Shown here one piece after another: positions 1 through 28,909 of a stretch of 28,909 nucleotides of DNA. The notes under the pieces were generated by a model. That model did not search any database. It was given only the letters and a program-made list of their open reading frames with translations, and had not been told where the DNA came from. The translations under genes and the position numbers were made by a program. The first letter of the stretch is position 1; every line of letters begins with the position of its first letter. Source of the DNA: a virus; IMG/VR virus record IMGVR_UViG_3300032235_000051, positions 1-28,909 of that record; one strand, written 5' to 3'.

Positions 1-497
1 GTATCAGGGTATTCCATGGGCATTTGAAATAAGTCATGTGCCCAGTTACCAACACCCTTGGGAGTGCCAATAAACAATGCCCCACCCTGGCGATCTGCTA
101 GAGTTGGTCTGATGACTTCAAACCAGGCTTCTGGTTCAATATCTGCGAATTCGTCCATAATGATGTAGTCAAGTCCAACACCACGCAATGAGTCCGCATT
201 GTCAGCGCCTTTGAGTGAGATAATTGAATCGTTCTTGAGTATAATCGTAAGTTCTGATTCATTGATTTTTGATACCCAATTTAAATCTTGTAAACGTTGC
301 TTTAGTTTGCGCCAAACAATTTGCTTGACCTGTCTGTATGTGGGAGCAATCATCCAAACATGACGATCTGGGATTCTCGCTGCCTTGCACAATTCTCTAA
401 TGGCCAAGTGTGTTTTGCCAAAGCGACGTCCAGCTATAACAACCTTGAACCTGCGGTCTGTGCCTGCAATTAATTTTTGAGCGTTACTAAGAGCCAT
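1..497 (-). CDS. terL: Terminase large subunit, N-terminal ATPase half (runs off window start)
   Basis: This is the ATP-driven DNA packaging motor. Translation from the ATG at 497 gives 165 residues before the window edge. Seen directly: Walker A GRRFGKT at residues 23-29, an adenine-site-like APTYRQ at 51-56, Walker B YIIMDE at 111-116 and the coupling motif GTPKG near 152. The nuclease half is at the other end of the window (28169-28909), which starts with SWQFTTLDGG, the usual continuation in this family. The last partial codon is AC, so 1, 4 or 7 bases would restore the frame. The start overlaps the end of the upstream membrane-protein gene by 11 nt. The ribosome binding site is weak (GTGGA), so coupling is likely. 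Confidence 0.95.
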   Translation of the reverse strand, partial: MALSNAQKLIAGTDRRFKVVIAGRRFGKTHLAIRELCKAARIPDRHVWMIAPTYRQVKQIVWRKLKQRLQDLNWVSKINESELTIILKNDSIISLKGADNADSLRGVGLDYIIMDEFADIEPEAWFEVIRPTLADRQGGALFIGTPKGVGNWAHDLFQMPMEYPD

Positions 498-687
498 TGT
501 TTGTCCACTTATCGTCTACTGTGGCGAATCCAATGTAAGATCCTACCACTGCTGTTACAAATAGATAAAATGGAGTGGCCAATGCAATAACTTGTTCGTT
601 GTCTACAACTGTTAATAAAGGATAGACAAGGCCAGCAATTAATGCCAACCAAGCCATTCTTCTACGGTTCTTCCAACGATCACTCAT
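487..687 (-). CDS. Small two-helix membrane protein, holin-like
   Basis: A 66-residue protein with a basic N-terminus (RWKNRRR) and two hydrophobic segments at about residues 11-28 and 35-55, joined by a short polar turn. I chose the ATG at 687 because it overlaps the terS stop as ATGAGTGA. A longer reading from 765 would lie almost wholly within terS. It sits between terS and terL, where small membrane proteins are common in aquatic phages. Size and topology fit a class II holin or an inner-membrane accessory protein. Lysis function is inference only, since no endolysin is seen nearby. Confidence 0.75.
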   Translation of the reverse strand: MSDRWKNRRRMAWLALIAGLVYPLLTVVDNEQVIALATPFYLFVTAVVGSYIGFATVDDKWTNNGS

Positions 688-1162
688 AGTCTTCAGCCTT
701 TTCCTCAGGTTCGTCATCACTCCAAGGAAGTGGTTTCTTATCTTCTGTGTTAGTGGGATTATCACTTTGTCCTAAAATGTTCTTACCTAGCCAAATCATC
801 ATAGTAACATTGCCACCCAAAGCTGCTTTGATCTGTGCCATGCGTAGACTTTGTTTTAGGTCTTCTCTTCCCTTTTCCAAAACATCCTTGAAGTTATATC
901 TAAGTGTTTCTTCATTCATGTCAAACCAGCGAGCAATTTCTCTATCATTGCTGCCAATTGCGGCTAATTTGTAAACTTCATCAGGATTGACAATTCGCTT
1001 CCTGAGACCTCTACCTACTTCATAGCCATAAACTTCTACTGCTTTTAACTGTTTGGGTTTGTTGCCAGTCTTGCTGGGATCGCGAGGAGGATTGATGTCA
1101 ATCCCTTGCTCCTCAAGAGTTACTACTTGACATTCAACAGTGGCAGTGACTTCTTCACTCAT
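680..1162 (-). CDS. terS: Terminase small subunit
   Basis: A 160-residue protein that should recognise the packaging start and load terL. A helix-turn-helix-like region spans about residues 61-91 (KLAAIGSNDREIARWF then NEETLRYNF). A helical oligomerisation segment follows at about 95-132, ending WLGKNILGQ, a run that is typical of phage small terminases. The C-terminal 30 residues are acidic and probably disordered. It lies directly upstream of terL with only the small membrane-protein gene between. No clear Shine-Dalgarno sequence precedes its ATG. The stop of the previous gene is one base away, so it is probably translated by coupling. Confidence 0.9.
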   Translation of the reverse strand: MSEEVTATVECQVVTLEEQGIDINPPRDPSKTGNKPKQLKAVEVYGYEVGRGLRKRIVNPDEVYKLAAIGSNDREIARWFDMNEETLRYNFKDVLEKGREDLKQSLRMAQIKAALGGNVTMMIWLGKNILGQSDNPTNTEDKKPLPWSDDEPEEKAEDYE

Positions 1163-1163
1163 A

Positions 1164-1493
1164 TTATTTCGCGTATCTCTTTTCTACTTTAACGCGGAAC
1201 CTACGTGCATCTACATATCCATCGCCAGTGACGATTGTGTTAGCCACTGTGTAAACTGTGCCTTCTTGGCCACCTGCAATAGTGATCAATGCAACATTGT
1301 CAAGGATGGTGCTGTCTGCCACTGTTACTGCATTAGTGCCTGTGGTTTCTACAGTCCAAGTAGATGAACTAACTGTGTCACCTTGTACTAGCCACTCCTT
1401 CCAGTCCATGCCATATTGTAGACTTGCGTTAGGGTCTTTGGGAATATAGGTTCCATTAACGTCTTTTAAGAAACCTGTTTGTTTGATCGTCAT
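1164..1493 (-). CDS. Fibre-tail adaptor-like protein
   Basis: A 109-residue protein. The order of elements (a KDP.A.L.YG.DW start, GDTVSSSTWTVE, then a beta-rich region with GGQEGTVYTVANTI and RRFRVKV) matches a small phage and prophage family usually named fibre-tail adaptor or gp77-like. It probably links a fibre or large accessory tail protein to the tail. It overlaps the upstream 624-residue gene by ATGA (4 nt), so the two are likely made in fixed ratio. Assignment is by recalled family pattern, not by search. Confidence 0.65.
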   Translation of the reverse strand: MTIKQTGFLKDVNGTYIPKDPNASLQYGMDWKEWLVQGDTVSSSTWTVETTGTNAVTVADSTILDNVALITIAGGQEGTVYTVANTIVTGDGYVDARRFRVKVEKRYAK

Positions 1494-3364
1494 GCTGCGA
1501 TTCTCCTAGTTCTTTGTCCTACTAGATATGAGCTACCAACTTCAGGCTTGTTAATTCTAGTTTCTGAATTGATTATCATAGTAGTAGGATCTTCATGTAT
1601 GTTTATTTGTCTTGTTTCGTTGAGTGCTTGTATTAGTCTTGGCTCTATGGCAATGAATAACTGTCTAGTTTCAGGAACAACGAGATCAATATAGTATTCA
1701 TCTAGTGTAATGATTCTTGCAAATACAGGAGCAACGTTGAAGTCACTGTAATATTGTTGTAGGGGTAATCCTAGGAAGTATCCACCAACACCAGTTAATT
1801 CAAAGTCTGAGAATATAAAGCTCTGAGCACCTGAAAATAGATCTATTACAGGATCTATAGTTGAGTCACTGCGGAAATCATAGGTAGTATCTATGTTTCT
1901 ATTACCTAGGAAGTCAGCTGTGAAATCAAAGGCTAACGCTTCATCAATGTTGTAAACACGGCCGCCACTGATCAAGGAGGAGAAGTCACTTTCAGTGGCA
2001 GCACCTGTGCTTGCTATGATTACGCCTGTGACAGCATTGATTGCGGAATCACTGTTTAGTGCTCCTTCAATCTGTTTGAGGAATCCTGCTACTGCATCTA
2101 AGTTAAATTCTGCACTAACACTGGCCTGCATTTGTTTGACAACAATGGGCAATCCATAAATGTCAAACTGTGATGTTAATCCTAGATAGTAATATGGTTG
2201 TACATAGTCTTCATTGGGGTCAACCCAATCAATGGCATATTGCATACCAATGTCATAGATCATATTGCCCTGAGGAGTTGATGTTACATCACTGTTAATC
2301 TCTGATTCTATGGCATAGATTCTACCACCTGCAAAGTCTGCGTCAAATGTACTATCAATGTTGGCATCTTCAGAATGTATTATGCCAGCAGCCACGTCTG
2401 TAGTAGACGAGGATTGTATAGAACTTTCTGCACTTTGTAGGTATCCTGCTTCTCCAATGACCTGTGTCAAAGATTGCAGTGCGGCACTAAAGGAATAGAT
2501 GACATTACCTTGTGCAGTTATATTACTGGTTACTTGAGGATTTGTCATGCCTCCCAGTGTCAATGTGGCACTTAGTAATCCTTTAACATAGATGTCGTCA
2601 AAGTAAGTGCTGTCAATATATTCTGCATCAGTGTAAAAGTCACTGTTTAGATCAGCTTCTAGTAATTTAATTCTACCAGGGGCAGCAATTAACGAAGAAC
2701 TAGCACTAATTGAAGCAGTACCTGGCCTGCGTCTACTTGTCTGGGCGCTTAAACTAAAAGTTGAACTTAAAGAGCCTGCTCCAATAATAATGCTAGGATT
2801 AGTAACACCAGGAAACTCAAGATTGCTATTAGTATAATCATCCCAAACGGGAATAATACTATAGGGCTTGCCAATACTATTGCTAGTAGTGATTGCACCA
2901 GATGGTCCAATATTGTTTAACTGATAGGTATAATCCTCACCACTACCTTGAGTTAATGTTGTGCCGTTTAGCTTAACAATTACTTGGTTGGCACTCAAAG
3001 GCGGCCTTGTAGCAGGATGTGTTGTTACAGTTGGAAGATTAAGTGTTACTTCAACATTGTCACTATTCCACCATTGAACGCCAAGCCCTTGGATGACTCT
3101 AAGTTCATAGCGTTGCCAAGTAATATTGCTCCAACTAACAATTTGCCAGCCACCTGGGAAAAAGTTTTGCCAAGTAGCATTGCTAGTTCCTAGCCAAAAG
3201 CGAAAGGTCAGTACTGAGAATGGATCCTCAGCCAATGATTGAAAGGGTGTATTTGTAGTAACAACCTGTGAGAATTGGCTATCAGCCACTAGGGTATGAG
3301 ATCTATTCAACCCTGTGGCTGGAGTGCCTGTCCAGACGAAGCTTGTGCTAGGATTAACTGCCAT
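1490..3364 (-). CDS. Large virion structural protein with internal repeats and ETR tail motif
   Basis: A 624-residue protein, probably a tail or fibre component. The first 200 residues are beta-rich with many Trp and Thr (WQNFFPGGWQIVSW). The middle (about 230-500) carries degenerate repeats of the pattern G-[RNF]-[IV]-[YK]-x-[IL]-x(5-8)-[SD]-D, for example GRIKLLEADLNSD, GRIYAIESEINSD and GGRVYNIDEALAFD. The last 70 residues contain ETR-type repeats (VPETRQLFIAIEPR, NETRQINI, NSETRINKP), a pattern I know from virion proteins of aquatic siphoviruses. It ends in a basic RTRRIAA. It precedes and overlaps the adaptor gene. Exact function unknown. Confidence 0.7.
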   Translation of the reverse strand: MAVNPSTSFVWTGTPATGLNRSHTLVADSQFSQVVTTNTPFQSLAEDPFSVLTFRFWLGTSNATWQNFFPGGWQIVSWSNITWQRYELRVIQGLGVQWWNSDNVEVTLNLPTVTTHPATRPPLSANQVIVKLNGTTLTQGSGEDYTYQLNNIGPSGAITTSNSIGKPYSIIPVWDDYTNSNLEFPGVTNPSIIIGAGSLSSTFSLSAQTSRRRPGTASISASSSLIAAPGRIKLLEADLNSDFYTDAEYIDSTYFDDIYVKGLLSATLTLGGMTNPQVTSNITAQGNVIYSFSAALQSLTQVIGEAGYLQSAESSIQSSSTTDVAAGIIHSEDANIDSTFDADFAGGRIYAIESEINSDVTSTPQGNMIYDIGMQYAIDWVDPNEDYVQPYYYLGLTSQFDIYGLPIVVKQMQASVSAEFNLDAVAGFLKQIEGALNSDSAINAVTGVIIASTGAATESDFSSLISGGRVYNIDEALAFDFTADFLGNRNIDTTYDFRSDSTIDPVIDLFSGAQSFIFSDFELTGVGGYFLGLPLQQYYSDFNVAPVFARIITLDEYYIDLVVPETRQLFIAIEPRLIQALNETRQINIHEDPTTMIINSETRINKPEVGSSYLVGQRTRRIAA

Positions 3365-3379
3365 TGGAGTCTCCTAAAA

Positions 3380-3823
3380 TTAGCTTAGGCTAACCTGTAA
3401 GTTACCTGTAGCAATTTGGAAAGTGTCACCTGTGGTAACATTCTTTGGTGTGGTTAAAGCACCGTAGAAAAGAACGTTTCCACCTGAAGTACTAGTGGTC
3501 ATCACTGCCAAGCAAGTCACTAGCCCATTATAGTCTGCGCTAGCAGTTGGGAAAGTTACAGTGCTGTCGTTAGCGGAAGTACCGCTGGCAGCTTGGCCAA
3601 AAGTTACAACCTGACGTGCATATGAACCAAGGCTAACTTCGTCAGTTAGTGTTCCTGCTTCTAAGTTTGATAGCACAGTTGATGTTGATCCATAAAATAG
3701 ACCAACATAGATACCACCAACTCCAGGCTGTGGTAGGGCATTGCGTTCAGCACCGTTGCTATTACGACGTAGGCAATGATCCAACAATGCGTTTTCTAAA
3801 TAATTACTTGCTGCATTTGACAT
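3380..3823 (-). CDS. Tail fibre-associated structural protein
   Basis: A 147-residue protein that starts MSNAASNYLENALLDH and ends in a run of beta strands (YARQVVTFGQA, TVTFPTA, VLFYGALTTPKNVTTGD). This is a family I recognise from many phages and prophages near tail-fibre genes, where it is annotated as a structural or tail fibre protein of unknown detail. AAGGAG precedes the ATG with normal spacing (TTAAGGAGAATATTAAATG). It lies between the two-gene fibre cassette and the 624-residue protein. The function in fibre assembly is inferred from position. Confidence 0.65.
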   Translation of the reverse strand: MSNAASNYLENALLDHCLRRNSNGAERNALPQPGVGGIYVGLFYGSTSTVLSNLEAGTLTDEVSLGSYARQVVTFGQAASGTSANDSTVTFPTASADYNGLVTCLAVMTTSTSGGNVLFYGALTTPKNVTTGDTFQIATGNLQVSLS

Positions 3824-3876
3824 TTAATATTCTCCTTAAAATGCATTTTATTCGTTGCCTACTGGCATTGAATCTC

Positions 3877-4563
3877 TTATATTCCTCTAATTGATACTAA
3901 CAACTGTCTATATGATTTAGATGTTGCTAATATCGCTTGATTGGTTGTTCTAGCAGTATCAGTATTACCTGATCCTACAAGCTCATAGGTTAGTGAATTT
4001 TCATTACCTAACTGAACACTAGTTTTAGCAGAACCATTTGTTATATCTATACCAGTAGTAAATGTTCCATCTACGGTTACCGCATTGGCAATTACAATAC
4101 TAGGTCTAGTAAATGTGCCTGTCATTGTTAATTGAGTTAATGTTGATCCTGTGGCACCTGATGAAATAAGACGTTGGCTTAAAAAATCAGTAATTGTTGC
4201 AGGTGGTCTAAATGTTAGTGCCCATTTGCGAACAATATTAGTTGATACACCATCAATAGATCCTGTGCTAATATTTGAACTAGACAGTACACCTCCATAA
4301 ATGGCGTGATATCCTATACCTCCGCTAAGTGATCCTAGATCAATTGCAGAAAACCCTGTGGGAGCGGTGCCTTGCGAACCTGTATTTCTAACAACACTGT
4401 ATATGCAAAGGTCACCTGCTTGTGATCCTACAGGTAATGCTAAATTTCCAGAATTGGTAGAATTTGATAGATTTATAAAGGTATAGCTAGTTCCCACAGG
4501 TAATACACCCGTGTCTTGTGGAATGGCAGAATAACCTGATATTCTTCCAGTTCCAAAAAGCAT
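3877..4563 (-). CDS. Putative tail fibre/receptor-binding protein, second gene of duplicated cassette
   Basis: A 228-residue beta-rich protein with many Thr, Ser, Ile and Gly and no catalytic motif. The pattern PVGSQAGDLCIYSVVR, then a P-GF turn, then WALTFRPPATI is typical of phage surface proteins of this kind. The start is shared with the stop of the upstream gene (TAATG), so it is translationally coupled to the fibre protein at 4563-5123. Its counterpart at 6835-7512 has the same position, size and fold pattern (SGTAVNDIAVLFEYA ... LLVFRPDAVI) but low identity. Receptor binding is inference from position and divergence. Confidence 0.6.
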   Translation of the reverse strand: MLFGTGRISGYSAIPQDTGVLPVGTSYTFINLSNSTNSGNLALPVGSQAGDLCIYSVVRNTGSQGTAPTGFSAIDLGSLSGGIGYHAIYGGVLSSSNISTGSIDGVSTNIVRKWALTFRPPATITDFLSQRLISSGATGSTLTQLTMTGTFTRPSIVIANAVTVDGTFTTGIDITNGSAKTSVQLGNENSLTYELVGSGNTDTARTTNQAILATSKSYRQLLVSIRGI

Positions 4564-5123
4564 TATGCGTATCCCTTAACTAATGCTGATAGGTAATTTG
4601 TACCATCATAAAATATTGATAGTGTATCAATAGCATTGCTGGAAGTGCTAAGTGTTTTACTGGATCCAGCAAACTTCATTGTAGAAGTTAGTGTTCTATT
4701 ACCTGTAGAATCCTGTGCAAGAACAAGTGTAACACTTTGTCCTGCTTGGGGATTTGTAAAAGCAGAGATAGTAACATTGCCAGTTAGGGTCATTCTATGA
4801 ATTGTGCCAGACGTAGCATCTATCGTATATGTACCTGCGGAAACATTATTCCAGTTATAGACTGTTTCCTGAACACCTTTTAGTGAGGTATTTCCAGTAA
4901 ATGATTTTGTGCCTGAAACTGTCTGTGTAGTAGCAGTTGTTACATAATTTGTCAGTGAACTTGCTACTTCTGATTTAGTTGAGAATACTGTAAGGTCTGT
5001 GCTAGTAACATAGTCAGAGGTGATGCCATCAACTGCTGTCTTGATATTGACAAAGTTTTCGTCAACTTCTTGATATGTTAAGGCTGTACCTTTAGTGCCT
5101 CTAAGTGTTACTGAAACAGTCAT
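4563..5123 (-). CDS. Tail fibre protein with cyanophage-like N-terminal attachment domain (cassette copy 2)
   Basis: A 186-residue protein. Residues 1-35 form the pattern LRGTKGTALTYQEVDENFVN, shared with the proteins at 5481-6758 and 7512-8012. In cyanophage fibres this short N-terminal region is common and probably anchors the fibre. The remaining part (SGTKSFTG ... ETVYN ... QDSTGNRTLTSTMKF ... FYDGTNY) is paralogous to that of the 7512-8012 protein, about half identical by eye. It ends overlapping its partner gene by 1 nt. It is probably a trimeric fibre shaft or connector rather than the tip. Confidence 0.7.
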   Translation of the reverse strand: MTVSVTLRGTKGTALTYQEVDENFVNIKTAVDGITSDYVTSTDLTVFSTKSEVASSLTNYVTTATTQTVSGTKSFTGNTSLKGVQETVYNWNNVSAGTYTIDATSGTIHRMTLTGNVTISAFTNPQAGQSVTLVLAQDSTGNRTLTSTMKFAGSSKTLSTSSNAIDTLSIFYDGTNYLSALVKGYA

Positions 5124-5126
5124 TGA

Positions 5127-5471
5127 TTATTCCTCGTAAATGATCCAAGTTTTGGTGTATTCGTCCCAATAAAACAATTGATGATCGTTAGGTGGCATTA
5201 CTGGTGGTTGCCAACTATGACTTGCATTGTCAAATACCCAACTAGGATAAGGACGAGGAGGGATAAATTCATCTCTAAGTTGATCGTAATAAAATCCAGG
5301 GCTTGCAAATACTCTGCGAATATTGTTATTGTAAGAAGTCTTAAGCCAGCGTCCACCAAAAAGATTATGACAATAATCTATGCCTGCTTGTTCAGTGGGT
5401 TCTGCTTCATTGGGAATTACAATAACCCTAATTACAATATTTTTATCATCTATTTCTGCGTAATGTGCCAT
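5127..5471 (-). CDS. Conserved aquatic-phage accessory tail protein
   Basis: A 114-residue protein starting MAHYAEIDDKNIVIRVIVI and containing GGRWLKTSYN, FYYDQLRDEFIPPRPYPSW and a closing WDEYTKTWI. This pattern, with aromatic IPPRPYPSW, recurs in T4-like cyanophages and other marine phages near fibre genes, where its role is unknown. The copy here is complete and lies 3 nt upstream of the fibre gene and 9 nt downstream of the glycine-rich fibre gene. Function is not established. The position suggests a virion or fibre-assembly role. Confidence 0.65.
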   Translation of the reverse strand: MAHYAEIDDKNIVIRVIVIPNEAEPTEQAGIDYCHNLFGGRWLKTSYNNNIRRVFASPGFYYDQLRDEFIPPRPYPSWVFDNASHSWQPPVMPPNDHQLFYWDEYTKTWIIYEE

Positions 5472-5480
5472 GTCTATTCC

Positions 5481-6758
5481 TTAAAATGTAATTGATCCGC
5501 TGGCAGTGAACACGTGGAAAATTCTATTGCTTACTGTTGAAATGCTTCCGCCCGTTGCTACCACTGTGGTTCCAGTATAGGAAACTATAACAACACCTGA
5601 ACCGCCATTACCGCCTACAGTAGTTGATCCACCATCAGCAGCAGCACCACTACCGCCTGAACCTGAGTTTGCAAGGCCACTAACGCCATCATTTACAAAG
5701 TTAGAGTCACCTTGACCCCACCCGCCTGCAGCATAAGTGCTGGTATTCATAATCCAAGTAGCACCTGAGCCTGGTGTTCTTCCTGAGGCAGCACTGCCTT
5801 TGCCGCCGCCTCCTCCGCCTGCATAGTTGCCTGCGTTAGCGTCATTCTTTGTTCCGCCATCATTGCCTTGCCCAGCAGTACCAAGTCCAACTTGTGGATT
5901 ACCATTAGAGCCTGAAGCGCCTGCGCCAGACCCACCATTGATTAAACTAATTGCATCTTGGTCAGCAAGAACGCCAGCACCGCCAGCTATAGTTGTGTAA
6001 TCGCCAAAGGAACTTCCGCTGCCTTTAGTGCCGTTGCTTGACTGTGCACCACCTGTTCCGCCTGCACCAACTACAATTGAAATTGGATCTTCGCCCTGAG
6101 CAATTAGCACTGTGCCTGTGATCATACCACCTGCGCCTGCTCCGCCGCCGCCAGTTGCGCCTGATGGATAACGTCCTGCAGCACCGCCGCCGCCTGCAAC
6201 TACTAGGTAAGATACTAGATAATAAGCGCCATTTACAATCTTGTCGTTGTGAATATAAAAATATCCATTCTTTTCTTCACTCCAAATTGCTAGCAAACCA
6301 TCAATAGTTGATGCTGCACCTGTATCTTCTGAACTATTCCAAATGCTGCGAATATCACCAATAGCACCTGTGGTAGGAACTGCTTGATAAGTGCAGGTTG
6401 TAATTGCATTAGCTGTTCCAGATCCGCCGCCGCCAGTTACGGAGATTGTGCCATCACCTGTGATAGCAATACCGCTGCCAATCTTTACACCACCTAGTGT
6501 AGAAGTAGTTGCTGTTGTTAATGCACCTCCGCCGCCTGCGCTGGTAAAAGTCACTGTCTTGGTAGAAGTATTAATACTAATACCCATGCCAGTTCCTGCT
6601 GCAAATGTCAGTGTATCATTAAGATTCAAGGAAGCTGAACCGCTTCCTGTGGTAATTGCAATTGTTGCCTGTTGGAGATTTGTTAGGTTAGTGTCCATCT
6701 CATTAAGTGTGAGTGGGCTACCTTTAACAAGTCTAAGGGTTAGGCTTGGTAAAGCCAT
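5481..6758 (-). CDS. Glycine-rich tail fibre protein, probable receptor-binding tip
   Basis: A 425-residue protein with three parts. Residues 1-35 carry the shared attachment motif (LRLVKGSPLTLNEMDTN). A middle segment precedes a long glycine-rich domain, from about 180 to 390, with blocks such as VVAGGGGAA, GGGGAGAGG and GGGGGGKG. The C-terminal end (GGSGVVIVSYTG ... ATGGSISTVSNRIFHVFTAS) is the usual close of glycine-rich phage fibre proteins. Poly-glycine sandwich tips of this kind bind receptors in some T4-like adhesins. A TAAATA-type motif at 6793-6800 and AAGGAG precede the ATG. Locally the DNA is much richer in G+C because of glycine and alanine codons. Confidence 0.75.
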   Translation of the reverse strand: MALPSLTLRLVKGSPLTLNEMDTNLTNLQQATIAITTGSGSASLNLNDTLTFAAGTGMGISINTSTKTVTFTSAGGGGALTTATTSTLGGVKIGSGIAITGDGTISVTGGGGSGTANAITTCTYQAVPTTGAIGDIRSIWNSSEDTGAASTIDGLLAIWSEEKNGYFYIHNDKIVNGAYYLVSYLVVAGGGGAAGRYPSGATGGGGAGAGGMITGTVLIAQGEDPISIVVGAGGTGGAQSSNGTKGSGSSFGDYTTIAGGAGVLADQDAISLINGGSGAGASGSNGNPQVGLGTAGQGNDGGTKNDANAGNYAGGGGGGKGSAASGRTPGSGATWIMNTSTYAAGGWGQGDSNFVNDGVSGLANSGSGGSGAAADGGSTTVGGNGGSGVVIVSYTGTTVVATGGSISTVSNRIFHVFTASGSITF

Positions 6759-6792
6759 AGTGGTATCTCCTTGATAATACGAATTCGTTTAA

Positions 6793-6800
6793 TATTTATT
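6793..6800 (-). promoter_or_regulatory. AATAAATA late-type promoter motif
   Basis: Minus-strand AATAAATA lies 34 nt before the ATG at 6758. The predicted start coincides with the palindrome ACGAATTCGT (6779-6788). A small CCTC-TTTTT-GAGG hairpin (6805-6817) lies just upstream. AAGGAG is present before the ATG. Confidence 0.45.
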
Positions 6801-6834
6801 GCATCCTCAAAAAGAGGGTAGGTTATTGCAACGA

Positions 6835-7512
6835 TTAGATTAGTTTAAGATAAAATGCTGCCAACATGTTACCATGGTCTGGCGAGGTTGATTCGTCATC
6901 CATGTCAATTGTACCTGATTGAGGAGTATCTGCTTTGTTGTAAATGATGTGCTTAGTAAACGCCCAGTTATTAGTGTTATCTGGAGTTTCTGTCATTGTC
7001 AAACTGCTGGTTCTAGGATCAATAACAAATGGACTAGCATACCAACCAAATCCTATAATTGGACCTTCTGCTCCTGCCATGGCAATTGTCTTTTGACTAG
7101 GATTGCCTGTGGTAAGTTCATAAGATACTCCTTGAGCACTAACCCCTGCAATTACCGCATCAGGTCTAAACACTAACAAGATCATATTATTACCAGTTAC
7201 TATACCACTTACAGATGTTAAATCATCAAATTCTGTTAATACCTTAAATGATACTTGTAATCTTCCTGTATAGCTTGGAATTGAATAGGTATCTTGTAAT
7301 ACTCTTGTCCACCCTGCATTGAGATATTCATCAGGCATAGTGCTTTTACTAGCGTATTCAAATAATACAGCAATGTCATTAACTGCGGTACCTGAAGGAT
7401 AATTTATTGTATAACCTGTGGCATTGCCACTGACTTTAGTACCATATCCGTGAAAAGTCACAGAACTAACAGCACTACCAACATTTCTTGCTACTTTAGC
7501 AGCGCCAAACAT
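6835..7512 (-). CDS. Putative tail fibre/receptor-binding protein, second gene of duplicated cassette
   Basis: A 225-residue beta-rich protein, coupled to the upstream fibre gene by TAATG. It has the same layout as the 3877-4563 protein: an early hydrophobic strand after an NDIAVLFEYA turn, an AGW turn near residue 60, ILLVFRPDAVI near 120 and a hydrophobic C-terminus. Sequence identity with that protein is low, as expected for variable adhesins. No enzyme motif is visible. The role in host recognition is inference. Confidence 0.6.
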   Translation of the reverse strand: MFGAAKVARNVGSAVSSVTFHGYGTKVSGNATGYTINYPSGTAVNDIAVLFEYASKSTMPDEYLNAGWTRVLQDTYSIPSYTGRLQVSFKVLTEFDDLTSVSGIVTGNNMILLVFRPDAVIAGVSAQGVSYELTTGNPSQKTIAMAGAEGPIIGFGWYASPFVIDPRTSSLTMTETPDNTNNWAFTKHIIYNKADTPQSGTIDMDDESTSPDHGNMLAAFYLKLI

Positions 7513-8012
7513 TAGGCAAATCCTTTTGCTAAACTAGCCCAATAAGTTGTGCCATCATAGAACACATACATGATATCTGTGGCGTTTACAGCACTTGACA
7601 ATGTTTTCAATCCTTGTGCAAACTTCATTGAACTAGTCAATGCTCTATTGCCTGTGCCATCTTGTGTAAGAATTAGTGTGATATTTGATCCAGTTACTGC
7701 ATTAGACAATGAGTTGATTGTTGTTGCAGTTGTTAACACCATTTTGTGAACTGTACCTGAGGAACAGTCTGGAGTAAGTGTACCACCTGTGTTACCATGA
7801 TTGTAAACAGTTTCGTTAACGCCTTTGATGCCCATAACACCAGTAAATGTCTTTGCACCTGAAATTGTTTGAGCAGTGTCTGTGGTAACGATTGAAGTTG
7901 AAGTTTGAATAGCCTCAATGGCTGACTTCAAATTAGTAAAATTTGTGTCCATTTCAGTGAATGTAAGTTCACTGCCTTTGACATTGCGCAGTGTAATGCC
8001 TGTAACAGCCAT
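7512..8012 (-). CDS. Tail fibre protein with cyanophage-like N-terminal attachment domain (cassette copy 1)
   Basis: A 166-residue paralogue of the 4563-5123 protein. It shows the same N-terminal motif (LRNVKGSELTFTEMDTNF) and the same C-terminal module (SGAKTFTG, ETVYN, TGNRALTSSMKFAQG, FYDGTTYW, KGFA). An AATAAATA motif lies at 8039-8046 and AAGGAGATT sits close to the ATG, so it probably starts its own transcript. Its stop overlaps the start of its partner by 1 nt. It is likely part of the fibre complex. Confidence 0.7.
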   Translation of the reverse strand: MAVTGITLRNVKGSELTFTEMDTNFTNLKSAIEAIQTSTSIVTTDTAQTISGAKTFTGVMGIKGVNETVYNHGNTGGTLTPDCSSGTVHKMVLTTATTINSLSNAVTGSNITLILTQDGTGNRALTSSMKFAQGLKTLSSAVNATDIMYVFYDGTTYWASLAKGFA

Positions 8013-8038
8013 TGAATAATCTCCTTAAGTATCTATGA

Positions 8039-8046
8039 TATTTATT
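8039..8046 (-). promoter_or_regulatory. AATAAATA late-type promoter motif
   Basis: Lies 26 nt before the ATG at 8012, in the gap after the 8052-8294 gene, and 13 nt after the hairpin at 8059-8080. AAGGAG follows. It should start the fibre-block transcript. Confidence 0.45.
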
Positions 8047-8051
8047 TGAAG

Positions 8052-8294
8052 TTAGGAATTGAGGGTTTTTAGGCCCTCAATACGTAGTTCTAAATCTTCT
8101 CTTATTAACTCTAATTTATGATTGAATAATTGATCTAGGCTAGTAAGACTTTGTAACTGCTTTTGGTGACTGACCAATGTAGTATAAAGATAGTGACAGT
8201 TTTTAGCCAACTGTTGCTGATCAACTAGCAATTGGTTAATTTGTTCTTGCAGATTCTCCATTATTGCCAATGGATCAAAATCAGGATTCAACAT
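8052..8294 (-). CDS. Small coiled-coil protein, unknown function
   Basis: An 80-residue protein, almost wholly helical, with Gln and Leu-rich heptad-like spacing (LQEQINQLLVDQQQLAKN, then LFNHKLELIREDLELRIEGL). I do not recognise the family. It overlaps the upstream gene by 14 nt and is the last gene before the fibre block. The final codons form a 7-bp hairpin (8059-8080). It may be a virion chaperone or a fibre-assembly helper, but nothing in the sequence proves this. Confidence 0.6.
   Translation of the reverse strand: MLNPDFDPLAIMENLQEQINQLLVDQQQLAKNCHYLYTTLVSHQKQLQSLTSLDQLFNHKLELIREDLELRIEGLKTLNS
8059..8080 (-). terminator. Weak terminator-like hairpin at gene end
   Basis: TTGAGGG (8080-8074 on the minus strand) pairs with CCCTCAA (8065-8059), 7 bp with an 8-nt loop, in the last codons of the 8052-8294 gene. 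There is no real U tract after it, so it may slow or process RNA rather than end it. Confidence 0.35.
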
Positions 8295-8724
8295 AAAATA
8301 ATTTTCCTATATTTGTAGTGTTAGCATAAGGGTTGCGATTATTAATCCTATTCACAAAATCCAAAGCAGACATCATTAATTTCCAAGCATATGTTTTAAA
8401 TTGACTTTTGTCTAAAACTCTATCATACTTAGACCAATATTTGTCTAATGTTAATTGTGCTTGTGCAAATGCCATTTCCTCATTGGACTTTAATAATCCT
8501 GGATGTTCTCTGGCCAGTAAGTCTAGTACAATTACCATTTTTGCCCAATCTTCATTTGAATATTTGTGTAGGAAATCCCCCCATAGTATGCTATTATTCT
8601 TTTTGACTTCACCGTCTTCTTCAATGATGGTGTTCAGCATTTCAGTTAGTCGCTTAAGTTGCTGGACTCCGTCATTGATGATTATTTCCTCGTAATCATC
8701 CATCATCCTTTCTAGGATTTTCAT
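8281..8724 (-). CDS. Unknown helical protein
   Basis: A 147-residue protein of mainly helical, acidic character (MMDDYEEIIINDGVQQLKRL, then EEDGEVKKNN, then AREHPGLLKSNEEMAFAQAQ). I chose the ATG at 8724 because AAGGAG lies just upstream. A start at 8775 has no such site and would extend further into the upstream gene. With this start it overlaps the upstream gene by 29 nt. I do not recognise the family. A PF.VNRINN-like C-terminal stretch (LDFVNRINNRNPYANT) is the only distinctive segment. The position in the small-gene cassette suggests a non-virion role. Confidence 0.6.
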   Translation of the reverse strand: MKILERMMDDYEEIIINDGVQQLKRLTEMLNTIIEEDGEVKKNNSILWGDFLHKYSNEDWAKMVIVLDLLAREHPGLLKSNEEMAFAQAQLTLDKYWSKYDRVLDKSQFKTYAWKLMMSALDFVNRINNRNPYANTTNIGKLFYVES

Positions 8725-9052
8725 TATTTTTCTCCTTGTTGCGGTTTTCACGATGACGCTTAAGGTTAGCTTCACTGACCTGCAAACGACGTGACATTAT
8801 TTTACAGTTGTCTAATGACCATGGTCCTGTAAAATTCTCTCTGGCCATAGCTAGGCAATCACTGTGGCGACCTCTTTGGTCCCATAGGTGATCCTGCCAT
8901 AGATAGCAATATTCTTCAAATGTTAGTGTGAATTCTTCACCGCGAAAATTTGCTTGTGCGCGGGCTCTTAGAAAAGGTAGATACTTGCGATGTACAAGCG
9001 GATCTGAATACTTCCAACGTGCTGGTCTAACTGATCCTTTTGATTGTGACAT
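8696..9052 (-). CDS. HNH-fold-like protein lacking the catalytic histidines
   Basis: A 118-residue basic protein. The segment FEEYCYLWQ ... CLAMARENFTGPWSLDNCKIMSRRLQ resembles the core of phage HNH proteins, in which R.D..G.W...N....R follows the active site. The usual His-Asn-His residues are not seen here. The C-terminal 30 residues are a charged tail (RHRENRNKEKNNENP). It sits immediately after a true HNH gene (9053-9499), with AAGGAA and a start 2 nt from that gene's stop. It could be a degenerate homing endonuclease or a DNA-binding protein with the same fold. Confidence 0.6.
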   Translation of the reverse strand: MSQSKGSVRPARWKYSDPLVHRKYLPFLRARAQANFRGEEFTLTFEEYCYLWQDHLWDQRGRHSDCLAMARENFTGPWSLDNCKIMSRRLQVSEANLKRHRENRNKEKNNENPRKDDG

Positions 9053-9499
9053 TTATTTGTTCCTTTTATATTTTGTTGTTGTTAATGCTTGCTCTGGCGT
9101 ATAACCAAGATCTACAATGCGGCTCCAAATAGTTGTTGACTTAAGTCCAACATATTTGCTCCACTCTGACAGAGTCATAGTTTTACCAAATGCAGTTAGG
9201 ATCATATTAGATCTGCGATTATTGTGATTTTCTCTAGGAGTGGCCCAACGAACGTTACCAGGAAAGTAACCACGGTTGTTGTCTATTCTATCTAAATGTG
9301 CTCCTGGAAAAGGAACAGGGCCTATAGTATTTTCTATATCTTCAACAAATTGTTCAAATGTTGACCATTCTGGTGTATAAGTGATTCCTCTACCACCGTA
9401 ATAACTGTAACTACGATTATTTGGGTTATCACATGCATTTTTCATTGTTGCCCATCTTCCCCATAAAGGGTGATGTGGATTGGCTACTCCATTGATCAT
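9053..9499 (-). CDS. HNH homing-type endonuclease
   Basis: A 148-residue free-standing endonuclease. An N-terminal LWGRWATMKNAC, then YYGGRGITYTPEWSTFEQF at 33-51 and the core HLDRIDNNRGYFPGNVRWAT at 68-87 followed by REN and NNRRSN are the standard phage HNH signature. The C-terminal 40 residues (TMTLSEWSKYVGLKSTTIW ... GYTPEQAL) look like a small helix-turn-helix DNA-binding repeat of NUMOD type. The likely role is mobility of its own locus by cutting related phages. Its ribosome binding site AGGAG (9508-9512) is locked in a 9-bp hairpin that also holds TATAAATA. Confidence 0.85.
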   Translation of the reverse strand: MINGVANPHHPLWGRWATMKNACDNPNNRSYSYYGGRGITYTPEWSTFEQFVEDIENTIGPVPFPGAHLDRIDNNRGYFPGNVRWATPRENHNNRRSNMILTAFGKTMTLSEWSKYVGLKSTTIWSRIVDLGYTPEQALTTTKYKRNK

Positions 9500-9503
9500 A
9501 AAA

Positions 9504-9536
9504 ATATCTCCTCTATTGTATTTATAAAGGAGATAT
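9504..9536 (-). promoter_or_regulatory. RBS-sequestering hairpin with internal late-type promoter
   Basis: On the minus strand ATATCTCCT (9536-9528) and AGGAGATAT (9512-9504) form a perfect 9-bp stem with a 15-nt loop. The 3' arm contains the Shine-Dalgarno sequence of the HNH gene, 8 nt from its ATG at 9499. The loop side holds TATAAATA (9526-9519). A T4-type late start about six bases on falls near 9513, so the transcript would lack the 5' arm and keep the binding site free. Read-through transcripts would be shut off. This is the known design of T4 I-TevI. Here it is inferred from sequence. Confidence 0.65.
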
Positions 9537-9560
9537 AACTAACGATGATAATAGGTGATT

Positions 9561-9782
9561 TTACGGTTTTTTATAGGAAACTATTTCACGTTCTTTATAA
9601 TATTCTTCCATTTCACTTTTAAGCAAGCTGATCTGTTCACTGTATTTGATTTGATCAAATGGATTGAGATTGGGGTCACACATTAGGTCATATATGTAAT
9701 CCCAATCATGGTCAGTGTTAAACTTCATATAATTGAAAATTCCTATAATATAGTCAATGAGATATTCTTTGCTAGGTTTCAT
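9561..9782 (-). CDS. Small acidic protein, unknown function
   Basis: A 73-residue protein, rich in Tyr, Asp, Lys and Glu (HDWDYIYDLMCDP, then EEYYKEREIV), predicted mostly helical and soluble. I recognise no family. Its ATG overlaps the stop of the preceding 56-residue gene as ATGA, so coupled translation is likely. The 61-nt gap after it holds the control hairpin of the HNH gene. Size, charge and placement are those of phage early or middle accessory proteins, but no function can be given. Confidence 0.6.
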   Translation of the reverse strand: MKPSKEYLIDYIIGIFNYMKFNTDHDWDYIYDLMCDPNLNPFDQIKYSEQISLLKSEMEEYYKEREIVSYKKP

Positions 9783-9949
9783 TCGCTTAAAAATCCTTGT
9801 ACCTTAAAGGTTGCGTAATTGCCTGCTTCAATAGTATATTCTATTCTTTCTATTTTTCCTACTACATATTGGTCTTTGTAGCGAAATATAACTTCTCCCT
9901 CGCCAATTGGGCCTAGTTGCATTATAGTGAATAAGTCAGTCTTCTTCAT
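9779..9949 (-). CDS. Small beta-rich protein, unknown function
   Basis: A 56-residue protein that starts MKKTDLFTIMQLGPIGEGEV and ends FKVQGFLSE, with alternating hydrophobic residues that suggest a small beta barrel. AAGGAC lies 8 nt before the ATG. It overlaps the upstream gene by 14 nt and the downstream gene by 4 nt (ATGA), which, with continuous reading frame across the gap, makes it credible. I do not recognise the family. The Ile, Tyr and Lys pattern (RYKDQYVVGKIERIEYTI) resembles small SH3- or OB-like folds, a weak guess. Confidence 0.6.
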   Translation of the reverse strand: MKKTDLFTIMQLGPIGEGEVIFRYKDQYVVGKIERIEYTIEAGNYATFKVQGFLSE

Positions 9950-10205
9950 TGAATAAGTCCTTGAATGTTGTTTCTAAATTAGTATTAAATCCTGTGCGCT
10001 CTTGTTCGCGGCGGCCTGGGCTAAATGTTTCCCAAAGAAATTGATAAGCAATTTCGTCATAGGTCTTAATGATGTACTTGTTAATGTCCATGTACCTAGG
10101 ACGTTGAAGATCATGTTCTTGGATAATATGTCGCCATTGATTGTTAATAGCCTGAATCTCTTCTAAAGGCATACTCCATACTTGTTGTCTACTAAGTTCT
10201 TGCAT
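9936..10205 (-). CDS. Unknown small protein
   Basis: An 89-residue soluble protein with helical N-terminus (LSRQQVWSMPLEEIQAIN), a central RPRYMDINKYIIKTYDEIAY and an acidic C-terminus (FKDLFNEED). No motif that I recognise. AGGA, which overlaps the stop codon of the preceding gene, lies about 11 nt before the ATG, so its translation is probably tied to that gene. It belongs to the unit that starts near 11060. Confidence 0.6.
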   Translation of the reverse strand: MQELSRQQVWSMPLEEIQAINNQWRHIIQEHDLQRPRYMDINKYIIKTYDEIAYQFLWETFSPGRREQERTGFNTNLETTFKDLFNEED

Positions 10206-10214
10206 GATTCGTTA

Positions 10215-11018
10215 TTATCCTAACAAATCTTTGGCATTTTTATTTTTAACCTTTTGACCAGGTTTAATGCTTACAGTGGCAATGACATTCTTCTTACGTT
10301 GTGCGTCTGACAAGTATCCACGGTCACCACGCATTTTCCATAACCATTGTTGATCATTGTACAGCAAGGAAATAATATAGTGACCTGGTTCTTCTAATTC
10401 TGCAAGTACTACGCTAAGACCTTCAATTGACTGCCCCTGTGTCTTATATCTGTATTCGTAAAATTTACTAGCACGAACATTTTTAAAGTTTACTTTGAAT
10501 TCTTCATAGGTATCACGTACATTTTGATAGTGAGGATCATTTTCCCAAACACTAGATTCTAATCCTCTTTTCATATGGCGGAATGGACTATTAATATCTG
10601 ATCTAAACTTCATCCAATCTTGCTGTCCTGATTTCTTAACGGACAATGATATTCTAAGTTTTCTTTTATTTTTTTGAAGTTGTTCAACAGTGCTGTTATC
10701 AAATAAGTCTATTTTGATAAAGTCCCAGTTAGCAGGGATGTTAGGGTCTTGAATGAGATTCTTCAATGCCTCTGTCGCGGGCGCTGCAACAAACTCACCT
10801 GAATCACCTGACCCACCTGAACCTTTAGGTTCGCGCAGCGAAGAGCGAAGCGATCCACGAAGTGGGGCCACTTCCAAGGCGTAGCCTTCAGTTATTGGTT
10901 TGTTACGCTCAGGCGTACTAACATTAATATATTCGTTGTTATTCGTTGTTATTATGTTGTTATTGTTGTTAATAGTTGTACGGCCTAGACCATAAAAAAA
11001 ATCTGTAGATTCAGTCAT
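10215..11018 (-). CDS. Unknown DNA/RNA-related candidate protein with inserted palindromic repeat segment
   Basis: A 267-residue protein and the first gene of the small-gene cassette. I chose the ATG at 11018, preceded by AAGGATAACAAT, over a TTG at 11045. Three parts are visible. Residues 1-60 are low complexity and Asn-rich, encoded by short tandem repeats. Residues about 35-70 (GYALEVAPLRGSLRSS then REPKGSGG) are encoded by a GC-rich cluster of hairpins unlike the flanks. Residues about 80-267 form a basic, probably globular domain with many Lys, Arg, Trp and Tyr (KSGQQDWMKFRSDIN, DQQWLWKMRGDRGYLSDA). It could bind nucleic acid, for example as a single-strand binding protein, but I recognise no family. 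Confidence 0.65.
   Translation of the reverse strand: MTESTDFFYGLGRTTINNNNNIITTNNNEYINVSTPERNKPITEGYALEVAPLRGSLRSSLREPKGSGGSGDSGEFVAAPATEALKNLIQDPNIPANWDFIKIDLFDNSTVEQLQKNKRKLRISLSVKKSGQQDWMKFRSDINSPFRHMKRGLESSVWENDPHYQNVRDTYEEFKVNFKNVRASKFYEYRYKTQGQSIEGLSVVLAELEEPGHYIISLLYNDQQWLWKMRGDRGYLSDAQRKKNVIATVSIKPGQKVKNKNAKDLLG
10830..10917. repeat. Cluster of four GC-rich hairpins inside a coding region
   Basis: Four short inverted repeats lie within 88 bases: TTCGC-GCA-GCGAA (10830-10842), GAAGTGG-GG-CCACTTC (10859-10874), AAGGC-GTA-GCCTT (10876-10888) and TACGC-TCAG-GCGTA (10904-10917). The stretch is far richer in G+C than its AT-rich surroundings and keeps the reading frame of the 10215-11018 gene. 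Such in-frame palindromic elements resemble Rickettsia palindromic elements and cyanobacterial dispersed repeats. Only one copy is seen in this window. Confidence 0.7.
10921..10980. repeat. Short tandem repeats coding an Asn-rich tract
   Basis: Plus-strand units such as ATTCGTTGTT (two adjacent copies, 10931-10950) and further ATTGTTGTT-like units run through this region. On the coding strand they give an Asn-rich tract near the N-terminus of the 10215-11018 protein. Slippage could change its length without always breaking the frame, since several units are multiples of three. Confidence 0.6.
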
Positions 11019-11046
11019 ATTGTTATCCTTCTTAATGGCTGTCAAT

Positions 11047-11059
11047 GAACAATTTGTTC
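11047..11059. promoter_or_regulatory. Operator-like palindrome at predicted transcript start
   Basis: GAACAATTTGTTC is a perfect palindrome around one central base. It begins at the start site predicted from TATAAATA at 11065-11072 and lies 29 nt upstream of the ATG at 11018. It could be a repressor site or a 5' mRNA stem. Only one copy was noticed. Confidence 0.35.
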
Positions 11060-11064
11060 TAGTT

Positions 11065-11072
11065 TATTTATA
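11065..11072 (-). promoter_or_regulatory. TATAAATA late-type promoter motif
   Basis: A perfect minus-strand TATAAATA lies upstream of the small-gene cassette, after the terminator at 11113-11154. A host-type alternative is also present: TTGATT (11107-11112), 18 bases, TATATT (11083-11088). Either could start the unit that covers 11018 to 8052. Confidence 0.5.
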
Positions 11073-11112
11073 CTAATCATCAAATATAGCATAGAAAGTG
11101 GCTTAAAATCAA

Positions 11113-11154
11113 CCAAAAGAAAATCCCCAGGCCTCACCATAAAACCTGGGGATT
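11113..11154 (-). terminator. Rho-independent terminator
   Basis: On the minus strand AATCCCCAGG (11154-11145) pairs with CCTGGGGATT (11131-11122), a perfect 10-bp stem with a 13-nt loop, followed by TTTCTTTTGG. It ends the tail operon or the structured RNA at 11122-11268 and separates it from the next unit. Confidence 0.85.
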
Positions 11155-11268
11155 AATGAGTCTAAGAAGAGTGACGAGCTACAAAAATATCATTATTTCT
11201 TAGGATGACAGCCGTAAGAAAGAGTTTTGTTTTGGAGCAATCAGGAGATAACATTCATAGCCCGTCAC
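11122..11268 (-). ncRNA. Candidate structured RNA with own promoter motif and terminator
   Basis: The 120-base gap after the 11271-11570 gene folds strongly. GTGACGGGCTA (11268-11258) pairs with TAGCTCGTCAC (11181-11171), 11 pairs including one G-U. Inside is a 7-bp hairpin, TTTCTTA (11221-11215) with TAAGAAA (11202-11196). The terminator stem at 11122-11154 closes the 3' end. AATAAATA (11279-11272) lies such that a late-type start would fall near 11266, almost exactly at the 5' edge of the outer stem. The single-stranded part includes ATCTCCT (11249-11243), complementary to the common ribosome binding site AGGAGAT of this genome. It may be a small RNA or a structured 3' UTR. Confidence 0.5.
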
Positions 11269-11270
11269 GT

Positions 11271-11570
11271 TTATTTATTTTTCTTTATTTCTTCAGTGCT
11301 TAAAAAGCGTATTTCTTTGCAATCTAAACATCTTGCTCGCCATTGGTCTGGTACTACAAATGTTCTTTGATAAGTTTTCTTACCTGGTACATCTGTTAGT
11401 CCGCACCAACTGCATGTAGTATAACAAGTTTTGTGTTTGACCACAACAGGAAAAGCACCTTCAACATCACTTTGTTCAGCAATCTTAATACCTTGACCAG
11501 GAAGGTCAGTGGCACGAAACCAAGTTTCAGCAACTTCGTCTAGGATCTGTTCAAACTTGTCTTTCTGCAT
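11271..11570 (-). CDS. Zinc-ribbon-like small protein
   Basis: A 99-residue protein with two CxxC pairs, CSWC at 53-56 and CLDC at 81-84, separated by 24 residues, as in a zinc ribbon. An additional Cys lies at 49. The N-terminal 30 residues are helical and acidic, and the C-terminus is Lys-rich (EEIKKNK). No ribosome binding site is evident. CATAAATA (11580-11587) would start a transcript only a few bases before the ATG, so a leaderless mRNA is possible. Zinc ribbons of this size bind DNA, RNA or RNA polymerase in other phages. It is a candidate for a transcription factor, but without family recognition. Confidence 0.65.
   Translation of the reverse strand: MQKDKFEQILDEVAETWFRATDLPGQGIKIAEQSDVEGAFPVVVKHKTCYTTCSWCGLTDVPGKKTYQRTFVVPDQWRARCLDCKEIRFLSTEEIKKNK
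11272..11279 (-). promoter_or_regulatory. AATAAATA late-type promoter motif before the structured RNA
   Basis: Overlaps the last codons of the 11271-11570 gene. A start five to six bases downstream would fall near 11266, at the 5' arm of the outer RNA stem at 11258-11268. Confidence 0.45.
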
Positions 11571-11582
11571 AACAGCAGATAT

Positions 11583-11831
11583 TTATGGAGCAGCTGATAA
11601 TACCGTGGCAACAGCTGAGATTACAGCAACGATTACAGTGCCACAACAACCAATTAATATTTTCCAAATGTCATTGCGACTTTGCAACACAGTTTCTCTA
11701 AGATCATCAATTTTAGTTTCTACAGATGAAATCCTACGTTCTAGGTCACCATAACGTTGCGCACATAGTTTAACATGCAAATCTAAGTCATTAGATTCTT
11801 GTTCAAATGTTTGTACGCTAAAATTAGACAT
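11583..11831 (-). CDS. XhlA-like coiled-coil membrane protein, possible holin partner
   Basis: An 82-residue protein. Residues 17-52 form a coiled coil (RYGDLERRISSVETKIDD) and residues about 56-80 form one hydrophobic helix (WKILIGCCGTVIVAVISAV). This is the layout of haemolysin XhlA-type proteins that act with holins. The start at 11831 overlaps the stop of the upstream gene as TAATG. A longer reading from 11882 would run inside that gene. With the protein at 487-687 it is one of two lysis candidates. Confidence 0.7.
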   Translation of the reverse strand: MSNFSVQTFEQESNDLDLHVKLCAQRYGDLERRISSVETKIDDLRETVLQSRNDIWKILIGCCGTVIVAVISAVATVLSAAP

Positions 11832-12265
11832 TAGACTAAGTCTCCTGAAAAACTCACGATTTTCCAAGCAGATCCATTCCATAAAACAACGCCTGACGTT
11901 CCTGTTGAAATGTCACTGCAATAGGCCAAATATCCAGTTTGCAATGAGGCTGTGGTTAGTGCTTGGATTTGTGATTTAAAAAGAGGACTGAGTCTTAATA
12001 TACTTTGTACTTCTACTACTTGGCTAGTAGGAGCAATAATTTGGTTGCCTACGCCTGTCCAAGCAATAGTCTGTGGAAGTTTTGTACTTGGAAGACTAGC
12101 ATTGCTGTCTAAAACAACAACTCCATTTACTCCGTTCTGTCCAGCAATAATTTCATTGAGCAAGGTAACTGTTTGATATAAATCAGCACGAGCTAACCCA
12201 GGACTATCTGAATTAGAGTCAAGATGCTCAGTTGAAATTTGTGTAGTTGATGCTGGGAAACTCAT
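11831..12265 (-). CDS. Putative tail-tip or fibre accessory protein
   Basis: A 144-residue protein with a polar N-terminus, then helix (ARADLYQTVTLLNEIIAG) and a C-terminal beta region of the form GYLAYCSDISTGTSGVVLWNGSAWK. This C-terminal pattern (colour of a 'decoration with WNGSAW') recurs in phage fibre and baseplate accessory proteins. A TAAATA-type motif (12283-12290) precedes the start. The gene sits just after the tail-tip genes. Virion function is inferred from its place and fold pattern. Confidence 0.6.
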   Translation of the reverse strand: MSFPASTTQISTEHLDSNSDSPGLARADLYQTVTLLNEIIAGQNGVNGVVVLDSNASLPSTKLPQTIAWTGVGNQIIAPTSQVVEVQSILRLSPLFKSQIQALTTASLQTGYLAYCSDISTGTSGVVLWNGSAWKIVSFSGDLV

Positions 12266-12282
12266 TTTTTAAATCCTCTTGA

Positions 12283-12290
12283 TATTTACT
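12283..12290 (-). promoter_or_regulatory. AGTAAATA late-type promoter motif
   Basis: Lies 18 nt before the ATG at 12265 in a 36-nt gap, with AAGAGGA between. It is the same variant as the one before the portal gene. Confidence 0.35.
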
Positions 12291-12301
12291 GTCTTTATAA
12301 A

Positions 12302-13150
12302 TTAACGCTGTAATAATTGCCCATTTTCCATGTATTGCTCTGGAAAGGCCTTAACCCTAATGTCAACAGTGTTATGAATATAATCACCATTTTGATCTTG
12401 TAGGGTAAATGCTGTACCAACGTAATTTGTTAGACTATTGCTGTATACGGTTTTTCTAACTATGCTTGGAAGGCAAACTTGCCCATAATCAACTTCTTCA
12501 AAATAATCATACTGATCACTGGCATAATGATATCCAATATTAGAATATCCTTGGCTAGCATAACCTGTGTTGTAGTATCCACCTGGACCTACAAAGTGTG
12601 GTTGTATGAACACGCTTAGAACACGACTTGACTTTCGTCCAATGTCTAGTACATAAGCAGTACTTAAAGTAGCTGTACTGTCAACTTCCGCCCAGGTAGG
12701 CAAATCTCTCGTGTTAATATCTGGAAATTCAAACTCATATGTTTGGTTTGTGGTCTTAATTGACAGTTCTTGTAGTACACTAGGTAAGCCTGAACGATAG
12801 ATCCAAACTCCAACTTTAATATAACGACCGTAAAAGGCCATTATATTGCTGTCTCCTTCATTAATTGTGTACTCTAGTTCTTCCCCTGTAAAATCGCCTG
12901 AATTTGACGTCCAAATGACGTATTTTGATAGATTTCCTTGGTATTTTGAGGTGATTTCTAGGTTAAAATGCCCCGTTCTGCCAAAGTCTATGTTTTCAGT
13001 AACCCATATCAACGGATCTACTTCTTGCCCTTGCCAAGAAATAACAGAATCCCAGTTGGTGGCAGTAATATCTGCCCAAGTTCCAACGCTGCCAGGAATG
13101 ATGTAACCTGTTTTATAATCAATAAAAGAAGTAGATGAAGTAATCGTCAT
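12302..13150 (-). CDS. Tail-tip-associated structural protein, unknown family
   Basis: A 282-residue beta-rich protein. The first 130 residues look like a carbohydrate-binding or discoidin-like jelly roll (TGHFNLEITSKYQGNLSKYV, then FYGRYIKVGVWIYRSG, then LQELSIKT). A Tyr and Gly-rich stretch follows (GPGGYYNTGYASQGYSNIG), and the C-terminus reads VDIRVKAFPEQYMENGQ, a form seen in phage minor tail proteins. It overlaps the J-like gene by ATGA. It probably sits at the tip and may bind surface sugars. Confidence 0.6.
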   Translation of the reverse strand: MTITSSTSFIDYKTGYIIPGSVGTWADITATNWDSVISWQGQEVDPLIWVTENIDFGRTGHFNLEITSKYQGNLSKYVIWTSNSGDFTGEELEYTINEGDSNIMAFYGRYIKVGVWIYRSGLPSVLQELSIKTTNQTYEFEFPDINTRDLPTWAEVDSTATLSTAYVLDIGRKSSRVLSVFIQPHFVGPGGYYNTGYASQGYSNIGYHYASDQYDYFEEVDYGQVCLPSIVRKTVYSNSLTNYVGTAFTLQDQNGDYIHNTVDIRVKAFPEQYMENGQLLQR

Positions 13151-16100
13151 TTAGCACCCCCGCCATAAAAGTAAACATTTGTATTATCACCAGCAACGAG
13201 CATAATATAAGGAATTAATCCATCTACAGTACTGACATAAGTGAGCGCCTCACTAAGATTGCGTTCTCTGCCAGCAGTATAAGAACTAGCATCTGACAAT
13301 GGCCAAGCTGTACTCTGCGGTGGGCCTGATGTATTAATTAAATCAACTGATGACAATGAACTACCTTGTCCATTATATCCATTTAGTTTAATTGCCTGTG
13401 AGCTGATACCTTCACTGACTGTTTCAATTACTAAAAACATCTGATCCGCTGTTTCAGTGTATAACTTACTTGGACGATATGTTGTAGGATCATATATAGT
13501 TCTATCATAAGTGAGGAAATTACCTGCTGAAGTATTTTGTAGATATTCAGTATAGGAAGTAGGTGTACGCAGATTTAGTGTGAATATACCTGAGGCATAT
13601 TCTGGGCTAGAAGTATTGAATTCAATTCTTTCCCAGCGACCTAATCCATAGAAGTTATTTGTTGGAGTAATTAATCCTTTATTATGTCTTCTAAACAAAT
13701 AAAGTTTGGAGAAATCACCACCTAAGTGTTGCACACTTACTGTTGTTTTATAATATTCACTGATTGTATTGTAGACCCAACTCCCTCCAAATCCAAATCC
13801 ACCTATACTAAAGGAGATAGGAAGGCCACCTTGTGTAGGATTTAAGTTTTCCATGGTGTGGCTTAGTACAACAGGAACCTTAGAAGATGTTGGGAAACTA
13901 GCAATAATTTCATTCTTTAGCAGTGCTACAAGATCCTGTCTCCAACTAAATCTAGCAATCCAGTTACCTCCTGTAGGAAAATCAAGACGTGCAGTTGAAT
14001 TATGCACAGTTGACTGTCCAAACCAACCATAGTTGCCTTCAACAATATTGCCGCTTTGTAATACTAGTGGAACAATCAAATATTGATATTCAACATCAAA
14101 CTGTACAGGAACTGTAACAGGATAAGTTGTCAATGTTCCTAATGTAGTAGATGTAATGCCATAAAATGTCTGCGAAGTGTAACTTGGATTAGCACCAGGT
14201 ATAACCTGACGATAATAAACCTTAACACCTGCCCAAAATGCTTGTGCGCTGACGTCAGGAGCAACAATATGTGTGGTCATTCCTTGTGCTGGAGTAGTAG
14301 ATACAAAGTTACCTGCAATACCAATTTTCATATCAATTGGATTGGTAATTGTACCTGAACCCACAGCTTGGTCTACAGTCATAAACGAATAAGAAGAACT
14401 TTGTTCAACAAAGCGACTTGCTGTTAGGAATGGATCTATGCCTGCACCTGGCTCAACGTTAACACCTGTGTAGCGTGTTTGCCAAGTGCTGTAAGTTAAG
14501 TCCTTGTAGGCAAAGCGGAAGATCATATCATAACGCGATGCTGCGCCTGGAGCACCTAAGTTGCCTAGTTGGATTGGAGCCTTACTGCCATTGGCATAAC
14601 CAATAAATGGAATATCTATTTCATTCCAGTAGGTAGCAGCGGCTGTTTTGTAAAAGATCTTAACGCCGCTAATATCTGGGTTAGCTGGATGGAATTCTAA
14701 ATCCTGCTGCACTGTCATTGACAAGTTTCTGATACCAGATACAATCAATGCACTGGAAGTTAGATATGCAATGTAATCATTCTTAGCTATAACACCTGAT
14801 ACAGGAATGTTCCAACCTGGACTAATTGTTTCTTGATAGTCAATTGGATTAGTAACACCGCCGCCTGGGCTAGGTGACATCTGAATGCTGTTAATAACCT
14901 GACTGAATTCTTCAGTGACATACTTGACTCTTGTTGTAAGGTCAAATACTGGAGTACCTGTAGCAGTATCTAGTGGTCCTACACGAACTCTAATAATTCT
15001 ACCTGGACCTGGTCTATCAGTGATCTCCATAAAGTCCCAAGCACTAACGCTGGCTGTGGATTTTTTGTAATACAAGTACAATGATTGATACATTGCATTG
15101 TCTGGCTGATAGAATGAAATCTCTGCATAGGCTTGATTAGGAATAGGATAGCTGTAACTAATTGTTTCAATGGTTACGTAATCACGCAGCAGGTTAATTT
15201 CATTGATGTTAACAATTTCAGGACCACCTGATACGTTAATTGCACCTAAAGATCCACCAATACCTCCGCCATTTGTACCTGTGGTAACAGTTCTTGGTGG
15301 GTTAGTTGAAGTGTTTGGATTCTGTGTTCCCCAAATTGGTGCTCTTACTGGAGGAGTTAATCCTAGCAGGCTCTGCGCACCAGTAAGTGGCGGAAGAATG
15401 CTGGCACCCTTAGGAATGTATGGAGCAATAACTCTATCAGGAGTGTTTGGAACAACATAAGGATAGATAAAGTCTGGATTGCGTACACAGCCTAGATCAA
15501 ATGTGTAATCGTTGTTTAATTTAAGTGATACGATGCGCCAGGGCACATCACCAAAGTTAAGAACATTGCTTTGGATAAAGATGTTGTCACCTGGCTCTAG
15601 GCTAAACGCACTGGCATTTACTTTAATTGAGCAAGTTTCTTGGAAACGTGCTTTCATGAATGCTAGTCGTGCCATGTCCTTGGCAATCTGCTGGTTAGTG
15701 ATGCCGCCCATGGTAAGTTCAGCTTTGTTTTCACGCCCGCCATCATAGTTAATGTAGATTTGGCGTTCACTTTCAGTTTCAGGATAAACTACCTGCTGGT
15801 TACTAAACTTTTGGTCTGGATCAACATAGGTAACAACAACTTGGTTGACCTTGCTGTTGCGATCAACACCTGTGTATTGAATATCACCAACAATGGTATC
15901 ACGATTGAATATAGCAGCAATGTCTGCTTGCCCGCTCATAATATCAGTGGGATTACCTGCGTCTTCAATCTTTAATTTGTATTTGCCCTGAACATATGGC
16001 AAGTAACCACGGAAATTCATTAACATGTTTTTAACATTGTTAAAGATAGTTTGACTTGTGTCTACAACATAGTTAAAGGTTAATATAGGTCCACGTTGTA

Positions 16101-16986
16101 CTGAACTGTAGGAAATTTCTTGATTGCACTTAGCAGCGGCAATATAAAAACTTGTCCAATCAATCTCACTATTCTTCATGCCCTTACCATAGCGTGGATT
16201 ACGCAAATAGTCTAGCAAGCATTCTGCTGGATTGGTTGAATAGCGTTCTGTGTAACCTAAGGCACCATATTCATAATTCTCTGTGCCTGCACCTGAACGC
16301 AAACTTGCCACACGCTTACCTAGCATTGAGATTGTTACTTGAGGAATCTGTCCGTTAAATGGATTTGAATCTGCCTGTTCCTGTGTGCTTACTGCCAACC
16401 ATTCGTAGCGTGCCATAAGCACAGCCATGCCGTTGAAAACATGTGAACTTTTCCAACTTGGTGCTTCCTTTAGGATTGATGTAGTACCAATTGGAGAACT
16501 AGCTGGGTTTGTAAATTGTACACCTGGGAACCATTGAAACTTTACACGACCACGATATTTGATATCTGGAACATCTACTGTAAGTCCTGAATTAAGTTGG
16601 CGAACAACGTCTGCAGAGATTTGGTTATCATCAATGAATAGTTCATTAATGCCTTCAACAAGTCCCTCACTGAACGCATAAGCAACCCAAAGATATTTGT
16701 TGTTAGTGCTGCCAGTTTCGCAGAAAACAACAGTACCTGCTAGCCTGCGATATCCATAAACCACAGGGATGCTGACATTAGATCCGCTGCGTTGTATTAA
16801 GACCCCTTCTTGCCGCTGTGCTTCCTCCGCAGCATTGCCTTGTCTAACTCCAAGTAACGCAAGGAATGGACTGGCAACGAAACTAATAACATCTGCAACA
16901 AGTCCAACTACAGCTTTAACAACTGAACTTACTACACCAACTACTGCTTTGACAACTGACTTAACAGCCTTGACAATAAAACTCAT
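13147..16986 (-). CDS. J-like tail tip / central host-specificity protein
   Basis: A 1279-residue protein and the largest in the window. Residues 1-47 are hydrophobic with an imperfect repeat (VVKAVVGVVSSVVKAVVGLV). From about 60 to 560 the pattern of tip attachment protein J is seen (GSNVSIPVVYGYRRLAGTVV, YLWVAYAFSEG, PAECLLDYLRNPRYGKGM and MARLAFMKARFQETCSIKV with LEPGDNI). The C-terminal 700 residues are beta-rich and likely fibronectin-like and receptor-contacting. It follows the GNAT gene with a 1-nt overlap (TAATG) and precedes accessory tip genes. It should sit at the tail tip and open the path for DNA. Confidence 0.85.
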   Translation of the reverse strand: MSFIVKAVKSVVKAVVGVVSSVVKAVVGLVADVISFVASPFLALLGVRQGNAAEEAQRQEGVLIQRSGSNVSIPVVYGYRRLAGTVVFCETGSTNNKYLWVAYAFSEGLVEGINELFIDDNQISADVVRQLNSGLTVDVPDIKYRGRVKFQWFPGVQFTNPASSPIGTTSILKEAPSWKSSHVFNGMAVLMARYEWLAVSTQEQADSNPFNGQIPQVTISMLGKRVASLRSGAGTENYEYGALGYTERYSTNPAECLLDYLRNPRYGKGMKNSEIDWTSFYIAAAKCNQEISYSSVQRGPILTFNYVVDTSQTIFNNVKNMLMNFRGYLPYVQGKYKLKIEDAGNPTDIMSGQADIAAIFNRDTIVGDIQYTGVDRNSKVNQVVVTYVDPDQKFSNQQVVYPETESERQIYINYDGGRENKAELTMGGITNQQIAKDMARLAFMKARFQETCSIKVNASAFSLEPGDNIFIQSNVLNFGDVPWRIVSLKLNNDYTFDLGCVRNPDFIYPYVVPNTPDRVIAPYIPKGASILPPLTGAQSLLGLTPPVRAPIWGTQNPNTSTNPPRTVTTGTNGGGIGGSLGAINVSGGPEIVNINEINLLRDYVTIETISYSYPIPNQAYAEISFYQPDNAMYQSLYLYYKKSTASVSAWDFMEITDRPGPGRIIRVRVGPLDTATGTPVFDLTTRVKYVTEEFSQVINSIQMSPSPGGGVTNPIDYQETISPGWNIPVSGVIAKNDYIAYLTSSALIVSGIRNLSMTVQQDLEFHPANPDISGVKIFYKTAAATYWNEIDIPFIGYANGSKAPIQLGNLGAPGAASRYDMIFRFAYKDLTYSTWQTRYTGVNVEPGAGIDPFLTASRFVEQSSSYSFMTVDQAVGSGTITNPIDMKIGIAGNFVSTTPAQGMTTHIVAPDVSAQAFWAGVKVYYRQVIPGANPSYTSQTFYGITSTTLGTLTTYPVTVPVQFDVEYQYLIVPLVLQSGNIVEGNYGWFGQSTVHNSTARLDFPTGGNWIARFSWRQDLVALLKNEIIASFPTSSKVPVVLSHTMENLNPTQGGLPISFSIGGFGFGGSWVYNTISEYYKTTVSVQHLGGDFSKLYLFRRHNKGLITPTNNFYGLGRWERIEFNTSSPEYASGIFTLNLRTPTSYTEYLQNTSAGNFLTYDRTIYDPTTYRPSKLYTETADQMFLVIETVSEGISSQAIKLNGYNGQGSSLSSVDLINTSGPPQSTAWPLSDASSYTAGRERNLSEALTYVSTVDGLIPYIMLVAGDNTNVYFYGGGAK

Positions 16987-17450
16987 TAGCTTTCAATCTC
17001 CTTGCCCAACCAAACACCTGGTGTAAATCCAAAATGTTCATATAATTTCTTAGTGCGCTCTGGATTAATGCCAATGTCGCCGCCAGTCATTCTACGTGCG
17101 CCTATCTCTCGCGACCATTCTTCAAACTTCTTCATAAGGAAGCGGAAGTTATCCATGGACCTATGACTTTCTAGAATGTAAACAAAAGCAATGTGAGCAT
17201 CTATGATATTAGCGTTCCAAAGTCTTTCACTGGCCATGCCTGCAATAAATCCTACAGGTCTTTGATTGTCGTAGAGATTAAACCAGCAATAGTTGACATT
17301 AACAGTGAATAATCTAATAGTTTCAATTACAGAGTTTTCATCATACTCTTCTTCAATTTCTGGCACAGTTTCAATGGCTTCATCACGATAGTAATGAAAC
17401 AGGTTTAATGTAACATCAAACTCACTGGGGTGCATTTTTCTTACGATCAT
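16986..17450 (-). CDS. GNAT-family N-acetyltransferase in the tail-tip operon
   Basis: A 154-residue protein with the GNAT fold order: N-terminal MIVRKMHPSEFDVTLNL, a central strand pair around NQRPVGFIAGMASE, IDAHIAFVYILESHRS, helix FLMKKFEEWSREIGARR and the closing NPERTKKLYEHFGF. The acetyl-CoA loop (usually R-x-x-G-x-G/A) is replaced by SHRSMDNF, so catalysis may be altered. I chose the ATG at 17450, which overlaps the upstream stop as TAATG, over a GTG at 17465. It lies between the hub protein and J, where many phages and gene transfer agents have an NlpC/P60 peptidase. The substrate is unknown. Confidence 0.8.
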   Translation of the reverse strand: MIVRKMHPSEFDVTLNLFHYYRDEAIETVPEIEEEYDENSVIETIRLFTVNVNYCWFNLYDNQRPVGFIAGMASERLWNANIIDAHIAFVYILESHRSMDNFRFLMKKFEEWSREIGARRMTGGDIGINPERTKKLYEHFGFTPGVWLGKEIES

Positions 17451-18082
17451 TATTTGCGTCCCCACTTAAACTCTGAGTTACCAACAATACCTGCCTTTTC
17501 TAAGCTAGTATCGTAGGTGGATCCTTGGAAAAGCCAATTGCTGCCATTGTTTGTTTTCCTACCTGCTGTTCTTTCAAAGTCTGAAAACAGTGTAGCACAA
17601 TCAATGTTGATTTGGCTTGTTGAATCACTTTCTGAAATACCAATGTTGTAGATCAATCCATCAAATACAACAATTGGTGTGTCAATAATTTCTAAATCAT
17701 TGTTTCTATCTAGGAACACTTTGTAGATTAATACTCTACAACCTTCAACATCTACCTTCTGTCCAGTAGTTGGGTCTTGATAAACAAAGTTTCTAACAAA
17801 ATTAGGTGCTAAAGCACTTAAAAAGATGGAAAATTTGCCTACTTTTACGTCAAAATCTTCACTGACTGTGGAGAATCCCATAAACTCTCCCTGTGCGCTG
17901 TAAGTGATTACGCCGCTGGTAGGAGCAGTGGGACTATCCCAAAGGATGTTAAAGGGTGCATTGGTCAAATACACTGGGTTGTTAGTCTTATCAAATGATT
18001 TTAAATGTAGTTCTACTAGGTCAACGCAAATAAAAGAAGTTGCGGTAAACTGTTGAACTAATGCTGAGGAATAGCTCTTCAC
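17450..18082 (-). CDS. DUF2163-like tail hub protein
   Basis: A 210-residue protein. The pattern NPVYLTNAPFNILWD, then SEDFDVKVGKFSIFLSAL, then IVVFDGLIYNIGISESDS and a closing DFERTAGRKTN with WGRK is that of the DUF2163 hub family of siphoviruses and gene transfer agents. It should form part of the baseplate hub or tail-tip ring below the distal tail protein. It is 0 nt from the upstream gene and overlaps the GNAT gene by 1 nt. Confidence 0.75.
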   Translation of the reverse strand: MKSYSSALVQQFTATSFICVDLVELHLKSFDKTNNPVYLTNAPFNILWDSPTAPTSGVITYSAQGEFMGFSTVSEDFDVKVGKFSIFLSALAPNFVRNFVYQDPTTGQKVDVEGCRVLIYKVFLDRNNDLEIIDTPIVVFDGLIYNIGISESDSTSQINIDCATLFSDFERTAGRKTNNGSNWLFQGSTYDTSLEKAGIVGNSEFKWGRK

Positions 18083-18673
18083 TTACCAAACCTCTCTCAT
18101 ATCTAACTGTAGTGTTGTGACGCCGCCTATGCCTGAATCATATTCTTGAACATCATTGTCAAAGATTACAGTAAATGGAACCGCAGTTAAAGTTAATGCA
18201 GTACCGCTGGGTACAGCTTCTACAAGTCCCCCACTAAAGTAAAGCACTCCATTGCCCGTTTGATCAGCTGTGGCAATGTAGACTTTGCTGTGATTGTTAA
18301 ACTTGAAAAAGTCTCCTGCCTTTAACACTGTTCTGCCTGAGCCTACTCCAGTGATGTTCATTGAAAGCGCACCAGCAGCAGCATTGGCAGTGGTAGTCAC
18401 TGTAGTAGCTGGAAGGTCTGGCGCTTTGGTATAGGATAATTCAGGTAATACTATTTGAAATGAGTCATATCCACCTAGTCGTGCTGCCATAAAAGCATTA
18501 ACTGGACCAAAGTCCTGTGCGCGAATGTTTGGATACTTTGCAGTAAATGTGTAATATTGATGTCCTTGTGCAGCACGATAAGTCTTACCACTAAAGCTCA
18601 CTGTCTTTAACAGTGGAGTGTTAATCTTAAAGTTTACACTTTGGAAACTTGGTGATGTTGGAAATGTAGCCAT
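18083..18673 (-). CDS. Distal tail protein-like minor tail protein
   Basis: A 196-residue beta-rich protein (FQSVNFKINTPLLKTVSFSG, GGYDSFQIVLPEL, and the end GVTTLQLDMREVW). Its place directly after the tape measure and before the hub protein, with a 1-nt TAATG overlap with the tape-measure stop, is the usual slot of the distal tail protein that caps the tail tube. A central insertion (about residues 88-150) resembles a small beta domain. The name is inferred from synteny plus fold pattern. Confidence 0.7.
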   Translation of the reverse strand: MATFPTSPSFQSVNFKINTPLLKTVSFSGKTYRAAQGHQYYTFTAKYPNIRAQDFGPVNAFMAARLGGYDSFQIVLPELSYTKAPDLPATTVTTTANAAAGALSMNITGVGSGRTVLKAGDFFKFNNHSKVYIATADQTGNGVLYFSGGLVEAVPSGTALTLTAVPFTVIFDNDVQEYDSGIGGVTTLQLDMREVW

Positions 18674-21354
18674 TACATTCTCTGTCCTTGTTCTAGTTGT
18701 GCATCTCTAATTAGCTGAGTAATTAAACTGCGGCGCGAAGTTAAGAGTTCATCAAATCCAGTGGTGTCATTGGCTAGAATATTGAACTGCACAGTTAGTG
18801 GTTGTCCACCTCCGCCAAATGCATCTCCATTGCGAACAATTGAGCCTGTGCCCTGTGGAACGAATACTTCTGGACCATTTTCACCTACGATGTATGGCTT
18901 TTGACCCATAACTGGACCACCCAGCGCACGTCCTTGATACTTTTGATTCTTAATTTGTGCAACTTGAGCTAAACCACTGGCCACAGCAGCAGCAACATAT
19001 AGATATGAAATTGGAGGTCCTGGTGGGAATGCCAATGCCATAGCAGCAGCTTGGTAAGTTGAAATAATTGCCTGTGCAATTGCCAGTGCCTTGTAGGCTT
19101 TGAATGCCTTTTCACTGACTTGTCCCATGCTGCCCATGATGTTTGTTAATGCACCAAGTACGCCCTGTGCGCCAACAATGCCGCCCTGCTGCATCATTGC
19201 AACCTGAGCCTGCATGTCCTGCACACTTTGGATAATGCCTGCATTGGTCACACCAGCCTGCTGCATTCTTATAGCAGCAATCTTTTGCTCATACTGTAGA
19301 ATAGCATCCTGTGCTGCCTGATTGATAAGAACCTTTTGATTCAAGAAGCTTTGCTCTGAAATCAAACCTTGTTCACGCAGTAGGTTCAATGCTTCCATTT
19401 GCTGTTGCTGTTGCTGCAACATGCCTTCCATTGTGGAGCCATACATACTTGAAGCAGCTTGTGCAACTTCTAGTTCAGTACGCTGTCTTGTAATATCATT
19501 GAGTACTCTAGCAACCTGAGCCTGCTGGTTTAGATTAACAATCTGACGCTGCATGATGCGATCTTGTGCTTCAAGTTCAGCGGTATAGGCAGTACCATAT
19601 TGTTGTCTATTCTTAAAGATAGCATCCTCAACAGCAGCATCAGCAGGAGTCATTGTAGCAGTTCTTAGAGCTTGACCAGCTTCAGCTAATGCCTGAGTGT
19701 TAGCACGAGTAACTTCTACACGAGCTTTTGCTTCTGCGTTTTGACGAATTAATGTGCTGAGGGTTTCACGCTCTAAGGCATTCAATCCCTGAGTTTGCCC
19801 AATTACCTTGCCCTTGCTGTCTGTAATGTCTTTAACAAGTTGGTTGTTGGCGCTTAAGATAGCACTTTGGATTTCTAATTCAACACCTTCAAACTGTGTT
19901 AAGAATAACCCATCCTGCTGTGTCTTAATTAATTCTTGATATTGCTTGTTTCTTTCAGCAGTGGCCTCAGCAATACGTTGTGCAACAGTTTGTTCAGCTG
20001 CGCCTCCGCCAGCTCCAGCACCGCCTGCACCACCTGTTAAATTAGGTCCTGGTGTGGCACTTAGTTCGCCAGTAATACCTAAGTTACCCTTAAGTCTTTC
20101 TAGTTCTGAATTATAATCAGCGGCAGCATTAGTGGCCTCATTAGTGGAACTTGTCACAGGATCCCACATGCCTGACAATGAACCTAGTTTATTATAAACA
20201 TTGACTACGCGATTCCATGTACCAATCAACCAAGCAGCTAATGCAGTAAACACTGTTCTTACAATGTTGCCTAGGAAGTTTAATCTACTAATAAGGTTAG
20301 GTAGGACATTTCCTACAAAGATTTGGAATATTGCTCTTAGTCTAGCAAATACACCTTGTACGTTTAGTACAGGAGTAATAATTGAAAGCATGGTATTGTA
20401 AAGTCTACCAAACCAAGCTGAGATACTAGCAATAAATCCTCCAGCACTTTGTATTGCAGCACCTAGTTGCATAAACATTCTTGGAATGATGCTTAAGGCT
20501 TTGAATAACTTACCTAGCAAGAAGAATTCTGCAACTAAAAGGCCAATATCTAGGAACAGTGAGAACCATTCACTTAGTTTATTAACCTTAGCACCAAGTT
20601 CTAGGATAACATTAGCAACACGCAGGAGAGCAGTGGCTAATACTGTGGCTACTTGACCACCAGCATTGCTTCTTTGTAAGAACACTGAGAATACTGTGTT
20701 AAGTTGTGCAAAGACTCCAGAAATAGTAGGAATTCTATTTCCATAGGCATCCTGAATTGCTTGTCCGCTATCACGGATAGCAGAAGCTAATGTATCTGCA
20801 GAAATCTTACCATCAGCACCTAATTTCTTAAGTTCGCCTCTAGTAACTCCTAGTCTTTCTGAAAGTGATTGTGCAACTAATGGTAGATTTTCAAGGATAG
20901 AACCTAATTCATCACCTTGTACTCTACCTGCGGCAAATGCCTGTCCTAACTGTGTAACAGCACCAGAAGTTTCAGCAACACTGAGACCTGCCATTTGGAA
21001 TCCCATGGTCAAGGTTTCAGTTAACCCAAGTACATCCTGTTGACTTAGTCCCAACTCTTTGGTGTTCATTGACAGTCTAGTAAACAAGTCAGTGATGTCA
21101 CCAATTGGAGCTGCAAGTTTCAAAGAACTTGCAGCCATGGCATCAAACAATTGACTAGTAGTTTGTCCGTCTCTAACAACTAAAGATAATTTGTTTTGTA
21201 AATTAGTAGCAGCATCTGCTAATGTAACAAACTGTTGGGCTAAAGCGCCAACACTGACAATTCCTGCCAATGATCCAAGGGCTCTATTTAAACTGCCCAG
21301 GGCTCTTTCTGCTTGCGCTGTATCAGCAGTAATTCTAATCTGGGCAGTTGCCAT
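18673..21354 (-). CDS. Tape measure protein (lambda-like)
   Basis: An 893-residue protein that sets tail length, roughly 130 nm if about 1.5 A per residue holds. The N-terminus carries the tape-measure domain (RITADTAQAERALGSLN, then LGLSQQDVLGLTETLTMGF, AFAAGRVQGDELGSILENLP). Hydrophobic segments lie at about 235-300 and 315-385. A long helical Gln-rich region follows, with a run of six Gln (LQQQQQQMEAL). The C-terminus has the usual GGPVMGQKPYIVGENGPEVF at about 812-831. Its start overlaps the frameshift product stop (TAATG). Confidence 0.93.
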   Translation of the reverse strand: MATAQIRITADTAQAERALGSLNRALGSLAGIVSVGALAQQFVTLADAATNLQNKLSLVVRDGQTTSQLFDAMAASSLKLAAPIGDITDLFTRLSMNTKELGLSQQDVLGLTETLTMGFQMAGLSVAETSGAVTQLGQAFAAGRVQGDELGSILENLPLVAQSLSERLGVTRGELKKLGADGKISADTLASAIRDSGQAIQDAYGNRIPTISGVFAQLNTVFSVFLQRSNAGGQVATVLATALLRVANVILELGAKVNKLSEWFSLFLDIGLLVAEFFLLGKLFKALSIIPRMFMQLGAAIQSAGGFIASISAWFGRLYNTMLSIITPVLNVQGVFARLRAIFQIFVGNVLPNLISRLNFLGNIVRTVFTALAAWLIGTWNRVVNVYNKLGSLSGMWDPVTSSTNEATNAAADYNSELERLKGNLGITGELSATPGPNLTGGAGGAGAGGGAAEQTVAQRIAEATAERNKQYQELIKTQQDGLFLTQFEGVELEIQSAILSANNQLVKDITDSKGKVIGQTQGLNALERETLSTLIRQNAEAKARVEVTRANTQALAEAGQALRTATMTPADAAVEDAIFKNRQQYGTAYTAELEAQDRIMQRQIVNLNQQAQVARVLNDITRQRTELEVAQAASSMYGSTMEGMLQQQQQQMEALNLLREQGLISEQSFLNQKVLINQAAQDAILQYEQKIAAIRMQQAGVTNAGIIQSVQDMQAQVAMMQQGGIVGAQGVLGALTNIMGSMGQVSEKAFKAYKALAIAQAIISTYQAAAMALAFPPGPPISYLYVAAAVASGLAQVAQIKNQKYQGRALGGPVMGQKPYIVGENGPEVFVPQGTGSIVRNGDAFGGGGQPLTVQFNILANDTTGFDELLTSRRSLITQLIRDAQLEQGQRM

Positions 21355-21865
21355 TAGCGTTTCCTCTTCATTGCCTTTTGGGTTTCTTCCTGTTCAATTT
21401 TATAAAACACGGCCCACCCTGCGAATTCGTAAGTGCTCATTTCCAGCACTTCATTAACTGTGCGACCCAGATCTTTAGCAAGCCTATAGGCAAACAAGAG
21501 ATCTGGATCTGCTCTTAGTTTTTTTCCATTTGCTCGTGATCTGGGAGATCATCTACAATTTCGTTCATTTCGCCAACAATGCGGATTAGTACCTTTGGAT
21601 CAACTTCGTTAAGCATAGTGACCTTGTCAGCCATACCAAACATACGAGTGCCATCAGCATTACGTGCTCGCATAATAAGGGATTCTACTAGTGCTTCTAC
21701 AGGCTTGCCAGCTTGTGTAAGTGCTAGGATCTTACCTTCTTCCTTGAGGTTAGTAGTTGACTTGTACCAAATGTCTGCTTCCCATTCAGGAACATGAATC
21801 TTCTTCATTTCGCCTGAGATCTGATTGCGAAAGTGTGCAGTTGCTTTGTCTAAAATATTACTCAT
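21354..21865 (-). CDS. Tail assembly chaperone, -1 frameshift fusion product (gpGT type)
   Basis: The zero frame ends at 21515 after the heptamer A AAA AAC (21524-21518). Slipping back one base gives Lys and then 54 further codons, starting LRADPDLLFAYRLAKDLGRT and ending MKRKR at the TAA of 21356-21354. The extension contains EVLEMSTYEFAGWAVFYK, the standard second part of gpGT-type chaperones. The full product is 170 residues. Its stop overlaps the tape-measure ATG by one base. The known role is to keep the tape measure soluble and recruit tail tube protein. Confidence 0.88.
21515..21865 (-). CDS. Tail assembly chaperone, unshifted product (gpG type)
   Basis: A 116-residue product. It is mostly helical (GEMKKIHVPEWEADIWYKST, then EEGKILALTQAGKPVEALVE) and resembles the first part of tail assembly chaperones. 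MEKN then stop lies exactly at the slippery site. Its start overlaps the upstream neck-protein stop as ATGA. In lambda-like phages the unshifted form is far more abundant than the fusion. Confidence 0.85.
   Translation of the reverse strand: MSNILDKATAHFRNQISGEMKKIHVPEWEADIWYKSTTNLKEEGKILALTQAGKPVEALVESLIMRARNADGTRMFGMADKVTMLNEVDPKVLIRIVGEMNEIVDDLPDHEQMEKN
21518..21524 (-). promoter_or_regulatory. Programmed -1 frameshift site A AAA AAC
   Basis: A canonical slippery heptamer in the correct phase (GAA AAA AAC TAA), directly before the zero-frame stop. Downstream AAGAG and CTCTT can form a short stem that could stimulate slipping. The new frame is open to the tape-measure start. Confidence 0.88.
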
Positions 21866-22158
21866 TTGTATTTCTTTCCTACTTTGTCTAATGTTGGACC
21901 TATAATGCCTCTTGGAGCCTGCTTACTTGAGCCCTGCTCTAATCGTTCAATATAAGGTACTTTGTTTTCAACGACGAAGTTATTTGCAGTTGTCTTCTTC
22001 GTCCAGTTACGGCGGGCATTACCACTCTTGATAGGAGTTGAACTAACAGCAGACTTTTGCGTTTCCGCAGCAACTTCTGTGATAGCACGTTGTATAGCAG
22101 CACGAACATCTCGTTGAACTGCTACAACATTATCCAATTTAATGGTAAGGCCCGCCAT
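21862..22158 (-). CDS. Neck / HK97 gp10-like tail protein
   Basis: A 98-residue basic protein (MAGLTIKLDNVVAVQRDVRA, then AAETQKSAVSSTPIKSGNAR and NWTKK, then GIIGPTLDKVGKK). The TPIKSGNAR.NW pattern followed by a short beta stretch and a PTLDK end is that of HK97 gp10-type head-tail or tail completion proteins. It lies between the tail tube and the chaperone genes. In other phages this slot varies, so neck rather than tail terminator is the more likely role but not certain. Confidence 0.7.
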   Translation of the reverse strand: MAGLTIKLDNVVAVQRDVRAAIQRAITEVAAETQKSAVSSTPIKSGNARRNWTKKTTANNFVVENKVPYIERLEQGSSKQAPRGIIGPTLDKVGKKYK

Positions 22159-22162
22159 ATTA

Positions 22163-22591
22163 TTAGGCTGTGTAACCTAGTGGTCCAGTTCCCTGGAAGG
22201 AGATTGAACCTGTGATCATGCCATCCATTGAAGCTTCCTGTGTGAAGCCAGTGATGATAACATTACCTGACCACTTCTTGCCACTTGGGCTTCCAACGCT
22301 GTCCATGTAGGCAACAAAAGTTGTTGCAGTATCGCCAACTAGTCCAGCAGTACCGTTAAGCACTGAGATGAAGTTAGTACCAGTGAGGTTACCTGTGGTT
22401 GCATCAAATTCAACCATGACGTCTGCACTACCGCTCCAGGAGCTTAGTCCCTTGATGTATGTGCGAACATCAGTGCCCATTGTTGAAGTTTCAATAGTGT
22501 CTGATGTGATTTCAATTGAGAAGTTGGTTACTGCGGCTACTGCCTTTCCACCAATTTCTACTTTTCCGTTATTACCTGATAAAAGTGCCAT
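22163..22591 (-). CDS. Major tail tube protein
   Basis: A 142-residue protein. The order GNNGKVEIGG, VTNFSIEITSDTIETST, a WSGSADVMVEF strand and the C-terminal FTQEASMDGMITGSISFQG matches small siphovirus major tail proteins. These form the stacked hexameric tube around the tape measure. ATG shares TAATG with the upstream stop. It precedes the gp10-like and chaperone genes as usual. Confidence 0.88.
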   Translation of the reverse strand: MALLSGNNGKVEIGGKAVAAVTNFSIEITSDTIETSTMGTDVRTYIKGLSSWSGSADVMVEFDATTGNLTGTNFISVLNGTAGLVGDTATTFVAYMDSVGSPSGKKWSGNVIITGFTQEASMDGMITGSISFQGTGPLGYTA

Positions 22592-22794
22592 TACTCGTCT
22601 CCTTTTTCTTCTACGTTAGCGGCTTGTTCCAAGTCAGTTACGGTGGACTTGGTAAGCACCGTTGCAGGCTTGAGACGAATAATGTCTTCTCCAGCCTTAA
22701 CCTCTTCCGCGAATTTCCATCCGTGGTGTAAATGTTTGTTGACGTGGTCCTCAGGAATATCCCAAGTAACGCCATCTTTGGTCATCATTGTCAT
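22591..22794 (-). CDS. Small protein between tail terminator and tail tube, unknown
   Basis: A 67-residue acidic protein (DGVTWDIPEDHVNKHLHHGW, then EEVKAGEDIIRLKPATVL). HLHHGW and IPEDHV resemble the short 'FluMu/Mu gp38-like' segment that recurs in head-tail connector regions, but this is a weak match. It overlaps both neighbours (ATGA before, TAATG after), so it should be co-translated with the tube protein. A role in tail or neck assembly is likely from place only. Confidence 0.6.
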   Translation of the reverse strand: MTMMTKDGVTWDIPEDHVNKHLHHGWKFAEEVKAGEDIIRLKPATVLTKSTVTDLEQAANVEEKGDE

Positions 22795-23237
22795 TGTGCG
22801 TTCCTTGCGTAGTTGTATCTAACAAAAAATGTGAGGTTGAATTCTGCCAATGGAGGCAAACGATCAACTATCTCAATTAATGTTACTTGACTGTCAGTGA
22901 CACCTTGTTGAATAAAGCCTCTGAATCTATCTGATTCCAGTGCAGATTCAATGCCTAATATTAAATCGCTGCGCTGACTATCAAGATCATTACCACGCAC
23001 AAAGCCTCGCATAAGGAATTCAATGGTTCCCTGTCTATACCCAATACTAGGAGCGCCCATAGTAACTGAACTACGTTCTTCTCTAATTGGAGTAATTAGA
23101 ACAGCGGGGAATTGCGTAATGGCAATCTTTTCTACATCAAATGGTTCTCTTGTAACTAGAACAGGACGTGGCTGTTCAATTTCCTTGAGAACTATTTCAA
23201 TGTTTTTGGCAATTTCATCTCTGAGGTTATAGTTCAT
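22791..23237 (-). CDS. Tail terminator / completion-like protein
   Basis: A 148-residue protein with alpha-beta-beta pattern: LRDEIAKNIEIVLKEI, FPAVLITPI, GTIEFLMRGFVRG, then a LILGIESALESD helix and a final NLTFFVRYNYARN strand. Size, place before the tail tube gene and the central beta-hairpin fit tail terminator proteins of siphoviruses. It overlaps the upstream connector gene by ATGA. Confidence 0.7.
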   Translation of the reverse strand: MNYNLRDEIAKNIEIVLKEIEQPRPVLVTREPFDVEKIAITQFPAVLITPIREERSSVTMGAPSIGYRQGTIEFLMRGFVRGNDLDSQRSDLILGIESALESDRFRGFIQQGVTDSQVTLIEIVDRLPPLAEFNLTFFVRYNYARNAQ

Positions 23238-23686
23238 CTACGAAGCCTCAATGAGTGGTCTGATTGTTTTTCAACATCACTAAATTCGCCATCATCGTTT
23301 TCGTCATAGCGAACGCCTTCGCGTAGGCAAAGGTCCATTTCATGTTCAAAACGTTTAGCGTAATAATCCATCATGACCTGGAAGCGATCATGGTCTGGTT
23401 CAAACTTTGTTAGCTTGGGACAAATGTGGTAGGCCATGGCATGATACACTGTGGCCATTGTCCATTGTGTGGGATCTAATTTTGTAGGATCTAAAAGAGT
23501 GCTGCCTGAGATGTGAGTGATATCAACACTGCGGCCTTTGACAGCATAACCTGACCACCAGCGTACTGAAATGATTCTGTTAACTTCTTGTTCAGAGCGG
23601 GCTAGTTCTGCGTCCCAATCTAATATACCATAATCTTGTATTGTTGGTTCAACCTGTAAGAGGTCGTCTAGGGTTGCATAAGCCAT
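23234..23686 (-). CDS. Head-tail connector protein
   Basis: A 150-residue mostly helical protein (YATLDDLLQVEPTIQDYG, then ELARSEQEVNRIISVRWW, then HAMAYHICPKLTKFEPDHDR). This is the pattern of gp6/gp15-like adaptor proteins at the portal-neck interface. It is the first gene after the moron island. ACTAAATA at 23740-23747 and a small hairpin precede it. AAGGA is 13 nt before the ATG, a weak site. It overlaps the tail terminator by ATGA. Confidence 0.72.
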   Translation of the reverse strand: MAYATLDDLLQVEPTIQDYGILDWDAELARSEQEVNRIISVRWWSGYAVKGRSVDITHISGSTLLDPTKLDPTQWTMATVYHAMAYHICPKLTKFEPDHDRFQVMMDYYAKRFEHEMDLCLREGVRYDENDDGEFSDVEKQSDHSLRLRR

Positions 23687-23719
23687 TGTTGCTCTGAGTC
23701 CTTCTCAAATATATCACCA

Positions 23720-23732
23720 CAAGTCCTACTTG
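23720..23732 (-). promoter_or_regulatory. 5' hairpin after predicted late start
   Basis: CAAGTAGGACTTG folds as a 5-bp stem with a 3-base loop, beginning about 3 nt after the start predicted from ACTAAATA at 23740-23747. It may protect the 5' end of the connector-tail mRNA. Confidence 0.3.
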
Positions 23733-23739
23733 CGTCATA

Positions 23740-23747
23740 TATTTAGT
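23740..23747 (-). promoter_or_regulatory. ACTAAATA late-type promoter motif
   Basis: Minus-strand ACTAAATA lies between the terminator hairpin 23759-23793 and the connector gene ATG at 23686, as expected for restart of tail-operon transcription after the moron island. Confidence 0.4.
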
Positions 23748-23756
23748 TGGGCTCGT

Positions 23757-23793
23757 AAGAATAGGGTGATTTAACTAATAAACCACCCTATTC
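23757..23793 (-). terminator. Terminator-like hairpin after moron genes
   Basis: GAATAGGGTG (23793-23784 read on the minus strand) pairs with CACCCTATTC (23768-23759), a perfect 10-bp stem with a 15-nt loop, followed by a short TT run. It follows the lipoprotein gene by about 50 nt. The U tract is weak, so efficiency is uncertain. Confidence 0.6.
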
Positions 23794-23845
23794 CAATGAG
23801 TTAAGCGTTTAGACTTATTACAACTGCACCAATATTTACCAGTTT

Positions 23846-24052
23846 TTAGTGCGGAACTACCACCGTGACAGCACGTCCGTTAACTGTACCTGTATAAACT
23901 CTTACACCAGAACGTGCAGAGCTTGGTGCACCTGGCTTTTCTTTATCATAAGGGATAGCTGCAAGTGCAGGCCAGTTTCGCCCCTGTTGGTCTTTTACAG
24001 TTGTGCAGGCCGCAGTTACGAACAACAGGGGAATAAGAATTAGCTTACTCAT
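23846..24052 (-). CDS. Small lipoprotein, moron-like
   Basis: A 68-residue protein with a short signal peptide (MSKLILIPLLFVTAAC), basic start, hydrophobic core and a lipobox-like TAAC with Cys at 16. The mature part is about 53 residues and ends GVRVYTGTVNGRAVTVVVPH, a pair of beta strands. It lies between capsid and connector genes, where head genes are normally adjacent, and has its own promoter and terminator. Phage lipoproteins of this type act in superinfection exclusion or, rarely, as outer-membrane spanins. No further evidence favours one. It follows the 24058-24189 gene by 5 nt. Confidence 0.75.
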   Translation of the reverse strand: MSKLILIPLLFVTAACTTVKDQQGRNWPALAAIPYDKEKPGAPSSARSGVRVYTGTVNGRAVTVVVPH

Positions 24053-24057
24053 TTTCT

Positions 24058-24189
24058 TTAACCCTGATAGGATAGATAGGAACCAAAGTTAGAGTCAACA
24101 TAATTGACTACCTTTGCACTAGCACCAAGCGTTTCTTTGGGAAAGCCTATTACAGCCAATGCAATTACAATTAATACTAACTTGTCCAT
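24058..24189 (-). CDS. Tiny exported or membrane peptide, moron-like
   Basis: A 43-residue protein. DK is followed by a hydrophobic helix (LVLIVIALAVIGF) and a possible signal cleavage site after TLGA, then a short Tyr and Ser-rich mature part (VVNYVDSNFGSYLSYQG). AAGGAC lies 8 nt before the ATG. It is the first gene after a near-consensus sigma70 promoter (24219-24247) and is followed 5 nt later by the lipoprotein gene, so the two probably act together. I recognise no family. Confidence 0.6.
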   Translation of the reverse strand: MDKLVLIVIALAVIGFPKETLGASAKVVNYVDSNFGSYLSYQG

Positions 24190-24218
24190 GTTTTAGTCCT
24201 TGTGTTGTTAATAAAGTT

Positions 24219-24247
24219 ATTATAACGTTTAAGGTATTTAAGGTCAA
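24219..24247 (-). promoter_or_regulatory. Sigma70-type promoter of the moron genes
   Basis: On the minus strand TTGACC (24247-24242), 17 bases, TATAAT (24224-24219). This is one base from full consensus, with optimal spacing. The start should fall near 24212, about 20 nt before the ATG at 24189. The host RNA polymerase should use it without phage factors. Confidence 0.82.
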
Positions 24248-24263
24248 TGATTTTGATAGCCAA

Positions 24264-24301
24264 TAAGAAACCCTAGACTCTAGCAAATAAGCCTAGGGTT
24301 T
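24264..24301 (-). terminator. Terminator-like hairpin ending the short RNA
   Basis: AAACCCTAG (24301-24293 on the minus strand) pairs with CTAGGGTTT (24276-24268), 9 bp with a 16-nt loop, followed by CTTATT. The A/U base of the stem supplies part of the U run. It lies between two sigma70 promoters that face the same way. Confidence 0.6.
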
Positions 24302-24334
24302 CCGTTCTATGATAGTATGTAACCTTGTACTGGC
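24266..24334 (-). ncRNA. Candidate short phage RNA (about 65-70 nt)
   Basis: A fully consensus promoter (24341-24369) and a hairpin 33 nt further on frame a transcript of about 65-70 nt. The only frame in it codes 14 residues without a ribosome binding site, so a non-coding role is more likely. It has no tRNA shape. It could be a regulatory RNA, or an attenuator for the moron genes. No homology is known to me. Confidence 0.45.
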
Positions 24335-24340
24335 CATTAC

Positions 24341-24369
24341 ATTATACTAAACTATTCTAGGCCTGTCAA
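24341..24369 (-). promoter_or_regulatory. Perfect consensus sigma70 promoter
   Basis: TTGACA (24369-24364), 17 bases, TATAAT (24346-24341) on the minus strand: exact consensus in both boxes and spacing. It begins 7 nt after the capsid terminator stem. The expected start is near 24334. Confidence 0.87.
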
Positions 24370-24371
24370 CC

Positions 24372-24399
24372 AAAAGGAAAGGGCCCTAAAGCCCTTTCC
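24372..24399 (-). terminator. Rho-independent terminator after the major capsid gene
   Basis: GGAAAGGGC (24399-24391, minus strand) pairs with GCCCTTTCC (24384-24376), 9 bp with a 6-nt loop, followed by TTTTGG. It lies 24 nt after the capsid stop and isolates the moron island from head transcription. Confidence 0.88.
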
Positions 24400-24422
24400 C
24401 CCACATTCAAGGATATTTGAAC

Positions 24423-25301
24423 TTAGAGTGTGTCTAGAGCAAGCAACTTAACGCCATAAGCGTCTAGAAGTTCACCTGTGCCCCACATTGCAGTTGCAAC
24501 GATTTCAGTGGCACGTAGCGAAGCGTCACGCTGTGTTTCAATGCCAATGCCCTTCTTGACAGCAGTACCAAGAGCGGAAGCTGAGTAAACAGCACCAATC
24601 TTAGCAGAACCGCTGGAAGCAAGGCTGTTGCTTTCAACAATGGTAACACCTGCAACCTGACCAACAACACCGCTAACAAGAGCAGCATTACCAAGATCGC
24701 TTACAGCGTTTGCACCAGTGGAGTAACCAGCAGCAACAAGTTCCTTCTTAAGGGCATAAGCCTGCTTAGGAGAAACAACTGCGAAGTATGGTCCTGGAGC
24801 GTTTGCAGCACGAAGAGTTGCAGCAGCCTTGAAGATTAATTCAATGGTTGCAGTGGTTGAAGTTGACCCAACGCTTTGGCTGAAGTTGTTGAAGTTAGCA
24901 GCAATGGTTTCATCCTGCTTCTTAGCAATAGCTTCACCAAGCACCTTACCAACGTCAGCAGCAACGTCACGACCTGCGCTGTTAACCATTGCGTCAGTTA
25001 CAACAGCGAGAACGCCGTATTCGCTGGCAGTGATAACAACACCATCTGGATTGACGTTTGCGTCATCAGTGATGTCAGTGCCTTCAGTAAGAGCAGCTGC
25101 ACTTACAGTTGGGTAAACTGGAACCTGAACGGTCTTACCAGCGACCATGCCAATGTCATAGACAGTTGTGGTCTGTGGAAGCAAAGCTGCTTCCTGTGCA
25201 GTGAAGATAGCTTCCTGTACAATGTTTGAAAATAGGTTGGCACCACCAGCACTAGAGCCTGGTACGCCATCAGTGGATTTTAGAATTGAGTCAATAGCCA
25301 T
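24423..25301 (-). CDS. Major capsid protein
   Basis: A 292-residue HK97-fold coat protein. The N-terminal arm is short (MAIDSILKSTDGVPGSSAGG). Recognisable parts are the E-loop-like VYDIGMVAGKTVQVPVYPTV, the spine helix VGKVLGEAIAKKQDETIAAN, the P-domain APGPYFAVVSPKQAYALKKE and the C-terminal EIVATAMWGTGELLDAYGVK. No protease or delta domain is seen, and a separate scaffold gene lies upstream. A strong AAGGAG is 7-10 nt before the ATG. A terminator follows at once. Confidence 0.93.
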   Translation of the reverse strand: MAIDSILKSTDGVPGSSAGGANLFSNIVQEAIFTAQEAALLPQTTTVYDIGMVAGKTVQVPVYPTVSAAALTEGTDITDDANVNPDGVVITASEYGVLAVVTDAMVNSAGRDVAADVGKVLGEAIAKKQDETIAANFNNFSQSVGSTSTTATIELIFKAAATLRAANAPGPYFAVVSPKQAYALKKELVAAGYSTGANAVSDLGNAALVSGVVGQVAGVTIVESNSLASSGSAKIGAVYSASALGTAVKKGIGIETQRDASLRATEIVATAMWGTGELLDAYGVKLLALDTL

Positions 25302-25334
25302 TTTAATATCTCCTTGTTAATTAATTAGGCAAAA

Positions 25335-26036
25335 TTACGAAAACATTTTACGAACATTACTGTATTGGGTCTTACGCCATTCAGCATATAATGCTCGCTG
25401 TTTAGGATCAGTGAGATCCAACGCTGCAGGGTCAAAGTCTGCCTTTTGATTAGAGATAGCTGATTTGCCAGCTACTGTTGCAGGAGTTGGTTGAACAAAG
25501 TGGGGATTTTGATCTAACCACTCTCTTACCAATTCATCTACAGTAAAAGCCTGACCTTTGTCGTTGTAACGAACCTGCCCATTGCCGTCTAATACTTCAA
25601 CTTCACCATCACTGTTAAGTGATACTTGGGTTTTTAGCAAAGACTTGACCTGCTCTGGGTTTACTGAACGATACTTTGCAGCAGCGTTTAACAAAGGACT
25701 GTCTACCTTAAATTCTCTAATGACAGAATCACGACGTTGAATTTCAGCGTCTTTTTTAGCAGCAAGATCTTGTAGGACCTTTTCAAACTCACCCTTTTTC
25801 ATAGCATCTTCAGTCTTAGCTTGTTCTGCTTTGGACTTTAGTTGCTTGAGTTCTTCAATGTCACCTAGATCAGCAAACTGCTTTTCAAACTTTTTGCTGA
25901 GACTTGCTTTAAGTCCTGCCATGTGACGATCAAATTCCTCCTGAGTGTAAGTTTTTACCGCTGGAGCCTGAACTTCTGCCTGATTAGCAAGGGATTCAGT
26001 TCCCTCAATATTTGTATCCAATGATTGTTCGCTCAT
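25335..26036 (-). CDS. Capsid scaffolding protein
   Basis: A 233-residue acidic, helical protein. A central coiled coil (IEELKQLKSKAEQAKTEDAM, then GEFEKVLQDLAAKKDAEIQR) occupies about residues 58-105. The segment SPLLNAAAKYRSVNPEQVKS and a short basic C-terminus (WRKTQYSNVRKMF) are typical of phage scaffolds that bind the coat through a C-terminal helix. It precedes the major capsid gene. A TAAATA-type motif and a 5' hairpin lie upstream (26072-26107). Confidence 0.9.
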   Translation of the reverse strand: MSEQSLDTNIEGTESLANQAEVQAPAVKTYTQEEFDRHMAGLKASLSKKFEKQFADLGDIEELKQLKSKAEQAKTEDAMKKGEFEKVLQDLAAKKDAEIQRRDSVIREFKVDSPLLNAAAKYRSVNPEQVKSLLKTQVSLNSDGEVEVLDGNGQVRYNDKGQAFTVDELVREWLDQNPHFVQPTPATVAGKSAISNQKADFDPAALDLTDPKQRALYAEWRKTQYSNVRKMFS

Positions 26037-26071
26037 CGTGGGCGTACCTTCCTTTCGTGAAGTGATTTTCT

Positions 26072-26107
26072 AATTGATTTATCATCAATTTCGTGTTATT
26101 ATTTAGT
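26072..26107 (-). promoter_or_regulatory. ACTAAATA late-type motif plus 5' hairpin before scaffold gene
   Basis: Minus-strand ACTAAATA (26107-26100) is followed by AATTGAT-GATAA-ATCAATT (26090-26072), a 7-bp hairpin near the predicted transcript start. The scaffold ATG is at 26036, with AAGGAAGG between. A 12-bp palindrome AAACCTAGGTTT (26119-26130) lies just upstream. Confidence 0.4.
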
Positions 26108-26118
26108 GATATAACTAA

Positions 26119-26130
26119 AAACCTAGGTTT
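26119..26130. promoter_or_regulatory. 12-bp palindrome, operator-like
   Basis: AAACCTAGGTTT is a perfect palindrome just upstream of the late-type motif of the scaffold gene. It could bind a regulator. Only one copy was noticed and chance is possible. Confidence 0.3.
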
Positions 26131-26143
26131 ATTTGGTAATTTA

Positions 26144-26320
26144 TTAACGTTTGCGTCTTTTACGTTGGCGAATTGCTGCCTTTAGTCCAGCATTGAAACT
26201 AGAACTACGTTTAGCGGGCAATGTGCCCCCACGTTGACCATAACGATAACCAGCTCTGTGTCCACTGCAATTACCTTTGCAGACACTGCCCATGAACTTT
26301 TTAGCTTTACCCGTTGCCAT
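26144..26320 (-). CDS. Basic mini-protein with two Cys and a Gly/Arg stretch
   Basis: A 58-residue protein ([20 protein letters not shown], then AGYRYGQRGGTLPAKRSSSF, ending RQRKRRKR). It is very basic. A CKGNC motif near residues 14-18 and a FNAGLKAAIRQRK helix are visible. I know similar short proteins from marine phages next to the portal, with no known function. It starts on the stop of the 25-residue gene (TAATG). It may coat DNA or bind the inner face of the capsid. Confidence 0.65.
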   Translation of the reverse strand: MATGKAKKFMGSVCKGNCSGHRAGYRYGQRGGTLPAKRSSSFNAGLKAAIRQRKRRKR

Positions 26321-26397
26321 TAGTATTTCTTTTTCTTGTAACCTGTTTTCTTCTTAGCAGGCTTGGTCATAGGCTTTTTCTTTGCATACTTTTTCAT
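26320..26397 (-). CDS. 25-residue Lys-rich micro-protein
   Basis: [17 protein letters not shown] followed by TGYKKKKY, with about half the residues Lys. It is joined by ATGA to the gene before and by TAATG to the gene after, so it is unlikely to be a chance frame. No family recognised. It may act as a polyamine-like DNA-binding peptide. Confidence 0.55.
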
Positions 26398-26564
26398 CGT
26401 TTCTTCCTTTTTTGAGTAAACTTGGCTTTGAGTTTCTTAGGAGCAGCCTTGCGAGCAGTGGACAATGCAATAGCAATGGCCTGCTTCTGGGGACGACCTC
26501 TCTTCATTTCGTAACCAATATTCTTTCCAATAGTCTTTTGTGAATAACCTTTTTTCAACGGCAT
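26394..26564 (-). CDS. Small basic conserved phage protein
   Basis: A 56-residue protein that starts [20 protein letters not shown] and continues [20 protein letters not shown], ending with KFTQKRKKR. The MPLKKG.SQKTI..NI ... GRP.KQA.AIAL pattern is a widespread phage family of unknown function, found near head genes. AAGGAG lies 7 nt before the ATG, 11 nt after the portal stop. It overlaps the next gene as ATGA. Confidence 0.75.
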
Positions 26565-26575
26565 GTGCGTTCTCC

Positions 26576-28108
26576 TTAGTCTAAGTCAATGTCCCACTTG
26601 GCGCACCAGTAATCTGGGCGAACAATGGCATCAAACTTGGTGCAATATGAGTCAGTAGCTTTGAAGTATTCACAGTTGCCGCAGGCCTGTCCTTGTGGGA
26701 CTTCTGGATTAGCTGCACTTTGATAAGCAGCTGGCAATGTTTCTGGAATGACATCACCTTCTGGATATAACCTACCTGGCTGTGATACAGGATCAGTGTA
26801 GGGTAGATCTTCCTTTTCATAGCCCATGAGTTCTAAGAGACTACCGTCAATGGCTTTGAATACTACAGGATCAGTGGCAGCACCTTTGGCCATCTGTAAT
26901 CTCATATAGTCGTTGTCCTTGTCATGAATGGAGAATGAATCTGGATATTCAATTTCACCATCCCAAACACGCCCTTGATACTGCGCAAACAGTCTCCACA
27001 TTTGTTCCTCAGCTAATTCTAGATTGTCAGCCTTTTCGCTGAGTCTAGCATTAAGCATTGAGAACTCCACCTCCATGGCTACGCCACTTAATACTCTTGT
27101 TGATTTAGCACGTACTGCCGCTGTATTGGCCATACGATCTATTGAGTCCACTTTATTTTGAATGGAGTTGTAGATTGCGCCCACGTCATTGCTGACTTCT
27201 AACATATATGGTTTCAAACCTGGATCCAAACTGTCTGGAATCTGTACAATTGAACCTGCACCAGCTGACGCTTCAGTGTCTGCGGTTTTTACTAGGCTTG
27301 GGTGACCATTAAGGCGAATAGAACTTTCTACTTCGCTGTATTCATTGTAGATACCACGCTGTTGATCAGCAATGTCTTCAATGTCACTAAGTCCCACGCC
27401 GCGTTGTGGGCTGCGCTGGTTGTAAACACAGATAGCAGGAATGCGACCAATGCCATTAAGTTCCACAGTCTTTGAGGCCACTGTTTGACTTTCATCATCT
27501 AATGTTGTGGTAATGATATCAATCTCTGTCCACTCTCTGACCACTGTGATATTGGCAAAGTCACTGTCTTCAATGTACTTTAGGTAGCTTAGGTAGTACA
27601 CGCCGTTGGGAGCACGTTCCCAACGCCAATCAAGTACACTAAGTGGGGTTAAGATATTAACATAAGGACGAATCTCTTGTGCCAATTCTTCAGCACGAGT
27701 TCTTGCATTAGTCTGTGGCTTGACCATAAGCAACCAGCAGTGACCAAAAATAGAACTATAAGTGGAAACATCCTTCATAAAGGCGTTGAGGCTACGCCCC
27801 TCTAAATCCGCATCCTGTAAAAATGGTTCCAAGGATGGGTCTAGTACTAGGCTGCCAAAGTCGCGATCAACATCATTACGGAATAGGAAAGCGTTGTAAA
27901 TGTTGATCACACCCTTGCAGTGATTGTCAAGAGGGGTATTGTTAATTCTTTCCTGATATTCTAAATCAGTTTCTGTGGCATAGCGGGTTAGGTAGCCATG
28001 ACGCTTGTAAACCTCGCCACCCATAAAACTATGATATAGATATCTCCAACGGCCCAATAATTGATTGTATAGTTCGTTGCCTTCTAAGTGCTTATGATAT
28101 TCGTTCAT
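26576..28108 (-). CDS. Portal protein (DUF4055-like)
   Basis: A 510-residue portal through which DNA enters and leaves the head. Early segments [20 protein letters not shown] and FNAFLFR-like [10 protein letters not shown], the central [18 protein letters not shown] and [20 protein letters not shown], and the stem-like helix region after residue 300 fit DUF4055-type portals. The last 40 residues hold four Cys (476, 479, 489, 502) in CGNCEYF ... YC ... YWC, a metal-site-like tail seen in related portals. It follows terL by 60 nt with an AGTAAATA motif (28141-28148). The binding site is weak (AGGAAACAGCAATG). Confidence 0.88.
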
Positions 28109-28140
28109 TGCTGTTTCCTATTCTGTTTATGGGCTTTGAT

Positions 28141-28148
28141 TATTTACT
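28141..28148 (-). promoter_or_regulatory. AGTAAATA late-type promoter motif
   Basis: Lies 33 nt before the portal ATG in the terL-portal gap. It deviates from TATAAATA in the first two bases but shares the TAAATA core found before other unit starts. Confidence 0.35.
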
Positions 28149-28175
28149 TGACCCGTGTTATTTCAGTGTTATAAT
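28148..28175 (+). promoter_or_regulatory. Possible antisense sigma70 promoter under the terL stop
   Basis: Plus-strand TTGACC (28148-28153), 16 bases, TATAAT (28170-28175). It would transcribe towards the terL coding region in antisense. The -10 box includes the terL stop codon, so chance is a real option. Confidence 0.3.
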
Positions 28176-28909
28176 GCAGTTGCTACTTGGTGACCCCAAC
28201 GACGAGGCTGTTCAATGTGAGCAGTGTCGCGTCTGATTGGGAACATAAAGTCCACCATGTAACCCAAAGCATCCATCATATGATCATAACCTGAATCTTT
28301 GTCTGGTTGGCTAGTGCCTTCCTTGTAACTGTGTCTTTCAAGGCCCTCAATTGTGTGTTTGCACTTAGACGATAAAAACAAATGTCTAGTGCCTTGGCCG
28401 TCACATAGTCTACTATTGACAGCATTAATTCTATCCCTTACTGGGGTATGGCTTCTTGGTGCCTTGACAACAAAGCCAGCATTTTGTAATATAGTAATGT
28501 CTGTTTTGCCGCCAGCACTGGTCTTGCGTTGATGTCCTGCAGGATCAGGATAGATCCATATCTTGCTTTTTGGATATCTAGATTTAAGTTCATCTACCAA
28601 TTCATGTGTGTCAGACCCGTATATTCTGATCTCATCTATAACAACCAAATTATCGCCATGACGCACTGCAATAACAGCAGACATAGGATCAACGTTGAAG
28701 TCACAGCCAACATAAATGACATCTGTTTGATAGTCTTTGACATCAATGACATTTTCTCTTCTATCAAAGCTGTAGTAGATTCTGCCTGCAAAAGTTTCAA
28801 AGCTAGCAAGGAATTCTTGTCTAAAGGTTCTTTCATCTAGGTCCCTTCGTGCTTGTTCTATTTCTTCTAAAGGAACCCTACCACCATCTAATGTAGTAAA
28901 CTGCCACGA
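28169..28909 (-). CDS. terL: Terminase large subunit, C-terminal nuclease half (enters at window end)
   Basis: A 246-residue open frame from the window edge. It begins SWQFTTLDGGRVPLEEIEQA and carries DLDERTFRQEFLASFETF, the usual link to the nuclease. RNase H-like acidic positions are seen in YVGCDFNVDPMSAVIA, in IYPDPAGHQRKTSAGG and in SGYDHMMDALGYMVDF (the DHxxDAxxY end motif). With the 165 residues at the other end, the protein would be about 412-415 residues, normal for this family. It ends 60 nt before the portal gene. Confidence 0.93.
   Translation of the reverse strand, partial: SWQFTTLDGGRVPLEEIEQARRDLDERTFRQEFLASFETFAGRIYYSFDRRENVIDVKDYQTDVIYVGCDFNVDPMSAVIAVRHGDNLVVIDEIRIYGSDTHELVDELKSRYPKSKIWIYPDPAGHQRKTSAGGKTDITILQNAGFVVKAPRSHTPVRDRINAVNSRLCDGQGTRHLFLSSKCKHTIEGLERHSYKEGTSQPDKDSGYDHMMDALGYMVDFMFPIRRDTAHIEQPRRWGHQVATAL

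Follow-up and report, generated by a model that had tools for sequence, protein, structure and literature searches.

The homing endonuclease gene I-TevI of phage T4 is a known case of a late promoter placed inside an RNA hairpin: the Shine-Dalgarno sequence (SD) is hidden in the long early and middle RNAs and open in the short RNA (PMC2988022). SD-hiding hairpins with internal late promoters have been described for I-TevI, I-TevII, I-TevIII, segB and mobE of Aeromonas phage Aeh1, the last being an HNH gene, and structures hiding the ribosome-binding site have been reviewed for T4 gene e and soc (PMC2988022, PMC3014915). The switch has so far been described in T4-like phages. Here we report a leader at the putative nuclease gene of a small aquatic siphophage and propose, with moderate confidence and from sequence, that it is a cis-acting T4-type late-translation switch at an HNH-type gene, outside the T4-like phages.

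The window, i.e. the whole stretch of 28,909 nucleotides that was analysed, is a virus record encoding an SPP1-type portal, a siphovirus capsid, a tape measure protein and a J-like tail protein. Its portal is 48-50% identical to those of Pelagibacter phages HTVC202P, 111P, 112P and 026P and of lake phage DSL-LC06, and the majority of structural genes match the DSL-LC06 clade. The initial annotation had spoken of a phage without the rest of a T4-like genome, and portal, capsid and tape measure, all of the DSL-LC06/pelagiphage siphovirus type, bear this out. With the large terminase gene split between the two ends of the contig, the window very probably represents a nearly complete siphophage genome of about 29 kb in circular permutation. 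No replication gene was recognised among the window proteins scanned, and none is annotated in DSL-LC06. Exchange with T4-like phages has probably taken place in the tail-fibre region, because the small gene 5127-5471 (phrog_7759) there is common to T4-like cyanophages, pelagiphages and Methylophilales phages. Strong intergenic inverted repeats (24267-24302, 24376-24399, 23759-23793 and 11122-11154), likely terminators, surround the capsid gene and precede the accessory module.

On the minus strand, positions 9536 to 9504 read ATATCTCCT-TTATAAATACAATAG-AGGAGATAT, followed by TTTT and the ATG at 9499; the bases directly upstream of ATATCTCCT in the leader are ttagtt (features in the table below). 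The stem comprises nine perfect pairs, or 13, one of them G-U, when TTAT/ATAG is counted, and AGGAG (9512-9508) falls entirely within the 3' arm, 8 nt upstream of the ATG. Transcripts from T4 late promoters start 5-6 bases downstream of the motif. A T4-type start after TATAAATA would fall at 9513, one base ahead of the 3' arm, so AGGAG would be retained in the short RNA and the 5' arm would be missing from it. The layout is thus as first annotated: a 9-bp perfect stem over the AGGAG of the HNH gene, TATAAATA inside the same hairpin (9526-9519) at T4-late spacing, and a start predicted at about 9513, at the edge of the 3' arm. A sigma-70 reading of the loop was rejected: from TACAAT, transcription would begin within the SD itself, and the scan called no promoter there whose -35 was acceptable. 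A search of the leader against Rfam gave no match, and comparison of its DNA with known phages gave a single, chance-level match to a Staphylococcus phage.

Table. Features of the HNH-type gene, its leader and the ATAAATA sites of the window
Feature	Position	Strand	Basis
HNH-type endonuclease gene, 148 aa, ATG 9499-9497, C-terminal helix-turn-helix-like region	9053..9499	-	PHROG 3377
Gene directly 3' of the HNH gene; relative of a DSL-LC06 gene annotated PacI-like restriction endonuclease	8696..9052	-	33% over 75 aa
5' arm, ATATCTCCT (anti-SD)	9528..9536	-	sequence and pairing
TATAAATA, T4-late-like promoter element, stem top and loop	9519..9526	-	motif match; clade-wide ATAAATA placement
Predicted late transcript start, leader of 13-14 nt	9512..9513	-	inferred from T4 late promoter spacing
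3' arm, AGGAGATAT, holding the SD AGGAG (9508-9512)	9504..9512	-	sequence, pairing, SD accessibility
Five-T run after the stem, possible weak terminator	9500..9504	-	terminator scan
ATAAATA upstream of gene 5481-6758	6793..6799	-	motif scan
ATAAATA upstream of gene 7512-8012, just past a terminator-like hairpin	8039..8045	-	motif scan
ATAAATA upstream of gene 10215-11045 (TATAAATA at 11065-11072)	11065..11071	-	motif scan
Strong hairpin of terminator type, ahead of the 11065 motif	11122..11154	-	terminator scan

Compared with I-TevI, which lies in the td intron, the window leader follows the same logic: the long RNA would hide the SD and an internal late promoter would give an open short RNA. 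Yet I-TevI is intron-encoded, of the GIY-YIG type and carried by a phage with gp55, whereas the window gene is HNH-type and no gp55 was found. In I-TevI, moreover, the promoter itself forms the 5' arm, whereas in the window this arm is CTCCT and TATAAATA lies mostly in the loop. The T4 segB leader, AGGAGATATTTATG, is nearly the same as AGGAGATATTTTTATG of the window and has the same geometry. Both segB and Aeh1 mobE are free-standing homing endonuclease genes with SD hairpins, and mobE is HNH, as is the label of the window gene, but they belong to T4-like myophages and to protein families other than phrog_3377. T4 gene e also resembles the window in having TATAAATA a few bases ahead of the SD, a short leader and an upstream 5' arm (PMC3014915), although it is a lysozyme gene in a gp55-encoding phage. 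The initial equation with the I-TevI arrangement holds for the geometry and the long-closed, short-open logic and is too narrow, given that gene e, segB, mobE and structural genes of uncultivated T4-like phages have it too.

The SD is predicted to be unpaired with a probability of 0.0002 in long transcripts, a value that stays constant with 40-250 nt of upstream and 12-100 nt of downstream sequence, and its predicted accessibility is 0.70-0.77 in RNAs starting at 9514-9512 (+4 to +6). The claim that long transcripts are silent and short late ones translated agrees, as a prediction, with this contrast (0.0002 vs about 0.7). Both marks of such a switch are thus predicted: the SD is in the stem of the read-through RNA, and the motif is placed so that a short RNA would drop the 5' arm. 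By predicted accessibility, the HNH gene has the most buried SD among the gene starts of the window. As a point against the switch, the other ATAAATA genes of this phage did not have robustly hidden SDs when RNA lengths were varied. Gene 5481-6758 at first seemed to have another hairpin hiding its SD, but this candidate was discarded, the effect not being robust to RNA length.

We infer folding in vivo, initiation at 9513 and timing as follows. Read-through RNA from upstream promoters would hold both arms, fold and hide the SD, and no endonuclease would be made. From TATAAATA inside the hairpin, a short RNA would start at about 9513, without the 5' arm and with a free SD, and would be translated. 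The endonuclease would then be made only while ATAAATA promoters are active, which would be late, judged by the genes they precede.

Since TATAAATA alone occurs in the window at chance frequency (2 found, 2.07 expected), the promoter claim needed independent evidence, and relatives were tested. The core ATAAATA is found six times on the coding strand of the window and never on the opposite one; four copies are intergenic against 0.64 expected (P=0.0045), 20-35 nt upstream of genes. DSL-LC06 (L082) has 7/8 of its copies on the coding strand, six of them preceding genes, including those for the small terminase subunit, head, scaffold and connector. Eight further clade contigs (L422-L429) hold 19 copies on the coding strand and 0 on the opposite one, mostly at conserved sites before late genes. 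Pooling the window, DSL-LC06 and these eight contigs gives 32 copies on the coding strand and one on the opposite; 21/32 coding-strand copies are 15-80 nt upstream of gene starts, in DNA that is 10% intergenic, and for the three sigma-70-like heptamers TATAATA, TATAATG and TTATAAT the score is 0. Among 21 heptamers of the same composition ATAAATA has the highest strand bias (30:1, the next about 2.5:1). Strand bias is, however, common to many purine-rich heptamers in the clade genomes, so that placement carries more weight. Almost no ATAAATA placement before genes is seen in marine relatives, whose A+T content is higher. No conserved -35 element was found around the clade copies. Judged from its placement, ATAAATA very probably is a genuine promoter element in the DSL-LC06 clade.

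A clade with T4-style late promoters and no recognisable gp55 raises the question of what reads them. Profiles for the late sigma gp55 and for generic sigma region 2 (phrog_234, PF04542 and phrog_12791) detected the T4 controls, but neither kind of homologue was found in the window, in DSL-LC06 or in the clade contigs. The combination of ATAAATA promoters without gp55, no recognised replication gene in a near-complete genome and a gene common to T4-like cyanophages led us to consider that a T4-like phage infecting the same cell might supply the gp55-type sigma that reads the clade's late promoters, that of the HNH hairpin included, which we hold to be a long shot. If true, these phages of ~29 kb would be helper-dependent, or the endonuclease would be expressed only with a competitor in the cell.

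The missing late sigma homologue also favours a different view of the leader, in which the hairpin represses constitutively or opens by another trigger (temperature, a protein or ribosome movement) and TATAAATA is not a promoter. The robust SD burial and the chance frequency of TATAAATA in the window fit this view, but it leaves aside the promoter-like placement of ATAAATA in window and clade, and the agreement of the TATAAATA spacing with the short-leader T4 cases; we regard it as unlikely, though worth keeping in mind. It is improbable that the hairpin and its T-run act instead as a weak intrinsic terminator halting read-through ahead of the endonuclease gene. The hairpin was indeed called terminator-like, with five T after the stem, as were other inverted repeats of the window, but its counted stem has three G-C pairs against six in the true-looking terminator at 11154-11122, and termination leaves the exact overlap with the SD unexplained. 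Both effects could coexist.

A strong SD might also have paired with an upstream CTCCT by chance, with no regulation at all. With about 40 starts in the window there is some room for this. In simulations with the SD held fixed and the upstream DNA simulated, however, an accessibility of 0.0005 or less was reached in 0/2000 cases (below 0.001 in 0.1%). An arm pair of the leader type appeared in 0/100 shuffles. The window has nine perfect inverted repeats of at least 9 bp, where 2.9 are expected, and AGGAG fell inside an inverted-repeat arm in 0/40 random sequences. Across about 40 gene starts, a stem of this size might arise by chance roughly at the per-cent level, unlikely but not negligible. 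For the full 101 nt, read on the + strand, the folding energy is unremarkable (z -0.07), and the case is carried by the local stem and where it lies. Chance pairing would also leave the promoter motif at its exact functional spacing as a coincidence, and we give this explanation very little weight.

The 148-aa protein matches PHROG 3377, 'HNH endonuclease' (E=7e-43), while Pfam returned no match, HNH included. Its AlphaFold model has a pLDDT of 90 and found no significant match in the PDB; the likeness of the C-terminal helices to LacI-type DNA-binding domains is weak and below significance. In the aligned family the first His is replaced by D-R. The 'HNH' label rests on PHROGs, and nuclease activity is putative. 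I-TevI acts as an autorepressor at its own late promoter. That the C-terminal helix-turn-helix of the HNH protein might likewise bind the inverted repeat as a DNA operator has the perfect repeat around a promoter and the faint LacI likeness in its favour, but the arms are simply SD and anti-SD, the fold match is not significant and we know of no homing target resembling this repeat, making it the least credible explanation.

The proposal that the whole control unit had been transferred with the endonuclease found no support in a comparison with 54 relatives of the HNH protein: none has TATAAATA within 70 nt, and their median SD exposure is 0.50 against a background of 0.49. A hairpin inherited with the HNH family was rejected on the same survey. 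No hairpin of this kind was found upstream of the two HNH genes of DSL-LC06, a further point against the switch. Convergence on a local promoter and import of a T4-like leader are both possible origins. Searches of IMG/VR and GTDB genomes for close relatives found none for the HNH gene, for the genes beside it or for the portal, nor, for an empty-site comparison, relatives sharing the flanking genes. An HNH-type gene adjoins a PacI-like gene both in the window (8696-9499) and in DSL-LC06 (L082:7322-8109), in opposite order.

In IMG/VR the pattern CTCCT-ATAAATA-AGGAG matched 80 loci, with an ATG and ORF next in 44/80, compared to 11/81 for a scrambled-core control. Many ORFs behind the matching leaders are T4-like late genes (neck adaptor, with 10 members, tail lysozyme, portal, protease and wedge), and two long contigs among these loci carry gp55. 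For instance, L189, L198, L227, L236 and L253, at neck and other late genes of uncultivated T4-like phages, read CTCCT-TATAAATA-AGGAG-ATG, in the layout of the window, although they serve structural genes and the window leader an HNH-type gene. In 11 aligned leaders, hand-picked as clear examples of the layout, 98% of stem pairing is kept, with 14 compensatory cells against 4.7 after shuffling (0/500); the fixed CTCCT/AGGAG arms are the search pattern and no evidence, so that the flanking pairs are what counts. Such matching leaders with compensatory changes at structural genes suggest that the hairpin-in-promoter design has a wider distribution than the T4 literature consulted implies. The leader of the window raises a second question, whether this design is a general means of silencing late genes in read-through RNA.

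In uncultivated T4-like phages, SD-hiding hairpins enclosing late promoters lie upstream of neck genes in L189, L198, L199, L227, L236, L241, L244 and L253. Six named T4-like phages (cyano-, pelagi- and methylophages) have no such hairpin before their neck genes, although ATAAATA is present there in 4/6 (Mosig, DSL-LC02, S-SM2 and Bellamy). In the control set, a GIY-YIG-like gene with a NUMOD3 motif (L355) has TATAAATACTCCTGT...ACAGGAGTATTTTTATG, arranged as in the window. A TnsA-like endonuclease-domain gene (L338:878, minus-strand start) has an SD-hiding hairpin of at least 10 bp, without ATAAATA.

Follow-up and report, generated by a model that had tools for sequence, protein, structure and literature searches.

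What does the gap between two operons encode in an uncultivated phage, and on what would its product act? The window, that is the whole stretch of DNA analysed (viral record IMGVR_UViG_3300032235_000051, 28,909 bases), comes from a siphophage and all of its recognised genes run in the direction of the minus strand. A first-pass annotation had placed a discrete RNA, about 145 nt long, in the gap behind the tail operon and had considered a trans-acting translational regulator or a ribosome decoy as its role. Antisense RNAs have been described for a small number of model phages, the majority of which are temperate and infect enteric bacteria.

The large terminase gene lies at both ends of the record (3-497 and 28169-28909) and, since it is split over them, a circularly permuted and nearly complete genome is probable. 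By terminase the closest named relatives are the lake Phage DSL-LC06 and the Pelagibacter phages HTVC112P, 026P, 111P and 202P, at ~54% identity. The phage collection searched held no close relative of the window, genome contigs searched with the terminase gave distant relatives only and no host, DNA searches for homologues of the window RNA gave none, and single window proteins were mostly without success as queries for relatives. The lineage is widespread, uncultivated and aquatic and is distantly related to the Pelagibacter siphophages; gene starts in the relatives are the output of a simple caller.

A structured RNA behind a zinc-ribbon gene

The RNA would occupy ~154 nt of the minus strand (11115-11268, with its exact ends predicted) and folds at -49.0 kcal/mol against -30.2 +/- 3.6 kcal/mol for shuffled sequences (z -5.2; reached by 0/200 shuffles). 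All the elements described in the first-pass annotation were recovered on this strand. The outer stem pairs 11268-11258 (5' arm GUGACGGGCUA) with 11181-11171 (3' arm UAGCUCGUCAC) in 11 pairs including one G-U, and its score as the best outer stem stands at z 6.7 against shuffles. Within it lies the inner 7-bp hairpin (11196-11221, loop CGGCUGUCAUCC), in which UUUCUUA at 11221-11215 pairs with UAAGAAA at 11202-11196, and behind it an intrinsic terminator hairpin (11122-11154) with a T-rich tail running on to about 11115. The stem begins right behind the stop codon of a 99-aa zinc-ribbon-like ORF (11271-11570, minus strand). The gap stands at the end of the tail operon, but the gene directly preceding it is this ORF and not a tail gene.

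The CxxC...CxxC of the zinc-ribbon protein is conserved in 11 homologues, and a model of the protein (mean pLDDT 74) gave no informative match when compared with PDB. A TAAATA lies upstream of its start at 11580-11585 (minus strand), and in relatives the same word is often found 10 nt before the zinc-ribbon ATG. The start region is without a clear Shine-Dalgarno both in the window (11570-11600) and in relatives; because of this and of the TAAATA shortly before the ATG, the mRNA may be leaderless or near-leaderless. In several relatives the zinc-ribbon start is inside a hairpin.

Covariation and extent of the family

A structural pattern, consisting of a perfect stem, 9 pairs or longer, around about 60-140 nt followed by a terminator, was scanned over 905 kb and gave seven matches. 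The window and the relatives L044, L045 and L010 account for four of these, and in all four a homologue of the zinc-ribbon gene stands immediately before the RNA. A profile of the zinc-ribbon protein was found in 18/34 related records. The family was then collected by reading downstream of zinc-ribbon stop codons, which yielded 19 distinct RNAs, the window included, the 18 others being in phages of the same lineage. Each has the zinc-ribbon gene upstream and they follow a common plan of an outer stem, two or three inner hairpins, a terminator and a new leader.

Covariation was assessed in a MAFFT alignment of ten relatives from which the window was left out. The outer stem was paired in 99% of cells, with double changes at 7/10 pairs, and the structure taken as a whole scored 0.561 for covariation, where shuffles gave 0.234 +/- 0.028 (0/500) and slid versions of the structure no more than 0.138. 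The outer stem thus covaries in related phages rather than failing to do so, and the proposal of a discrete RNA with promoter, closed stem and terminator is strengthened by it. A covariance model built from the ten relatives without the window found its best window match at 11274-11117 on the correct strand, with 22.3 bits and an E of 0.016, a value that is roughly calibrated; on this match the window RNA is judged a diverged member of the family. G002 (L106), which was not used for training either, is found by the same model at E 9e-8. Behind its first outer stem the RNA of this phage has another domain (CGTCCGT...ACGGAC, loop GGCTGTCAC) and may be a two-domain version. The model also matched, at E 9e-4, a terminator and a hairpin with loop TTTTGCCCATT at L007:910-1058; this match follows a different late gene and was not counted as a member, being perhaps a second site or chance. 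DSL-LC06 was examined and was without the RNA.

Strict linkage of the RNA to the zinc-ribbon gene, together with a GCCAU loop that was invariant in 10/10, would be in keeping with loops that bind a phage protein, for instance the adjoining zinc-ribbon protein, or RNA polymerase. We regard this as very improbable, for in one relative (L011) a homologue of the protein is encoded but no RNA follows it, the predicted protein structure was uninformative as noted above, and complementarity to the next leader, described below, is not something that protein binding predicts.

The TAAATA word and a putative promoter

In the window a TAAATA (11272-11277, minus strand) overlaps the stop codon of the zinc-ribbon ORF and stands 3 nt before the stem. 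The word precedes the outer stem by 3-7 nt in 17/19 members, and in the remaining two (L010 and L085) lies 5-6 nt before an extra first hairpin, so that its position 3-7 nt before the first stem is common to all 19. Across 14 genomes the density of TAAATA on the coding strand was 2.6/kb between genes and 0.14/kb inside them, a difference of about 19 times, and the window has 13 copies on its coding strand and a single one on the opposite strand (examples on the minus strand are 28146, 26105, 11585, 11277, 11070, 9524, 8044 and 6798). A similar bias was seen in DSL-LC06, which is without the RNA. Because of its position and its enrichment between genes TAAATA is most simply read as a promoter word used throughout the lineage, and the placing of the RNA start at the outer stem by a late-type motif, as originally proposed for the window, is well supported by the family. 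The next operon has its own copy (TATAAATA, 11065-11072, minus strand), and TAAATA precedes the next leader in all 17 phages with a co-directional neighbour. A sigma-70-like TTGATT-18-TGCTATATT is also found before the next operon (11112-11083, minus strand); before the RNA a host sigma-70 promoter was sought and no good match was obtained. As the RNA and the target leader have TAAATA in common, expression of both during one phase is probable, and the idea of a late RNA that shuts off an early gene is unsupported.

The core motif TATAAATA is also that of T4-type late promoters, and it lies, as there, a few nt upstream of the predicted starts and is enriched between genes, whereas here it sits in siphophages of about 29 kb.

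A positioned promoter motif bears on a further explanation, in which the structure is simply the 3' end of the zinc-ribbon mRNA, serving as terminator and stability element with no regulation in trans. The RNA does stand at the zinc-ribbon stop codon with a terminator at its end, and as a separate RNA it is predicted from sequence, but the motif found before the stem in 19/19 members, the conserved loop sequence and a phage-specific complementarity to the next leader all argue the other way and make this explanation improbable.

Complementarity to the leader of the next operon

In the window the 5' arm and loop of a hairpin, UCUUUCUU-ACGGCUGUCA (11206-11223, minus strand), are complementary to the leader letters UGACAGCCAUUAAGAAGGA of the next operon (11044-11026). 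The predicted site, TGACAGCCATTAAGAAGGA (11026-11044, minus strand), covers the Shine-Dalgarno of the ORF starting with the ATG at 11018, and in the predicted duplex the RNA loop letters GGCUGUCA are matched by leader letters UGACAGCC. This ORF (10215-11018, minus strand), the predicted target, has homologues in L012 and L044 and had no match in PHROG or Pfam. When the RNA was compared with the 46 gene starts of the window its own leader ranked first, scoring 30.0 where the mean was 17.9 (z 4.0), the duplex itself being of moderate significance (p 0.006-0.022). A ranking of the duplex within the genome by duplexfold alone was dropped, as it favours long gapped duplexes. In the free RNA the loop is unpaired from C11211 onwards, with probabilities of 0.87-0.95, but both Gs and the arm are engaged in pairs, so that pairing with the leader would be expected to begin in the loop and then to open the hairpin. 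The strongest member is L104, whose RNA has 14 perfect nt against its neighbour's SD-to-AUG.

The window statistics being moderate, the argument is carried by the family. The interior of each RNA was compared with the 170 nt behind its own terminator in the 17 phages with co-directional neighbours; in two others (L101 and L107) a convergent gene lies behind the RNA and there is hence no adjacent target. The complementarity had been noticed before testing, and the test took in all members, failures included. Own-leader complementarity averaged 28.4 against 22.3 +/- 1.1 for permuted pairings and was equalled in 0/50,000 permutations, which count related phages as independent. Without L104 the test gave p 2e-4, and the result was not weakened by dropping L104 and one of each of two close pairs. 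The excess of own over other leaders was 6.4 for the real RNAs and 0.36 +/- 0.69 for shuffled ones, and neither of two controls, reverse-complemented leaders and the zinc gene's own start region, showed an excess. Ranked among all gene starts of the same record the own leader came first in 6/17 phages, the window among them (combined p 5e-4), whereas in L106, L089, L110, L102 and L082 it was without excess over gene starts.

Pairing with other gene starts

The annotation had pointed to an exposed ATCTCCT as complement of the AGGAGAT found before several genes. The anti-Shine-Dalgarno-like AUCUCCU is present at 11249-11243 (minus strand), although it is only its CUCCU part that is mostly unpaired (probabilities of 0.56-0.99), the first two letters being paired. 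AGGAGAT was located before all four of the genes named (25301, 8012, 6758 and 9499) and in addition before 16986, and UAUCUCCU of the window RNA is complementary to AGGAGATA before three genes. Gene starts of the window with at least 8 nt of complementarity numbered 8 compared with 3.3 for shuffles (p 0.019), but the mean fit of the RNA to all window gene starts was not raised (z 0.5). The main predicted target is the leader of the next operon and not the genes with AGGAGAT; anti-SD pairing with many starts is weakly supported and possible as a secondary role. For a ribosome decoy nothing in the analysis spoke.

A more general form of this idea is that the RNA pairs, through loops with GYCAU (against AUGRC) and UCUCC (against the SD), with the starts of many phage or host mRNAs and not mainly with its neighbour. 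GYCAU loops occur in 18/19 members where about four would be expected, CTCC or TCTTCC in 13/19, gene starts pair better with the real than with shuffled RNAs (combined z 3.6), and the best matches in L101 and L044 are starts of the SD plus AUGCC type. However, over the family the excess of gene starts over coding windows reaches z 1.6 only, and the phage-specific match to the adjacent leader is left unexplained. We consider it unlikely.

Comparison with known RNAs

Searches of Rfam at gathering thresholds returned no family in the window or in four relatives, and the 6S covariance models no match in the window at the same threshold. In 15 relatives, searched up to E 1, there was none except Polynucleobacter-1 and a sub-threshold Trp_leader, whose matches of 25-31 bits are under the 41-bit cut-off and were judged to be chance. 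No tRNA or tmRNA was found in nine relatives. Kissing loops of GGCAU with GCCAU inside the RNA fit some members only.

The Polynucleobacter-1 RNA (RF01718) was identified at L096:2223-2355 (E 7e-14), the same as L130:1719-1851, and in L096, the one relative concerned, it is in the leader just downstream of the family RNA. It is a separate and already described RNA and not that of the window. Letters that look alike (AAGGTTGGCGGGCC...) are found downstream of the RNA in L045, L010, L110, L105, L088, L102 and L085. The presence of this RNA or its look-alikes in leaders of relatives hints at Burkholderiales hosts and at a phage origin for the RF01718 family.

The closest parallel is the c4 antisense RNA of P1 and P7 (Citron and Schuster 1990, as cited in PMC2864571), in which the ribosome binding site of the ant mRNA is believed to be blocked by complementary stretches situated in loops (PMC12197685). 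Like c4 (RF01695), the RNA here is a small structured phage RNA just upstream of its predicted target and not overlapping it, with complementary loop stretches and a ribosome binding site as target (PMC12197685); unpaired segments complementary to the downstream neighbour's predicted ribosome binding site were found. It differs in having its own putative promoter and terminator, in standing behind a zinc-ribbon gene and in a target with a separate promoter, and the phages are unrelated; the target ORF, with no match in PHROG or Pfam, is not known to be an antirepressor. A shared, processed transcript, as for c4, is not indicated, a terminator and a separate TAAATA promoter lying between RNA and target, though read-through is possible. 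Because of these elements, and as the RF01695 covariance model was not matched in the Rfam searches of window and relatives, the RNA appears most like c4 in its working without being a c4 member on the tests made, and is read as a new family that would work like phage c4 RNA.

The OOP RNA of lambda and the sar RNA of P22 are encoded opposite their targets and are hence perfectly complementary to them. They too are phage antisense RNAs acting on phage mRNA, lowering its translation or stability (PMC12197685), whereas here the complementary stretches are short and come from genes lying side by side without overlap. The open literature on pelagiphage non-coding RNAs and on sRNAs of late phage operons gave nothing relevant when searched, most subscription papers being outside its scope.

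Proposed mechanism and implications

The reading we favour, at a probability of about two in three, is that of a small antisense RNA with its own promoter and terminator that represses translation of the next operon in the manner of c4. Structure, covariation, promoter position and phage-specific complementarity are computed from sequence; transcription, duplex formation, repression as the direction of the effect, and its timing are inferred. Transcription of the RNA would begin at its own TAAATA promoter, of phage type, and stop at the intrinsic terminator, and the closed outer stem would hold a multiloop displaying short unpaired segments. Pairing would start in the hairpin loop and then open the hairpin, with the arm helping, and loop and arm together would base-pair with the mRNA leader of the next operon and cover the ribosome binding site, so that translation of the first gene falls. 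RNA and target are non-overlapping neighbours, would be driven by the same promoter class, and have letters that change together between phages. The suggestion of a trans-acting translational regulator is in this form still the best reading, trans-acting or adjacent-acting, but with the next operon's leader as main target, reached through loop and arm. A further proposal, which we hold to be doubtful, is that of a cassette, in which the zinc-ribbon protein is a dedicated partner in RNA pairing while the RNA is adjusted, phage by phage, to whichever gene adjoins it; if this were true, the target would change while the device stays.

A covarying family of phage RNAs with its own putative promoter, and with evidence of coevolution between RNA and target, would add to the known phage antisense RNAs, and the predicted target is suited to simple reporters. 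The occurrence of a T4-late-like word in small siphophages may moreover make their gene control readable from sequence.

What the first reader, a model, noticed from the sequence alone, without database searches (positions are those of the whole stretch)
24264..24369. Consensus sigma70 promoter driving a 65-70-nt RNA between head genes
TTGACA-17-TATAAT is an exact consensus and is followed by only about 65 nt before a terminator-like hairpin, then by a second promoter. The short transcript has no plausible coding frame. This is the typical layout of a small regulatory RNA gene. It would be made at once by the host polymerase, unlike the late-type units.
Basis: partly seen in the sequence, partly recalled or inferred. 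Interest (0 to 1): 0.72.

Follow-up and report, generated by a model that had tools for sequence, protein, structure and literature searches.

The report
Empty promoter-terminator cassette in phage moron slot
A perfect bacterial promoter followed at once by a stop signal sits between two capsid-region genes of a freshwater-type phage; it probably makes a 70-letter RNA, but comparison with relatives suggests an empty gene cassette in a busy insertion site rather than a dedicated regulatory RNA.

Summary
The anatomy is real and lies on the minus strand: capsid gene, terminator T1, consensus sigma70 promoter P1 (TTGACA-17-TATAAT), about 31 unstructured nt, hairpin T2, second promoter P2, 43-aa ORF, 68-aa lipoprotein, T3, late-type CTAAATA box, connector gene. 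P1 is the only 12/12 match in the window (0.03 expected). A 69-74-nt terminated RNA is the natural prediction. The small-regulatory-RNA reading is not supported: no homologue, no Rfam family, no structure beyond the terminator, no pairing to own gene starts better than shuffles, no gene opposite. In 89 distinct capsid-connector gaps of related phages this place is a moron slot: sigma70 promoters (at least 10/12) occur in 28 of 32 gaps of 300 bp or more but 2 of 57 shorter ones. T-P-short-T units without an ORF recur in 6 of 89 gaps with unrelated sequences and either promoter type, as expected of empty or turned-over cassettes. Best reading: a stacked terminator-promoter module without cargo, transcribed early by host polymerase; its RNA is probably a by-product, possibly adding some read-through to the morons. 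A functional non-coding moron is not excluded (about 0.2). In passing: twin NAGGA-loop mini-hairpins precede the next operon in 79 of 89 gaps.

The parts
24373..24402 (-). T1: hairpin with T-rich tail just after the capsid gene (GGAAAGGGC..GCCCTTTCC-TTTTGG)
   Evidence: a first terminator lies within 110 nt after the capsid stop in 85 of 89 gaps
24341..24369 (-). P1: consensus sigma70 promoter TTGACA-17-TATAAT
24261..24334 (-). predicted 69-74-nt non-coding RNA (start inferred, not mapped)
   Evidence: no ORF of 20 or more codons
24266..24303 (-). T2: 15-pair hairpin with T-rich tail; tail TTATTGGCTATC resembles the capsid-terminator tails of relatives (e.g. L104 TTTTGGCTATC)
24219..24247 (-). 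P2: sigma70 promoter TTGACC-17-TATAAT with a TAAATA (late-type) box in its spacer
24058..24189 (-). 43-aa ORF with hydrophobic N-terminus (moron 1)
   Evidence: no PHROG
23846..24052 (-). 68-aa ORF with lipobox-like VTAAC, probable lipoprotein (moron 2)
   Evidence: no relatives by sequence, PHROG or Pfam
23758..23794 (-). T3: hairpin after the morons
23740..23746 (-). CTAAATA late-type box before the connector operon
   Evidence: TAAATA in the last 95 nt of 86 of 89 gaps

Best explanation
The stretch is one of two stacked terminator-promoter modules in a moron slot between the capsid and connector genes. T1 ends capsid transcription. P1, a host sigma70 promoter, fires early; polymerase runs about 70 nt and stops at T2; P2 then starts the mRNA of the two small morons. 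The P1 module carries no gene: it is an empty or decayed moron cassette (or a duplicated terminator-promoter module), and its terminated RNA is mainly a by-product, at most adding some read-through to the morons. Shown: the sequence elements, their order, and the linkage of sigma70 promoters to cargo in relatives. Inferred: transcription, termination, timing, and absence of function.
For: Slot grammar in relatives: of 89 distinct gaps, promoters at 10/12 or better in 28 of 32 gaps of 300 bp or more and 2 of 57 shorter ones; at 11/12 or better 21 of 32 and 0 of 57. P1 sits in the usual place right after the capsid terminator; T2-to-P2 spacing (+18 nt) lies inside the range seen for first terminator to promoter. 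Stacked modules with genes occur in L108, L332 and L336. ORF-less terminator-promoter-short-terminator units in 6 of 89 gaps: window and L151 (sigma70), L101 (weak sigma70-like, 9/12), L084, L099, L161 (late box); a further one before the TerS gene in L401 (10/12). The window RNA shows no sequence relation to the fetched loci. The 5' 33 nt have no structure.
Against: P1 is a perfect consensus, which a decaying remnant should lose unless it is recent. No relative shows the cassette with its supposed lost gene, so loss is not shown. No relative is close enough for a conservation test: an RNA conserved only among close kin would be missed. L151, the other sigma70 case, has a 60-nt 5' domain with some structure (z -1.7), so some units could be real RNA genes.
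Confidence: 0.6

Rival explanations
1. A trans-acting small regulatory RNA gene (a non-coding moron): P1 makes a 70-nt RNA at once after infection which pairs with host mRNAs through its unstructured 5' part.
For: Consensus promoter, terminator hairpin, free 5' part, length in the usual sRNA range; a second ORF-less sigma70 unit in the same slot in L151.
Against: No homologue, no Rfam family, T tract interrupted (TTTCTTATTGG), no own target better than shuffles. ORF-less units also occur with late boxes. Host unknown, so host targets were not tested.
Confidence: 0.2
2. A leader or attenuator of the morons: P1 transcripts meet T2, and some condition lets polymerase read on into the 43-aa and lipoprotein genes.
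For: T2 lies between P1 and the morons; its tail is interrupted, so leakage is likely.
Against: P2 (11/12) already serves the morons; no alternative antiterminator fold seen (the stretch without the 3' arm has z +1.0); no leader peptide inside the predicted RNA.
Confidence: 0.13
3. Chance: P1 is a consensus look-alike that is not used.
For: Sigma70-like sites in bulk are no more frequent than in shuffles; ORF-less terminator units after promoters at 10/12 or better are only slightly above random positions (22 of 418 against 96 of 3000).
Against: Exact match expected 0.03 times per window, and in the very place where relatives carry the promoter.
Confidence: 0.07

Closest known systems
Morons of tailed phages (extra genes with their own promoter; Hendrix/Juhala 2000 as cited in PMC6814406, passages seen; flanking terminator recalled)
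   Same: Inserted between conserved virion genes, own sigma70 promoter, flanked by terminators, absent in many relatives.
   Different: This first module has no gene; the phage is not known to be temperate (no relative in one scan of genome contigs).
OOP RNA of lambda and sar RNA of P22 (short phage RNAs; PMC12197685, passages seen; sizes recalled)
   Same: Own promoter and a short RNA (terminator recalled).
   Different: OOP and sar are antisense to a gene (cII, ant); here no gene lies opposite.
ncRNAs found by transcriptomics in Salmonella prophages (PMC7067206, passages seen)
   Same: Non-coding transcripts in accessory regions, some about 74 nt (IsrJ).
   Different: Those are measured RNAs; here only DNA is known.

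Membership tests
Moron cassette | own host-type promoter | tested here: met
   P1 12/12, P2 11/12
Moron cassette | terminators on both sides | tested here: met
   T1, T2, T3; prediction only
Moron cassette | inserted between genes that are adjacent in relatives | tested here: met
   57 of 89 gaps are under 300 bp, 32 carry more
Moron cassette | carries a gene | tested here: not met
   P1 module has no ORF of 20 or more codons; the P2 module does carry two ORFs
Trans-acting sRNA gene | discrete transcript | not testable with these tools
   no RNA data
Trans-acting sRNA gene | conserved sequence or structure beyond the terminator | tested here: inconclusive
   no homologue but no close relative either; 5' part unstructured
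Trans-acting sRNA gene | pairing with target mRNAs | tested here: inconclusive
   42 own gene starts: no better than shuffles; host unknown
Trans-acting sRNA gene | Hfq-type uninterrupted U tail | tested here: not met
   tail UUUCUUAUUGG; criterion recalled
OOP/sar antisense RNA | overlaps a gene on the other strand | tested here: not met
   no + strand ORF of 50 or more aa across 24261-24334
Attenuator leader | two exclusive folds, or a leader peptide | tested here: not met
   no stable alternative fold; 14-codon ATG frame starts before the predicted 5' end

The most novel reading that the evidence does not exclude
The slot also accepts non-coding morons: independent host-promoter RNA genes (window 70 nt; L151 about 120 nt with a partly structured 5' domain) that a phage otherwise driven by T4-like late boxes makes from host polymerase alone, before or without its late program.
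Probability: 0.18. Interest if true: 0.6.

Novelty: new member of a known kind. Interest (0 to 1): 0.3.

Why it matters
It shows, over 89 gaps, a moron slot whose host-type promoters track cargo almost perfectly, and it gives a warning: a perfect promoter plus a terminator at 70 nt in such a slot need not be an sRNA gene. If the RNA does prove functional, the slot is a place to look for non-coding morons in a widespread aquatic phage group.

Tried and rejected
DNA search of annotated phages: no match. Lipoprotein search: none in viral contigs. Portal search: only two relatives, at 52-54% identity and without a slot. Prophage search in genome contigs: none. Hairpin pattern in viral contigs: three unrelated contexts. 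Terminator-plus-consensus-promoter pattern: 119 stretches, 80 listed; of the 83 loci that I checked (these 80 and the 3) none matched capsid or connector. L391 and L393 first looked like the same layout, but their '-35' lies inside the end of the TerS gene and the hairpin is that gene's terminator, so I dropped them. Antisense to an opposite gene: none. Replication-origin RNA: GC skew shows no turn at 24.3 kb. Rfam weak hits (sbrA, rnk leader and others) are far below gathering scores. A CsrB-like sponge: the RNA has one GGA, at the hairpin base, not in a loop (sequence). One search's list of ORF-less units was too loose and its output was cut; one search is the cleaned version. It gave 12 tandem terminator pairs in 11 slots; I kept 6 by eye and dropped 6 (L107, L183, L185, the second pair of L151, L338, L346: leader mini-hairpins, no promoter, or only a 9/12 chance site near the 3' end).

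Gaps were made distinct by exact sequence only, so near-identical contigs still count separately (55 exact duplicates and 18 incomplete gaps removed of 162 loci).

Full report
WHAT IS THERE. Everything lies on the minus strand. After the capsid gene (25301-24423; major head protein by PHROGs) come hairpin T1, promoter P1 (24369-24341), about 31 nt, hairpin T2 (24303-24266), promoter P2 (24247-24219), a 43-aa ORF, a 68-aa lipoprotein-like ORF, hairpin T3, a CTAAATA box (23746-23740) and a connector-like gene (23686-23234; 'connector' is inferred from its place, no PHROG match). P1 is the only exact TTGACA-(16 to 18)-TATAAT in the window on either strand, 0.03 expected. Weaker promoter-like and terminator-like sites as a class are not above chance, so the claim rests on the exact match, on P1 and P2 being the two best minus-strand sites, and on the family comparison below.

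THE RNA. From the inferred start (24334) to T2 it is 69-74 nt. Its fold is essentially the T2 hairpin (-23.7 to -24.0 kcal/mol, z -3.7 to -4.2); the 5' part is open (33 nt, z +0.85). An 80-nt version gains a closing stem between the two ends (z -4.65), but that needs read-through past the T tract. There is no ORF of 20 or more codons. Rfam: nothing at gathering score; the weak hits at E up to 5 are far below threshold. BLAST with short words against 2.6 Mb of fetched loci finds only itself (L081) and, among the best rows shown, chance matches of up to 16 nt. Pairing to 42 gene starts of the window is no better than shuffles.

THE FAMILY. Capsid and connector searches gave relatives, mostly uncultured IMG/VR contigs. 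Named relatives are Phage DSL-LC06 (49% capsid, 40% connector identity) and Pelagibacter phages HTVC111P, HTVC112P, HTVC026P and HTVC202P. From 162 loci I cut 89 distinct capsid-connector gaps (55 duplicates, 18 incomplete). 57 are shorter than 300 bp, 32 longer. Sigma70 promoters at 10/12 or better are in 28 of 32 long and 2 of 57 short gaps; at 11/12 or better 21 and 0; exact 6 and 0. The cargo is made of small ORFs, and in the slots that I read it mostly ends in a small lipoprotein-like or secreted protein. A terminator follows the capsid gene in 85 of 89 gaps, and TAAATA stands in the last 95 nt of 86 of 89. So the place is a moron slot, and P1 sits at its usual promoter position. T2 with its tail TTATTGGCTATC looks like the capsid terminators of relatives, such as TTTTGGCTATC in L104 (14 of 85 first terminators have TTGGCTAT or TTGGCTGT in the tail), and its spacing to P2 (+18) is ordinary. 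The window thus has two terminator-promoter modules in a row, the first without a gene.

EMPTY MODULES ELSEWHERE. Among the 89 gaps I count six with a terminator, a promoter, no ORF and a second terminator: window and L151 (sigma70), L101 (weak, 9/12), L084, L099 and L161 (late box) (chosen by eye from 12 pairs in 11 slots, six dropped as said under Tried and rejected). L084 has a 27-codon and L151 a 21-codon ATG frame near or across the second hairpin. L401 has another before TerS. I see no relation between their sequences by eye; BLAST was run for the window and L151 units only. Over all family sequences, 22 of 418 distinct promoters at 10/12 or better are followed by an ORF-less short terminator unit, against 96 of 3000 random positions, so the layout is not strongly enriched. 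The loss of genes between promoter and terminator, or duplication of terminator-promoter modules, explains this with no function for the RNA. What speaks against it is the intact consensus of P1 and the partly structured L151 unit (z -1.7).

VERDICT. Observation confirmed; a short terminated transcript is likely (my estimate about 0.75, inferred). A dedicated sRNA is possible (0.2) but nothing specific supports it. Whether P1 adds to moron expression depends on T2 leakage, which was not measured. No claim about the literature is made beyond the searches; four papers were seen as passages (PMC10611076, PMC12197685, PMC6814406, PMC7067206), the rest as listings.

Noticed in passing
window 23734-23718 and 23707-23695, minus; last 75 nt of the gaps: Twin mini-hairpins with an NAGGA loop (mostly AAGGA or TAGGA) stand before the connector gene: exactly two in 79 of 89 gaps, 84 distinct hairpin sequences, 159 in all against 12.9 in shuffles that keep AGGA. 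GGA in a hairpin loop over a ribosome site recalls CsrA/RsmA sites (recalled; listing), or a phage regulator. No binding test was possible.
   Followed up: partly
window, minus: 28146, 26105, 23745, 12288, 11070, 9524, 8044, 6798 and others: TAAATA boxes like T4 late promoters (consensus recalled): 13 on the minus strand, 1 on the plus strand, many before gene blocks. No transcription or replication gene was recognised among the window proteins scanned (not all ORFs were scanned), nor in the annotation of the 29.8-kb circular relative DSL-LC06. Who reads these boxes is open; dependence on a T4-like co-infecting phage is one speculation.
   Followed up: partly
window ends 1-513 and 28169-28909: The large terminase gene is split over the two ends of the record with a small frame break at the join, so the record is probably a nearly complete, circularly permuted genome of about 29 kb.
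   Followed up: partly
window 24247-24219; L107, L158, L163, L338: A TAAATA late-type box sits inside the sigma70 promoter (TTGACTAAATAC..TATAAT; in the window TTGACCTTAAATACC..TATAAT): a possible early-plus-late double promoter for the morons.
   Followed up: no
L111, L113, L115, L176, L336, also L108 and L332: The -35 hexamer TTGACA lies inside the terminator hairpin (in L108 and L332 for the second unit), giving a fused terminator-promoter module.
   Followed up: no
L151, 332-bp gap: ORF-less sigma70 unit of about 120 nt with a 60-nt branched 5' domain (z -1.7) and a strong terminator; the best candidate for a non-coding moron in this family.
   Followed up: partly
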